DNA from: Forficula auricularia | Taxonomy: Eukaryota > Arthropoda > Insecta > Dermaptera > Forficulidae | Direction: 5' to 3' | NCBI GenBank assembly: GCA_024734495.1 | Contig: JALMQS010000816.1 | Span: forward strand, 5,481,171-5,545,170 | DNA length: 64,000 nt | Shown here: positions 1 to 64,000 of the stretch, piece by piece | How the letters are laid out: each line of letters begins with the position of its first letter | Position numbering within the stretch: the first letter of the stretch is position 1 | Position numbers and translations under genes: made by a program | The notes under the pieces: model-generated | What the model was told of the DNA's origin: nothing | Database searches by the model: none | The model's input: the letters and a program-made list of their open reading frames with translations, nothing else

Positions 1-80
1 CTTATGAAGTCTTACACATGTGGAAGGGGGGGGAGTTTAACTAGCCACAAAAACCCTTACGTAATTTATGAATGGCCCCT
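1..80. mobile_element. Right end of a MITE cut by the window edge
   Basis: The segment ends in CGTAATTTATGAATGGCCCC, which matches the right terminal inverted repeat of the complete element at 30391-30666. A G-run precedes it. The left end lies outside the window. No coding potential is visible. Confidence 0.5.
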
Positions 81-580
81 TATCGTGGGTATCAAAATTC
101 TAAAACACAGAAAAAAAATCATGATTGAAAATGATTCTGCTTCACGTTTCAAAAATTTTTAAACACAAAGAGAGAAAAAAATTGAGTGAATTCAATACTT
201 GGACCACCCGGCGGGAAGGCTTTGTTGAGCCGTACTTAGTGATTTTAACTAGCTTTTTAATTTCATTTATTGTGATTCAAGTTTATTCTTTTTTTTATTA
301 AAATTTATTTTGAAATTTAAGAATCATAATGAACATTTTTCAAGGAAGTAATCATTTAGAAAGGTTGAATTACTAATTCTTATTATATTTGGATCCTTGA
401 ATCCAGTCTGCCTATAATTTTTCTAACCTCTTAAAATGAAATAAGTCCTTTAATGTATATTTTTACAAAGTCCATGAGTTGTCATATTTCATTATGTGAA
501 CAGAATCAAGGTGTTTGTCAACTAATTGTCGTTGAATTGGTATCTGAGCACAGGAAGCTCCTGCGCAAATTGAAATTGAA
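81..580. other. Unique AT-rich DNA, nothing recognised
   Basis: AT-rich sequence with short homopolymers. I see no inverted repeat, no convincing open frame and no RNA-gene promoter boxes. Confidence 0.5.
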
Positions 581-840
581 TTGGTGCGGCCCCTGTGGCC
601 CCTATGGCCCCTAGCGAGCCTAACGGGAACGGCCCCAGGCTGGAGCCGGACCAACTCAGGCCACGCCGGCTCAATTAGCTCTGATTACACTCTTTTTATC
701 GGCCTAATGATAATCTCGATGATTCCCACACGGTGGAGAGACTTCTCTTCGTCTCCTTCTTGGAGGCCATTAGCGGACCGCGGTTTATACCTACCAATCA
801 AAGAGCCAGCGAGTGCGCTAGTAATTAGATTATAAACATA
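581..840. other. GC-rich island in AT-rich surroundings
   Basis: The base composition changes sharply here. The block starts with a triplicated GGCCCCT-type motif and stays balanced to about 830. Open frames exist on both strands (581-835 plus, 463-654 minus), but neither resembles a known protein and no splice context supports them. It could be a conserved regulatory element or an old exon. Confidence 0.3.
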
Positions 841-1350
841 AAACTAATGAAACATTGAATGAAAGGGGATTATCCCGGGATTGGATCACATCGCGTGAAA
901 GGCGAAACATAAACAAGTTATAATTCCATGTGTTTACCATTTAGATTTGGCTCACTTTCAAACCTATAATGGACCAGAACCAAAACCTTATCGTGTAAAT
1001 TGATTTGATTTTAAGTGTTTCTGGTTTGTTGCTTGATGCTTTTTTTTATTTCATTAATTTTTATTAATAACATTGGATTTTTAATTTTCATTTAAATGTT
1101 TTAAAAAATATACCTCTACTTCATTAAAAATATTATTACCACAATTAAAAGGAATAGTAAAACTTTTTATATCACACTCGAGGCTATTGGATTAAAATTA
1201 TATAATTATATAAATTAAAAACTTGTTAACATCGAACATTAATAAAGTAAATTTTAATAAAATGTAATTAAGTGATGTTTTTTATAGGAAATTATAATCG
1301 TAATAACTTTGTTTACTGAGTTGTCAATAAATGGTAGATTCATGATAATA

Positions 1351-1762
1351 TATATGTTGTAGTAAAACCCCGTTTTTTAGAAGTACGCGTTCTTACTAGT
1401 TAAAACGCGTTTCACTGAATACCTATGTGGCAACTAGAGTTTACTGATGTTAGTTGAGCTTGGTTCAAAGGTCTAGAATCTTCACTTTTGACCTCCCGCC
1501 TCATTTTTGGTGTTTATTTTCAAAAAATTTTAAACGAAAATGTCAAAAATTGCTCTACAACTTAGCTTCTCATTTTTGACATTTTCGTTTAAAAATTTTT
1601 GAAAATGAACACACAAAATGAGGCGGAAGGTCAAAAATGAAGATTCAAGACCTTTGAACAAACATGAGTTAACTCTAGTTGCCACAAAGGTATTCAGTGA
1701 ACGCGTTTTAACTAGTAAGAACCCGTTCTTACTAAAAACGGGTTTTTTTACTGCAACATATA
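1351..1762. mobile_element. Foldback MITE, family A, copy 1
   Basis: Almost the whole 412 bp is an inverted repeat centred near 1557. The outer ends read TATATGTTGTAG and CTGCAACATATA, and both arms contain GCGTTTTAACTAGTAAGAAC-like sequence. A second copy is at 13490-13904. The 108-codon open frame at 1618-1944 runs through the right arm into flanking DNA and is a by-product of the palindrome. Confidence 0.8.
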
Positions 1763-1817
1763 CACATTTAACTTTCGACAATAAAAAAAGCTTAAATCAC
1801 GGGTGGCAGATTGTTTA

Positions 1818-2196
1818 TTCTTATATGCAAAACTTATTTGAAATAGCAAAAGACTTCGATTATGTAATTTATACAACTTATCCCTTAACTTGGGCACACT
1901 ACTTATATTCATCTATAGAAACAAACATTAAAATAGATAATTAAGAGTAATTTTTAAAATTATTAAAATTAAAAGAATTTGATTTTAGGAATTTTTCCTG
2001 ACTCCACATAAAAAACCGTATATACCTACCTACACGTAGCAAAAAAATAAATTTTGAGGAAGGATAGCTCTTATATTATATATTTTTTAATGACTACCTT
2101 CCTAAAAACAAATTTTTCTCAATTTGATAACAAGGGGAGATTGAAAAATATTTCCAGATACTTTGGAAAGCTAAATATTATCTGCGTGTATAATGT
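1818..2196 (+). repeat. Direct repeat pair, copy 1
   Basis: About 380 bp matching 3048-3416 in the same orientation. Shared landmarks are CAAAACTTATTTGAAATAGC, CCTGACTCCACATAAAAAAC, TTTTGAGGAAGGATAGCTCT and the end ATCTGCGTGTATA. The copies differ by small indels. No TG..CA ends or primer-binding site suggest an LTR, so a dispersed repeat or segmental duplication fits better. Confidence 0.75.
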
Positions 2197-2215
2197 ATAG
2201 AACCTGGAGCCACCG

Positions 2216-2370
2216 AGTGATGCACGGTAACCCCTGACCCCCCTACAGAACCACACACCGCACCACCACCACTGCACACCCACCCCACCCCAACCGCTCC
2301 TCCCTACCCCGGATCCTCCACAATTGCACCCCACCTCCTGCACCTCCCACATCCACCCCACCCCGCACCC
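2216..2370. repeat. C-rich minisatellite-like tract
   Basis: Strongly strand-asymmetric run of CCACCCC, CACCACCAC and CCCACCTCC words (G-rich on the minus strand). It resembles in inverted orientation the G-rich block inside the Helitron at 38593-39763, so it may be a decayed Helitron interior. Confidence 0.45.
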
Positions 2371-2814
2371 AGTTTTTGCATTTCTAGCTTTCTAATGGTC
2401 TACATATTATGTGTATATTTGTTTACTCGTACACCAATTTTCCCACATTCGTTCATATTGATAACCATTATAAATAAAGTAAAAAATAAATAGGAAATAA
2501 TAATAAAAAAATAATCATATAGGATCTGAAATAAAAACATAAAATTAAATAAGATTTGTTTCCAAGTTATATAAAAAAAGCCACTTCAACCAATTTATTT
2601 GTAAGCACACCTGTAATGTTATGATTTATACACCTGTTAATAAAAAACAAACAAAAAATTCCTAATTTTAATATAATATATTATTATTTGCTATAACCTA
2701 TTAGTGGGTTTTAAAATTAAAAAAACCAATTAAAAATAAAAGATAATTGAAAAAAATGTAAACAAACATTTTTATTGAGATTTTAATCTATCAATAATTA
2801 CTTTAATTAAGAAA

Positions 2815-2995
2815 AGATACATTAAGATTAAATTTGTCGAGGTCCAGACCTAGCCCGATCGCTTTCTCATCCTCAAAACTTGTTAATCGAATTTGTTTCA
2901 TCAAAATCGGTAGAGCCGTTTTCAAAATAGAACTAAGATACAAATATATATATATAAATAAATATATATACAAACAAATATATATATAAAACAAT
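2815..2995 (+). mobile_element. Possible RTE-type LINE tail with (TA)n
   Basis: The phrase CATCAAAATCGGTAGAGCCG followed by a TA-rich microsatellite at about 2943-2990 resembles 3' ends of RTE-like retrotransposons in arthropods, where an 'aaatcggt..agccg' block precedes a short tandem repeat. No reverse transcriptase remains and no target-site duplication was found. Confidence 0.3.
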
Positions 2996-3047
2996 TTTTG
3001 CTCGTTTAATAAAAGTAGATTCTTCACGTTGACTTTTTTATTCTTAT

Positions 3048-3416
3048 AGACAAAACTTATTTGAAATAGCAAAAGATTTCGATAAGTATCTAAATTTATA
3101 TACAACCTATGCCTTAACTTGGGCTTAATACATATATCCTTAAATAAATAATTAAGAGTAATTTTTAAAATTTATAAAATTAAAAGAATTTGATTTTAGA
3201 AATTTTTTCCTGACTCCACATAAAAAACCTTTGATAGGTATTAATATATACCTATAGACTTAGAGTATAGCAAAAAAATAAATTTTGAGGAAGGATAGCT
3301 CTTATAATTTTTTAATGGGTGCCTTTCTAAATACAAATTTTTCTCAATTTGATAACAAGAGCAGATTGAAAATGATTTTCAGATACTTTGGAACGCAAAA
3401 TACCATCTGCGTGTAT
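3048..3416 (+). repeat. Direct repeat pair, copy 2
   Basis: Second copy of the repeat at 1818-2196, about 1.23 kb downstream. It has a small insertion around 3231-3265 relative to copy 1. Confidence 0.75.
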
Positions 3417-4060
3417 ATTTTTCACGTTGATCAACGGGGCAACGGAAACTTTTAATTCACTAAGTAAAAAACAAAAAATAATAATAATAAGATTCATATT
3501 TTTATGGGAATTTTTTTCTACGTATATCTATTTATTAAATTTTTTTCTAGTGATAGTGAGAGTTTCTTCCAAACGACATACTCAACAGGTCTACACTAGT
3601 CACCTTTCTCTGTATCTGGGTAACCTCAACAGGTGCTCAGACGAATGAGATTCTAAAACCTTCTTTATTTTCTTCCTCGTTTGCTTAGGTCAATAACCTA
3701 TTGTTTTTCGATACGGTTTCAGGTCATTCTTTGAGTGATATTCTTGGGTAGATTGTTCCTTATTATTATGGGATGTTTGTTATTTCTGACGATTTTCCTT
3801 ATCATAGAGACGCAAATTCTTCCCATTGTTTTCGTCTCTCCCTCGTCCAAGTATGTTACAGGTATCTCAAATACCCTTGCTTGTACCTGTGATTTTCTGA
3901 AGATTTTTATTTCACATGTTCGCATTAATCTTTTGGTCTTATGTCAATTCTCTCATCACAAGTCATTTCACATGTCTTGTATATTTTTTTATTTTATTAT
4001 GTACAAGACTAAATCTACAAAACTAAATTTTCAAGACATGTAACTAAACAATATAATAAT
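3417..4060. other. AT-rich unique DNA with hydrophobic open frame
   Basis: An open frame at 3735-4043 (plus) encodes a run rich in I, L and F near its start, and an overlapping frame exists on the minus strand. Neither matches a family I know, and T-rich DNA produces such frames by chance. A short inverted repeat (ACATGTCTTG and CAAGACATGT) spans about 3970-4041. Confidence 0.3.
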
Positions 4061-4235
4061 CGAAAAGTTTTTGTTTTGCCGAGAGTAGCAGAGTTGTTGA
4101 TTCACAAAGAGAAACAAAGAGGTTGTCCTCTGCTCGATGCAAATAAACATACACACATATATATCGAGATGATATATATGTGTGTATGTTTATTTGCATC
4201 AAGCAGAGGACAACCTCTTTGTTTCCTTTGTGAAT
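4061..4235. mobile_element. Foldback MITE, family B, truncated copy
   Basis: Left arm 4061-4164 and right arm 4171-4235 are complementary around a short ATCGAGAT-type centre. The arms contain GAGGTTGTCCTCTGCT and AACATACACACATATATATC. The outer part (GTTTTTGTTTTGCCGAGAG) survives only on the left. The longer relative is at 19167-19464. Confidence 0.75.
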
Positions 4236-4619
4236 ATAATAATCTACAATTGTAATAAATTTCAAATTGTTGCTAGTTGGGCTTGTTAAACAATTGTTAA
4301 TTTGATACGATATTGAGGATTTGATAATGTGAAAGATTTTTACAGATAATTAAATGATATCTATTTATTTTTGTTATTAATTTCTCATAAAAAAATTAAG
4401 GGGCTAAAAAATTAAAGTTTGCACAGATCTCATGAAAAGCTAGTATGACACTTTCATATTTAGTTTTCAAAGGCCGATTCATAATGATTCATGGATTGGA
4501 TAAAACATGAAAGCAAACCAGATTTCTTTAAAATATAAAGAGAAAATCCTTTTCATTCAAAAAGGCTATTTGTGAGCCTCGAATTTTGGAATCATGGTAG
4601 GTAATAAAAGGGTCTAAGT

Positions 4620-5131
4620 CAGGGATGTCCAACCCGCGGGCCGCATGCGGCCCAGCACTGCAATGAATGCGGCCCAACATAAATTTATAAACTTCCTTAA
4701 AACATTGAGATTTATATGTAGTTCCTGGAAAAGATATAACAATTTGGCCTGATAATTTTGTTTCTCTAAAATAAGAAATCTATACCGAAAAGTTTTCGAA
4801 AAATCGTGCTAATTTTAAATTTGGAATTTGGACTAAAATTCAAGATTTCTGTTAAAATCACAATCATCTATTTTTGACTCCATTTGCACTATATATAAAT
4901 TTTTTACCTACAAACTTTCTGACACATATAATCTTCAAACCTTTAAAACTTCAACAGATACGCCCTCCACCCTTTCTCTTCCTCCTTTTCTTTGGTAATG
5001 CAGGGATCTTTCGAGATGCATAGGGCCCGCATCTTCTTGCATTCGAGAGCATAAAAAATATATATATGCGGCCCGAAATATTTTTTTTCTTCAAATGTGG
5101 CCCGGGTAAGCTAAAACGTTGGACGCCCCTG
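4620..5131. mobile_element. Non-autonomous hAT element, 512 bp, with 8-bp TSD
   Basis: Ends read CAGGGATGTCCAAC and GTTGGACGCCCCTG, which are inverted repeats with one mismatch. The element is flanked by the perfect 8-bp duplication GTCTAAGT at 4612-4619 and 5132-5139. CAGRG-type ends with an 8-bp duplication are hallmarks of hAT transposons. No transposase frame remains. Near the right end (about 4985-5060, minus) it contains the 80-bp module also found at 41858-41943 and 57350-57448. Confidence 0.9.
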
Positions 5132-5463
5132 GTCTAAGTAATACCTAACATTTGCCGGCTTGTTTAATTATTAGAATTGGAATTAGAATATTTATTTTTT
5201 CATTCATAAAAAAGTGTGTATTGTATGAAAAAATAAGTCTTATTGTACAATTAAAAGAAAAACGCATTCAAATTTAAAAAATAATCAACCAACGCAACAC
5301 CCCTCATTAAGTAGAATTATCTTTTGAAAATTGTGTTTAGGGTCTAAAGCAGATTCATTTATGAATAACAAATTCTACTGAAAATGGTATGTAAGCTATA
5401 AATGAAATATTAACCCAAGAAGAAAAATTCAACAATAATATTATATCACTTCATACGATAAAG

Positions 5464-5679
5464 TAGGGGTCCCAAATTTTTTAGAGATAGAGCCACACAT
5501 GTGAACATTGAAAACGGATATAACATATTTAAGGTAAATTATATTAATAATACTCTATAAAATGGCATTAATATTTAATAGGGTGGATATTTGTGGATTA
5601 ATTCTGTAGTAGCCGCGGGCTGGATGGAAAAGTTTCAAAGCCCTGATTTGGTCCGCGGGCAGAAGTTTGGGGACCTCTG
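5464..5679. mobile_element. Short hAT-type element, 216 bp
   Basis: Ends TAGGGGTCCCAAA and TTTGGGGACCTCTG are inverted repeats with few mismatches. Flanks CGATAAAG (5456-5463) and GGATAAGG (5680-5687) match at 6 of 8 positions, a degraded 8-bp duplication. An internal CCGCGGGC pair lies near the right end. Confidence 0.7.
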
Positions 5680-5689
5680 GGATAAGGCA

Positions 5690-8470
5690 TTGAACACACA
5701 AGCAGAAATAATAATAATTTAATTTTTTACAAAACATCAGCGGGTACGTATGATTATTACAGAATATCATTTTTAACATCTTCCACGAATATAATAAATA
5801 TATGTATTGAAAAAGTATAAAAATTTAGGGAACTATTTTAATAAACCTTGAGCCTGCTTTTCCCAAATTATACTTTAAAAATTCCTGCTTTCTTTTTGAT
5901 GATAAATATTAAATTTAATATCAGATCAAAAGCAATAGAATTAGAAAAGCGACTGAATTACGCGATTAATCAACCGGAAAAATGATAAATTATATATCAG
6001 AACCAATCAAACCAATTTAGAGATAATGGCATAGAGATGGGAAGAAGTATCTTCTTCTTTCATGTCGGCGAAAGATTCGGATCGAATCACGGATTGGGAA
6101 AAATTGAAGACAAATAACCAATTTTATGAGACTAGCTTTTACATATAAGCAATTTATTGCGAAAAAAAACTAAAAAATTAAAAATGATTTAATTAATAAT
6201 ATTAATCCTTGAATAATTAAAACATGATCATGCGAAAGATTTTAAATTATTTTTCTCTTATATATTTAGAAATTTCTTTTTATATTTTCTCTGTATATTT
6301 CAATTTAGACCTTCCGAGATTTGAAATTTAAGTGGCTATATGTCATCAGTCCTATGATTTAAGTTAATTAATTACTCGCTTCCAAATATTATTAACTCAA
6401 AAGCATCAAATACACCAAGAGCAATTCAACTTTAAAACAATTTTGTATTGGTATTTAAGTTAATTAAGATGAAATGTCATTAAAAGGTCCTTATAACATA
6501 ACAAATAAAATACGATACAAAAAATGTTAATTTGACGTCCACCTACACAGTCATTTTAAACTGAATTAAATTCAAAAATTAAACTAATATGCTTAATTAG
6601 ATATTTATTACAGGGATATCTCACAGCCCATAATAAAAAAAAATGGGTTCTTCATTTCAAGTTTGTACTAAACCCTAAAAAGAATTATTTTGAAGACAAA
6701 ACGTTTACTATCAAATTAGTACTTAACCCCCCCTCCCAGATCTCATTAGAATTATCTCGGGTTTAATTTTTTCTCTAATAGAATAAAATGTTTTTTGATT
6801 ACTTTGACTATTTTCATTTAAACATTTTAAATTAGAATATTCAGTTTATTTATTTACTTACTTTGACTAGAATTGTATCATCATCTTAATAGAATCAGTC
6901 CTAAGTCTAGGTAGATGCAAACCACTCGCACCATTTGAATCTATCCTATACCGATTCTTTCACTTTTTACAATTCCCTATTCCCATATCCATGAGAAATT
7001 ATCTCAGGAAAATATTATAATCTAGAAGATATAATTATTTTTCTACTTCCTATCTTTGGGCTGGCTTAGCGAAGTATCGAATTCACTGAACGACGGTCAT
7101 TTAGCTATAATTATTATAATTAGGTATGCAACCTTCGGAATGCGAGTACAACTCGCACATGTCTAGCTTATTCAAAATATTCCTGAGCAACACCCGGGTC
7201 TCATCGTGTGCCTTTTCATTTAAACTTTTTCTTTCTCCATACTGTTTCAGAAAGTTATCTTTTCTCTAATACTTATTTATGATTCTATCTACTTGTTCAT
7301 TAAATCTTCTTCATTTACAACTATCAAAATATTTAACGTTAGAATTTAAATAATTTATTTTACTATTTTTCCAAAATTTTAAATTTGCAAGAAAAATAGA
7401 AAAAATGGTGGAGACTTGAACGATGGCTTGGAAATATTTTTAGTCTTAACAAATCGTTAGGGTACTTAAATTAAACATTTTTTCAAAATTTAATTCAAAA
7501 AAATAATAAAATATAAAATAGAATTACATTTATATGTTTTCGTCCTCATTGGATATAAGCAGAAATTAATGACAGTTGTCAAATCCTTTATTCTCTATCA
7601 ATTCTCAACCTTTAAGAGGTCATTAAAATGATTAAGATGTTGATTTAGTAGCAGAATTTTATCTAGTGATATTTATTAAATAATGTAATTTTCCTCTGGA
7701 AGCCTACATTTTGTAGTTCAGCCATTGTTTGAATTTTTTCTGTTAGACTGCCAGGCTCCTCTCTTTTATCTTTTCAATTGGTCAGTTATGTTCTTTCCGA
7801 CATCAGGCTATTGGAATCTCGTGGTCTAAATCCCTTTTCTTTCGCATTCATCTATATTCTTTTGTTGTAGGACAGGCTAGTAAGCCACCTATGTTCACAC
7901 TCTTATTTTTTATGGTATTGCAAAAATGTGGTTGATTGAAAATATTTTCTCATTCTCCAGTGATTGTTGAATCAAATATTTAAATAAATCTCAAACTGTA
8001 ATTAAATTTTACTTTTGGTCTTAATGATTAAATAACCTTTGAGTAAAATCACAATTTTTAGATATACCTATTTTAAAAAGTTTATAACACAATAAGTAAA
8101 GACAAGGCAAGAGTTTTATAACTTATTCTTAACCACATATCACAGTCGAAACATGTGCACAAGCACAGAAGCTAGGACGAAGCGAGGTTGTGAAATGTTG
8201 ATTTAATATAAACTATTGCTATACCTATATGTATTTTTTATTTTATTATGTATAACTTTTTCAAATAAAATAATAAAAAATAAAAATACAGGGTCAAAAA
8301 ATAATATTTATTCGAAAGCCCATAAAAAGCAGCTACCACCCCAATGACTGGTTCAGAACTGCCCATGTACTTGAAGAGCTCAACTTGATCTCTTCTCTCT
8401 TTTAAAATACAATTCCCTTTCCTTTGAACAAATCTGAAAGACAGTTGAAAATGAAATTTCTTTAATTTCG
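5690..8470. other. 2.8 kb of AT-rich unique DNA, nothing recognised
   Basis: No open frame longer than about 60 codons, no foldback and no tandem array seen. Homopolymer runs and AT-rich words dominate. It could be intronic or intergenic. Confidence 0.5.
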
Positions 8471-8479
8471 AGTCTCATT

Positions 8480-8775
8480 TCCTCGGCGCCGTGATTCACC
8501 GGGACCTTTGAAACACGTACGGTTGTTTGCTCATGAGCTTCGGATGTATTGGTTGAGAGTTCTTAAGAGACTAACTCTTCTACTTAATCATGCACTTCGT
8601 ATTCTGAAGGGAAGCTTCTGCTCGTTTCCGTTCCATCCGGCGATTTATTTGTCCAAGGGGGCCCTGGGCCATCAGGGGCCTCTTCTCCGGATACGGGGGC
8701 TCCAAACATCCATATCCCATCCCCTCGTCCCAATGCCCTTTCATTGATTCAGAGGAGACGCATAAGAGCACTCGC
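8480..8775. other. Balanced-composition block, possible conserved element
   Basis: Markedly less AT-rich than its surroundings, with words such as CTCGGCGCCGTGATTCACCG and GGGGGCCCTGGGCCATCAGG. Open frames on both strands (8508-8747 plus, 8580-8783 minus) are not recognisable. Lack of repeats suggests retained sequence, either a regulatory element or an untranslated exon. Confidence 0.3.
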
Positions 8776-9284
8776 GCATGCAAATTCGAATAAGAAAGAG
8801 TGTGTCTGAAATCTTAACTTGGCCCTGATATGAAAACATACAAGAAGCAGGAACAACAGGGATCTGATAAATCTTATAAATAGATCATAGTTATATACAA
8901 AAATCTTGCAGATCAGCATTTACTTATATTGGTAATGCTCTTTATCCTTAAATAATATAATAGCTTTTGTTTCTAGCTAAGATAGTCGCAAGTCTTAGTT
9001 TCTTCCTTGAAGTTTCTCCATTCATTTCAAATGGAATGCAAGCAATACTACTGGGGTCGAGAGAAGGATGATTCTTAGAGCTAGGTGCACCACAAGTTAC
9101 TTAATTTTGATTATCCTTCCTGTTCTGATGCTTTCAACGCTCCAAGGAGAGGCCTATATTTATATAATTAACCCAAACTTATTTAGCATGATGAAAGCTC
9201 CAAATCCTGTTGATCTATGAAGTTAAGTAACGTGTGCCGAACATAATTCTTGGGTAGATGATCTTCTAAGAACACTGTGGTTAT

Positions 9285-9854
9285 GGTTTCAAAACGGTAG
9301 TTATGTCTCGTTTTTTTCCGTTTTGCAATTGTGTTGTATTATCGTTAAATTATAGTCGCAAAGATTATAAAGCAACCGTTACAAAAAGGTTGTCGCCAAC
9401 ATTTTTGTCACCGATTTGCAACTGTTTATTTATAATTTTATATTTCTTTGATTTGTTTAATATAATGAATAATTACACAATTCTTTAATAATATACAATA
9501 ATCAACATTATCCGCTTTCCTATATATATAATGTTGATTATTGTATATTATTAAAGAATTGTATAATTATTCATTATATTAATCAAATGAAAGAAATATA
9601 AAATTATAATGAAAGCAAAGATTTAAGTATCTTTTTTAGGTGTCTTTTTTGAAAAAAGATGGAAGGAAATTATTTCAAAATATAAATTCATTTATTAATA
9701 AAATTATAAATAAACAGTTGCAAATCGGTGACAAAAATATTGGCGACAACCTTTTTGTAACGGTTGCTTTATAATCTTTGCGACTATAATTTAACGATAA
9801 TACAACACAGTTGCAAAACGGAAAAAAACGAGACATAACTACCGTTTTGAAACC
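9285..9854. mobile_element. Foldback MITE, family C, 570 bp
   Basis: The left arm runs from GGTTTCAAAACGGTAG to about 9523 and the right arm from about 9528 to CTACCGTTTTGAAACC. Both carry AAAGCAACCGTTACAAAAAG and GCGACTATAATTTAACGATA or its complement. The right arm has about 95 bp extra at roughly 9612-9706, a later insertion or a left-arm deletion. The open frame at 9303-9488 lies in an arm. Confidence 0.85.
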
Positions 9855-10079
9855 GTGATTATATAATGACTATAATTCAACCAATCAAAAAAGTTCCATT
9901 TGGGTTTTATTTTGGTCTCTGTGCTATACGGGTTATGTCTATATTTTCGACTAGCGCTTTTCTCTGGTTTAATACTTTTGTCATTATAAACTTTTATTTA
10001 ATTTGCAAGGTTCATATGATTTTTTTTCTGGTTCCAAATTTTAACTCACTTTGTATTATCCGATCGAGCTGAAATTTTA

Positions 10080-10405
10080 CAAACATATTTAGTTCCCAAG
10101 GCAATATAATGCTGTGATACAAAAATCAACCGCCAAAAATGGAGATGAGAGCAAAAATGCAAATTTTAAGCCTTTAGACCTACCTGAACCAAATTTTCTA
10201 CTCTTAATCTGTGAACTTCTAGAAGAGATGAAATGTAAAAACCAACGACCCAAAATGGGAGAAGTGTCAAAAATAAAAATTCTAAGCTGTTAGACCTAAA
10301 TGAACCAAATGTTGTACACTTACTACATGTGCCTTTAGAAAACTTAAAAGTGAAAACCACCCACCCGAAATGGGTGGGGGGTGAAAATTATAACCCTTTG
10401 AACCT
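10080..10405 (+). repeat. Tandem ~95-bp units of Helitron-interior type
   Basis: Three degenerate units share the pattern 'cccaaaatggg..g.gtcaaaaat.aaaattctaagc...agacctaaatgaacc'. The same pattern occurs at 26510-26720 and inside the Helitron at about 39005-39250. This suggests a decayed Helitron, although no termini are visible nearby. Confidence 0.6.
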
Positions 10406-10424
10406 AAACATATAGTAAAGGGCC

Positions 10425-10630
10425 AAGCTAAAAAGCCGGGTTGTGTTTTTTGCCAATTTAAGCGGAAACTGATCAGGATTTAGTTAATCTGCCCCTCTGG
10501 AATTACGCCCTGCTACGATTCTACCCTAAAGGTGGCCAATCATTGTGCGTGTCGGAGGGCTAAGGACCATTGTCTGCACGCTGGCGGATTCTTTCGAAGT
10601 GACCGATCATATTCCGGCCTATTAAAAAGA
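10425..10630. other. Balanced-composition block, function unknown
   Basis: A non-repetitive segment with more GC than its neighbours, including CTGCCCCTCTGGAATTACGC and TTGTCTGCACGCTGGCGG. No open frame of note. Could be a conserved non-coding element. Confidence 0.25.
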
Positions 10631-10858
10631 GATTTCCATTAATTTAAATTATAGTTTTAAACATATTCTTTCAATAACGTATTCAGAATTTTTCGGTGGG
10701 AGGTAGCTTTTTGTAAATTTCGTATATAGAATAAATATTTTGAAATAATTTATGGATTGTTTTTCGGTATTAAACAAATTCATTTATTTTATAAAACAAT
10801 CTCAAAAACAGGGCCGGATTTAAGCACAGATAACTAAGAATTTAAGATATTGGTTCCG

Positions 10859-10965
10859 ATATGGGTTCCGTAGTCTTTACCTGAGGACCCTTTGAAGTCG
10901 CGCTTGCCGCGAGACCGATTACAATACTTTATCCATGCTTGGCATTGGATAAAGTAAAAATGTAC
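10859..10965 (-). repeat. Fragment of the 42.4-kb dispersed repeat
   Basis: On the minus strand this reads TTTACTTTATCCAATGCCAA, TAAAGTATTGTAATCGGTCT and then CTCAGGTAAAGACTACGGAA, matching the first ~100 bp of the tandem pair at 42401-43512. Confidence 0.75.
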
Positions 10966-11161
10966 AGTAAATTACAATTACAATTTTTTATTTTTATAAT
11001 TGACCAATTGTTCTATTTATTTATATATTTAATTCTTTGTTGTTTACGAAAGAAACCATTTTTCACTTTTTTCAACAATTTACGATCGTAATTTTAATTA
11101 GAAGTATTACTTGGACTTGATCTCTTTTTCTTTCGAACGGTATTAATATGTCATATATAAT

Positions 11162-11340
11162 AAAAAAAATGGATTTAGCAGGTTTACACTCTAAGACGAC
11201 GATATGCGATAAAAAAATGGATTTAGCAGGCTTACACTCTTAGGGCCGGTTGGGAATCCCTCTATTTACCATCTACCCTGTGTTAGTGGTAAAAATCATT
11301 TACTTTGCGACATACAACCGGCCCTAAGGCGACGATATCC
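11162..11340 (+). repeat. Local tandem duplication, one copy interrupted by a MITE
   Basis: Copy A (11162-11208) reads AATGGATTTAGCAGGTTTAC then ACTCTAAGACGACGATATGC without interruption. Copy B starts at 11211 and is split after CACTCTTA by the element at 11243-11324, resuming with TAAGGCGACGATATCC. Copy A is therefore an unoccupied paralogous site. Confidence 0.85.
11243..11324. mobile_element. 82-bp PIF/Harbinger-like MITE
   Basis: Ends GGGCCGGTTG and CAACCGGCCC are perfect inverted repeats. Flanking trinucleotides are TTA and TAA, agreeing with the TWA targets of PIF/Harbinger elements. A longer relative with clear TAA duplication is at 24177-24350. Confidence 0.75.
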
Positions 11341-11859
11341 GTTTTGTATGTTATTTGTTCTATTTTATAATTAGTATATTCTTATAGTAAATAGCACAAC
11401 CAAAATATATTAAAAAGAAAAAAAAATATTTTCTACGTTTTTCATAGATGGAGATCAATTTCAATAATTTTTAAATTCACTTGCAGACCATATGGTTTAT
11501 TGCGGTGAGTCATATGATGAGATACGCTTGATTAGATTCATACGACTTTCATGAAAGCACTAAAGCTGTTTGGCCTGAAACAAAATATAACAACTAGACG
11601 GCTATTATTATTATTATTAAATATTTTATATGAAACGGGTATTAGAATGATCTCGAGAATTTCTCATCATTTTGTTGGGGCATAGCTTCTCTTCTGCTTT
11701 TATATAGTGAAATTACCTTGTAACTTATCGTTTAGTTTTTACACCATATGACTATTTTCATGATGTCAACAAAACAGTTTCAGTGAATAAATTATTAGAA
11801 ATAAATAACACTTAGATGCATTAACGCAAGAACAAGTTCTCTGTTAAATAATAATCGAG

Positions 11860-12290
11860 TGATGAATAAAAACGAGCGCGTCCTCAGCATCCCCTCTTCG
11901 TGGTGACCGCCGACGGCGCCGTAGTCATGTCACCATCCATCAGAGTTCGAAAGGTCCAGTCTTCAGGACATCATGGCAGGGAATTATTGGAAATAGAAAC
12001 ACAGCAATAGACTAGTTTTTACCAACGACGACGACCCTCAAGCTCGCGCTCTTAAACTCCTCTCGCACGCGGCTCTGGCGCGTCGCTCTTCAGATATTTC
12101 ATGAGGCACAACGTAGATGGAAACTTGTCTTAATCATATATGACAGGCACGTAAAGTTCTTATAATCAAACAATAATCCCCGCTGCAGGAGGTATTAATT
12201 ACCACTAGGCACGAGGCAGGCCATACAACACAATGCAAAGAAAGCAGTGACTGTTTAAAGGTGGACTTACTGAATAAGGTGCCCTGTTTG
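11860..12290. other. GC-rich, non-repetitive block
   Basis: A composition island with GTGACCGCCGACGGCGCCGT, ACGACGACGACCCTCAAGCT and GCACGCGGCTCTGGCGCG, followed by AT/GC-balanced sequence with homeodomain-like words (GGTATTAATTACC, TATAATCAAACAAT). No open frame of 60 codons. I favour a conserved regulatory element, but a short exon cannot be excluded. Confidence 0.3.
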
Positions 12291-12547
12291 CGTTTCGAAG
12301 TAGCTTTAACTAATTAACAACCCGTTTGTACTAATCGAATAAGATTTGCATTTAATTATAGGTACAATCGTTGTTTCGAGATTCAACGGATTTAAAATGT
12401 ATAAGGATCAAACAAACAGATTTTATAATTTACCTATTCACAAACTCAGCAGATTTATGTTAACTAAAGCTTTCCGTTCATTTTTATTTTACTACTAACC
12501 GGCACCAGTGAAAATTCACGGATAGATTTTCATAACAAAAATTGATA

Positions 12548-13004
12548 CAGTCGTCACTCGATAATTCGAAATCAAAGGAACTACAAGAAAATGTCTAATT
12601 ATTGAGACTTCGAATTATCAAGAAGTTTGTCTTATCAAGAAGGAAAGAAAAAAATTGAATTTTATTAAGAGTTTTTATGTAATTTTTTTAAAATATGTAT
12701 GAGCTTACATAGCCTCAAGTAAAAAAGTAAAAATAATGAAAAAAGAAAAAAAGAACAAAAAATTACATATGTATTAACATTGCAATAGATAATAATATAC
12801 CTAATTAAAAATATTAAGAATAGTTTTTTGCTAGGAAAATTCGAATTATAAAGAGGGGAAGTGGCCTAGTTCGAATAATAGAACGTTCTCTTCCCCTCTT
12901 GTTACGAAAAGGATTTCGAGTTATAGAGCGTATCAAAATACACAACATTTTTTTGATTAACTGAAGTTAACAGCTGAAGAGTTCGAATTATCGAGAGTCG
13001 ACTG
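12548..13004. mobile_element. pogo/Tigger-like MITE, copy 1
   Basis: Flanked by TA at 12546-12547 and 13005-13006. Ends CAGTCGTCACTCGATAATTCG and CGAATTATCGAGAGTCGACTG are inverted repeats. 'CAGTCGACTCTCGATAATTCGAA' type ends with TA duplication are characteristic of pogo-group Tc1/mariner elements. No transposase remains. A second copy is at 59792-60156. Confidence 0.85.
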
Positions 13005-13489
13005 TATTTCCTATGAAAAATAATTCCTTCCAATTTAAAACTATTACTGTTAATTAAACTTATTTGAAAATAACCATTTACGGTATAATGAATGTATGTA
13101 TGTACATTGAAACATTCAACTTCCTATCTTAGATAATACAATAGATACCTTCTTGGGCATGGTGGTCCAGACATTGGCCCTGTTGACGAAGTACGTCTTA
13201 GGCATATTGTGCAAATACATAACAACATTCTCATTCGATCGGACTATCCTCTATAGTCGTCTAGTGAGTAGTTAACATCATGAGTAGATCCAGCCACCAG
13301 GAACACCCTTTCCTCGAAATTATCCAGCTGACATTATATTTTAATATAAATCCACAAAAATCTAATATAAAATATATTTTAAAATTGTATATAATATTAC
13401 TTTCATTGAAATATTTGTATACTCTTAATTATTTAAATTTATTTTTTTTTAAATAATTGCCTTCTAAAAAAATTTCTGATTACTTATTT

Positions 13490-13904
13490 ATGTTGCAGTA
13501 AAACTCCTTTTTTAAGTAAAAACGTTACTAGTTAAAACGCGTTTCACTGAATACCTTTGCGGCAACTGGAGTTTACTGATGTTGGTTGAGTTTGGTTCAA
13601 AGGTCTAGAATCTTCATTTTTAAACTTCCGCCTCATTTTGGGTGTTTATTTTCAAAATTTTTTAAACGAAAATGTCAGAAATTACTTCCTCTACAACTTT
13701 GCTTCTAATTTTTGACATTTTCATTTAAGAAATTTTGAAAATAAACACCCAAAATGAGGGGGAAGTTCAAAAATGAAGATTCTAGACCTTTGGACCAAAC
13801 TCAACCAACATCAGTAAACTCTAGTTTCCACCAAGGTATTCAGTGAAACGCGTTTTAACTAGTAAAAACCCATTCTTACTAAAAACTGGTTTTTATTGCA
13901 ACAT
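13490..13904. mobile_element. Foldback MITE, family A, copy 2
   Basis: Same structure and length (415 bp) as 1351-1762, with ends ATGTTGCAGTAAAAC and GTTTTTATTGCAACAT and the inner arm word AAAATGAGG flanking the centre near 13700. Confidence 0.8.
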
Positions 13905-14021
13905 CTATACAAGGAATGCATCTAGAGATAAAATAAAATTCTGAATGATTAGAATTTTGACATTTCATTGGTAAACTTTAAGAAAAGCAAAAAAAAATTT
14001 CAAAAAATTATTACCCTAAAC

Positions 14022-14925
14022 CAGTGTTTCTCAATCTGTATACCACTAGAGATTGTCAAGTGTACCGCGAGGGTTTTTGAGAAATAGTTAAAATTGCATG
14101 GGCTTATAACTTTGAAATAATATTTGTAATTATTTCAATGTTTACTAAAAAAATCTTTTTTTTTCGTTTATTTGATATTATTTTTTTCTTAATTCTAAAT
14201 GACGTTGATTCAAATTGGCTTTTTCTTAAAATCAAAAGATTTGTGAAATAAGTAAGTCTTTAAATTTCTTTAATTTGAATGCATTGGTGTGAACTAATTG
14301 TTATAATATACTGTGTGAGGGCGCCAATTGTTATAATTTGGTTAGGGGTTGGTAATAATTATACCAAGATGTATTATTTAATATAAGGTTTATTGAGAAT
14401 AAGTACAGAGGGAGGGTAGTCAGATATGTGACAGGCTTCTCGATCGTAAGTCATCCGCCCTGATTATCAGAGACTCATCGCTTAAGTAGAATTATAATCA
14501 GGTCAAGCTTTGCAATTTCAGCAATTACATAAAGCCTACTGCTTCAACGTAGACTTATGTAACATGTCGAAAATGCATATCACAACATAATTAAAAAATG
14601 TTTTATTCATTTTGCCATACATATTCAATAAAATCTGTGCCTTACAAACATAAGATAGGAAGTTTAAAGATGGCTACATATCGAATTCACATTCATCGGT
14701 TTAGCCATCCAAGTGGTCAATTTTATCGCTAGGGATTTTGGAAGCTCGTTTTGATTTAATTAGTTCAAGAAAACAGGCTCAGTCCTTTCAGTGAAATAAT
14801 TTTGAAAATAAATATATCTTTTTTTTTGTATCATACAACTTTTACATTTTTTATATTCAGGTGTGCCGCAATTGATTCCAGATATTTTTAGTGTACTGTC
14901 AAACAAAAAAGGTTGAGAAACACTG
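14022..14925. mobile_element. hAT-type element, 904 bp, with perfect 8-bp TSD
   Basis: Ends CAGTGTTTCTCAATC and GGTTGAGAAACACTG are inverted repeats, flanked by CCCTAAAC at 14014-14021 and 14926-14933. Subterminal blocks (GTGTACCGCGAGGGTTTTTG and GGTGTGCCGCAATTGATTCC) recur in the fragments at 37965-38160 and 40803-40853. No transposase frame. Confidence 0.92.
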
Positions 14926-15400
14926 CCCTAAACCTATTAACTCAAATGAAAATCTAATATAAAATATATCTTTTCATATTTTATTTAAAATTCTTATTAT
15001 TCGAAAAATGTTAAATTAATATTATATATTATATATAGCTACCAACATGGGGGTACCCAGGTATGGTCATCGGGGCAGCTGCTTTGAATTGATAACTATT
15101 TTGAAAGTAGCCGGGCCCATCAGAAGACAAGCAAAGTATTTCATGTCTAGGATTAAGCGTTGATATATTCATTTAAAGTCGATTCAATTCTAGTCGTGTT
15201 GCTTGCATCTGGGTTTAAATGAGTAGTTCTAAAGGGATTAGTGGGAGGTTCGGAGTTCACTAGAAAAGCAAAGACAATAAAAACCCTTAATGGCGTAATG
15301 GGCCTTGCTATTGAGGCATAAGTTTGCTATTTCTTTATTCTATATCTATAAAAGATTAATTTTTTCACCTTTTTATTTTTTATTTTTTTTGTTTATATTA

Positions 15401-15451
15401 AAAACATTTGGAATAAAATTGAAATTTCACTTTTCTGTTATAACCATTTTA
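15401..15451 (+). repeat. 50-bp direct repeat with 16637-16687
   Basis: AAAACATTTGGAATAAAATT and the following ~30 bp (to ATAACCATTTTA) recur at 16637-16687 with one or two changes. The cause of this 1.2-kb spaced duplication is unclear. Confidence 0.7.
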
Positions 15452-15477
15452 ACGTAAAATTTTATATGATTTTTACA

Positions 15478-15761
15478 TCATCATCATCATCATTGAGTAT
15501 ACAGTCCTAAGACTGGTTTGATGCAACAATCCGTCTCCACTCGACTCTGTCCCCCGCCAGCTGTTTGACCTCTCTAAATGTCTGGCATCCCATATCCCCA
15601 ATTATTTGGTTGAAATATTCTAATCTGGATCTTCCCCTTCCCCTTTTCTTTCCCACCTCCCCCTCCAAGATATCCCTAAGCAGTCCCCCATGTCTCAGTG
15701 TGTGCCCCATCATCTGACCTCTTCTCTTCTTCAGACTCTTCCACAAGGTTCTTCTTTCTCC
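15478..15761 (-). mobile_element. 5'-truncated LINE insertion with 10-bp TSD
   Basis: A 284-bp insert on the minus strand ends in a (ATG)n tail (CATCATCATCATCAT on the plus strand at 15478). It is flanked by the perfect duplication GATTTTTACA at 15468-15477 and 15762-15771. Tailed, 5'-truncated insertions with target-site duplications of about 10 bp result from target-primed reverse transcription. Confidence 0.92.
15507..15746 (-). pseudogene. C-terminal fragment of LINE reverse-transcriptase polyprotein
   Basis: The 79-codon frame is the C-terminal tail of a non-LTR retrotransposon ORF2 of the kind often annotated as endonuclease-reverse transcriptase in insects. Recognisable pieces are RRGQMMGHTLRH, KKRGRGRSRLEYF and DRVEWRRIVASNQS, the typical 'GH.LRH...GKRGRGRPR..W...R..W..' ending. 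The frame closes just before the (ATG)n tail. The endonuclease and polymerase domains are absent because of 5' truncation, so it is a dead copy. The first Met is not a real start. Confidence 0.85.
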
Positions 15762-16200
15762 GATTTTTACAAATTTTATAGAATTTTCTAAGATATTTAA
15801 TATATTTTTATAAAATGTTGCTTTCGAAAAAATGAATGAACTTTTTGAAAAAGTTTTTGAAATTTTATAATATTTACAAACTGAATAAAGTTTTTTCCCT
15901 AGGTAAATAATCCAAATTTTCAGTAATTTGATAAAATTCTATTAAATTTCGTGAAATTTCTTAAAACTGCATCAAATAAGTTAATTAATTTTCTTTAGCA
16001 AAATATAAAATTTTATAAAAATCTATCAAATTTTATAAAATTTCATAAAATGTGTTAGAATAATAAAACAATATCTTGAAACACAACAGCAGAAAATTTT
16101 TCATAGAAATTCGACGCTTATTTATATTTTAAAAGAGAAAGAATTCAATCAATCTTTTTCAGACAAATTCTAAGATTTTAGTAGAAATATTATTAAATTG

Positions 16201-16300
16201 CGATATCAGAGGGGATTCATCCCCTCAGGAGTCGAACCTGAGAACTAACATGCTATCCGGGCAGTCAGCTCACTCATCTTGGTTAATCTGAACCCGAGCT
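16201..16300 (-). mobile_element. Possible tRNA-derived SINE head
   Basis: On the minus strand, GGTTCGACTCC (16228-16238) matches the RNA polymerase III B box, and GTGAGCTGACTGCCCGG upstream is a weak A-box candidate at suitable distance. A self-complementary GAGGGGATTCATCCCCTC lies beside it. It does not fold into an obvious complete tRNA and no tail or TSD was found. Confidence 0.4.
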
Positions 16301-16374
16301 GATTTTTTGAAAAACTTCCAACTATTTCCAAAAAAAGATGCTCAAAACTTTAGTTTTAAGCTTATTTATATATT

Positions 16375-16620
16375 TTTTTCTACACATCCGTAACAGCCGT
16401 GTTTCGGCCGAGCTGAGGTCTTGTATAAATATTATAGCGCGTTCGGCCGAGGTTCAACCTGGGTGCGGGATTTTGGATTTTTTGTTAAATGTCACAGACC
16501 CAGTGCGTTCTGAGTTCGGTCTATCAAGACCACAATTTATTTTTTAATTTTTGTCACAGCCTCAGTTCAGCCGTTCTTCGGCCCTCTAAAAGCCGTGCTA
16601 CAGCCCTGGTTCAGCCAATT
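16375..16620. other. Region of scattered TCAGCC/GGCCGA words
   Basis: A higher-GC stretch where CGGCCGAG, GTCACAGCC, GTTCAGCC, TTCGGCC and TCACAGAC recur irregularly in both orientations, with T-runs between. Looks like a decayed minisatellite. Overlapping open frames (16338-16547, 16489-16743) have no recognisable similarity. Confidence 0.3.
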
Positions 16621-16852
16621 CTCATTTTTACTCGGGAAAACGTTTGGAATAAAATTGAAATTTCACTTTTCTGTTATAACCATTTTATCAGATTTAGTGG
16701 AATTGAATTTAAATTATTCAACTTATTTATAAGTTACATATGATTTAAAATTCTAATATTTTCAAACAATTTTCTTACTTTGTTATTGATTCACTTGTTT
16801 CAGCCGAATAATATTTATAAATCTTTTGAACCTAAATTTGGATTTATTATAG

Positions 16853-17062
16853 ATGGATTTATTCACAGACTCGCCCTCTCGAATCGCGATATACCTTTGC
16901 CAACTGTATCAAGACATCAATCACGATCAAGATAACGGCCTGGGCTTAGACCCTATTTCTATACAAAAGAGCTGGAGTCATCTTAATGTACCATGTTCTA
17001 CATCGCTATTGCATAATGCAACCAAGTTGGTGCGCAAAGGTTCGCCGTTTCACATAACATAG
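16853..17062 (+). other. Unassigned 69-codon open frame in balanced DNA
   Basis: The frame begins MDLFTDSPSRIAIYLCQLYQ and lies in a non-repetitive, less AT-rich stretch extending to about 17400. I do not recognise it. No acceptor, donor or poly(A) context is compelling. It may be chance, or a small exon. Confidence 0.15.
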
Positions 17063-17399
17063 CCAGAGATCTCGGTCGTAAATTATTGATAGATTGCTAA
17101 ATACTTGAACGATATCAGATCAGATCCCAAGGAAAAGGCTAAAGCCAATATGCAAGGGAGAGAGAATTCTGGTTGCCTATTCTCTCTATCAGGATATGGC
17201 CGAGCAGAGTCCTTCTTAGATTGTACTTATGATAAAACTTACCTATATAATTAACCCTCGTGGGATGACCTTACAGCTGGATATTTTGTTGATCGGCTTG
17301 GACGAGTTGACGGAGCAAACGATGGGAAAGGTCATTAGGTTTAGCACGAAGCGAATTATACTTGTTTGACGACTAGAGTTGTAGTGTTTAATCAATTAT

Positions 17400-18490
17400 T
17401 AATGCATATGGATTTATACATTTCCAAATTATTCTAAAATTTCAACGCAATCTTCAGTAGAGGAAGATTATGAATTCTTAAAGAGTAAATGTTATAAAAA
17501 ATTACAGATTAAAATTTTATTAAACTAGGCATGTGTTCCAAAATCTATAATTCCCCCAAAGTGACTCTTAATAGCCCTCGCGATCATATTGGGAAGATCT
17601 GACCCATTTCATTCGCCAATACGTTTATTCTACCCCACTCCCCCTCTTCCTTGACTCTTACAATCTTCAATTCTTCAGATACAGACAAAATTATTGGACT
17701 AATAGAAATGTGAAATTTAATATTTTAGTTAAAGAAAGCGCGTATACCAGGGGTAGGCTAAGTGGGCCTGAAAAATTCTGGATATCTACCTGATAAAGAC
17801 AATTAGAGTCTTTTTACAAAAAAGTGTTTTGGCGGAATACAGTATGTCTGTGAATACCGACGGGTGAACCGCGACCTAATATAGTGTACACCTACTTCCA
17901 ATTCCACTTTCATTTCCAAGTAGAAGACAATAGATGAAGGGGCATTATCTAATGAATTCAAAAAAATTCCACATAATTCCAAAGACGTTTACACATAATT
18001 TCAATCGCGGGTCACCCCTCGGTTAATACCATCTTTTACATTATTCAAAGATTAAAATTGGAAAATTTTATAGTACTTGCTCAACTCACCAAATTTTGGT
18101 CAATTTGAAATTTTTCATTTAATTTTAACGATTTAACTTAGAAAGTTGAAACTTGCTACAGTGTTATTTCACTTCTTTAGCTATGCTCATATAACGATTC
18201 AATATCTTTCTGATTTTCTCCTTTTTTCATTCGGAAGTTTTGTAACTAGAAGCCCAAAACCCAATTAATCATCCATAAATTAAACTAAAACTTTTCGGAC
18301 CCGTCACAAATTTTCTATCATCTTCTGATCTCTAGTTATCATGTTCTCAAACAATAATTGAAAATTTTCAGCTTTCAACATCCGGAGGAGTGAAACTGTT
18401 TCCAAAGGGAAAATGGCTTTAAAAATTGGATAAATCCCCAAAATTTTACAGACTGTTTGGCATTTATTTAAAAAGTTTACTTTTTCCTTC
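17400..18490. other. Unique DNA, nothing recognised
   Basis: AT-rich with a CAGGGGTAGGCTAAGTGGG-like hAT-type end at about 17748 but no partner end. Nothing else supported. Confidence 0.4.
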
Positions 18491-18494
18491 AATT

Positions 18495-19123
18495 ACACTA
18501 CTAAACAAAAATTTCTCCCCTTAAACCTAACAATGGATTCCAGTAGAATTTTATACGCTGATTATCATGCAATTTCCCGATTTTTACAGCACGTCAGAGT
18601 TTTGAGATATTATCGGTCAAAATGACGAAAAAGGCCATTTTGACCTATTTTCGAGTCCCATTAAATATTAAACAGCAATATTTGATATCAAAATATTTTG
18701 TTGACGTAATAGAAAACAGATTCATCTGATTTTCAAATTACCACTTGTTTTCAGATCAATTAGAACTCGAGTTATGACTAAAAAACTAAAACTACGTGAT
18801 TATAAAGGGTAATAAACATAGATAAAAACATAAGGTATTAGTTTTTTAGTTATATCTCGAGTTTGATTTGGGCTAAAAACAAGTGGTAATTTGAAAATCA
18901 AAGGGGAAGCTGTATTACGTCAAGAAAATATTTTAATTTCAAATAATGGTGTTTAATATTTAATTCGACTCGAATATAGGTCAAAATGGCTCTTTTCTTC
19001 ATTTTGACCGATAATATCTCAAAACTCTGACGTGTTTTAAAAAACCGGGAAATTGCATGATAATCAGCGTATAAAACTCTACTGGAATCCATTGTTAGGT
19101 TTACGGGGAGATATTTTTGTTTA
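18495..19123. mobile_element. Foldback element, family D, copy 1
   Basis: A 0.63-kb inverted repeat centred near 18820. The outer left end reads ACACTACTAAACAAAAATTT, and the right arm ends in GGGGAGATATTTTTGTTTA, so the last few TIR bases are lost on the right. Arms share CGCTGATTATCATGC, TTTTGAGATATTATCGGTCA and AAATTACCACTTGTTTT or their complements. The intact second copy is at 58497-59339. Confidence 0.85.
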
Positions 19124-19166
19124 ATTTTTGTTGAGCGGTGTTATTGGTAGGTATTATATATTAAAA

Positions 19167-19464
19167 TCACAAAGAGAAACAACGAGGTTGTCCTCTGCTT
19201 GATGCAAACAAACATACACACATATATATCGAGATGATATATCTGTATATATATTATTTATTTGTTTGAGACTATAGTTTCGAAGACTTGGTCTTCATCA
19301 TCAGTCTTCGAAACTATAGTCTCAAACAAACAAATAATATATATACAGATATATCATCTCGATATATATTTGTGTATGTTTATTTGCATCAAGCAGAGGA
19401 CAACCTCTTTGTTTCTCTTTGTGAATCAACAACTCTGCTACTCTCGGCAAAACAAAAACTTTTC
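19167..19464. mobile_element. Foldback MITE, family B, longer copy
   Basis: Arms share GGTTGTCCTCTGCTTGATGC and ATCTCGATATATAT with 4061-4235. The centre (19265-19328) is another hairpin, GTTTGAGACTATAGTTTCGA and its complement around GACTTGGTC. On the minus strand that core reads CTGATGATGAAGACCAAGTC then TTCGAAAC, discussed as hammerhead-like. The plus-strand frames at 19262-19485 lie in the palindrome. Confidence 0.8.
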
Positions 19465-20748
19465 AATTATATATTAAAATATTGAAAAATTAATTAAAAT
19501 TATCTCAAACTGGGAGAGTCTAAATAAAGTCACTTTGATTTTGATCTCAATTACTAGGTGCTTGTAATAGTGATATCATTAGGAGGGCGGTGTCCTGGCA
19601 GGAAGGAGTGTCCCGTGCTATTTCTTCGCCCAACTTAATGGATGCCCCTCTTGGACCTTTTCGTGGTAGACGGGAATAATCCGTTGTTTGCTTCAATATA
19701 GATGTCCGAGAGCTGGGACGAGAACAAAGGTGAAACCCTTTCTTAAGACGTTACAAGCTGCCACACAACGATTCATTGTGCCCTGGACTTATTGAATATA
19801 ATTGGTAGACATAGGGCATGTATTCCTGGATGACAGTCCATTCAGAAATCACACACCACGAAAGATCTCGATCTCTATAAGGATATACTTGCCAATGCTT
19901 GAGTGATTGACTTATATACATTTTCTTTTGTAACAATGCATTGTTTCTGACCAGGTGTTTTGCATTTAAAATTACACAATGAAAAATAGGAATAATACTT
20001 TATTCAAATACAAATCAGTCAATTGACTTAAAATTTATGAGATATTTTTTAAGTTGAAAGGATTATTTTAAAAAAATAAATAATTTTCTATTCAAGGTAA
20101 TATAACGAATGTATATTGATTTGTAGAAAGATTAATAATTTATCTCTGTCAGGTATGTATCTACAAGCATGTTTTTTCCTAAAATGTCGCCATTAAATAA
20201 AAAATTAATTAAAAAAAAAACAAAATGGTTTTTCATAATCATCAAACTAATTTTTTAAATATCTAACTTTAAAATAATAGTAAAATCATCAAAAGATTTT
20301 TATTATAGTATGTAAATAAGCTTTGGAAATTATGGTTATATTTATTTACTTCTGAATTCTTGTTCAATGAAATCTCTAAAACCCATTAAACTAGCATGGA
20401 TAAAATAAAATAAAAATAAATCCAAAACAGACTGGCTATTTTTCTAATTCTACTTTTTATATTAGTTAATACATACCTGTAATCAATGATGTTTAAAGAT
20501 GAAATTTATTCATACATTTTTTGAAAGGAATATAGGTGGTATGTTTATATCCGAATTACGATATAATATATAGAGGGAAATGTGGTAAAATGGCTCCCAA
20601 ATGTTAATTTTTACATGATAAAAATTAATTTACTAGTATTTTGATAATCTCTTTATGGCATTGACAATCTGCTTCAGCCCATTCATTAACTGCTTATAAT
20701 TATTAATTTTTTGCAATTCAGCCAAATTTCACCATTTTCAGACATCAG
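19465..20748. other. Mostly unique DNA
   Basis: A less AT-rich piece at about 19555-19960 without recognisable coding, then AT-rich sequence. No repeats noticed. Confidence 0.4.
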
Positions 20749-21150
20749 AGAAAAAAATAATTTTTAAGAAAAAAATAAAACCGACTTCAAAAAATTAAAT
20801 GCAACAAATAAAATACATTAAAAGGTATAAAATAATTATTATCTTATTTAGTTACAACTAAACTACGAAATATTAACATAAAATTACTTTTTTAAGTCGG
20901 TGCCAAACAAACTATACCTATAAGCGAGCGTACCAACCAAACGTACTAAGTAAGATCCGTCGAGTGCGATTCATAAAAGGTACCTGTTTGGCACCGACTT
21001 AAAAAAGTAATTTCATGTTAATATTTCGTAGTTTAGTTGTAACTAAATAAGATAATAATTATTTTATACCTTTTAGTGTATTTTATTTGTTGCATTTAAT
21101 TTTTTGAAGTCGGTTTTATTTTTTTCTTAAAAATTATTTTTATTTTTCTC
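20749..21150. mobile_element. Foldback MITE, family E, 400 bp
   Basis: Arms run inward from GAGAAAAA..AATAATTTTTAAG through AATAAAACCGACTTC and TTTAGTTACAACTAAAC to AAAAAAGTCGGTGCCAAAC. The unpaired centre is about 20915-20980. AAGTCGGT appears twice per arm. The 79-codon minus frame at 21096-21335 overlaps its edge and is not a gene. Confidence 0.85.
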
Positions 21151-21589
21151 TTTTTAGTGATGTTATTAATAGTGATCATATCATCAGAACTTGACCAAAT
21201 TAATATGCCACCATCCCTAAGATAGCCTCTTTCCAATAAAAAAAGAATCATCGAAATCGGTTCATAAACAAAGAAGTTAGTCCTGAACAAACCTAACAAA
21301 AAAGGTCTAATACCTATTAAAAAAAATGCGACCAATCGGAAGGTAGACTGGACTGGACTGAACCCAATGCATAAATTTTTTTCAAAATATGAGGTAGCAT
21401 AGGCACAAAAAAAGTCGGTTAAAAAAAGATCTTTGCAAAGATCCAGATTTTAATAAAACAGAGAGGGGCACATTATATATATTATATTATTACCTGTGAA
21501 GTGTCGACAACAAAAAGTATTAACAAAAGTAGAATATATTTTTTCTTGAAAATTTTGAAAAAGAATTGATATACTTTATACGCAGTTGC

Positions 21590-22140
21590 CAGAGACGTAA
21601 CTAGCCCCAGATTAACAGCTAGGCAAATTAGGTAATTACCTAGTGCCAGTAAATGACTAAGGCCTATAAATCAGAAATACACCATTAAATTAATTATTTT
21701 GAAATTTTGTGATAACCAGAATTAATGCATTGCATATTTATTGAACGAAATACTATAATAGCAACATTTACAAATTTGAATATTATTTTAAAAACATATC
21801 TAACTATGCCTATAAACAATCCTGGTGAAGAGAGGACATTTTCAGTTCTCAAAAGAGTAAAAAATTATTTGGGGAGTACTTTAGGACAACAAAAATTAAA
21901 TAATTTTTCTATAGGTATTGTATATTGATAATTTTGCTATAAACAATTTTCTAAATTGCACAGTTTTTTTTCTATTTTTCGATTATTTTTTATTGTTTCG
22001 ATTTCTTATAATTCAATATGGTATCTATTTATTTACATTTTTAACTTTCTTAAGTTAAAAAAATAATACTAATAATGGAGGGGAGGCTGAACGTAACGTT
22101 TTGCCTAGGTCCCCATATTTCACAAATCCGGAACTGCTTA
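21590..22140 (+). mobile_element. Decayed autonomous-type hAT element, 3' part
   Basis: Encloses the transposase remnant at 21725-21928. Candidate right end TTTGCCTAGGTCCCCATATT..GGAACTG resembles hAT ends, and CCAGAGACGTAACTAGCCCC at the left may be a terminus. No convincing 8-bp duplication was found, so limits are approximate. Confidence 0.5.
21725..21928 (+). pseudogene. hAT transposase C-terminal dimerisation fragment
   Basis: Residues about 28-67 of this 67-codon frame contain the hAT family C-terminal dimerisation block. NNPGEERTFSVLKRVKNYLG and the following STLGQQKLNN match the family pattern 'ERSFS.LKRIKTYLRSTMGQERL' typical of ZMYM1/P52rIPK-like hAT transposases. In the intact enzyme this region supports multimerisation next to the RNase H-like catalytic core. 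The catalytic core and BED zinc finger are absent and upstream sequence is AT-rich and broken, so this is a molecular fossil. The frame ends naturally at TGA 21926-21928. Confidence 0.85.
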
Positions 22141-23930
22141 TAACTTATAACATATTTCTATGAATAAAAACAACTAAAATTTCTCACCAGCAAAAAAGCT
22201 CGTCGAGTTTAAAAAATGACAAAGAGTTAACAACAGAGCTTCCATTCTCGTTAATATTTTTGAGAAAAGTGACTGACTTACGTTAATATACAAATCATTG
22301 ATGGTCCATGCTTAATTAATTCAAGATAAGGAGGGGGCGGTAACAGCAGGCCCCACATTGCGATCTTATTTTTAGAAGACTTTTATAAATTGTTGCAAAA
22401 ATTCTTTGATAACTTATTTATTTGTTGAAACTTTTAAAGTCAGCTTGATTTTTCTGGGGTTTGGTGAAATTGAAAATTTAATTAAAATTTTTGTACCTAT
22501 AATGACTTTATTCAAAATTTAAATTCGAGAAAATATTTACTACGATCAAATTGGTCCATTCGAATAAAGTTCAAAAAAATTTAGAAAAACAGTAACAAGT
22601 GCAAAAAAGTAAAAGAATTTTGGGATAAATAATAACGATTAAAAACATATCCGACCTTGACATTCCTTTAGATATAGATACTAACATTATTGGCATTGGG
22701 GCCGGAATTTAATTTAAAATATCTGAATAAAAAATTATTACCAATAAAAAATCTTATAAGTTAATTTTAAAAAGCCACTAACTATCTTGATATTCATACA
22801 AAAATATATTTTATAAGTTTTACCTCGATATATACATTTCGGGTTATATACAACCCATCTTCAGGAGATACAAAAAGTAACTTACCATTTAATTAACACA
22901 TATTTAGGTAAAATGTTTCACCTAGAAACGTCACCAATTTCATTAAAAATTAAATAAATTAATGTAGTTTGTAGTAATTTTATAGTTACAGTTCATCCCC
23001 ATGAAAGAAACTGAGTACTAGTTCCGTTAATTTTGTGTGATTAGTTACAGTTACAAGTTACAAGTTCCAAAAAGAAATGAATTCAATTAGTTGCAGTTCT
23101 TGTTCAGTTACTGCTCAGTCCTGGACGGAAAAACAAGGGCAGAAACAGAATTCCAGTCTCTAGAAGTCATTAAAACCTGTTGGTGAATCCATATGTTCGA
23201 TTTGTATATAATTTGCCAGCTTAGTATAATTACAAGATAAATTATTATATCAAATACCTTTTTTTAGTCTGACATTTGGCTGCACTCGCTTTACTAGTGT
23301 CATTTTGTCTTCAAGTTTTGTTTAATAAAATTGCTAAGCATCATTAAGTAATAGGAGTAAAAAAATATGTCCAAATTGAACCTTTAGACATTATTTAAGA
23401 TTTACGTAGTTTTATATTATTTTTTAACTTAAGCTAAAAATTACTGTCTTTTTTATTTATTTACTTATTTTTTAGTTTATAATAAAACAAATTATTCCTT
23501 ATTTCAATCAAACTAGCTTTAAATATCCCTGCATTTTGTGTATATCAAGAATAAAATGAGTATTTCTCAAGAGTACAATCTTCTATGTGCCTCTGACTTT
23601 AGATTATAGGAGTTTGCCAAGTCGACCTATGAAATGTATCGAATTTGGAACAGAACGACTTTTGAATACAATTTCTCATGACTGACGAAACTCAAGTGGG
23701 TCAAAGATAACTATAATAATATACGAATACAATAATATAATAATATTCTGCTCATGCTTATTTCTCCAACTTCAACCAAGTTATCGAATATTAATTATAC
23801 TTTATAGTTCTATTACGACTATATTTTACTCAAATAATTATTTATTTATTTGAATTAGAATTGCATAATTTAGATTACATGAATAACTATATACTCACTA
23901 ATAATATAACATAATAAAGTTCTGTCTGCC
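22140..23930. other. AT-rich unique DNA with an AGTTAC-rich patch
   Basis: Mostly unremarkable. At about 22980-23120 AGTTAC, AAGTTCC and AGTTGCAGTT words recur irregularly. At 22838-22877 a CTGAAGA..GAAA hairpin motif lies on the minus strand, described in findings. Confidence 0.4.
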
Positions 23931-23980
23931 CAAGGGCGGATCCAGCTTTCAAATCAGGGGGGGGGGTCATATAGTCGAGG
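23931..23980 (+). mobile_element. Left end of a 'GGCGGATCC' hAT-like element
   Basis: CAAGGGCGGATCCAGC followed by a G-run (AATCAGGGGGGGGGG) matches the left end of the complete element at 33101-33371. No right end identified. Confidence 0.5.
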
Positions 23981-24176
23981 CCTAGTCAGGACATGCTTCT
24001 TCAATTCGACTATAATAATGAAAAAATCTTTCGCCATTGGTTTACAATGGTGACCAGGTCACCCTATCCGAATACGAAACCAGTATACAAAATTTTGAGC
24101 CTAATTCTCGTCGAGTGGTTGCAGAGGTATAAGATGCGTTCACTATTTTAACATTTACTAGCTTAATTTAGACTAA

Positions 24177-24350
24177 GGGCCAGTTGTATGTCGGTTTGTA
24201 ATGTCTTTGTTAAAATTGACAAAGGGTCAAACCTTAGAATTCAGCCAATCAGATGAAAGTGCGTGCCATTTGATTGGACATCCCACCGGGCACAATGTGA
24301 ATTCTAAGGTTTTACTTTAACAAAGAATTTACAAACCGACATACTGGCCC
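24177..24350. mobile_element. PIF/Harbinger-like MITE, 174 bp
   Basis: Left end GGGCCAGTTGTATGTCGG and right end CCGACATACTGGCCC are inverted repeats, flanked by TAA on both sides (24174-24176, 24351-24353). Internal arms (TTAACAAAG, CCTTAGAATTCA) are also complementary. Related to 11243-11324. Confidence 0.88.
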
Positions 24351-24539
24351 TAAGTGTAGCCCAAGAACAGAAAGTTAAAAAGTTGGTTTGTATCAAAATA
24401 CATTGTACTGATTAGATTTTAGAATATCTCGTTCAAAAGGCAGTATCTACTTTTTGAATTATTCTATTGAGATTTTAAGAGTATGCTATAGTATAGCCAT
24501 AAATTAACAAGTTATTTTTAAATTTATTAACAATTACTA

Positions 24540-25000
24540 GGGCAGCTCTAGTGTACCGAGTCTTGAAAAAAGTTTCACTTTTTTATTATTTAATGTGCGG
24601 GTGAGCGATTCTTTCATTAGAATCTGATCGAGGAAAATAACTACAAAGAGCGCTCATTGAATGATCCCTTTTTCTTTATAGAGCTAAGGGGTATTGCAAG
24701 GGTGCCTGAAACAGGTCTGGACTTGTAAGTGGATGCCACTTACAAGTCCAGACCTGTTTCAGACTATTAGAGATGCATTTCTTAATTTCTATTATTCTAG
24801 GAATGGCCTTTTGCACTCGGACCAAAACGATACCTACTCGCTATATATAGAGAGAATATTCAATTGGACTTAATTAAAATTCAAACAAAAATGTATAAAA
24901 CAAAAGAAATTACTTGTTGTGGTTCTAACTAGTAAGCGAACCGAGTCTTGAAAAAGTTTTCATTTTTTCTTCTATTTCTTTGTATTTTACATTAAATACA
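24540..25000 (+). repeat. Dispersed repeat, family F
   Basis: Contains two near-identical phrases, ACCGAGTCTTGAAAAAAGTT (24557) and ACCGAGTCTTGAAAAAGTTT (24938), about 380 bp apart. The interior is related in inverted orientation to 38380-38580 (CCATTCCTAGAATAATA, TTTTCCTCGATC, CAAGTC..GACTTG). It carries a perfect hairpin at 24706-24762. Confidence 0.6.
24706..24762. repeat. Perfect 57-nt hairpin
   Basis: A 27-base arm beginning CTGAAACAGGTCTGGACTTG is followed by ATG and by the exact complement ending CAGACCTGTTTCAG, with no mismatch. The loop is too small for a typical miRNA precursor. Related repeats at about 28815 and 38460 carry only a single arm. Confidence 0.9.
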
Positions 25001-26505
25001 TTAAAATTTAGTTCTCAATTAACTTAATAATTTTTTCCAAATAACCGGGACAAAATGACAAACTGACCGGGAGATCTGAACCATGCCTTCAAACCGAGAC
25101 AGTCCCTGTAAGACCGAGACGAATGGTAAGCCTATACATATAATATTATATGCCATCAGGTGTCTCAAGAGAAACTGAGGCTGGTTATGCTCTTAAGCAA
25201 GTGATGCGGCCGCTTCAGGTGCCGTGTCCAGAGGGGCGCCAAAACTCTCGCTCAAAATTTAAAACAATTAAAAAAAAAAAAAAAAAATGAATCTAGAAAT
25301 TCATCGTGGGAATTCATCGTGTCTTTTTCATGGTGATTTTTAAATATATTTCTAAAAATGGTAATTTATACCTACATTTCACAATAAGTATACGAGTATT
25401 TAAGTAAAGGATAAAAATCAAACCAAAAATGAATGGTAGCTTATTGAAGAAAATATTTAATTAGCCTTTTTTTAATTTTATTTTATTAAAAAATCAAATA
25501 CCCAACCAAAGGAAGGGGATGAGGGATTTATATATTAGCCCCTTCTTCGGATCTGATGAAAAAGTTCTAAGATTATACGTCAAGGTGGACCAATGGATTT
25601 ACGGTTGCTTTTTGAGCTCTGAAAATAAGAAACCACGTTTTTTCTTGATTTTTATTATTTCATCTATTAATTAAGTTGTTTACATTCAGCTAGAACTAAG
25701 TAAATAATGAAACAGTGAAAATAAATTTCACAATCTATATAAGGAGGTAGAAGCCCTCAGATCGCGAAAACCTAAGGGGAAGAATATAATACTTTTAAAG
25801 ATATATATTATCTAATATCATATAATTATGTGAAAATTAAAATGTAACTAGGTAATGTTTTGTTGTAACTTCAACTTGCATTGATTGAGGTTATGACGCT
25901 CCCTTACTTTAAATTTGTTTAAGTTTCTCACATATGTAAAAGGTAAAAAATAGCTGATTTTTTATACAGTGTCCAAATTGATTCACTTCTTTTATATTTT
26001 CATTAAAACAGACTTTGTTGACATTTTCAAATAAAGTGCTCATCACACTACAATATGGGATATGTTATTTGGATTCTGAAATAATAGTCCAAAATGTTCA
26101 CTAGCTCTCGGTCTATTATATAAGTGGAATTATTTACAAGAAAGAATGTTAAAACTAATGATCCATACTCTTCGTGCACTATCAAAGCGCAGAGGGTGCG
26201 CAGGCCTAGTACGAGCATTGACTTGGCCGTAATATTTCCCATTTATCAATAAGATACAAAGCGGAAAGTACACACATATAATTATGTAATCCATCTTGAA
26301 GAGAGTATCAAATTTCAATAATATAGCTTAAATGGATTCTGAGATTTTGACCTGAGGAAATAACAAATTTTGGCACTCACTGACTGATAGAACATCAAAA
26401 CCTATAGGGTACTTCCAATCATTCCAGCATCATGCAATTTCGCCTGCTAATAGAGTTTGTGACACAAAGAAATGAAAATTCCAAAAATCCAAGCTTTCTA
26501 TCTTA
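25000..26505. other. Mostly unique DNA
   Basis: Includes an A-run at about 25269-25287 preceded by GC-richer sequence (GATGCGGCCGCTTCAGGTGC), which might be a degraded retroposed tail. Nothing else supported. Confidence 0.35.
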
Positions 26506-26509
26506 CAAC

Positions 26510-26725
26510 TCCTTCAAAATGGAGGGAGGGTGAAAAATGAAAATCCTAGCCCGTTGGACCAAACTCAACCAAATTTTGTATACATATTCTGTGAGCTGAA
26601 GGCTAGAAATGCAAAAACTAACCTCTCAAAATGTGGGAGAGGGTCAAAAATGAAAATTCTAGCCCGTTGGATCAAACTAAACTTAAATTTTACATATAGC
26701 GTTTTTCAAGTAGCTTATAAAAGAA
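26510..26725 (+). repeat. Two ~115-bp Helitron-interior repeat units
   Basis: Units start at GGAGGGAGGGTGAAAAATGA and GTGGGAGAGGGTCAAAAATG. Each contains AAAATTCTAGCCCGTTGGA and ACCAAATTTTGTATACATAT-type sequence, closely matching 39005-39250 inside the Helitron. The 75-codon frame here is a by-product. Confidence 0.65.
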
Positions 26726-26759
26726 GAAAAATCGCAACCAAAACATCCTGTGAATAAAC

Positions 26760-27750
26760 AGACCAAGTTCGAAAAAGTAGTGAAATCTACTGTACAGGCA
26801 AGTTATATTCGCCAAGAATAATTAAGTTGAGAAAATAGTACTTTCAATCAAAATGCATTCTTTCCATTTTGAATTACAATCTAAATTTATTTACTGCGAA
26901 TCGCCTCTGGGCCTACGGCTCACGCTTTCAACCCGCTTCTTCAAGACAATACCGAACTGAACAGATGCATAATTATTGCTCTAGTCTAGATAGGTCACCG
27001 GTGTACTTGGAAACTTGGCATATATCATTCAATTATTCTATTTCACTTGCAAAAAATATAATCCCAGCCAAAACATTCTCTGCAAAAACAGGCCATGTTC
27101 GAAAAAGAAGTGAAATCTACTGTGCAGACAAGTTATATTCCTCAAGAATAATTAAGTTGAGAAAATAGTACTTTCAATTAAAATGTATTCCTTCCATTTT
27201 GAATTACAATCTAAATTTATGGATTCTAAATTTTTAACTAGTTTCCAAATTTAACTAAATTTTTAATTTAGATTATTCTCTTGAAACTTGGCTGTTCACG
27301 AATTATACTATAAGGGTTAATGAACTAAATCCGCGAACAGCCAAGTTTCAATAAAATAATCTAAATTAAAAATTTATTATAGTTAAATTTGGGAACTATA
27401 GTTAAAAATTTAGAATCCATAAATTTAGATTGTAATTCAAAATGGAAGGAATGCATTTTAATTGAAAGTACTATTTTTTCAACTTAATTATTCTTGAGGA
27501 ATATAACTTGTCTGCACAGTAGATTTCACTTCTTTTTCGAACTTGGCCTGTTTTTGCAGAGAATGTTTTGGCTGGGATTATATTTTTTGCAAGTGAAATA
27601 GAATAATTGAATGATATATGCCAAGTTTCCAAGTACACCGTTGACCTATCTAGACTAGATCAATAATTATGCATCTGTTCCGTTCGGTATTGTCTTGAAG
27701 AAGCGGGTTGGAAACGTGGGCCGGAGGCCCAGAGGCGATTCGCAATGGCC
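26760..27750. mobile_element. Large foldback, family G, with internal direct duplication
   Basis: Arms 26893-27312 and 27320-27747 are complementary, with outer ends GCGAATCGCCTCTGGGCC and GGCCCAGAGGCGATTCGC. The core stem GAAACTTGGCTGTTCACG pairs with CGCGAACAGCCAAGTTTC around 27290-27350. In addition 26765-26880 duplicates 27095-27215 in direct orientation (TTCGAAAAAG, AAATCTACTGT, CAAGTTATATTC). The 99-codon frame at 26869-27168 lies in the arm. Confidence 0.8.
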
Positions 27751-29080
27751 CGCCCAAATGGTCAAAATTTTTTAATTAATACACAGAGACGTTGATCGTT
27801 GAACGTTCAACTTGATTCCAACCTGTGGGCGATGAAAAAGTATTAATTAGCATATAAGGTAACAGGCAGGTGGCCAAGAGGGCTTATGTTTTACTCCGCT
27901 TTCATCAGAAGATCCAACTTAATATTCACATTTTCTTTAAAAATTCAAAACTTTTTCAATCTGCTTTTTTTTATAGAATTCTAGTTCCTTAAGGGGAAGG
28001 GCTTCACTCATTTTTAAATAATTATCATTCATTGAAAATTGTTAATTAATTTTTTATATTTGATTTGACTAACGAAACACACCTCTTAGATAATTACTAT
28101 AATAATAATATAAATTGCTGGTGAAACATAATAAAATTATTATTCCCTGTTTTTCTGATAATTATGTTTTAATACCTACTACTTAGGGGGTATTTATTGA
28201 ATAAAAATAGCTAATATATCATCTGAACATTTACTATATAGTAAAAATATATATTTAAACATTCAAGATGCCCTTCAGTCTCTTTCAAAAAATATAGCAA
28301 TAATATGTATCTATCTATCTATCAGTGGCGATTGGTGACTTTTCAACCAGAGGATGCTTTCCAAAAAAGTACCCTTCATTTTTTTGAAATTTTATTTTAA
28401 TCTTCGCTTTTTGTTTTTTGCAAATTTCATCGAACAAGGCATCATTTTCGTTATTTTTCAAATTTAACATTAATTTTTTTTAATATATATGGGATACTGC
28501 TTTGTGTGAGCGAGAGTAGGAATAGGAAATTAATTCTTGTGACTTAAACTACAGAGTCACTGAGGTTGGAATCGACCATCTCCCACAATGAATCAACCTG
28601 TCCTGTAAGAAAATGTTAAATTTCTTCTAATTCTATTCCTATAAGCAAGCTATGACTTGTCTATAGCACTCTTAGTTATTTCCGATCTTATATATTGAGA
28701 GTTCTTAGAAATGGATTAGTCCAAAAATTCTCGAATCCTCTTTATTTATTCCTTTTTTGTATATTACCATTTTAATAGTTCCTCAGCGAGAACAATTTTT
28801 ATTCGACTAAAACTGGTCTGGACTTGTCTTTGACCTGCTTGAACTGGAAGATATACCAGGTAGGGACTTCAAAACTTCTATCAGCACCCTTTTCGGAAAA
28901 ATCATTCATTTTAATTGGCCCTTGAAACTATGCAATAATTTTATTTCATTTCGAGAACCAATTGCGCAACGACGCCGATGTGATTTTTTTTAATTTTAAA
29001 CCCCACTAATATTTCATGACGAATAAAATCAAATTAGAAAAAGAAAATTTAAATTCTTATTCAAAAACGCACTACGGAGT
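27750..29080. other. Mostly unique AT-rich DNA
   Basis: Contains a (TCTA)n microsatellite at about 28305-28323 and a single-arm GGTCTGGACTTGTCTTTGAC related to family F at about 28815. Nothing coding seen. Confidence 0.4.
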
Positions 29081-29141
29081 TCAGGGGCGTAAACCACTGG
29101 TTAGCAAGATCCCCGCCGAAGGCGAGCTTCGCAGCTGGTAT
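29081..29141 (+). mobile_element. Helitron 3' terminus, decayed
   Basis: CCCCGCCGAAGGCGAGCTTC then GCAGCTGGT matches the Helitron end of 38593-39763 (CCGCCGAAGGCGGGCCTTGC then AGCTAGT). One side of the hairpin has decayed and CTAG is now CTGG. No 5' end assigned. Confidence 0.6.
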
Positions 29142-29378
29142 ATAATATATTCCATTTGATAGAAAATGTATAATTTTTGGTACGGAACTCTAAAAAGAGA
29201 ACAAATGTCAGCTTGGCTCATACCCTCATACGTCTAAATTTCCGCAGAGGAACAGACAAATTTCAAAGCAACTTTTCATTCAACTGTTACCCAAACTAAT
29301 TATTTTATTAAAAAATTATTCCTAAATTTTTTTGCAACGAAATTTTCTCTGGAGAGAGACGGACTGGTAGAAATTTTA

Positions 29379-29919
29379 ATTGAAAGTAATGGAAGGCAGC
29401 CCAGAGGTAGTGAGGAAAAAAAAATTAACACATATAAAATAAGGTGTAATTTATTGGAATCCTTCCTCCTTTCCTTTCAAACCGACGTTTCGGAGGATTT
29501 CCCTCCTCCTTCAGGGTTTCAAAGGGTCAATGAATGAAACAAATAAAATGTTTCCTTCTTCTCTCCACAGTAGTGTTCAAAAACTTTCTTCATTTGTAAC
29601 AAAAGGCATAGAAAGACAAATTTTTTTTCCTTCTTTTCTTAATTAATTAATCTAATAATTAAGAAAAGAAGGAAAAAAATAATTTGTCTTTCTATGTCTT
29701 TTGTTGCAAATAAAGAAAGTTTTTGAACACTACTATTGAGAGAAGAAGGAAACATTTTATTTGTTTCATTCATTGACCTTTGAAACCCTGAAGAAGGAGG
29801 GAAAATCCTCCGAAACATCGGTTGAAAGAAAGGAGGAGGATTCCAATAAATTACACCTTATTTTATATGTGTTAATTTTCCTCACTACCTCTGGGCTGCA
29901 CCTCCATTACTTTCAATTC
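29379..29919. mobile_element. Foldback, family H, with CCGACGTTTCGG block
   Basis: About 540 bp, arms 29379-29650 and 29655-29919, ends ATTGAAAGTAATGGA and TCCATTACTTTCAAT. Both arms carry AAACCGACGTTTCGGAGGA and CTTCAGGGTTTCAAAG or complements. The right arm reads CTGAAGA, GGAGG, loop, CCTCC, GAAAC. The 72-codon frame at 29761-29979 is in this arm. The centre is AATTAATTAATC. Confidence 0.85.
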
Positions 29920-30390
29920 TTATTCCTAAACTTAAGTGTCTATGTACAGAATCTATATTCTTCAAACTTCAAGGGCTAATTGACCTACAACATAAATTTA
30001 ATAATTTCGAAAAACTTTTTTGATTTATCTAATATGAATTTCGGTCACCACTGGATATATCATTATATAATAATTTATGGAGGTTGTCAATAAAATTTTC
30101 TCATTCTTCATTTCATAGATACGTATTATACTTTACCGAGATATTCATTCATCTTAATTATTTTATATCAACCAAATTTTTTCACATTTTTAAATCACGA
30201 GGAGATAAAGTTAATCCATCCATTCAGGGCAACTTTGTAGGCTCGGGTGCTAAAATAAAAATTGTAAAATAAATGGGCTACTTGAAAAAAATATTACCTG
30301 ACCTTTTATATGGTATTTGTGGTGTCTCAATTTTTTTTTTTCAATTTTTGTAATTGAACTATCTGCAGACCATCAAACTTAAACTAGATG

Positions 30391-30666
30391 GGGGCCATTC
30401 ATAAAATACGTTCGCAAATATTACTCAGTGTGATGATATGTGACAAGGGGAGAGTGGTGGGGGTCTAAGTAAAAGTGACGTTAGGAATTCATCAATTTTA
30501 TTTTAATTTTTTCTTATCTTGTTGTTTTTTAATTTTATTTTTGAGGGGGATCTAGTTTTTGATACATTATATTTATTAGGGGATTCCAGAAAATGTGACG
30601 CAGCGTGATGAAGGGGTGGGGTCCATAAAGGCGAAATTTTGTGAGACGTATTTTATGAATGGCCCC
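30391..30666. mobile_element. MITE with GGGGCCATTCATAAAATACG ends, 276 bp
   Basis: Left GGGGCCATTCATAAAATACG and right CGTATTTTATGAATGGCCCC are perfect 20-bp inverted repeats. The right end of a second member is at 60-79. No clear target duplication (flanks GATG and ATTC), so the superfamily is undecided. Confidence 0.85.
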
Positions 30667-31890
30667 ATTCTAAAATTTTTCTAAATTTGTACAAGATTAT
30701 AAGATTCAGGCTTCTAGCAGAGGGGACAGAGAAACAAAGAAACTCTACACTAAAAGGCTTCCATTTTTACCATTTTTGGAATGCGACCTTAATAGTAATG
30801 TATATATTTATAATATTTTAGGGTGAATAAGAACAGACGATGAAACTAACGTGAGTAAAATACACAAACAACTTTTATTACCTTAATGGACATTCGAGAC
30901 TTTCATTTAAAGAATCCCCTCTTAAATTAGAGCTGAGCTGCTGTCAAGTGATTAGATAATCAATAAACTTCACTCTCTAACCAGGCAATATATCATTTAT
31001 CATATTATTCTCCGTCTTGTGTTATGAAAGAAGAAAATATCAATTTTAATTAAATTCTCTCTGGGATATAGTAATAAGATAAATAAATTTAATGTTTTTT
31101 TCTTCGCATAAAAATCACAAAATAATTTAAGATTATATATTTATTTTGTTTCCAAAATGTTGATTAATTGATAGAACAACGGAGCACTAATTTTATATTT
31201 AAGGTTTCTTTTATTTATTGATTAAAATGTTTTATGTAAATATATTATACCATATATTCTCTATAATAAATTACACGGACACTAGGCCAGCCCTGACGAT
31301 AGGAGGGGGAAGAAGTGATTTTCCCTGGCCCCTGAATTTTTCGAGGGGCATATATTTTCATAAATCACGCCATAAAAATAAATAAAATATAAATAAATTG
31401 ATACACATTAGCAATTTCGTCAACAACGACATTTCGTGTAAAAATCAATTAGTGTCAAAAGAACGTCCTTTTCATTATTCGAATTTCTGTTTAGGCTTCA
31501 TTAAATTTAAAGTTAGCAAAACGAAGATCTAATTCCACGGGAATGCGGTCCTTACTTATAATTAATGACCTGAAATGTTACTTACAAGTTTATATTAATA
31601 AATTGTATCTCAGTGTTAAGTTTCGGCTTTTTAACTCATTGGATTCGTTGACGATAAAAATTGTTAAATTTTCAGAAAGCTTGGCAAGTCTTGAATTTTT
31701 TTGCAATTTTTCCTCCAATTGTACGTTAATTAGTGATAATCACTGATAAAGCATCTTTTTTCCGCCCCTGTCTTTAAATTATTTATCACAATTCAAAATA
31801 AGATTGAGATAGATGCATATATAAGTATTATTAAATTTTTCATTATTCAAAATAAGATAACTTGCATATATAAACTTCTACTAATTCTAG
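30667..31890. other. AT-rich unique DNA, nothing recognised
   Basis: No foldbacks or arrays. The 67-codon frame at 31543-31746 has no recognisable similarity. Confidence 0.4.
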
Positions 31891-31893
31891 ACC

Positions 31894-32010
31894 AGGGCTG
31901 TCCAACCCGTGGCCAGCGGGCCGCATGCGGTCTACCACTGCATTGAGTGTGGCCCAAAATAATATCATAAACTTCCTTAAAACATTGAGATTTATATGTA
32001 AAGATATATT
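31894..32010 (+). mobile_element. Left part of a hAT element related to 4620-5131
   Basis: CAGGGCTGTCCAACCCGTGG, GCGGGCCGCATGCGG and CATAAACTTCCTTAAAACAT follow the left 100 bp of the complete element. The right end is missing. Confidence 0.7.
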
Positions 32011-32699
32011 TATTTCCTTTTTCGAAATATGAATGTACATTTGTATAATACGTGAAGCTTTTATATGGTACCACTAAACAAGTCTATAGTTATCATTCTA
32101 TTAGTACAAGGAGAAAAGGAATTGGGATTTTCTAGAACAATCACAATTAATTGATAATTTCTCTTCTGGACTAAAACTTGTCAGGACTTGTCTTTTGCAC
32201 GTTCTTACATATCATTAGATAGTCAGGGATCATTATATCTGTGACCTTTTTAAAAAATAAACAAGGAATTACTGTTTTCTAGAACAATTACAATTAATTA
32301 ATAATGGTGGATTCTTTTCTATGGCAATCATGAGTCAAATTTGGGCTTTGTAAAATCGATTAAAAAATTTCCATAACGCACCTACATTCTATTAATTTTC
32401 TATAAGTATAAACATATATTTATATTTATTAGAAACTAGCTTCAAGGCCCGCCTTCGGCGGGCGCTTTTCATAGCCAGGGGGCTTCGCCCCCTGGACCCC
32501 CACTTGCTTGGCTGCTTTATTGATGTTTTATTAGTAACAGAGAATAAATATAATTGTTTTATTATAAAGTCTTAAATAGACATAATTTGTGATTCTATTT
32601 AACTGTAATATACACTCATAACAAATAAGATGAAACAAATATTTAAAATGTATTAAAAATCTCTATTGATAAAAAATTCTCTTATTCTCAAGCTTGAGT

Positions 32700-33080
32700 T
32701 GTTTATCATAAAATAATTTAGTCTTATTGATTTTAAGTCGATTCTTCCACGTTTTCAGTAGAGCTTGCCATTAATAGTTAAAACATCAAAAATGGAATGC
32801 AAAAGGTTATTCCTCTAGTATTAGATAAGAATCGATCGTTATTTTTGATTTTAAGTCGATTCCTCCATGTCTTCAGCAATGGTTACCAATAATAATCGAA
32901 GGGTCAAAAATCTAATGTAGAATTGTTATTCCTCAAGTATTAGATAAGAATCGATTGCTATTTTTGATTTTAAGTCGATTCCTCCATGTCTTCACCAATG
33001 GCTACCAATAAAAACCGAAACGTCAAAAATCGAATGTAGAATTGTTATTCCTCGACTCTTGAATGAGAATCGATCATTAT
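32700..33080 (-). repeat. Three ~119-bp repeat units inside the Helitron
   Basis: Inverted relative to the large array at 43670-45550. Shared words on the minus strand include GATTCTTATCTAATACT, GAGGAATAAC and GAATCGACTTAAAATCA. The flank AACAACTCAAGCTTGAGAAT recurs at the right end of the large array near 45048. Confidence 0.85.
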
Positions 33081-33100
33081 TTTTGAAATAAAGTCAACAT

Positions 33101-33371
33101 CAGGCGCGGATCCAGACCTCTGATTTGGGTGGGGGGGGGGGCGGTCGCCGGTATATCTACTTTTGATCTCGGAAGTGTGTCGCGGTCGAATTGTCCAAGC
33201 GGGGGGGGGGGGGGGCAAAGACGCCCCCCCACATAGAACTTTATTTTCTTCAATTTTAAAATTTAATGATATATATAAAAAAAATAAACATATAAAAAAT
33301 ATTGATCTCCAATGCTTAAGGGGGGGGGGGGCGGTCGCTTCCATCGCCCCCCCCCCCTGGATCCGCGCATG
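33101..33371. mobile_element. hAT-like element, 271 bp, nested in the Helitron
   Basis: Ends CAGGCGCGGATCC and GGATCCGCGCATG are inverted repeats, with perfect 8-bp duplication GTCAACAT at 33093-33100 and 33372-33379. Poly-G and poly-C runs lie near both ends. The related sequence at 54641 reads GTCAACATGAACTGCAAAT uninterrupted, an empty paralogous site. Frames at 33045-33428 and 33163-33381 are by-products. Confidence 0.93.
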
Positions 33372-34089
33372 GTCAACATGAACTGCAAATTGCAAGTGAT
33401 ATCTGATTGATAATAAAGGAATAAACATATTAATATTTCAAATGAATTTGGATAAAGTTTAGCAACGATCCGTTGCAGTTTATTTAACTAAATAACAATT
33501 TTTGAGTTCATCAATTTAATTGTCAAATTAATATTTGTGGGATTTAAAATTCATTGTAATTAAGTACCTTGAGGACCACAAAAAAGGTCATACTTATATA
33601 GTTTTTTGTAAAATTTTATTTTAAAAAGTACTTTATTTTAGAATAAGATAGTACATTGGATAAAGTTTAGCAACGATCCGTTGCAGTTTATTTTTTTAAT
33701 TTTTTTTTTAATGTACTTTAAAAAAAATAGATAGTTTTTTAAATCTTTGTTGCATTATTAAATTCTTCTTCAACGATAATGTGGTTAGATCTCTTTTATC
33801 TATGCTATTAAGAAACATCTCAAAAATGTGACAGATAGGGCTGCCAACACAAAGTTAGTTTGCTATTTAGTTATTTTATTGTTTGGCAAGCTATGTTGGC
33901 AATTCAGATTTGGTTTCAGTTTTCCGTGAATTTTCCAATTTTCCGGGCAACTTTTCGGATTTTTTTTTACATATTAACCTGAAATGGACTATTACGAACA
34001 TTTAAAAAAAAAATTAGCCAAATCGGCCCAGGCATTTGAGAGATCTGCGCTTACAAAGAAAAAGAAATTCATTTTTATTATATAGATAT

Positions 34090-35000
34090 GACCAGCTATC
34101 CTGACATATAAATTCATAAAGCTTAAAGATTTATTTGCTGCATTTTAGTATGGTATAATATTATGGAGTCTGTATTATCTCATATAATGGAAAAATAATA
34201 ACAAAAAATTCAAAAACAGAAAAAATACAATACTTGACTATGCCCTGTATGATAAATTTCTCAACTAGCTTAGTAATATTAACAATATAACTTGTTCAAT
34301 TTTATGTTTCATTTTCATTAATCATTTTGAAGAACATTACTTATTTATACAATCTAACAAAAAATAAGATCATTCATTAAATTTTATTAAAAATTTCATC
34401 TTGAATTATCAGAGTAGATAATATTCTCTTGTTTTTGTTTATTAGCAGATGTAATTATTCTGTATTTTTTTTCTTTAGCCGGAAATGTTCGTGAGATTGT
34501 TTTCTCTTCAGCATAAAAATCAAATGTTCGTTCAACAATATAATTCACCTTGACGAAAAACTTAATCAATATGGGAGAAAAAGAATAGCTAGGTATATAA
34601 TCATAAATCGAGTCTCATTTGGTACGTATATCACATCTTATCTGGATTCGATTTGTAGTCTTTAATGATTTTACAAGAAATCAGAATGTATATGAATTGA
34701 AGATGCCAGTTTCTTTTTATGATCCTCAAACCACTTGATTGGTATAATTTAATAATTAATAATAAAAAAGCATATCGAGATCAGAGTACTAAATATAGCA
34801 GGCGAGCTGGCGATGTTTTTGCCGCATACCGATGAGTCTCTCTTGCGACTTGTTTCAGAGCCATTTGTCATTGACAAGCAAATTTACTAACTACTGACCC
34901 AGAATGACTTTACCGCTTGGGTGGGTTTTGCACAGAATTTACGATATTTCTCTCGAGAAGCCCGAGTTATACTTATTTTTATAATTTTAATCGGTACTAA
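34090..35000. other. AT-rich unique DNA, nothing recognised
   Basis: No repeats or coding noted; composition becomes more balanced after about 34790. Confidence 0.4.
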
Positions 35001-35480
35001 ATTAGTTTTTTCTTTTATAATTGCGACCATATTTGTCGATTGACATTAGACAGAGAGATCTTCCCATCGGCGAGTCCTGTCTGGACCATGTAAATCATCG
35101 TTGTCCGGCATTCATCTCTGTCATTGGCAAAGCTCGTTAGGCTCGATTAGCGTTAATTAACTCCCCTCTACATATTTCTCAACAATCGATTCGTCATTCG
35201 TTATAGGATGGGTATAAAATATATCCTAGGTGGGCGGGAGCTCGAAATCATTCCCTTTCAAGACTAATAAATAGCCTATAATCAAATCAATAAATAGATT
35301 ACCTTCATTTGTTGTTAATGGAGATTAGCGAACGAATTGTGATTTCCATTAAGTTCTCTTGCGTCCCGATGCTGAGAAGGGATGCAGACATATACGTGGT
35401 CTTCGAGTACTTGCGATTGCAAGTACCCGCCTACAATTAGTTCCCTGTTGGACGATCTCTGAGTTAATCAGGAAATCTAA
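34790..35480. other. Balanced-composition non-repetitive block
   Basis: Includes GCGAGCTGGCGATGTTTTTG, GGCGAGTCCTGTCTGGACCA, GCTCGATTAGCGTTAATTAA and a TATA-like GGGTATAAAATATATCC at about 35210. No frame of 60 codons and no repeat match in the window. I suggest a conserved regulatory element, unproven. Confidence 0.3.
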
Positions 35481-35787
35481 TTGATGCAGCCCTCGTATCT
35501 TCAAGAAAACCTTGTTTTTCCGAAGAAGAGATTAGTTACCTATTCAACTAACGAAAGTACCAATTGCCCATCTGAATAAAAAATATGATAAAAAGTTGGA
35601 AAATGTCAAACAATAGGTGCCTTGTAGGTATAGATTTAATTCTTAAATAAATGGTGATTAATTGTATTAATGCTTTTATTTTATTTCAAAATAAATGATT
35701 GGAATTACTATTATAGGCCAGTAAATAGAGGGGTTAAGGGTTAAGCCTACATTAATTGCGGGAAAATATTTTTTCTTATAGGATCGA

Positions 35788-36926
35788 TTGGTATGGTGTG
35801 GGTATGCCAAAAGTTTGGGGAACAACTTTTGGTGGCCGAAAAACCTCGAAATATTTTTCTAGTTTTTCGCTTATAACTCAAAAACGGTCTATATTTTGTA
35901 AATAATCGTCCTATAGTAAATTAAAGAGAACAAAATTTCACGTCAATAAAAAAAGAAATGCAAAATTGGTCCAGTAGTTCGATTTATAATGGGGATCAAA
36001 AAACAGCACACGGGATCACTTTTGAATATCCCAAAAACTCGAACTGTTTTCGATTTTTTCCCATTTTGACCATGAAGGAGCACGTTTTCGACAAAGACCA
36101 CTCTATATATTTTTAAACTAAATTAAATTTCATCTTAATTCGATAATGGTAACCCGTGCCCGCAATGAGGTTGAATTTATGAAAAAATGCAATTTTTTGC
36201 AAAAAATCGCAGTTTTTCCTTCAGAAAATAGAAACTTGATTTCTATCTCATTTTCTAGGAAATTTTAATTACTTGAACGTTTACTTGAACCACTTTTTTG
36301 AAAAAAATCTTAGATTTATAGATATCCTACATTTTCCGGACAGGATATGATCCGAATCCTCAAAAGCGTCATGGAAAATGCTGAATATCTATAAATCTAA
36401 GTTTTATCAAAAATGTTGTCCAAGAAAACGTTCAAGTCAACAAAATTTGAGACTGAAATCAAGTTTCTAGGATGAATGAACTTCAACCTCATTGCGCCTC
36501 GAGTTACCATTATCAATATTATCCAATTAAGATTAAACTTTTAATTGTAGCAAAGTTAATCTAGTTTAACAATGTATAGAGTGTTCTTTGTCGAAAACGT
36601 TCTCCTTCATGGTCAAAATATAAAATAATCGAAAAAAGTGCGAGTTTTTGGGATAGGTATTCAAAAGTGATCCCGGAGCTGTTTTTTGGATCCCCATTAG
36701 AAATCGAAGTGCTAAACCAATTTTGGATTTCTTTTTTTAATCTACGTGAAATTTTGTCCTCTTTAATTTACTATAGGACGGTTATTTACAAAATATAGAC
36801 CGTTTTTGAGTTATAAGCGAAAAACTGGAAAAAGTCCAAAAATTTCGAGGTTTTTCGACCACCAAAAGTGTTCCCCAAACTTTCGAGGTCGAAAACATAG
36901 ATTTGGCATACCCACACCATACCAAG
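35788..36926. mobile_element. 1.14-kb foldback element, family I
   Basis: The largest palindrome in the window. Ends TTGGTATGGTGTGGGTATGC and GCATACCCACACCATACCAA are exact complements, and pairing continues to a centre near 36345 (ATTTATAGATAT and ATATCTATAAAT). Local loops are unequal by a few bases. No clear target duplication. The minus frame 36782-37120 spans its edge. Confidence 0.9.
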
Positions 36927-37585
36927 AATTTTTTTGTTAATAATATTAATATTAATAATATTATTAATAAAATTTCTATTGTTCTATTAAAAATATAAGC
37001 CAAAATTGAGTTTATGGGCCGTGACATCATAAGCAAACATGATGACCATCTCTCCACGCCTGTATGGTATTCATCTTCTGTGATTAAGAATACAAATGGT
37101 TGTATAAGTACTAGGCGCAAAATGAAATATGGTTAAAATTACATGTAAATTATAAAAGAAAATAAATAACATATATATAACTTGCATTCGAAAAATAACT
37201 GAGTATACTAGATTCTATTGTCGCCAGTACTAAAAAAAGTGGGTGTAAAATTTCAGCTCAATCGTTTTTTTAAACATGTGAGAAGGAGTTACACCAAAAA
37301 GGTGCATCCCCTAAATGCTTGGGTTGGCCGCTCCACCGTGAAAAGAAGAAGAAGAGGAACTTTTATGGGCTAGGTAGGGATCGAAGGTATCTGTGGATGC
37401 GGATCTTGAACACCTGAGCGGTTGGGAGGAATTGGATTAAACGGTCCATAAACTCAATTTCACCCTATATATACCACTCCCCTTTCATAATGAAGAGAGA
37501 GACCTCTAGAAAAAAAGAAAAAAATTATTTCATGATGTCATGAAATATAATTCCAAGCATCAGATATTCACCAATGTACAATATT
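36927..37585. other. Unique DNA with an AATATT-rich patch
   Basis: TAATATTAATATTAATAATA at about 36943-36970 is a simple repeat. The rest, including GC-richer 37290-37450, has no recognised content. Confidence 0.4.
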
Positions 37586-37690
37586 TTAAAAACCAGCTTA
37601 ACCCGCTTTCGGCGAGTTTCTTGGTAGCCAGGGGGCGTACCTCCCCCTGAGCCTTCGATGAAGTTCGGGGAAGCCCAAATCTTCGTCAAT
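37586..37690 (-). mobile_element. Decayed Helitron 3' terminus, minus strand
   Basis: ACCAGCTTAACCCGCTTTCG then GCGAGTTTC and GCCAGGGGGCGTACCTCCCC match the minus-strand end structure of 32436-32500. CTAG is degraded and the hairpin has mismatches. Confidence 0.55.
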
Positions 37691-37964
37691 TAGACCGCTT
37701 ACGCTGTTCCTTCTTTAGCCAGGAATCTCTTCCTCCTGAATCAAAGCAAATCAAAACAAAACAAAAAAAAAATGGTAGTTTTCAAAGTTCCCGCAAATAA
37801 AAATTATAACAAAATGGTTTCTTTGAAAAGTATTTAATATTTCAAAAAAATAATAGATTTCCAAAAAATTACATTTCACAGATAAGGTTAATAGTTGAAG
37901 TTAAATCACGTGAGGTGGCGTTTGACGGTGATGTCCATTAGGGGTTTATTATATAGTATAAATC

Positions 37965-38160
37965 CGTGTTTCTCAACCATTTTTGGTTGACGGGTACACT
38001 AAAAATATCTGGAATCATTTGCGGCACACCTAAATATAAAAAAGTAAAAGTTGTATGATACAAAAAAAATGAAGTAATTACTAATACTATTTCCAAGTAA
38101 CAAAACCCATGCAATTTTATTTATTTGTCAAAAACCCTCACGGCACACTGGTTTAGAGAG
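37965..38160 (-). mobile_element. hAT fragment related to 14022-14925
   Basis: CGTGTTTCTCAACC, GGGTACACTAAAAATATCTG, ATTTGCGGCACACCTAAATA and CCCTCACGGCACACTGG follow the ends of the complete element in inverted order, with about 700 bp of interior missing. Confidence 0.75.
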
Positions 38161-38379
38161 CCCAAAAACTAATCAGTTCTTTGCATTGAAAATATAAAAA
38201 TTTTGCTACAGAACAAATTTTCTAAGACGATTTCTTTTATGAATTTAATTTTTCTATTGAATGATAAAAATGAAGAAAAAATTAAAACTTTTCCACGGAC
38301 CAGTACATTCGCCAGTTAGAAAAAGTATTTTTTTTCACATTATTATCTGAATTTTATTGAAGTTCAATTAAATGTTTGC

Positions 38380-38580
38380 TCTCTCTATAACGAGTATAAT
38401 TTTGATTCAAGAGCAAAAGACCATTCCTAGAATAATACAAATTAAAAATTGAATATTTAATAGTCTGAACAAGTCTTGACTTGTATTTCGTTCGCTTTAA
38501 AGGAAGAAGTTAGATAATTCTATCCGGACCCTTTTTAATTATTTTCCTCGATCGGATTCTAATGACTCGGGTCGCTAGAT
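38380..38580 (-). repeat. Dispersed repeat, family F, minus strand
   Basis: Inverted relative of part of 24570-24860, sharing CCATTCCTAGAATAATA, ACAAGTC..GACTTGT and TTTTCCTCGATC..ATTCTAATGA. Confidence 0.6.
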
Positions 38581-38592
38581 ATGCCGTAGTAA

Positions 38593-39763
38593 TCTATATC
38601 TATATATATAAAATTAAGGTTTTTTCTGTACATTTCTCCAAATCACGCCAAATTTTGGTTGCACACGTTTCAAGCAAAGTTATGAACGAAAACACCCTCA
38701 ACAAAATTCTTGTCTGTATGTCTGTCTGTTTGTCTGTTTGTCTGTCTCCGTCGTTTCCGAAAAGTTGCTCACGATTCACGTAAAAACAGGTGAAGGGATT
38801 ATTATGAAATTTCATATTTTGATCAGATGTCTTCTAACTTACGTTTATAGATATGTAACGTTTTGATATTTTGACCCCAAAAGGGGTTTGGGGGGCGCAA
38901 GAATGAAAATTATCAAATAACTCCTAAACTATCAACTCTACGGCAAATTGTATAATGAACAAAGTTGTAGGGGATGTGATTTCTAACAATTTTTGTTTAA
39001 AAAATTCCCCCGAAAAACCACCCAAAAAGGGGGGAGGGTGAAAAATATGTAAATTCTTGCCCTTGGAGCAAACTCAACCAAATTTTGTATACATCATCTG
39101 TGGGCCTCTAGAGAGCTAGAAATGCAAAAAATAACCACGCAAAATGGGGGAGAGGGTCAAAAAATGAAAATTCTTTCTCTTTGACCAAACTCAACCAAAT
39201 TTTGTATACATAATCTGTGGGTCACTAGAAGGCTAGAAATGCAAAATCTGGGGGGTGCGGGGGTCGAATGGGTGGAGTAAGAGAGTAAGGCGGAGTAGGG
39301 GGTGCAGGTGGTGGAGTGGGGGTCCAGGGTTGTACTTGGGGGGTCCATTGGGCTAAGCGGGGGTGGGCGCGTGGGGTGCAGGGCTGGTGGAATGGGGGGT
39401 TCAGGTGAGGGTCCAGTGGCGTAGTGCGGTGGGGGGTTCAGGATGGAGTGTTGGGGTGGTGGTGTGGGGGCGGGTTTCGGCACGGGTGCATGGTGCGGGG
39501 GTGGGGGGTGCTGGGTGGGTTTCAGGGGGGAGTGGGGTAGGAGGTTGGGGTTCGTGGTTTGGTGGTACGAGATGGAGTGTTGGGGCAGTGGTGTGGGGGC
39601 GGGAGTTGGGCACGGGTGCATGGTGTGGGGAGTAGGGGTGCTGGGTGGGTTTCGGGGGGTGTGGTGGGTGGGAGTGGAGTGTGAGTGTGGGGTTCGTGGG
39701 TTGGGGATCCAGGGGCGTGCCCCTGGCTATAAGAGGACCGCCGAAGGCGGGCCTTGCAGCTAG
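38593..39763 (+). mobile_element. Complete non-autonomous Helitron, 1171 bp
   Basis: It begins TCTATATCTATATATATAAA, preceded by A (38592), and ends GCCTTGCAGCTAG, followed by T (39764), the expected A-T insertion site without duplication. The 3' hairpin CCGCCGAAGGCGG lies at 39738-39750, 9 bp before CTAG. A second hairpin, CCAGGGGCGTGCCCCTGG, is at 39709-39726. The interior holds a (TCTG)n stretch, two or three ~110-bp AAATGGGGGAGAGGGTCAAA units (39005-39250) and a G-rich block (39250-39705). No Rep/Helicase, so it would need an autonomous partner. Confidence 0.9.
39250..39705. repeat. G-rich minisatellite-like block inside the Helitron
   Basis: Strand-asymmetric GGGG-rich DNA with larger repetition: ATGGAGTGTTGGGG..GGTGTGGGGGCGGG..GGCACGGGTGCATGGTG appears twice about 130 bp apart (39440-39510 and 39571-39627). 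Long frames on both strands here (for example 39157-39621 minus, proline-rich) reflect stop-poor composition and are not genes. G-quadruplex formation is plausible. Confidence 0.85.
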
Positions 39764-39773
39764 TTAATAATAA

Positions 39774-40702
39774 ACTTAAGGTAGTTGTTTCACCATATGG
39801 GTTTTCTTATGATTTTTTTGAAATCTTGATATTATTTAAATATAGTACTTCTGCATCGATTGGTGGCAAAATGAAATTTATGAACAATATAGTTCCAGAG
39901 ATATTAAATTCCAAAGATAGAGTTTTTCAGACTCTTATACATTGGACTATACGAGATATTACTCGGAAAGTTTACATACATATATAATTATAATTAAGAA
40001 ACTTTTCTTACCATTGTTATAAAAAACTAAACAAACATTAAACAATAACTAATGGGGGGTCAGATAGGCTAGGCGGTAGCGTGACAGCGAGCTAACCAGG
40101 GGACCCGGGTTCGAATCCGACTCGAGGCAACCAGCTAAAATCTACAGGGGGTAGAGACAAATTTTCAAAAAAAAAAAAAAATATATAACTAGTATCGTAA
40201 TTAGGCTTATGGCTAGAAAGGCCGAAAAGCCAAAAAAAAAAAAAAAAAACAATAACTAATACATTTTTTAAGAAAATTTAAATTCATAGTTACAACATAA
40301 TTTCTGAGATAATAATTAATAAATAATGAAAAATGTGTAATAACAAATTTACTCTAAAAACAAGCTGGCAACAACGCATGTATTTAACCTAAAAAGTGGT
40401 TTTTAGTAATTTTTTTAGTTTTTTTCGTTTCAGCCATTGTCGCAACAGTTTTCAATCGCTTATTAAGAACTTTTTATTTTATATATTTTCCTTTATAAAT
40501 GTAATTTATCTGACATTTCCATTATAAAATATATACAAGCTCGGACAGTGTTGCCATATTTGTCAAACGAGCACGGAATTGGCTAGTAGTGGTATATAAA
40601 CAGCAAAAGTCTTGGGCTTATGAATTATGAATCGTTATTGTATGTTCTATATACTCTAGCATTAACTTTTTGCTAGTATTGTCGCGAAGCAACTACCTTA
40701 AA
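39774..40702. mobile_element. Inverted-repeat element, family J, interrupted by a SINE
   Basis: Left CTTAAGGTAGTTGTTTC and right GAAGCAACTACCTTAA are inverted repeats. The right end is preceded by GTCGC as in the family member at 56878-57334. The element hosts the SINE at 40054-40247. A 77-codon frame at 39754-39987 begins in the Helitron end and is unrecognised. Confidence 0.65.
40054..40247 (+). mobile_element. Full-length tRNA-like SINE with 13-bp TSD
   Basis: Flanked by AACAATAACTAAT at 40041-40053 and 40248-40260. The head contains an A-box-like TAGGCTAGGCGGTAGCG and a perfect B box GGTTCGAATCC (about 40109-40119), the internal RNA polymerase III promoter of tRNA-derived SINEs. An internal A-run follows at about 40168-40180, then a short hairpin-like tail (TTATGGCTAGAAAGGCCGAA) and a terminal A-run. 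Perfect duplications suggest recent insertion. A LINE partner would supply retrotransposition. Confidence 0.92.
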
Positions 40703-40802
40703 TCTAAATTGTTTATTTGTGCCTATATTATGACTTCTCTTTAAAATCTTAATAAAAAATTTTCTTTTTGGATTTTTGAACCTGAATTTTTAAAGCTAGA
40801 AA

Positions 40803-40853
40803 AGCCTCGCGGCATATTTGACAATCTCTCGCGGCACACTGGTGAGAAACACT
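40803..40853 (+). mobile_element. hAT right-end fragment related to 14022-14925
   Basis: CTCTCGCGGCACACTGGTGA then GAAACACTAG matches the family end GGTTGAGAAACACTG and subterminal CGGCACAC. Left part absent. Confidence 0.55.
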
Positions 40854-40929
40854 AGTATAAATAGATAAAAAAAACGTAGTTTTTTAAAAATTTCGAAATA
40901 CCTACTGGATAAGGATCTTTTAGAAAACA

Positions 40930-41230
40930 TCTCGTTGCTTGTTTGACTGGAGCAGGTGCTGTTGTTTGCATCGGTCTGGTACTTACTTTTAACGTGGTGC
41001 ATTACCATGCACGCGAGTGCATCGCATATTACTTGGAGGCGGGCACGCTCCCGATCTCTTTCTTACCTATCTTGGAGAAGTAATTTGTCTGAGTATCGAC
41101 GGATCCAACGCCATATAAAGTCATTTCCACTACATTTTAAAATGCATCGGCCACTTCCATGCACACCACTGCTCTCGATTGTTCGTTCTAATATGACAGA
41201 GCGCAGACATTAAAAAAATCTAATAGATAA
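40930..41230. other. Balanced-composition block with unassigned frame
   Basis: Less AT-rich than surroundings. A plus frame at 40956-41213 encodes 85 residues starting MLLFASVWYLLLTWCITMHA, which looks like a hydrophobic N-terminus followed by an Arg/Ser-rich part. I do not recognise it and see no start context or splice support. Confidence 0.2.
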
Positions 41231-41857
41231 TTCGGCCAAATTTGGTCTAAATAGAAAAGGAACTAGATAAGATGTGATATAATAAATTTTTATTTGATAA
41301 AAAATAATATGGAATCAAGTGAGAACTGGAATTCAGGTCAGAAGCCTGAACGATTCACTTTTCATTGGCTCAACGTGTTGATCGAAGGGGTTTATAAATT
41401 GAAGCCGCTTTTTATTTCAGACAAGCGAAGATAAAAAAAATATAGTAAAAAGAACACACTATACAAGAAAGGTAACTTGTAATAAAATTAAACGAGATCA
41501 CATTAAAACACTAAATACAATGGGAAATAAATAAAAATAATATATACCTACTTTCATTTCCTATTTGAAAACTGATATAGGTATAAAGCATTATGAAATT
41601 TCATCATTTTTTTTTAATAGAAAAAAAATAGTAGGTACCATATATGAAATTAATTAATTTTATTATTTATATTTTTATAAGAAATCATTCTCTAATTGGC
41701 AAGGTTCTGCCCATATACTGGCAATGTCTTCCTTATACCTTTAACCCTTAATCGTAGTTCGGGTCATTTTAAACCCGGGTGCTTCTTTGTTTCTAAAATA
41801 TATTGGAAACTAATGATGTTCATAATCTGATATATCTGACAGGTTCTATTTTTTTAT

Positions 41858-41943
41858 TTTAATGCAACGAATGTGAGAAACGGGCCCACCAAGAAGATAC
41901 AGCTTCTATGTATCTCGAAAGACCCATGAATTACTTAAGAGAA
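41858..41943 (+). repeat. 80-bp module shared by three loci
   Basis: AATGCAACGAATGTGAGAAA, then GGGCCCACC, TCTATGTATCTCGAAAGACC and ATTACTTAAGAGAAG. Related to 57350-57448 and, inverted, to 4985-5060 within a hAT element. The centre TCTCGAAAGA is invariant. Confidence 0.65.
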
Positions 41944-41964
41944 GTAGCACCCGGGTCTTAAAAG

Positions 41965-42249
41965 TTGAAGATTACAAGTGTCACGAAACAGTATCAGTTC
42001 CTTAAAGTCATGGAGCCAAACATATTGGCAAATGAAGTGGTCCAGTACTTTTTTAATTTAATCGCACAGGGATGTTGGGAGTCGCCGAATCGCGTGTTAC
42101 GTGAAAATCAAACTTTGGGGGAATTAGTTATTTTAACTCATCAGGGCGACCACCAAATTAGTATCTATAAAATAGAAAAAGCGCGGAAACAGTTTTCTGA
42201 TGGACCTGCGCGTAAGGCGATAAGGATCAGAAGATCTATTAGTCTATAG
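41965..42249 (+). CDS. Unassigned 94-codon open frame, hypothetical
   Basis: The frame begins MKITSVTKQYQFLKVMEPNI and ends ARKAIRIRRSISL before a TAG stop. Balanced composition and a basic C-terminus make it slightly more credible than neighbouring frames, but I recognise no domain. The ATG lies directly after the shared 80-bp module (41858-41943), so it may be the tail of a transposon-encoded frame. It could equally be chance. Confidence 0.2.
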   Translation: MKITSVTKQYQFLKVMEPNILANEVVQYFFNLIAQGCWESPNRVLRENQTLGELVILTHQGDHQISIYKIEKARKQFSDGPARKAIRIRRSISL

Positions 42250-42400
42250 CTCGTTTCTGAATCGTATTTAGAGTACAAGAAAATACGTGGAATACTTCAC
42301 AGATGCAAACTGTATTTGTTCAACCGTATCTTTTTTTTTAATTAAAAAGTATTATAGTAGAGCCACAATTCAAATAGAAAGACTAACCGGGTTCCACATC

Positions 42401-43512
42401 TTTTTACTTTATCCAATGCGAAGCATGGGTAAAGTATTGTAATCGGTCTCGCGACAAGAGCAACTTCAAAGGCTCCTCAGGCAAAGACGACGGAACCCAT
42501 GATCTCAATTAAAGTCACAAATTATAGTATTCAATTAGGTTGAATTTTAACACGTGACGGTTTTGCCAAAAATTACATGGGGTCTAGCCGAGAGGCCAAA
42601 AAGTGCGATTTTTTCAGGAAGTGCGTGCGGATGGATGGATTTTTTCCACATCGTTGAACCGATTGAAATGAAATTGAAAACCTACCATTATTTTAACAAA
42701 ATGAAGCGCTGATTAGTTTTTGGAACATAACGCCTTGCTAAGATTAGTACTTTATCTCAATACTTTTTTAGTTTTTTTAAATATCTTCAAAATGACTTAA
42801 CCAATTTTGATGAAATTTAATAGGATTATTAAGGACCCTGGGGACCATAAAAAAGGTTAAATAAAATTTTGGTAAAATTATATTTTAAAATACTTTACTC
42901 TAGAGTAACATAGTACGTTTTTACTTTATCCAATGCAAAGCATGGGTAAAGTATTGTAATCGCTCTCGGGGCAAGCGTGGCTTCAAAGGGTCCTCAGGTA
43001 AAGACTACGGAACCCATGGACTCAATTAAAGTCACAAATTGTAGTATTCAATTAGGTTGAATATTAGCACGTGACGGTTTTGCCAAAAATTAGAAGGGGT
43101 CTCGTCGAGAGGCCAAAAAGTGCGATTTTTTCATTTAGTGCGTGCGGATGGATGGATGGATGGATGTATGGATGGATGGATGGATGTATGGATGGATGTA
43201 TGTTATCGTTTTTTGGCCCACGATTTTTTCCACACCGTTGGACTGATTGAAATGAAATTGAAAACCTAGCATTCTTTTAAAAAAATCAAGCGCTGTTTAG
43301 TTTTTGGTACATATCGGCCCACAAACATTAGTACTTTATTTCAGTACTTTTTTAGTTTTTTCTAAATATCTTGAAAATGACTTAACCAATTTTGATGAAA
43401 TTTAATATCCTAATTAAGTACCATGGGGGCCACAAAAAAGCTTAAATAAAGTTTTTAGTAAAATTATATTTTAAAGTACTTTACTCTAGAGTAAGATAGT
43501 ACTTTTTTAATT
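42401..43512 (+). repeat. Tandem pair of a 0.52-0.6-kb dispersed repeat
   Basis: Copies 42401-42917 and 42918-43512 both start TTTTACTTTATCCAATGC, continue with AAGCATGGGTAAAGTATTGT, CCAAAAAGTGCGATTTTTTC and GTGCGTGCGGATGGATGGAT, and end near TACTCTAGAGTAA.ATAGTAC. The second has an expanded (GGAT)n microsatellite at 43146-43202. Partial relatives: 10859-10965 (start, minus) and 33560-33660 (end). No coding. Confidence 0.85.
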
Positions 43513-43669
43513 TTTTAAATTCTTTAAAATTTATTCATTTGAACGTTTTAATATAGCTCATTTAGCCTTGCTTAAATAAGAATGGATAGGCTTCTCTCTG
43601 TGAAATGCTAAAAATTTGGGAGGAAATTTTATAAGTAACCATAGCAACTGCGTTGTTTTCTTATCCCTT

Positions 43670-45550
43670 ACCTTTGCTGAAGACATAGAGGAATCGACTT
43701 TAAGCAAAAAATAGCGATTGATTCTCATCTAATACTTGAAGAATAACCATTCTATATTGAATTTTTGACGTTTCGGTTTTTATTGGTGACCATTTATGAA
43801 GACATAGAGGAATCGACTTTAAACCAAAAATAGCGATTGATTCTCATCTAATACTTGAGGAATAACCATTCTATATTGGATTTTTGACGTTTCGGTTTTT
43901 ATTGGTAACCATTGCTAAAGACATTTGAGAAATCGACTTTAAACCAAAAATAGCGATTGATTCTCATCTAATACTTGAGGAATAATCATTCTATATTGGA
44001 TTTTTGACGTTTCGGTTTTTATTAGTAACCATTGCTGAAGACATAGAGAAATCGACTTTAAACCAAAAATAGCGATTGATTCTCATCTAGTACTTGAGGA
44101 ATAATCATTCTATATTGGATTTTTGAAGTTTCGGTTTTTATTGGTAACCATTGCTAAAGACATAGAGAAATCGACTTTAAACCAAAAATAGCGATTGATT
44201 CTCATCTAATACTTGAGGAATAACCATTCTATATTGGATTTTTGACATTTCGGTTTTATTGGCAACCATTGCTGAAGACATCGAGGAATCGACTTTAAAG
44301 CAAAAATATCGATTGATTCTCATCTAATACTTGAGGAATAATCATTCTATATTGGATTTTTGACGTTTCGGTTTTTATTAGTAACCATTGCTGAAGACAT
44401 AGAGAAATCGACTTTAAACCAAAAATAGCGATTGATTCTCATCTAGTACTTGAGGAATAATCATTCTATATTGGATTTTTGACGTTTCGGTTTTTATTAG
44501 TAACCATTGCTGAAGACATGGAGGAATCGACTTAAAATAAAAAATAGCGATTGATTCTCATCTAATACTTGAGAAATATCCATTCTATATTGGATTTTTG
44601 ACGTTTCGGTTTTTATTAGTAACCATTCCTGAAGACATAGAGAAATCAACTTTAAACCAAAAATAGCGATTGATTCTCATCTAGTACTTGAGGAATAATC
44701 ATTCTATATTGGATTTTTGACGTTTCGGTTTTTATTGGTAACCATTGCATTTTATTGGTAACCATAGAGGAATCGACTTAAAATCAAAAATAGCGATTGA
44801 TTCTCATCTAATACTTGAGGAATAACAATTCTACATTAGGTATTTGACGTTTCGATTATTATTGGTAACCATTGCTGAAGACATGGAGGAATCGACTTAA
44901 AATCAAAAATAACGATCGATTCTTATCTAATACTAGAGGAATAACCTTATTGCATTCCATTTTTGATGTTTTGACTATTAATGGAAACCTCTACTGAAAA
45001 TGTAGAAGAATCGACTTAAAATCAAAAAGACTAAATTCTTTTTTGGTAAACAACTCAAGCTTGAAGGGGGGGGGGGGTCAGAGACCAGAGACGGTGCCCC
45101 CCACACACTAAATGTTTTTTTTTGCTAGGCAACGGGCCTCTATGGGGGGGGGCGATAGCCCCCCTGGATCCGCCCTTGATTGATTCTCATCTAGTACTTG
45201 AGGAATAATCATTCTATATTGGATTTTTGACGTTTCGGTTTTTATTAGTAACCATTGCTGAAGACATGGAGGAATCGACTTAAAATCAAAAATAGCGATT
45301 GATTCTCATCTAATACTTGAGAAATATCCATTCTATATTGGATTTTTGACGTTTCGGTTTTTATTAGAAACCATTCCTGAAGACATAGAGAAATCAACTT
45401 TAAACCAAAAATAGCGATTGATTCTCATCTAGTACTTGAGGAATAATCATTCTATATTGGATTTTTGACGTTTCGGTTTTTATTGGTAACCATTGCTGAA
45501 GACATAGAGGAATCGACTTATAATCAAAAATAGCGATTGATTCTCATCTA
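43670..45550 (+). repeat. Satellite of ~119-bp units, interrupted once
   Basis: About 14 units, with ATTGATTCTCATC recurring at 43717, 43836, 43956, 44075 and onwards, spacing 118-120 bp. Each contains GAGGAATAACCATTCTATAT, TTTTTGACGTTTCGGTTTTT and AATCGACTTTAAACCAAAAA. Two-unit patterns (CTAATACTTG versus CTAGTACTTG) alternate. It is broken at 45066-45178 by a transposon fragment and resumes to a (TA)n tract at 45550. Units at 44916-45060 match the Helitron repeats at 32700-33080, including the terminal flank. Confidence 0.95.
45066..45178 (-). mobile_element. Fragment of GGCGGATCC hAT-like element in the satellite
   Basis: A G-run at the left and CCCCCCTGGATCCGCCCTTG at the right match the end of 33101-33371. 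The opposite TIR is not visible. The satellite continues immediately after it. Confidence 0.6.
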
Positions 45551-45604
45551 TATATATATATATATATAAAACACACATATTCTGTCATTAATTTCAGTGT
45601 GTAT

Positions 45605-45745
45605 ACTTATTTTTTAATAAATTAACTTATTTTTTTAGGGAGACACAAAAACAACAACAAGCTGAGCGAAAGGAAAAAAGCAAAACTCAAAAAAGAGAAA
45701 GAAGGAGATAGCAAAATTTACACTATATTCATTTATTTATTTTAC
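45605..45745 (-). other. Possible intron and second exon of a minus-strand transcript
   Basis: Minus strand: donor TTAG|GTAAAATA at 45746/45745, then a pyrimidine-rich run ending TTTCCTTTCGCTCAG (acceptor near 45665), then a GTTGTTGTTTTTGTG-type sequence. The competing plus-strand reading gives acceptor TTATTTTTTTAG|GG and a Lys/Gln/Arg-rich frame (ETQKQQQAERKEKSKTQKRE) to TAG at about 45708. I cannot decide between them. Confidence 0.2.
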
Positions 45746-45815
45746 CTAAGATAAGCTTGCAGTGGTTAATATGATAATGGATGTTGGTTTTTGAAAATAG
45801 ATATGAGGCTTGGAT

Positions 45816-45845
45816 GTGAGGTGACGTGTGTTTGCTTTTATAGCA
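45816..45845 (-). promoter_or_regulatory. Candidate TATA promoter, minus strand
   Basis: TATAAAA (plus 45836-45842 as TTTTATA) is followed about 25 nt downstream on the minus strand by CTCACATC, similar to an arthropod initiator (TCAKTY). A donor-like TTAG|GTAAAA lies 70 nt further down. Spacing is right for a core promoter, but the motifs are short and could be chance. Confidence 0.3.
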
Positions 45846-46054
45846 ATGGTTTACTTAAATACTATTTCTTGAGTGGCGGGCGAATCTCAGGGTAGTCACT
45901 CTTAGTGCTTTTTCTGAAATTGATGGAATTTACTGTGAGTCACGTTACTAATTTTAGTGTAAAAATTAATAAAAAATTGATTAAGAATAATAAAAAACAA
46001 AATAAAATAATTTTAAAAGGAGGAATGTGAGATTTTCAACGATAATAAAGATTT

Positions 46055-46060
46055 TTTATT
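46055..46060 (-). terminator. Candidate poly(A) signal
   Basis: AATAAA on the minus strand, 5 nt after the stop codon of the open frame at 46065-46238. Expected for a terminal exon; common in AT-rich DNA. Confidence 0.3.
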
Positions 46061-46064
46061 AGAG

Positions 46065-46238
46065 TTATTTAAATTTTAATAATTTGAATTTGTTTTTATC
46101 ATTATTTGAATCGAAATAGAATGGATTATTACAGAAATTATTGTTTGAAGATTTGTTACACTTCTTGATGGGCTGAATTGTTAGAATCTCCTCTGGATCT
46201 TCTCCCTGTAACAATTTCCTCCTTTGGTAATAATTCAT
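46065..46238 (-). CDS. Candidate terminal coding exon, 57-codon open frame
   Basis: On the minus strand an ATG-initiated frame runs MNYYQRRKLLQ, then GEDPEEILTIQPIKKCN, then an Asn/Lys-rich tail to TAA at 46065-46067, with AATAAA directly after. A TTACAG|GGAGAA acceptor at 46206/46205 would start an exon in the same frame. The middle has acidic, Ile/Pro-containing sequence less biased than chance AT-rich frames. It lies exactly where the repeated array ends: upstream sequence is still module-like (TTCATTATATTA) and diverges inside this exon. No family recognised and the acceptor lacks a strong pyrimidine tract. A real last exon is plausible but unproven. Confidence 0.35.
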   Translation of the reverse strand: MNYYQRRKLLQGEDPEEILTIQPIKKCNKSSNNNFCNNPFYFDSNNDKNKFKLLKFK

Positions 46239-49200
46239 AATATAATGAAATTAAAGTATTTTTTATAGAAATATTCGGAATAAAATTGTATTTAATATAT
46301 TATTTATTTATTTATTTAATTGATCTTTTTTTGAAACTCGAAAAAAGTACTTGAAAAATTTACAGTATTTATTACTTAATCAATTATAAGAATAGGGTAT
46401 TATAAAGATATTTAACCTTTTCAGCCAACGTCTCGTGGCATGGACGTGGAATATTCTGACCCCACAAGAAGACACTATTAGACTTGCGAACTAGTAAAAA
46501 TATACTCGCGAAACATTTCGATTTCGAAGGAATAAGTATTTGTGAAAACAGGTTTGAAGTTGATTAGGATTAGGAATAGGACATGATTCTCTTGATAAAA
46601 GAATCATGAGCTCACGTGGGCAGGGATGCTAGGCCCTGAAGTAAGTTTGTATTTCTTTATCAAAAAGAACAAAGAAGTACACACCTATCCGTTACCCAAA
46701 GATAAAGAATTTGTTTTTCCATAAAATAAGAAAACCAAAGACTTAATATTAATGTTAGTAATAGAAGGTAGATCATCTACCTGAAAAAAGAAAAAATACT
46801 ATTATTAAAATAATATAATGAATTTAAAGTATTTTTTATAGAAATATTCGGTATAAAATTATATTTAATATATTATTTATTTATTTATTTAATTGATATT
46901 TTTTGAAACTCGAAAAAAGTACTTGAAAAATTTGCAGTATTTATTACTTAATCAATTATAAGAATAGGGTATTATAAAGATATCTTACCTTATCAGCCAA
47001 CGTATCGTGGCATGGACCTGGAATACTCTGACCCCACAGGAATACACTATTACACTCTCGAACAAGTAAAAATATACTCGTAAAAAAATTTCGATTTCGA
47101 AGAAATAAAGATTTGTTAAATCAGGGATTGAAGTTGGTTAGGATTAGGGATAGGACATGATTCTCTTGATAAAAGAATCAAGAGCTCACGTGGGCAGGGA
47201 TGCTAGGCCCTGAAGTAAGTTTGTACTTCTATATCAAAAAGAACAAAGAAGTACACACCTACCCGTTACCCAAAGAAAAATAATTTTTTTTCCATAAAAT
47301 AAGAAAACCAAAGACTTAATATTAATGGTAGTATTAGAAGGACGAGCACATAACTGAAAAAAGAAAAAAATACTATTATTAAAATAAAATAATGAACTTA
47401 AAGTATTTTTTATAGAAATATTCGGTATAAAATTATATTTAATATATTATTTATTTATTTATTTAATTGATATTTTTGAAACTCGAAAAAAGTACTTGAA
47501 AGATTTGCAGTATTTATTACTTAATCAATTATAAGAATAGGGTATTATAAAGATATCTTACCTTATCAGCCAACGTATCGTGGCATGGACCTGGAATACG
47601 CTGACCCCACAAGAAGACACTATTCAACTCTAGAACAAGTAAAAATATATTCGTAAAAAAATTTCGATTTCGAAGAAATAAAGATTTGTTAAATCAGGGA
47701 TTGAACTTGGTTAGGATTAGGGATAGGACATGATTCTCTTGATAAAAGAATCATGAGCTCACGTGGGCAGGGATGCTAGGCCCTGAAGTAAGTTTGTATT
47801 TCTTTATCAAAAAGAAAAAAGAAGTACACACCTACCCGTTACCCAAAGATAAAGAATTTGTTTTTCCATAAAATAAGAAAACCAAAGACTTAATATTAAT
47901 GTTAGTAATAGAAGGTAGATCATCTACCTGAAAAAAGAAAAAAATACTATTATTAAAATAATATAATGAATTTAAAGTATTTTTTATAGAAATATTCGGA
48001 ATAAAATTATATTTAATATATTATTTATTTAATTGATCTATTTTTGAAACTCGAATAAAGTAAATTTTTATAATTTTTCTAACTGATATGACAAAGAATA
48101 ATTGACCTATCAATAAGAAGTGTTTTGACAGCGCTTTATTTGAAAAAGATATTTTATCACGAGACTATTTCGGATTATGCTATTAAATTCTGTGGAGTCT
48201 TAAATCTGGACCAGGAGAGAAAAAAGATCTGATCAACTAAGCTACAATCAAACGTCATGTTTCGTATTATACGCAAAATTTCGAATAAAGTACTTGAAAT
48301 ATTTAAAGTATTTATTACTTATTGAATTACACTAGAAAATAAGTATAAATATACTCGTGAATCATTTCGATTTCGAAGGAATAAGGATCTGTGAATACAG
48401 GGATTGAAGTTGATTGCTAGGCCCTGAAGTAAGTTTGTACTTCTTTATCAAAAAGAACAAAGAAGTACAAACCTACCCGTTACCCAAAAATAAAGAATTT
48501 GTTTTACCATAAAATAAGAATACTGAAGACTTATTATTAATGTTAAAGTATTTTTTATAGAAATATTCTGTATAAAATTATATTTAATATATTATTTATT
48601 TAATTGATCTTTTTTTGAAACTAGAATAAAGTACTTGAAAAATTTACAGTATTTATAGAAAAGGTTATTATAAAGATATCTTACCTTATCAGCCAAACTC
48701 TCGTGGCTTGGACTTGGAATTATCTTACCACACAGGAAGACACCATTACACTAGAGATTAAATATAAATATACTCTCGAATCATTTCGATTTCGAAGGAA
48801 TAAGGATCTGTGAAAACAGGGATTGAAGTTGATTAGGATTAGGGATAGGGATAGGACATGATTCTTTTGGTAAAAGAATCATGAGCTAACGTGGGCAGGG
48901 ATGCCATGCCCTGAAGTAGGTTTGTACTTTTGTTATCTAAAAGAACAAAGAAGTACACACCTACTCTTTACCCCTTGATACAGAATTTGGTTTTCCATAA
49001 AATAAGAAAACCTTAGTCGTAATCTCAATGTTAGTATTAGAAGGACGAGCAACTACCTGAGGAATAAGGATCTGTGAAAACAGGGATTGAAGTTGATTAG
49101 GTTTAGGGATAGGACATGATTCTCTTGGTAAAAGAATCATGAGCTCACGTGGGCAGGGATGCCATGCCCTGAAGTAGGTTTGTACTTTTGTTATCTAAAA

Positions 49201-51975
49201 GAACAAAGAAGTACACACCTACTCGTTACCCATTGATAATGAATTTGGTTTTCCATAAAATAAGAAAACCTTAGTCATAATCTCAATGTTAGTATTAGAA
49301 GGACGAGCAACTACCTGAGTAATAAGGATCTGTGAAAACATGGATTGAAGTTGATTAGGTTTAGGGATAGGACATGATTCTCTTGATAAAAAAAATCATG
49401 AGCTCACGTGGGCAGGGATGCCATGCCCTGAAGTAGGTTTGTACTTTTGTTATCTAAAAGAACAAAGAAGTACACACCTACTCGTTACCCATTGATAAAG
49501 AATTTTGTTTTTCATATAATAAGAAAACATTAGTCGTAATCTCAATGTTAGTATTAGAAGGACAAGAAAATACCTGAGGAATAAGGATCTGTGAAAACAG
49601 GGATTGAAGTTGATTAGGTTTAGTGATAGCACATGATTATCTTGGTAAAAGAATCATGAGCTCACGTGGGCAGGGATGCCATGCCCTGAAGTAGGTTTGT
49701 ACTTTTGTTATCTAAAAGAACAAAGAGGTACACACCTACTCGTTACCCATTGATAAAGCATTTGGTTTTTCATAAAATAAGAAAACCTTAATCGTAATCT
49801 CAATGTTAGTATTAGAAGGAAGAGCAACTACCTGAGGAATAAGGATCTGTGAAAACATGGATTGAAGTTGATTAGGTTTAGGGATAGGACATGATTCTCT
49901 TGATAAAAGAATCATGAGCTTACGTGGGCAGGGATGCTAGGCCCTGAAGTAAGTTTGTACTTCTTTATCAAAAAGAACAAAGAAGTACAAACCTACCCGT
50001 TACCCAAAAATAAAGAATTTGTTTTTCCATAAAATAAGAAAACTGAAGACTTATTATTAATGTTAGTATTAGAAGGTAGAGCACCTACCTGGAAAAATAA
50101 AAAAAATACTATTAGTAAAATAATATAATGAATTTAAAGTATTTTTTATAGAAATATTCGGTATAAAATTATATGTAATATATTATTTATTAAATTGATC
50201 TTTTTTTGAAACTAGAATAAAGTACTTGAAAAATTTACAGTATTTATAGAAAAGGTTATTATAAAGATATCTTACCTTATCAGCCAAACTCTCGTGGCTT
50301 GGACTTGGAATTATCTTACCCCACAGGAAGACACTATTACACTAGAGAATAAATATAAATATACTCGCGAATCATTTCGATTTCGAAGGAATAAGGATCT
50401 GTGAAAACAGGGATTGAAGTTGATTAGGATTAGGGATAGGGATAGGACATGATTATTTTGGGAAAAGAATCATGAGCTAATGTGGGCAGGGATGCCATGC
50501 CCTGAAGTAGGTTTGTACTTTTGTTATCTAAAAGAACAAAGAATTACACACCTACGCGTTACCCATTGATAAAGCATTCGGTTTTTCATGAAATAAGAAA
50601 ACCTTAGTCGTAATCTCAATGTTAGTATTAGAAGGACGAGCAGCTACCTGAGGAATAAGGATCTGTGAAAACAGGGATTGAAGTTGATTGGGTTTAGGGA
50701 TAGGACATGATTCTCTTGGTACAAGAATCATGAGCTCACGTGGGCAGGGATGCCATGCCCTGAAGTAGGTTTGTACTTTTGTTATCTCAAAGAACAAAGA
50801 GGTACACACCTACTCGTAACCCATTGATAAAGCATTTGGTTTTTCATAAAATTAGAAAACCTTAGTCGTCATCTCAATGTTAGTATTAGAAGGACGAGTA
50901 ACTACCTGAGGAATAAAGATCTGTGAAAACAGGGATTGAAGTTGATTAGGTTTAGGGATAGGACATGATTCTCTTGATAAAAAAATCATGAGCTCACGTG
51001 GGCAGGGATGCCATGCCCTGAAGTAGGTTTATACTTTTGTTATCTAAAAGAACAAAGAGGTACACACCTACTCGTTACCCATTGATAAAGCATTTGGTTT
51101 TTCATAAAATAAGAAAACCTTAATCGTAATCTCAATGTTAGTATTAGAAGGACGAGCAACTACCTGAGGAATAAGGATCTGTGAAAACAGGGATTGAAGT
51201 TGATTAGGTTTAGGGATAGGACATGATTCTCTTGATAAAAGAATCATGAGCTCACGTGGGCAGGGATGCCATGCCCTGAAGTAGGTTTGTACTTCTGTTA
51301 TCTAAAAGAACAAAGAGGTACAAACCTACTCGTTACCCAAATGATAAAGCATTTGGTTTTTCATAAAATAAGAATACTGAAGACTTATTATTAATGTTAG
51401 TATTAGAAGGTAGAGCACCTACCTGGAAAACATAAAAAATACTATTAGTAAAATAATATAATGAATTTAAAGTATTTTTTATAGAAATATTCGGTATAAA
51501 ATTATATGTAATATATTATTTATTAAATTGATCTTTTTTGAAACTGGAATAAAGTACTTGAAAAATTTACAGTATTTATAGAAAAGTTATTATAAAGACT
51601 TACCTTATCAGCCAAACTCTCGTGGCTTGGACTTGGAATTATCTTACCCCACAGGAAGACACTATTACACTAGAGAATAAATATAAATATACTCGCGAAT
51701 CATTTCGATTTCGAAGGAATAAGGATCTGTGAAAACAGGGATTGAAGTTGATTAGGATTAGGGATAGGGATAGGACATGATTATTTTGGGAAAAGAATCA
51801 TGAGCTAATGTGGGCAGGGATGCCATGCCCTGAAGTAGGTTTGTACTTTTGTTATCTAAAAGAACAAAGAATTACACACCTACGCGTTACCCATTGATAA
51901 AGCATTCGGTTTTTCATGAAATAAGAAAACCTTAGTCGTAATCTCAATGTTAGTATTAGAAGGACGAGCAGCTAC

Positions 51976-52113
51976 CTGAGGAATAAGGATCTGTGAAAAC
52001 AGGGATTGAAGTTGATTGGGTTTAGGGATAGGACATGATTCTCTTGGTACAAGAATCATGAGCTCACGTGGGCAGGGATGCCATGCCCTGAAGTAGGTTT
52101 GTACTTTTGTTAT
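51976..52113 (-). CDS. Representative 138-nt candidate exon of the array
   Basis: Minus strand: acceptor CTCTTTGTTCTTTTAG|ATA at 52114/52113, 46 codons without stop (ITKVQTYFRAWHPCPREL.. to ..SQILIPQ), then donor CCTCAG|GTAGCT at 51976/51975. Phase is 0 at both ends and 258 = 138 + 120. Equivalent open copies: 49057-49194, 50648-50785, 50906-51043, 51164-51301, 53050-53187 and 53308-53445. Other modules are broken: in-frame TAG in the 'AGGCC' type (46.6, 47.2, 47.8, 49.9, 52.3 kb), TAA at about 49.63 kb, and 1-nt shifts near 49.40 and 53.65 kb. Trp, His, Cys and Pro are conserved. Family unknown. A second acceptor (TTTTCACAG) lies 15 nt before the donor, so a 15-nt micro-exon is an alternative. 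Confidence 0.3.
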
Positions 52114-52677
52114 CTAAAAGAACAAAGAGGTACACACCTACTCGTTACCCATTGATAAAGCATTTGGTTTTTCATAAAATTAGAAAACCTTAGTCGTAAT
52201 CTCAATGTTAGTATTAGAAGGACGAGCAACTACCTGAGGAATAAGGATCTGTGAAAACAGGGATTGAAGTTGATTAGGTTTAGGGATAGGACATGATTCT
52301 CTTGATAAAAGAATCATGAGCTCACGTGGGCAGGGATGCTAGGCCCTGAAGTAAGTTTGTACTTCTTTATCAAAAAGAACAAAGAAGTACAAACCTACCC
52401 GTTACCCAAAAATAAAGAATTTGTTTTTCCATAAAATAAGAATACTGAAGACTTATTATTAATGTTAGTATTAGAAGGTAGAGCACCTACCTGGAAAAAT
52501 AAAAAAAATACTATTAGTAAAATAATATAATGAATTTAAAGTATTTTTTATAGAAATATTCGGTATAAAATTATATGTAATATATTATTTATTAAATTAA
52601 TCTTTTTTTGAAACTAGAATAAAGTACTTGAAAAATTTACAGTATTTATAGAAAAGCTTATTATAAAGATATCTTAC

Positions 52678-52743
52678 CTTATCAGCCAAACTCTCGTGGC
52701 TTGGACTTGGAATTATCTTACCCCACAGGAAGACACTATTACA
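52678..52743 (-). CDS. Representative 66-nt candidate exon of long modules
   Basis: Minus strand: acceptor ATTTATTCTCTAG|TGT at 52744/52743, 22 open codons (CNSVFLWGKIIPSP..), then donor GATAAG|GTAAGATA at 52678/52677. Symmetric phase 0. The following 187-nt putative intron ends in TTACTAATAG, a T-rich tract and CCAG (52491), that is branch-like sequence, pyrimidine tract and acceptor. Equivalents: 48685-48750, 50276-50341 and 51604-51669 (donor GTAAGTC). Diverged relatives at about 46.45, 47.05 and 47.6 kb read NSVFLWGQ..IP.PCH. The next segment (52490-52399) encodes a related S-VFLFYGK pattern. No known family. Confidence 0.3.
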
Positions 52744-53840
52744 CTAGAGAATAAATACAAATATACTCGCGAATCATTTCGATTTCGAAGGAATAAGGAT
52801 CTGTGAAAACAGGGATTGAAGTTGATTAGGATTAGGGATAGGGATAGGACATGATTATTTTGGGAAAAGAATCATGAGCTAATGTGGGCAGGGATGCCAT
52901 GCCCTGAAGTAGGTTTGTACTTTTGTTATCTAAAAGAACAAAGAATTACACACCTACGCGTTACCCATTGATAAAGCATTCGGTTTTTCATGAAATAAGA
53001 AAACCTTAGTCGTAATCTCAATGTTAGTATTAGAAGGACGAGCAGCTACCTGAGGAATAAGGATCTGTGAAAACAGGGATTGAAGTTGATTGGGTTTAGG
53101 GATAGGACATGATTCTCTTGGTACAAGAATCATGAGCTCACGTGGGCAGGGATGCCATGCCCTGAAGTAGGTTTGTACTTTTGTTATCTCAAAGAACAAA
53201 GAGGTACACACCTACTCGTAACCCATTGATAAAGCATTTGGTTTTTCATAAAATTAGAAAACCTTAGTCGTCATCTCAATGTTAGTATTAGAAGGACGAG
53301 TAACTACCTGAGGAATAAAGATCTGTGAAAACAGGGATTGAAGTTGATTAGGTTTAGGGATAGGACATGATTCTCTTGATAAAAAAATCATGAGCTCACG
53401 TGGGCAGGGATGCCATGCCCTGAAGTAGGTTTATACTTTTGTTATCTAAAAGAACAAAGAGGTACACACCTACTCGTTACCCATTGATAAAGCATTTGGT
53501 TTTTCATAAAATAAGAAAACCTTAGTCGTAATCTCAATGTTAGTATTAGAAGGACGAGCAACTACCTGAGGAATAAGGGTCTGTGAAAACATGGATTGAA
53601 GTTAATTAGGTTTAGGGATAGGACATGATTCTCTTGATAAAAAATCATCAGCTCACGTGGGCAGGGATGCCATGCCCTGAAGTAGGTTTGTACTTTTGTT
53701 ATCTAAAAGAACAAAGAAGTACACACCTTCTCGTTACCCATTGATAATGAATTTGGTTTTCCATAAAATAAGAAAACCTATTCGTAATCTCAAATTCCTT
53801 AATATAACTCATGTAAAGTTGTTTATTATTGAGGTGTAGA

Positions 53841-53965
53841 GTCAGCTGAGAGGTAGGATGAAGTTGGAGAAGGTATATTGTAATACTCACAGTTGATGTT
53901 TCATCCGTCACTGGCTGATACTCACTTCCAATCTGCCTATCACTTCCACTTATATACTTACCCAT
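53841..53965 (-). promoter_or_regulatory. Candidate 5' end of the array gene
   Basis: Minus strand: TATATAA (plus 53950-53956), an ATG at 53965 opening MGKYISGSDRQIGSEYQPVT, a donor-like ACT|GTGAGTAT at 53891/53890 and an acceptor-like ACCTCTCAG|CTG at 53846/53845. The intron would be only 45 nt, very short. The frame also reads through unspliced for 88 codons (53699-53965). A second TATA-like TATATAAG is near 54102-54109. Boundaries are tentative. Confidence 0.25.
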
Positions 53966-54115
53966 CTCCCCACTCCAAAACCATTGTCCCTATTTCCCCC
54001 TACTCACTGTCCCTATCTCCTCCTCTCCAAAACATTGTCCCTATCCCCCCTCACTGTCCCTATCTTCTCCCCACTTTTCATTCTGCCAATTTCCCCCACT
54101 CTTATATACCCTTCG
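53966..54115. repeat. Pyrimidine-rich short repeat tract
   Basis: Plus strand: CATTGTCCCTAT and CACTGTCCCTATCT alternate four or five times with CCCC and CTCC spacers. It sits immediately upstream, on the minus strand, of the candidate array-gene start, as a purine-rich GGGACAATG / GGGACAGTG tract. Confidence 0.7.
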
Positions 54116-54204
54116 TGAACAATTAGTGAAAGCTATTCTTATCTTATCTTCCGTGATAATCTTAATCTGCTTAGTATTGTAATTATTTTACCTTGTTTAA
54201 CCCA

Positions 54205-54310
54205 CGCCATTCGATTTTCACTTATTACTACTAATTTTTTAACTGTTTTTAAAGCACTCTATTCGATTTTCACTGATCATTACTAATTATTTAGCAGTGT
54301 TTAAAAGTAC
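54205..54310 (+). repeat. Two-unit tandem repeat
   Basis: GCCATTCGATTTTCACTTAT..TACTAATTTTTTAACTGTTTTTAAAG and CTATTCGATTTTCACTGATC..TACTAATTATTTAGCAGTGTTTAAAAG are diverged ~62-bp copies. Confidence 0.6.
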
Positions 54311-54611
54311 TAGTGGTACTCATAAAGACCGATGAAAATCACACACTAATTCAATTGTTGATTCTCTTGTCTAGATTTAAATGATAGAAGATTTAAATAA
54401 AAAAAAATGATAAAAATTAATTAATATAGATTAAAAAATATTTATAACTAAAAATTAGATTATTTTACATAGCCCAAAAATGAATGAACGTACCTGAATT
54501 ATATTGATTTTTTAATGAGACAGATATCGGTAATTAATTGAGTTATTGAAACCTCAAAATATATTCGCTTTTACTATAAATACACATTCACACACACACA
54601 TGTAATATTAG

Positions 54612-54805
54612 TTGAAAATCGATGGCTATTTGTAATTTAAGTCAACATGAACTGCAAATAGTCAGTGATATCTGATTAATATTAAAGAAATATAAATATT
54701 AATAACAAATTTTAAATTTAGGGAACATTAGGGAATATTAATATTCCAAATGACTTCGGATAAAGTTTAGCAAGGATCCGTTGCAGTTTATTTTTTTACT
54801 CTAAT
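54612..54805 (-). mobile_element. Helitron fragment with unoccupied hAT site
   Basis: Collinear with 33060-33490: AAAATCGAT, AAGTCAACATGAACTGCAAA, GTGATATCTGATT, TATTAATATT and GATAAAGTTTAGCAA.GATCCGTTGCAG. The GTCAACAT target at 54641-54648 is uninterrupted. Confidence 0.8.
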
Positions 54806-55290
54806 AAATTTTTTTTAACTTTATACAGTTTTCCCAACCTCGCCTTTTTTATATTTCCACTCTTTGGGTTAAAAAACAGAAAAAATATATTTTTTCTTTA
54901 TTATAAATTTCCATCAATAATCTAATTAAAAACTAAATAAAACTGAAACTATTCATATTTAATTAATACTATTGTTTATATTAAGCCAATAAAAATAACA
55001 AATACTCATATTAGGCAAAAAAGTAAGAATCAGGTGAACGGACTATTGATTTGAACCACGGTCTAGGGTTAAAAGGTATAGTTGTTAATTAATTTTTTTT
55101 TATTTTCAAGACAGAAGGTAGTTTTTTCAGAGTAGGTTCCCCAATGAGTTCCATTGGGATTCCTCAGCAATTAGGATTGTAATGACTGATATTGAGTCTG
55201 TAGTACTGTAAGAACTAAAATTTATTGTAGTGAAAAATTAGATTAACTTTATTGTGCAAATGTACGGTACCTACTTATCTTCACTATAGA

Positions 55291-55705
55291 AATTATTGAG
55301 TGGATATTGATGAGGAAGTCCAAAAAAGAAGAAAATAATTTACACTATCTTTTTATTCATAAACCGACGTTTCGGAGGCTATTCCCTCCTTCTTCAGGGT
55401 TTTGAAAAGTCAGTGAAGGAAATCCAATGGGACATGGTCCCCTCTGTCTCCTCTTTCAGTGGCAGTAACAATAATATATTATATTTCATTCTCATCAGAA
55501 TTATAGTGTAGTGCTGAGAATGAAATACAATATATTATTGTTACTGTTACTGAAAAGGAGACCTAGAGGAATGTCGCATTGGATTTCCTTCACTTTCAAA
55601 GCCCTGAAGAAGGTCGGAATAGCCTCCGAAACGTCGGTTTATTAATAAAAAGGTAGTATAAATTATCTTCTTTTTTTGAACTGCCTCATCAATATCCACT
55701 CAATT
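55291..55705. mobile_element. Foldback with CCGACGTTTCGGAGG block, family H-like
   Basis: Arms 55291-55495 and 55505-55705, ends TTGAGTGGATATTGATGAGG and CCTCATCAATATCCACTCAA. Both arms carry the AAACCGACGTTTCGGAGGCT / CTTCAGGG block shared with 29379-29919, while the outer ends differ between the two elements. Confidence 0.85.
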
Positions 55706-56079
55706 TCACTTATCAGTCAGTCTCCAAAAATTACTTCAATCTTATAGAAATTATGATTTGTTAAATTATTTAATTTTATTTCGTAGTTATTTATTACCTA
55801 TATTATTTTATAAAATGTTAGTGGTTTCTTTAAAAAAAAGTGTGTATTTGTTTTGCGACTTGGAATTCGTTTAGGTAATAAGCATTCCATTTCATAGTGT
55901 TAGTAAATGGATAAAATGAGATAAAATATCGTCTGAAATAAATCGATGTCAACGACAGTGGTTTATGAATTATGCTCTTTAGGAAACGCCTGTCAACCCG
56001 AAACTATCACTCTCTTTCTTAAGTAATCGGTATTTCTTAAAGTAACACTTAAGTAACCGAATAGTGATGTGAGCTTTAC

Positions 56080-56330
56080 TTGTCCCAAAGGAGCAGTAGA
56101 CCGGAGCTGGATTGGTTTTTGGCCTGAGTGCTTCTATGGCATCTGGAGCGAGCGATCTCTCGGTTGCAAGGAATTGGCGGGGTGTTCGCGAGCGGAATAA
56201 TAATAACTTTGCAAGGTGGTGCAACCGAGATGAAGAACCAGGAATAGCATCGAGAAAGAGGAAAAAGGATAACCGCAAAAACAATAAGACCGCCAGGTAG
56301 CAGCACGCGTCTCACCGGGCATTCAATTCT
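56080..56330. other. GC-richer non-repetitive block with overlapping frames
   Basis: Includes GGAATTGGCGGGGTGTTCGC and AGCAGCACGCGTCTCACCGG. Four short frames overlap on both strands (for example 56112-56300 plus, 55979-56284 minus); none is recognised. Could be a conserved element or short exon. Confidence 0.25.
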
Positions 56331-56530
56331 CTTTTATCAATTGACGAACAATTATTTTGAAATTATTTAGAATCATCTTTTCAGAGAGAATATACTGAAA
56401 GATAATATTTAAGAATATCATATAAGTAGCCTGTTTAGTCCCCAATGTCTTTACATTTATTTATCTAGAAAAATCAAATTAAGAATTTCGGAAAATACCT
56501 AGAATTTTACTTTCTTTCAAAAACTTAAGT

Positions 56531-56875
56531 CAGTGGATCTTCTTACTTTTTAAGCCGCGACCCAAATTTGAGAAATATGTTCATGCCGCCGACTCAAAAA
56601 AGTCAAAATTTTTTAATTGCCCTTTTGCATTTCATAATTTCTTCAATTTTACAATTATGGCCTTTTTTTAAATAGCTTATAACTTTTTTTAACAATTAAG
56701 ATAACGAAAGATACTTTTCGATCCAAGGAAAATTTAATGAAAAAGCAAATGTTTTTAATATTTTTACTTTTAATACCTAGTATTTTTTAGAAATAAATAT
56801 AGTAAAATAATTTTTTAACGACTCTGCGCGACCCAAAAAATATGCTTCGGGAATCATAAGTTAAGAACCACACTG
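56531..56875. mobile_element. hAT-type element, 345 bp, inserted at edge of family J
   Basis: Ends CAGTGGATCTTCTTAC and GTTAAGAACCACACTG are imperfect inverted repeats. Flanks ACTTAAGT (56523-56530) and ACTTAAGG (56876-56883) match at 7 of 8. Subterminal CCGCGACCCAAA / GCGCGACCCAAA repeats occur near both ends. Confidence 0.85.
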
Positions 56876-56877
56876 AC

Positions 56878-57334
56878 TTAAGGTAGTTCTTTCACAAATG
56901 CAAAAATTCAAGAAGTTTTCGAAACTTCGAATATAAGACACTAAAAGCAAAATAAAGACACTGTTAAAATTTGAAGACGATTTACCACACCAATCATGAA
57001 ATAATTGCAATTAAAAATGAAATTTTTTACATATGGTAGATTGAGAAAGGGTGGGGATATGATCATTATTTTATTTTTTTCATTGAAGGACTTTCACCAT
57101 CTTGATGAAAAACTAATATTTGTTAGAATAATATATTCAGAGCAACTTAAAAAAAAATTGAAATTATTTACCTCATAGTTTAGATGTTTAGATAAAAAAT
57201 AAAAAAAAACTATTAGCGATTATTTTTAGTGGAGGATATAAGAACAATCGTTTGGAAACGATCCATTCATATGTATCGAGTGTTTTCGAGGCTAAAACTT
57301 TTTATGTGGTTTGTCGCGAAAGAACTACCTTAAG
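56878..57334. mobile_element. Inverted-repeat element, family J
   Basis: CTTAAGGTAGTTCTTTC at the left and GAAAGAACTACCTTAAG at the right are perfect 17-bp inverted repeats, with GTCGC preceding the right end as in 39774-40702. No coding frame. The superfamily is not clear to me. Confidence 0.8.
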
Positions 57335-57349
57335 TGACTCTTTTTTTTT

Positions 57350-57448
57350 TTTTTTTTTTAATGCAATCGAATGCAAGAAGGGGTGCACCAGTAAAGATGT
57401 AGCCCCTATGGATCTCGAAAGACCCTTGCATTACCGAAGAGAAGGAAA
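57350..57448 (+). repeat. 80-bp module, second copy
   Basis: After a T-run (about 57341-57359) comes AATGCAATCGAATGCAAGAA, GGGGTGCACC, CCTATGGATCTCGAAAGACC and GCATTACCGAAGAGAAGG, related to 41858-41943 and, inverted, 4985-5060. Confidence 0.65.
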
Positions 57449-58130
57449 GTTGATTAAGTCTAATTTTTACTCGTTAATATTCAAAAGCTTTTCCGTTAAA
57501 ATATTGAAATAAATTTAATAATTATAATAAAATCACTTATTAATTATTGTATTAATTTACTAAATAGGTTCGATCACCATCTTCACTAGAAAATAACGTC
57601 TTCAATTTTTTGAAATAGTGAATGAATATAAATAATAACAGATAATTGAATTTAAATATTAAATTTATTTAATTTTGTAACAAGAAGAATAAACTATTGA
57701 GGATAAATAATATAAATTAGTCACTCTGTTTTGGAAGAATAATATATTTAAGTAGGTATATTATGTTGACGTATGTAGCAATCACTTGAAATGTGTAAAG
57801 AAAATGTAAGTTGTAAGAAATATTCAAATGAAAGTTTTGTGGTTGGATTATGAAAATGAAACTTAAACCGTAAAACCACTTTTCAAAAGAGTATTAGGAA
57901 ATTTTTTAAAGGTGTAGAAGAGGTATGTTAATTTATAGAAATACTGATCAAAATATTTTAGAGTCGAACTGATAAAAAAATAAAAATACACATTATAAAT
58001 CTGTTGTCCCTAAAACGAAGAAAATTATTGAAACTATTTAAATATATTGGTACAAGATTCTTAGGAAACCATGATATAATTTTTCGCACATGGAATAAAG
58101 GAAAAAACTTAATTCAAATTCCATGTGATC
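57449..58130. other. AT-rich unique DNA, nothing recognised
   Basis: No repeats or frames of interest. Confidence 0.45.
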
Positions 58131-58134
58131 GTGA

Positions 58135-58350
58135 TAACATAGGTGGCAGAGGTGATAGGAGAGGATGATGTCCTGAGGCGAAATCCTTCAGGGTCTTCTA
58201 CTTTGCATGCAGACCGAGCCTCGACTGGGCGCCCGCCGACCACTGCAATATTGTCTCGATCCATGACATCATAACAGCAGCAGACAGAATTCCATATCAG
58301 CTGAGCCAGTGGCCAGGCAAAAAGAGAACCAGGGAACTCTTATATGCTTA
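58135..58350. other. Balanced-composition non-repetitive block
   Basis: Includes GACCGAGCCTCGACTGGGCG, CCCGCCGACCACTGCAATAT and CAGCTGAGCCAGTGGCCAGG. No recognised frame; candidate conserved element. Confidence 0.25.
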
Positions 58351-58496
58351 AAACAATGGTACTACAAGGAAATCAGGTTTATTTTCATTCACACTTCGGA
58401 TTTGTCAAAAAATAATTAACAAAAACATTATTTGGCGTGACTTAAAGAATCCACATGAGCTTATACACCTGCTTCCTTCATATATATTTGTATCTA

Positions 58497-59339
58497 TAAC
58501 ACTACTAAACAAAAATTTCTCCCCGTGACCCTAACAATCGATTCCAATAGAGTTAATACGCTGATTATCATGCAATTTCCCGAATTTTTACTTACTACAC
58601 GTCGTTTTGAGATATTATCGGTTAAAACGACGAAAAATGTCATTTTGACCTATTTTCGAGTCCCATTAGATATTAAACAACTTCCTCTTTGATTGTTTTT
58701 TTTTTAAAGAATTTGGTGTTGGTACTTGGTGAAACATTTTTTAAAATTATTAGATAAAAATACTTGGTAGGTTTCACATTAAGATATAAAAAAATAAAAC
58801 AGAATTTATTTTTGGAGAATCTTTTGAAGAATCTCGAAAGATTCTCCAAAAATAAATATAAATTCGTTTTATTTTTTTATATCTTAATGTGAAGCCTACA
58901 AATATTTTTATCTAATAATTTTAAATCCTCTTTGATTTCCAAATTACCACTTGTTTTTAGCTCAAATAGAACTCGAGTTATATCTAAAAAACTAAAACTA
59001 CGTGATTATAAAGGATAATAAACATAGATAAAAACATAAGGCCTTAGTTTTTTTAGTTATAACTCGAGTTCTAATTGAGCTAAAAACAAGTGGTAATTTG
59101 AAAATCAAAGAGGTTTTTCTATTACGTCAACAAAATATTTTTATTTCAAATATTGCTGTTTAATATTTAATGGGACTCGAAAATAGGTCAAAACGTCCTT
59201 TTTCGTGATTTTGACCGATAATATCTCAAAACTCTGAATTGTTGTAAAAAATCGGGGAAATGCATAATAATCAGCGTATAAAACTCTAATGGAATCCATT
59301 GTTAGGTTTACGGGGAGAAATTTTTTTTAGTAGTGTAAT
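58497..59339. mobile_element. Foldback element, family D, copy 2, with nested foldback
   Basis: Ends AACACTACTAAACAAAAATT and TTTTTTTAGTAGTGTAATT show that the termini are ACACTACTAAA..TTTAGTAGTGT. Internal arms match 18495-19123. The left arm is interrupted by the nested foldback at about 58695-58926. Confidence 0.88.
58695..58926. mobile_element. Foldback nested in family D, 232 bp
   Basis: Flanked by the direct repeat CCTCTTTGATT (58684-58694 and 58927-58937). Arms share TTATTAGATAAAAATA, CACATTAAGATATAAAAAAA and TTTTTGGAGAATCTT or complements, around AAGAATCTCG. The uninterrupted arm in the first family D copy supports a later insertion. Confidence 0.88.
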
Positions 59340-59790
59340 TAGTCGGTGTACTCAAGACAGGCTTCTCTCCCCACTAATTGGTTCTTTCGAAATTTTGCTT
59401 ATTATTGTTTAGAAATATCTAAAACGTAAAGAAATATAATTTTCAATCATTATTTTTTTCTATCTGCTTGTCTAGATTCAGATACCTACAATAGTAACGC
59501 TTGGTCAAAGAAAGTTCGTTTTTGTGCCTAATTGTTAGTATTTTAAAAACCAAGAATTGCTAGATTTTGGGATATCTAGCTTTAATCCGTTGAAAAATTC
59601 AGACATTTGTTTTATGGAGGAGTCCTTGAGCGGTTGTAGCTAAAAAGCTGAAATTCGGCACTCTAGTTTGTCATAGTAAACTCCATCTCTCTCCTAAGTT
59701 TCACTTTTAATTTACTTTTCACTGTTTGACTATTTCCTCCAAATATATTTTCATTATTTTTTGAGCAAATTTTTTTACTTGGAGACAAAT
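59340..59790. other. Unique DNA, nothing recognised
   Basis: No repeat or coding evidence. Confidence 0.4.
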
Positions 59791-59791
59791 A

Positions 59792-60156
59792 CAGTCGTCT
59801 CTCGATAATTTGAAATCCAAGGGACTACAAGAAAAATTCGAAATATCGAGACTTCGAATTATCAAGAAGTTTGAAATTCGAATTATAAAGAGAGGAAGTG
59901 GCCTAGTTCGAATTATAGAACGTTCTCTCCCCATCTTTTTATTTATTTTTTTATTTTAATGTAATATAATTTGTTTCTGTTATGCTCCATGAGAATTTTA
60001 TTCTCAGAGCAAAATAAAATCTATCTATCTATCTTGTTACGAAAAGGATTTCTTGTTATCGAGTGTATCAAAATACACAGCATTTTTTCGATTTACCAAA
60101 ATTATCAGCTGAAGAGTTCGAATTATCGAAAAATTCGAATTATCCAGAGTCGAGTG
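59792..60156. mobile_element. pogo/Tigger-like MITE, copy 2, with internal insert
   Basis: TA flanks at 59790-59791 and 60157-60158; ends CAGTCGTCTCTCGATAATTT and ATTATCCAGAGTCGAGTG. Compared with 12548-13004 it lacks an internal AT-rich segment. It gains about 100 bp (59933-60033) between TTCTC..CCC and CTTGTTACGAAAAGGATTTC. Confidence 0.85.
59933..60033 (+). mobile_element. Short LINE-like 3' end with (ATCT)n tail
   Basis: The insert ends CAAAATAAAATCTATCTATC, a TCTA tail as seen at 3' ends of some arthropod non-LTR elements. It contains a hairpin CTCTGAG-like TGAGAATTTTATTCTCA. The empty state is in the MITE copy at 12548-13004 (CTCTTCCCCTCTTGTTACG). Confidence 0.55.
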
Positions 60157-60289
60157 TATGTACTTATATTGTTAGAGTTCGTGGCTGTGATGAAACTGTA
60201 TTAGATGAAGGAGGAGGTATCAGCCAAAGACGGAATAACTGGGTTCAATAAAACGCCCTTAATAAAACGTTTCGGCCTGAATTAGGAGT

Positions 60290-60476
60290 TATACACAAAA
60301 TGCGGTACACATATGTGATCGAACCAAGCCTTGTCAAAAATAAAAAAAATTTTAGTAATAGATTACTTTCATTCTGAAACTTTTGGGTCCAGGCACGTTA
60401 TAAATTTACATGAAGCTAAAAAATTTTATTTTTGACAAGGCTTAGTTCGATCACATATGTGTACCGCATTTTGTGT
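60290..60476. mobile_element. Foldback, 187 bp
   Basis: Arms ACACAAAATGCGGTACACAT (60291) and ATGTGTACCGCATTTTGTGT (ending 60475) with inner AGCCTTGTCAAAAATAAAA and TTTTATTTTTGACAAGGCTT. About 70 bp of loop. The next 50 bp (GGGGGCATAGTCCCCTCTTG) form a further small hairpin. Confidence 0.8.
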
Positions 60477-60519
60477 ATGGGGGCATAGTCCCCTCTTGCA
60501 CCCCTCTGCGGACGCCCAT

Positions 60520-61752
60520 ATTATAGATAGTAAAATAAAAATTAAGTCAGAGTTAAATTTACGAAAGAATATTTAAACAAATCCTTTAAAATTAAAATCT
60601 AAAAAAATATTAACAATTTATTGCTATTTTATTTCTTTTTTTCCTATTACACAGATTTTTAGTTTTATCAACTTAAGCCGTTTTCTGAATATCGTGAACA
60701 AGTAAGGGATAATTATTATTCCATCCAATCACCAATAAATCCTGCGATGAAAACTTTTTTATACGTGCAATTCAATTCAAATGGCTATTTCTCCATGTTA
60801 TCAGTCTTTTTGACGAACCCATTATTTAAATGGATTTCTTTAGTAAGAAAATACAGAGAAATTTTATAGCTTCTATTAAAGTTTTATTCTTGATTCTTAT
60901 TGAAGATCGATAAGTACTTTTAAAAATTCCTTGGATCAAACGATTGATGACACATGCCGGAAGCGGATAAGGGGCTCATAACGCGACACTTTGTCTGAGT
61001 CATGGGAATAGTTCATCTTAAGCCGACAAACACTGAAAAGTTTTCAAATTGATCAAATTTGGGGGAGTTATCGATTATTCAAAATAAATTTCTCTTCTCC
61101 TTTGTCTAACGATAATGACTAAGAAGAAAACTGCACCCTGTACCCTCCTTTATCTTTCTAAACTCTATTTTCCCCTTGAACCTTCAAAATTATATATATT
61201 AATTATTAATCAAATAAAATTATATTAAGATCAATTGAAATTATTATTTTCACTAAAAAATAAAATTTAGAAAATTCAATAAACAAAAATTCCTGAATCC
61301 AAAATTTTCATTTTCACTAGTATAGAATAAGTAAAGTATTTAAAATTTTACTTATTTCTACACATCGATACTCTTAACTTATAGAGAAATTCTGAGATTA
61401 GAATAATAATTTAAATTTTATTTTTTATAATAACAATTCAATAATGTACAGGATATGCAATACTTAAATGTGTTCATATATTACTTATACTATACATATG
61501 TGGGAAAAGAAGTAAGTTCTCATTGGCTGGGTGAAGACGAATGTATCTTACATCCCAAATTTGAAAAACAGTAGATCTCAAGAAAGTCATAAAGTAGATG
61601 GTAGACATCATTTGGTAATATTTCACTTTTACATTCCGAACATAATAATATGCATAAAAAAAACAAATTAACGTCAAACTTATTTTTTTTTTAAATGTCT
61701 GGGTCAAAACATGCAGGCCCCCCTCACAAAAAACAAAAACAAATATGTACAT
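60520..61752. other. AT-rich unique DNA, nothing recognised
   Basis: No repeats noted. The 92-codon minus frame at 61474-61752 is phenylalanine/tyrosine-rich and unrecognised. Confidence 0.4.
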
Positions 61753-62360
61753 TAAGGTGGTCCTTATTGTGGGTATTTTCTAATTTTTACGCTGACAGAG
61801 GCTCATATGGTTCGAAATAATAATAAAAAAATCCCCCAAGTTTCAAGTCTCTATCTCAATTTTAACCGGTGCCTCACAGTGATGCAAGTTTCCCACCTAA
61901 ATAACATGGGATTTTTGACATTGAACGATCAATTTTTTATTTCGGCCAAAATAATGGTTCAAAAAATTTGAAACTTTGTAGAATTTTTACAGATTTTTAG
62001 CTTTTGAAGTCTATAACTTATTAACAAGTCTTAGTATAAAGCAGTATTTTATCTAGCTGTAACTCCAAAATTATAATAGCTAAAAATATGTAAAAATGCT
62101 GAAGGATAGCTACTATTATAAGTATAATGTCTACAGAGTTTCAAATTTTTTGAACCATTACTTTGGCCAGAATAAAAAATTGATCGTTTAATGCCAAAAA
62201 CCCAATGTTATTTAGATGGGAACTTACATTGCTGTGGGGCAGTGATTAAAATTGGGATAAAGACTTGAAACTTGGGGAATATTTTTTTTATTTATTTCGA
62301 ACTATATGAGCCTCTGTTAGAGTAAAAATTTGAAAATACCCAAAATAAGGACCACCCTAA
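61753..62360. mobile_element. Foldback element, 608 bp
   Basis: Ends TAAGGTGGTCCTTATTGTGG and CCAAAATAAGGACCACCCTA; arms pair through CAGAGGCTCATATGGTTCGA, CAAGTTTCAAGTCTCTATC and ATTGAACGATCAATTTTTTA to a centre near 62055. Flanking TGTACAT occurs on both sides in inverted orientation, so the exact ends and target duplication (possibly TTA/TAA) are uncertain. Confidence 0.85.
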
Positions 62361-63848
62361 TGTACATGTCTAGAATCATAGTTTTATTTTGTATTCCATC
62401 AAAATTTTGAACTGCTATGGAGGGAAATTTTGTAACCCTATGTTTCTGAAAGTCATCTGTTGATCCACACAAGATTGAGCCACATTAATACCATTCAGTA
62501 TCCAACAAAGGCGAGCTCTGGGTTAATCTATCTCTTCAGCAAGTTCTTCCACAAAGCTATTTTTCCCCTAAATCTTTCAAAAAGAAGTTCCACATTAGTA
62601 ATTTTATCTTCTCATACAATTTCATCATTCTCTTTTTTAGCACCACATTTCTAGGGATTCTAATTTGTTTCTTATACAATCATCCAGCACAAAATTCCTT
62701 CCTCTCAAAAAAAAATCTTACTTTTATATTGACTAATCGCTGGAGAATATTATAATTTTTGTTTCTAATTAATGTCCATTTCAAATTGAACGATTTAGAC
62801 TCAATTTATTTCTAATTTCATCCCACCCAAGTTATTATACTTACCAGAGAGCAAAATTCTTCAGCTCTTATATTTAGTTTGTTTTTATTAAATTTTCATT
62901 TTAAGCCTTTCTATTTAACTTTGATTGGCCCCATTTAAAGCTTCTTTTCATCTTAAATCTATACAATATATAATAATTTCATTTTTATTTATGAGAGTGT
63001 GGGTGTGTGCCCACCAATTTTAAGAAAATTATCGTATTATTCGATTATCGAGATTCGAATTGAAAATTATCCTTTAGAAAATTGAACTTTGTTTAGTTTT
63101 AATCCAGCATAGAAAAGCTAAGAACAAGTAATTCACCGTAGAGGAGGTAAATTTGCAATTTTCATTGCTTATAAATTTATCGCCTAAAGCGAACACGTTT
63201 AGTTTCCAGCATATGTTTTCAAAGTTGCTTCAAGGCTAAGTGAATTTTGAATCCACCATTACACCTAAACGCTGTAATTTGCTATCGATATTACATATTT
63301 TATTGAAGCAATTGACTTCCTTAACTTTTAAACATGATCCAAATTATATCCAGCCGTAAATCGTTTAGGACAAATTTTTGTTTATTACGTTGAATAATTT
63401 ATTTATACCTTAATCATCCAAATAAAGTTGTTATCAATTAAAAAAAGTAAGAAAAAAGAGATTTAACATTTTTAACCACAAATCAAAATTAGACTAAACT
63501 AGAAAAATCGTTCATTCTATTTGTATCACAAACATGGCGCTGCTCAATTACATAGTTACAAGTTTATTGAAAAAATTTCAGCTTTTTAGCCTAAAAAAAA
63601 TACAATTAACTAAATAATAATGATAAAGGGGACTCGTACTGTTCGAATCTATCACTGTCTAAGGAATTGAAGTTGAAGATTTGATTTTTCAAGAAGCTTT
63701 CTTCAGTTATAAGATAACGTACATTTAAAGATATATGATACATAAGATTCAAACTATGTTTAATTTGTTATTTAAATATGTCAATATATCGATTTTACAT
63801 GAATGAGTAAATTTATTTTGAAACATGAGACAATTTGTTGTGTGTCCA
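62361..63848. other. AT-rich unique DNA, nothing recognised
   Basis: No foldback, array or recognised frame. The 64-codon frame at 62460-62654 is serine-rich and unassigned. Confidence 0.4.
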
Positions 63849-64000
63849 AAGCCGGATCTAGGTCTTTTGTCAAAGGGGGACCAGCTGGAATTTGGCGAGT
63901 GTCCCCCAACCCCCAATCCTAAAAATTTACAAAAAATTTCCAGCTTCCAAAAATGTGCCGCTTTTTAAAATTTGCCACCGGGGGCAGGTCCCCTCATTTG
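63849..64000 (+). mobile_element. Start of another GGATC-type hAT-like element, cut by window
   Basis: AAAGCCGGATCTAGGTC followed by AAAGGGGGACCAGC and GGGGGCAGGTCCCC is reminiscent of the G-rich ends of 33101-33371. The right end is beyond the window. Confidence 0.35.

Follow-up and report, generated by a model that had tools for sequence, protein, structure and literature searches.

The window, i.e., the whole stretch of 64,000 nt that we analyzed, carries a tandem array of modules that reads on the minus strand and spans ~7.5 kb (46240–53792; Table 1). The array consists of about 20 modules, 12 of them short (258–264 bp) and eight long (548–573 bp where complete), so the roughly 20 units of 258 or ~555 bp that a sequence-only reading of this DNA had recognized are real. 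Two to four short modules, the final one always of 264 bp, are followed by one long module, and the old end of the array holds long modules only. The long modules of the older end share 88–92% identity with the younger long modules (three compared; the identity matrix omitted module 46539). A short module corresponds to a long module minus ~290–315 bp, the missing part lying between ATTCCT and CAGGTAG. The array shows recent homogenization, given that three of the four 264-bp units are identical to each other, and its growth by tandem duplication of units, as proposed earlier, is clear from the copy structure and the identity matrices. Outside the array, the 64-kb window yielded no additional copy of the unit (E up to 0.001); a single 42-bp match concerned the flank only.

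Table 1 Features of the tandem array and its flanks (positions in the window)
Feature	Position(s)	Strand	Remarks
Tandem array, whole	46240–53792	minus	Unit copies, head-to-tail
Partial unit ahead of first module	53792–53581	minus	
Module starts 1–10	53580, 53322, 53064, 52800, 52248, 51990, 51726, 51178, 50920, 50662	minus	
Module starts 11–20	50398, 49846, 49588, 49329, 49071, 48807, 48388, 47685, 47112, 46539	minus	
One higher-order unit	52249–53580	minus	Three short (258, 258, 264 bp) and one long (552 bp)
Older array end	46240–48388	minus	Long modules: 703 (with insertion), 573, 573, truncated
Intron-like AT-rich segment	52491–52677	minus	187 bp, 14% G+C, long module; donor AAG/GTAAGA, acceptor TTTTTATTTTTCCAG
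Further intron-like copies with both sites	51603–51423, 50275–50089, 47561–47354, 46988–46781	minus	
Three-hairpin block (long-module example)	52249–52414	minus	Fold z −7.2 relative to shuffles
138-nt segment	51976–52113	minus	Intact with both splice-like sites in 5 of 12 copies
15-nt micro-exon-like segment	51976–51990	minus	Strong acceptor TTTTCACAG, CAG/GTA donor; 12 of 12 short modules
66-nt segment	52678–52743	minus	Stop-free in 7 of 7, weak acceptors
Other 66-nt copies, end positions	51604, 50276, 48685, 47562, 46989, 46417	minus	
46-codon open frame beyond array	46065–46205	minus	Ends in TAA; AATAAA-like motif after; acceptor weak
AATAAA/ATTAAA matches	46080–46075, 46060–46055	minus	
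TATA-like motifs, upstream	54108–54101, 53956–53949	minus	
Third TATA-like motif	54446–54440	minus	

Five of the eight long modules contain an intron-like segment with both splice-like sites, 181–208 bp in length, with donor scores of 10.3–11.9 and acceptor scores of 10.1–13.4. With its strong donor and acceptor, and a G+C content of 14% in the reference copy, this segment looks like a true intron. The best-conserved part of the modules is a block of three predicted hairpins; in the six of the 19 blocks that were folded, each singly, the minus-strand fold z ranged from −3.7 to −7.2. Variable columns are rarer in the stems (11 of 74) than among unpaired positions (24 of 70, P = 0.011); none of the 37 pairs of the consensus structure shows a compensatory change, and the first hairpin carries one-base indels between short and long units. 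Furthermore, the motif TAGGGATAGG occurs in 21 copies in the array, all on the plus strand, with 0.11 expected in the window.

We scored splice-like sites with matrices of consensus frequencies rather than with a trained model, and the null arrays were scored with the same matrices. The minus strand of the array holds 48 strong acceptors and 63 strong donors, vs. five and 20 on the plus strand, by which a plus-strand gene was ruled out. The strong-site density of the minus strand was matched by one of 400 shuffled arrays for acceptors and by none of 400 for donors, and six equally long control blocks held 5–20 acceptors and 7–14 donors on the same strand. Among control windows, which overlap one another, 0 of 554 matched a short module in both site counts and 2 to 5 of 552 matched a long one. 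The shuffled null arrays keep the real copy history; in the rebuilt arrays the first part of module 48388 is represented by the consensus, giving 7427 bases rebuilt vs. 7553 real.

The GT donors and AG acceptors that had been described as lying in register on the minus strand do recur where they had been placed. The stronger statement, that these signals go beyond what a random repeat would keep, was sustained in part. At the loose thresholds that the named sites require it failed: stop-free length classes with four or more copies appeared in 220 of 300 null arrays, at least two such classes in 154, and no fewer than the observed six in 27. It stood for the site density and at strict thresholds, where the 138-nt class keeps three copies, a count reached by six of 400 null arrays, and where the total of acceptor–donor segment pairs was reached by seven of 400. 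The site excess, the strict 138-nt copies, the open 66-nt frame, and the 15-nt segment (Table 1) would fit a truly spliced transcript.

Both flanks carry features that the sequence-only reading had listed as gene ends. TATA-like motifs are present at one end of the array. At the other end, the terminal frame with its stop codon and the AATAAA motif both exist; the terminal acceptor (46206) is weak at 2.0 bits, the last donor (46417) scores 1.6 bits, and the presence of AATAAA is uninformative because the motif occurs 3.1 times per kb on the minus strand.

Database searches returned no protein homologues. In the same database, by contrast, 79 relatives were found for another part of the window, a transposon-like frame at 15507–15938 that seems to resemble insect elements. 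No Pfam family scored above the cut-off in 10 frames of the window (sub-threshold matches in two, Rz1 and F_actin_bund_C) or in six array-related frames (three sub-threshold matches at E 0.18–0.24), and no open frame of at least 90 residues lies inside the array on either strand, the frame at 53699–53989 overlapping its right edge. Known families of Rfam 15 were ruled out, none reaching the gathering score in the window, and the five matches within 45500–54500 (E 0.3–0.81) all fell under it. A tRNA-related repeat was also ruled out, with 0 tRNAs in the window. Searches for relatives by exact pattern gave 0 stretches, with two patterns run against viral_contigs and one against genome_contigs, and the literature search, in which lookup by sequence is not possible, returned no title describing the present unit.

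By analogy with hsr-omega, the array may be a non-coding RNA gene, transcribed from the minus or the plus strand and perhaps spliced, with repeated hairpins or a UAGGGAUAGG-rich plus strand that would bind RNA-binding proteins. We regard this as unlikely. The excess of splice-like sites on one strand, the intron-like segment, the conserved hairpins (z down to −7.2), the restriction of TAGGGATAGG to the plus strand, and the minus-strand TATA-like motifs upstream are all consistent with such a gene, but the motif count goes back to one or two founding sites that were copied, compensatory changes are absent from the hairpins, and the hsr-omega repeats lie outside its intron (PMC9865238).

Considerably less probable is a micro-exon gene, convergent with those of schistosomes, in which 15-nt exons (five residues, e.g., ILIPQ) and introns of ~243 nt would have been multiplied. 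The deletion that made the short unit would have brought an acceptor segment and a donor together, and a twelvefold multiplication would have followed. On the basis of motifs, all 12 short modules have the 15 nt set between an acceptor of 8.9–11.2 and a donor of 6.1–7.7; an equal copy number was found in one of 300 null arrays, and five or more copies in three of 300, for a length class and thresholds picked after inspection of the data. However, the donor is missing at that place in all eight long modules, an evident signal peptide was seen by eye in none of the 18 ATG frames of at least 20 aa in 53700–56500, and homologues were not found. The 15-mer has three variable positions, all of them residue-changing and too few to test. 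If this reading were true, a micro-exon gene would be forming now in an AT-rich animal genome, probably that of an insect, with each unequal exchange gaining or losing five residues and the frame never broken.

The gene that the sequence-only reading had proposed, one perhaps for a small secreted protein, expanding by 138-nt and 66-nt exons, fared worse. Both lengths are indeed multiples of three. The copies, counted again, gave other numbers: 12 copies of the 138-nt segment end at CAG/GT, and five of them are stop-free, in frame, and preceded by an AG acceptor (seven stop-free copies had been claimed), and the 66-nt segment is stop-free in seven of seven copies, three of which are identical (four had been claimed). 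Acceptors of the seven 66-nt copies score only 0.2 to 4.0 bits, compared with 8 to 13 bits for other array acceptors. One-base indels were found within putative exons, and phase-compatible exons are not intact across copies, the 66-nt segment alone being intact in all seven.

Substitutions in the 66-nt segment are spread evenly over the three codon positions (8/5/7). In 12 old–young pairs, with ~13 synonymous sites per pair and little power, pS was 0.150–0.192 and pN 0.132–0.219; with pN about equal to pS, the excess of synonymous changes that a coding exon had been predicted to show is lacking in these pairs. One old–old pair had pS (0.148) greater than pN (0.057). Exon and intron parts had been expected to differ in constraint, and their old–young divergence is unequal in the direction opposite to purifying selection: the putative exon diverges more than twice as fast, at 0.196 in its 57-nt part and 0.164 in its 66-nt part, vs. 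0.074 in the intron-like part. Variable gap-free columns are likewise more frequent in the 123-nt part than in the intron-like part (Fisher P = 0.002), and the 66-nt segment taken alone diverges faster at P < 0.05 in only five of 18 pairs. The long-module alignment behind the divergence and codon tests omitted module 48388. The putative exons are without detectable codon-level constraint.

The open 66-nt frame in seven of seven copies, the 46-codon terminal frame, and the three 138-nt copies at strict thresholds, rare among null arrays, argue for the expanding exons. Against them stand the 138-nt segment, intact in only five of 12 copies, the weak acceptors of the 66-nt and terminal exons, the neutral codon pattern, and the ease with which null arrays produce phased segments at loose thresholds. 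The claim of a protein gene finds no support, given the absence of codon-position bias, the near equality of pN and pS, the faster divergence of the putative exon part, the exon indels, the weak terminal sites, and the lack of a homologue or, in the frames tested, of a Pfam domain, and we consider such a gene very improbable. Least probable of all is a small-RNA locus in which the first hairpin of the long modules would be processed like a microRNA or mirtron: the predicted fold of 52249–52414 has a near-perfect 23-bp stem with GT at the 5′ base and an AG close to the 3′ end, and two microRNA families matched weakly (E 0.3–0.81), but these matches lie far under the gathering scores and the stem is imperfect in the folded short modules and the folded old long modules.

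We conclude, with a probability of roughly 0.6, that the locus is a non-coding, satellite-like tandem array with higher-order units and not an expanding gene that encodes a secreted protein. A hairpin-bearing unit of ~550–570 bp and its shortened 258-bp version make up the array, which probably grew by unequal exchange, the short unit presumably having arisen through loss of sequence. The founding unit probably derives from part of a gene or transposon that contained an intron, an origin suggested by one intron-marked segment and by the one-strand excess of donor-like sites. Its splice-like sites and short open stretches would have been multiplied along with the unit, and the apparent phased exons would be their mimicry. 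Two satellite-type features were found, namely head-to-tail units with homogenization between copies, and the absence of a conserved coding frame, the latter with power limited by the number of synonymous sites per pair. A recently homogenized repeat multiplies the signals of its founder, and repeated phased splice-like sites then amount to about one observation, not twenty; once shuffled arrays that share this copy history serve as the yardstick, much of the seeming evidence disappears. The residual one-strand excess of strong splice-like sites and the frame-neutral 15-nt segment of every short unit would bear on the origin of exon arrays or of spliced repeat RNAs.

Several known systems can be set beside this satellite-like array. 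Aphid bicycle genes have many small exons and diverge fast; the array is like them by gene shape only, and unlike them it has no evident signal peptide. Davis et al. reportedly described, in 1988, tandemly repeated 81-base exons in Schistosoma mansoni. In schistosome micro-exon genes, the majority of exons measure 15 bp (PMC10526429). The array shares with these genes, as described there, and with the 81-base exons short repeated segments whose lengths are multiples of three, set between splice-like sites; unlike the micro-exon genes described there, it has neither an evident signal peptide exon nor a homologue, and its substitution pattern looks neutral. Schistosomes and the present host likely belong to different phyla, judging from the likeness of the transposon-like frame to insect elements.

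The nonamer of hsr-omega is ATAGGTAGG, which does not occur in the array even when one mismatch is allowed and was not enriched. In Drosophila, hsr-omega carries tandem repeats of 280 bp, and the long RNAs made from it sequester hnRNPs (PMC9865238). Tandem repeats of ~260–280 bp and an intron or intron-like feature are common to hsr-omega, as described there, and the array; unlike in hsr-omega, the present intron-like segments sit inside the repeats.

Satellites with higher-order repeats include ones that originated as tandem repeats inside transposons (Vondrak et al. 2019, PMC7004042). Unlike satellite DNA as described there, the present array is short (7.5 kb), with one locus seen, and its putative founding unit holds an intron-like segment and hairpins. 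Like such satellite DNA, it lacks a conserved reading frame and consists of head-to-tail units in a higher-order pattern, with a homogenized young part and a diverged old edge.

We read the tandem module array, with a probability of roughly 0.6, as non-coding and satellite-like, with higher-order units and a founder that was probably a fragment of an intron-bearing gene or transposon. It contains 12 short modules (258 bp in seven, 259 bp in one, and 264 bp in four) and eight long modules (552, 548, 552, 419 with a deletion, 703 with an insertion, 573 and 573 bp, and one truncated at the array end). Modules in the right part are ordered short-short-264-long, short-264-long, short-short-264-long, and short-short-short-264-long; the left part consists exclusively of long modules. 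Among the four 264-bp modules, three are identical; identity is 96-99% between the four young long modules (right part) and 88-92% between these and the three old ones compared (left part). Growth by tandem duplication, as proposed by the sequence-only reading, is borne out. A short module equals a long one minus the stretch between ATTCCT and CAGGTAG, which suggests that the short form arose by deletion or, less likely, the long form by insertion. No further copy of the unit was found within the 64-kb window, which is AT-rich (G+C 25-40% in 2-kb steps) and dense with tandem and inverted repeats (see table). The transposon-like frame looks like a retrotransposon end, and we take it to be an insect element.

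Coordinates of the array and of other features in the window
Feature	Position	Strand	Remarks
Inverted pair	9285-9441 and 9698-9854		98.7% identity
Stretch between arms	9441-9600		top fold of 200 sampled, z about -15
Other strong folds	near 29760 and 13760		z about -11
116-117-bp unit, two short tandem pairs	10121-10374 and 39016-39246		places ~76% alike over 168 bp
Transposon-like frame	15507-15938	minus	79 relatives in short public contigs, each with E at most 0.001
119-bp tandem repeat and inverted relative	43670-45550 and 32727-33086		11.4 + 3.1 copies in two runs; inverted 3-copy relative ~11 kb off
G+C climb to 40%	38001-40000		strong GC skew; proline-rich frames (minus strand)
Module array	53792 to 46240	minus	
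Long module with insert	48388-47686	minus	insert brings a strong acceptor-like site of its own (48206)
First hairpin of long module	52346-52398	minus	
TAGGGATAGG copies	47145-53622	plus	all inside the array

A protein gene built of 138- and 66-nt exons had been proposed; neither codon-level selection nor a protein relative was found. The 66-nt segment kept an open frame in 7/7 copies, but its acceptors score just 0.2 to 4.0 on the consensus matrix (terminal acceptor: 2.0) and its codon pattern shows no evident bias: substitutions at codon positions 1, 2, and 3 number 8, 5, and 7, and pS is about equal to pN in 12 old-young pairs, with only ~13 synonymous sites per pair. Old copies are mixed: pS and pN are 0.148 and 0.057 in one pair, 0.037 and 0.124 in another. 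For the 138-nt segment, 5 of 12 copies are intact. A 123-nt exon that would begin at the strongest acceptor is interrupted by two in-frame stops in each of the four young long modules, and by a shift of one base in two old ones; among seven copies checked, only the end module has it open. Protein searches with a composite of predicted segments returned six candidates, all with E above 1, and a 77-residue frame from a short module returned none.

Divergence between old and young long modules also went against coding constraint in the proposed exons. The 57- and 66-nt parts (G+C 32 and 44%) diverge by 0.196 and 0.164, respectively, against 0.074 in the AT-rich, intron-like segment that follows (181-208 bp; the reference copy has 14% G+C); the next 92-bp part diverges by 0.115 and the hairpin-rich remainder, the final layer, by 0.067. 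The 123-nt part (57 + 66) diverges faster than the intron-like segment (P = 0.002 by columns), and the 66-nt segment alone does so at P < 0.05 in just 5 of 18 pairs. With short and long modules pooled, the least variable block is the hairpin-bearing part, except for one 15-nt stretch outside it, CCTTCTAATACTAAC.

We calibrated the splice-like signals against null arrays rebuilt from shuffled units, in which dinucleotide content, the number of copies, their indels, and the way they differ from one another were preserved, and counted length classes that were multiples of three, AG/GT-bounded, and stop-free in at least four copies. At the loose thresholds that the proposed exons need, at least one such class arose in 220 of 300 null arrays and at least two in 154, so the claim that such a combination of signals is not to be expected in a random satellite fails at that level; the six classes of the real array (39, 66, 69, 81, 87, and 138 nt) were matched by 27/300. 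At strict thresholds just three 138-nt copies were left, and this count is rare (a class with at least three copies in 6/400 null arrays) and speaks for the sequence-only reading.

The chief remaining result favouring a spliced origin is the excess of splice-like sites. The minus strand of the array holds 48 acceptors and 63 donors at strict thresholds, equalled by one and none of 400 shuffled arrays; its plus strand holds 5 and 20, and six minus-strand control blocks in the window 5-20 and 7-14. In single units, donors exceeded shuffles in three long modules (P = 0.001 or less) and two short ones (P about 0.02), and acceptors did so in both short ones (P = 0.005 and 0.0075); the three long modules had no acceptor excess (P = 0.22 to 0.52). 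Strong sites flank the AT-rich segment in 5 of 8 long modules (donor 10.3-11.9 bits, acceptor 10.1-13.4 bits).

The main rival to a satellite-like array is a transcribed repeat RNA, for which the 21 copies of TAGGGATAGG, every one on the plus strand, would argue (0.11 expected across the window); the motif presumably resembles hnRNP A1 sites. The hairpin block of the modules has three predicted hairpins; in 6 of 19 blocks, folded singly, z ranges between -3.7 and -7.2 for the minus strand and between -1.2 and -4.5 for the plus strand. Such predicted folds are unusual, though not unique, because among 200 stretches of 160 nt sampled across the window 12 fall below -4, five of them within the array. 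Compensatory changes were seen in 0 of 37 predicted pairs, and variable columns make up 11/74 in stems vs. 24/70 in unpaired sites, a comparison that is biased, as this alignment also supplied the structure. The first hairpin of the long module starts with GTAGGT and ends with TTCAG, and would thus have the outline of a mirtron.

Read more closely, the strong sites suggest an exon other than those proposed, a candidate micro-exon of 15 nt that is preceded by a strong acceptor and followed by a CAG|GTA donor in 12/12 short modules. As many copies arose in 1/300 null arrays, and at least five in 3/300, counts that overstate its weight because the class was noticed after the data had been seen. 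Schistosome micro-exon genes have mostly 15-bp exons (PMC10526429).
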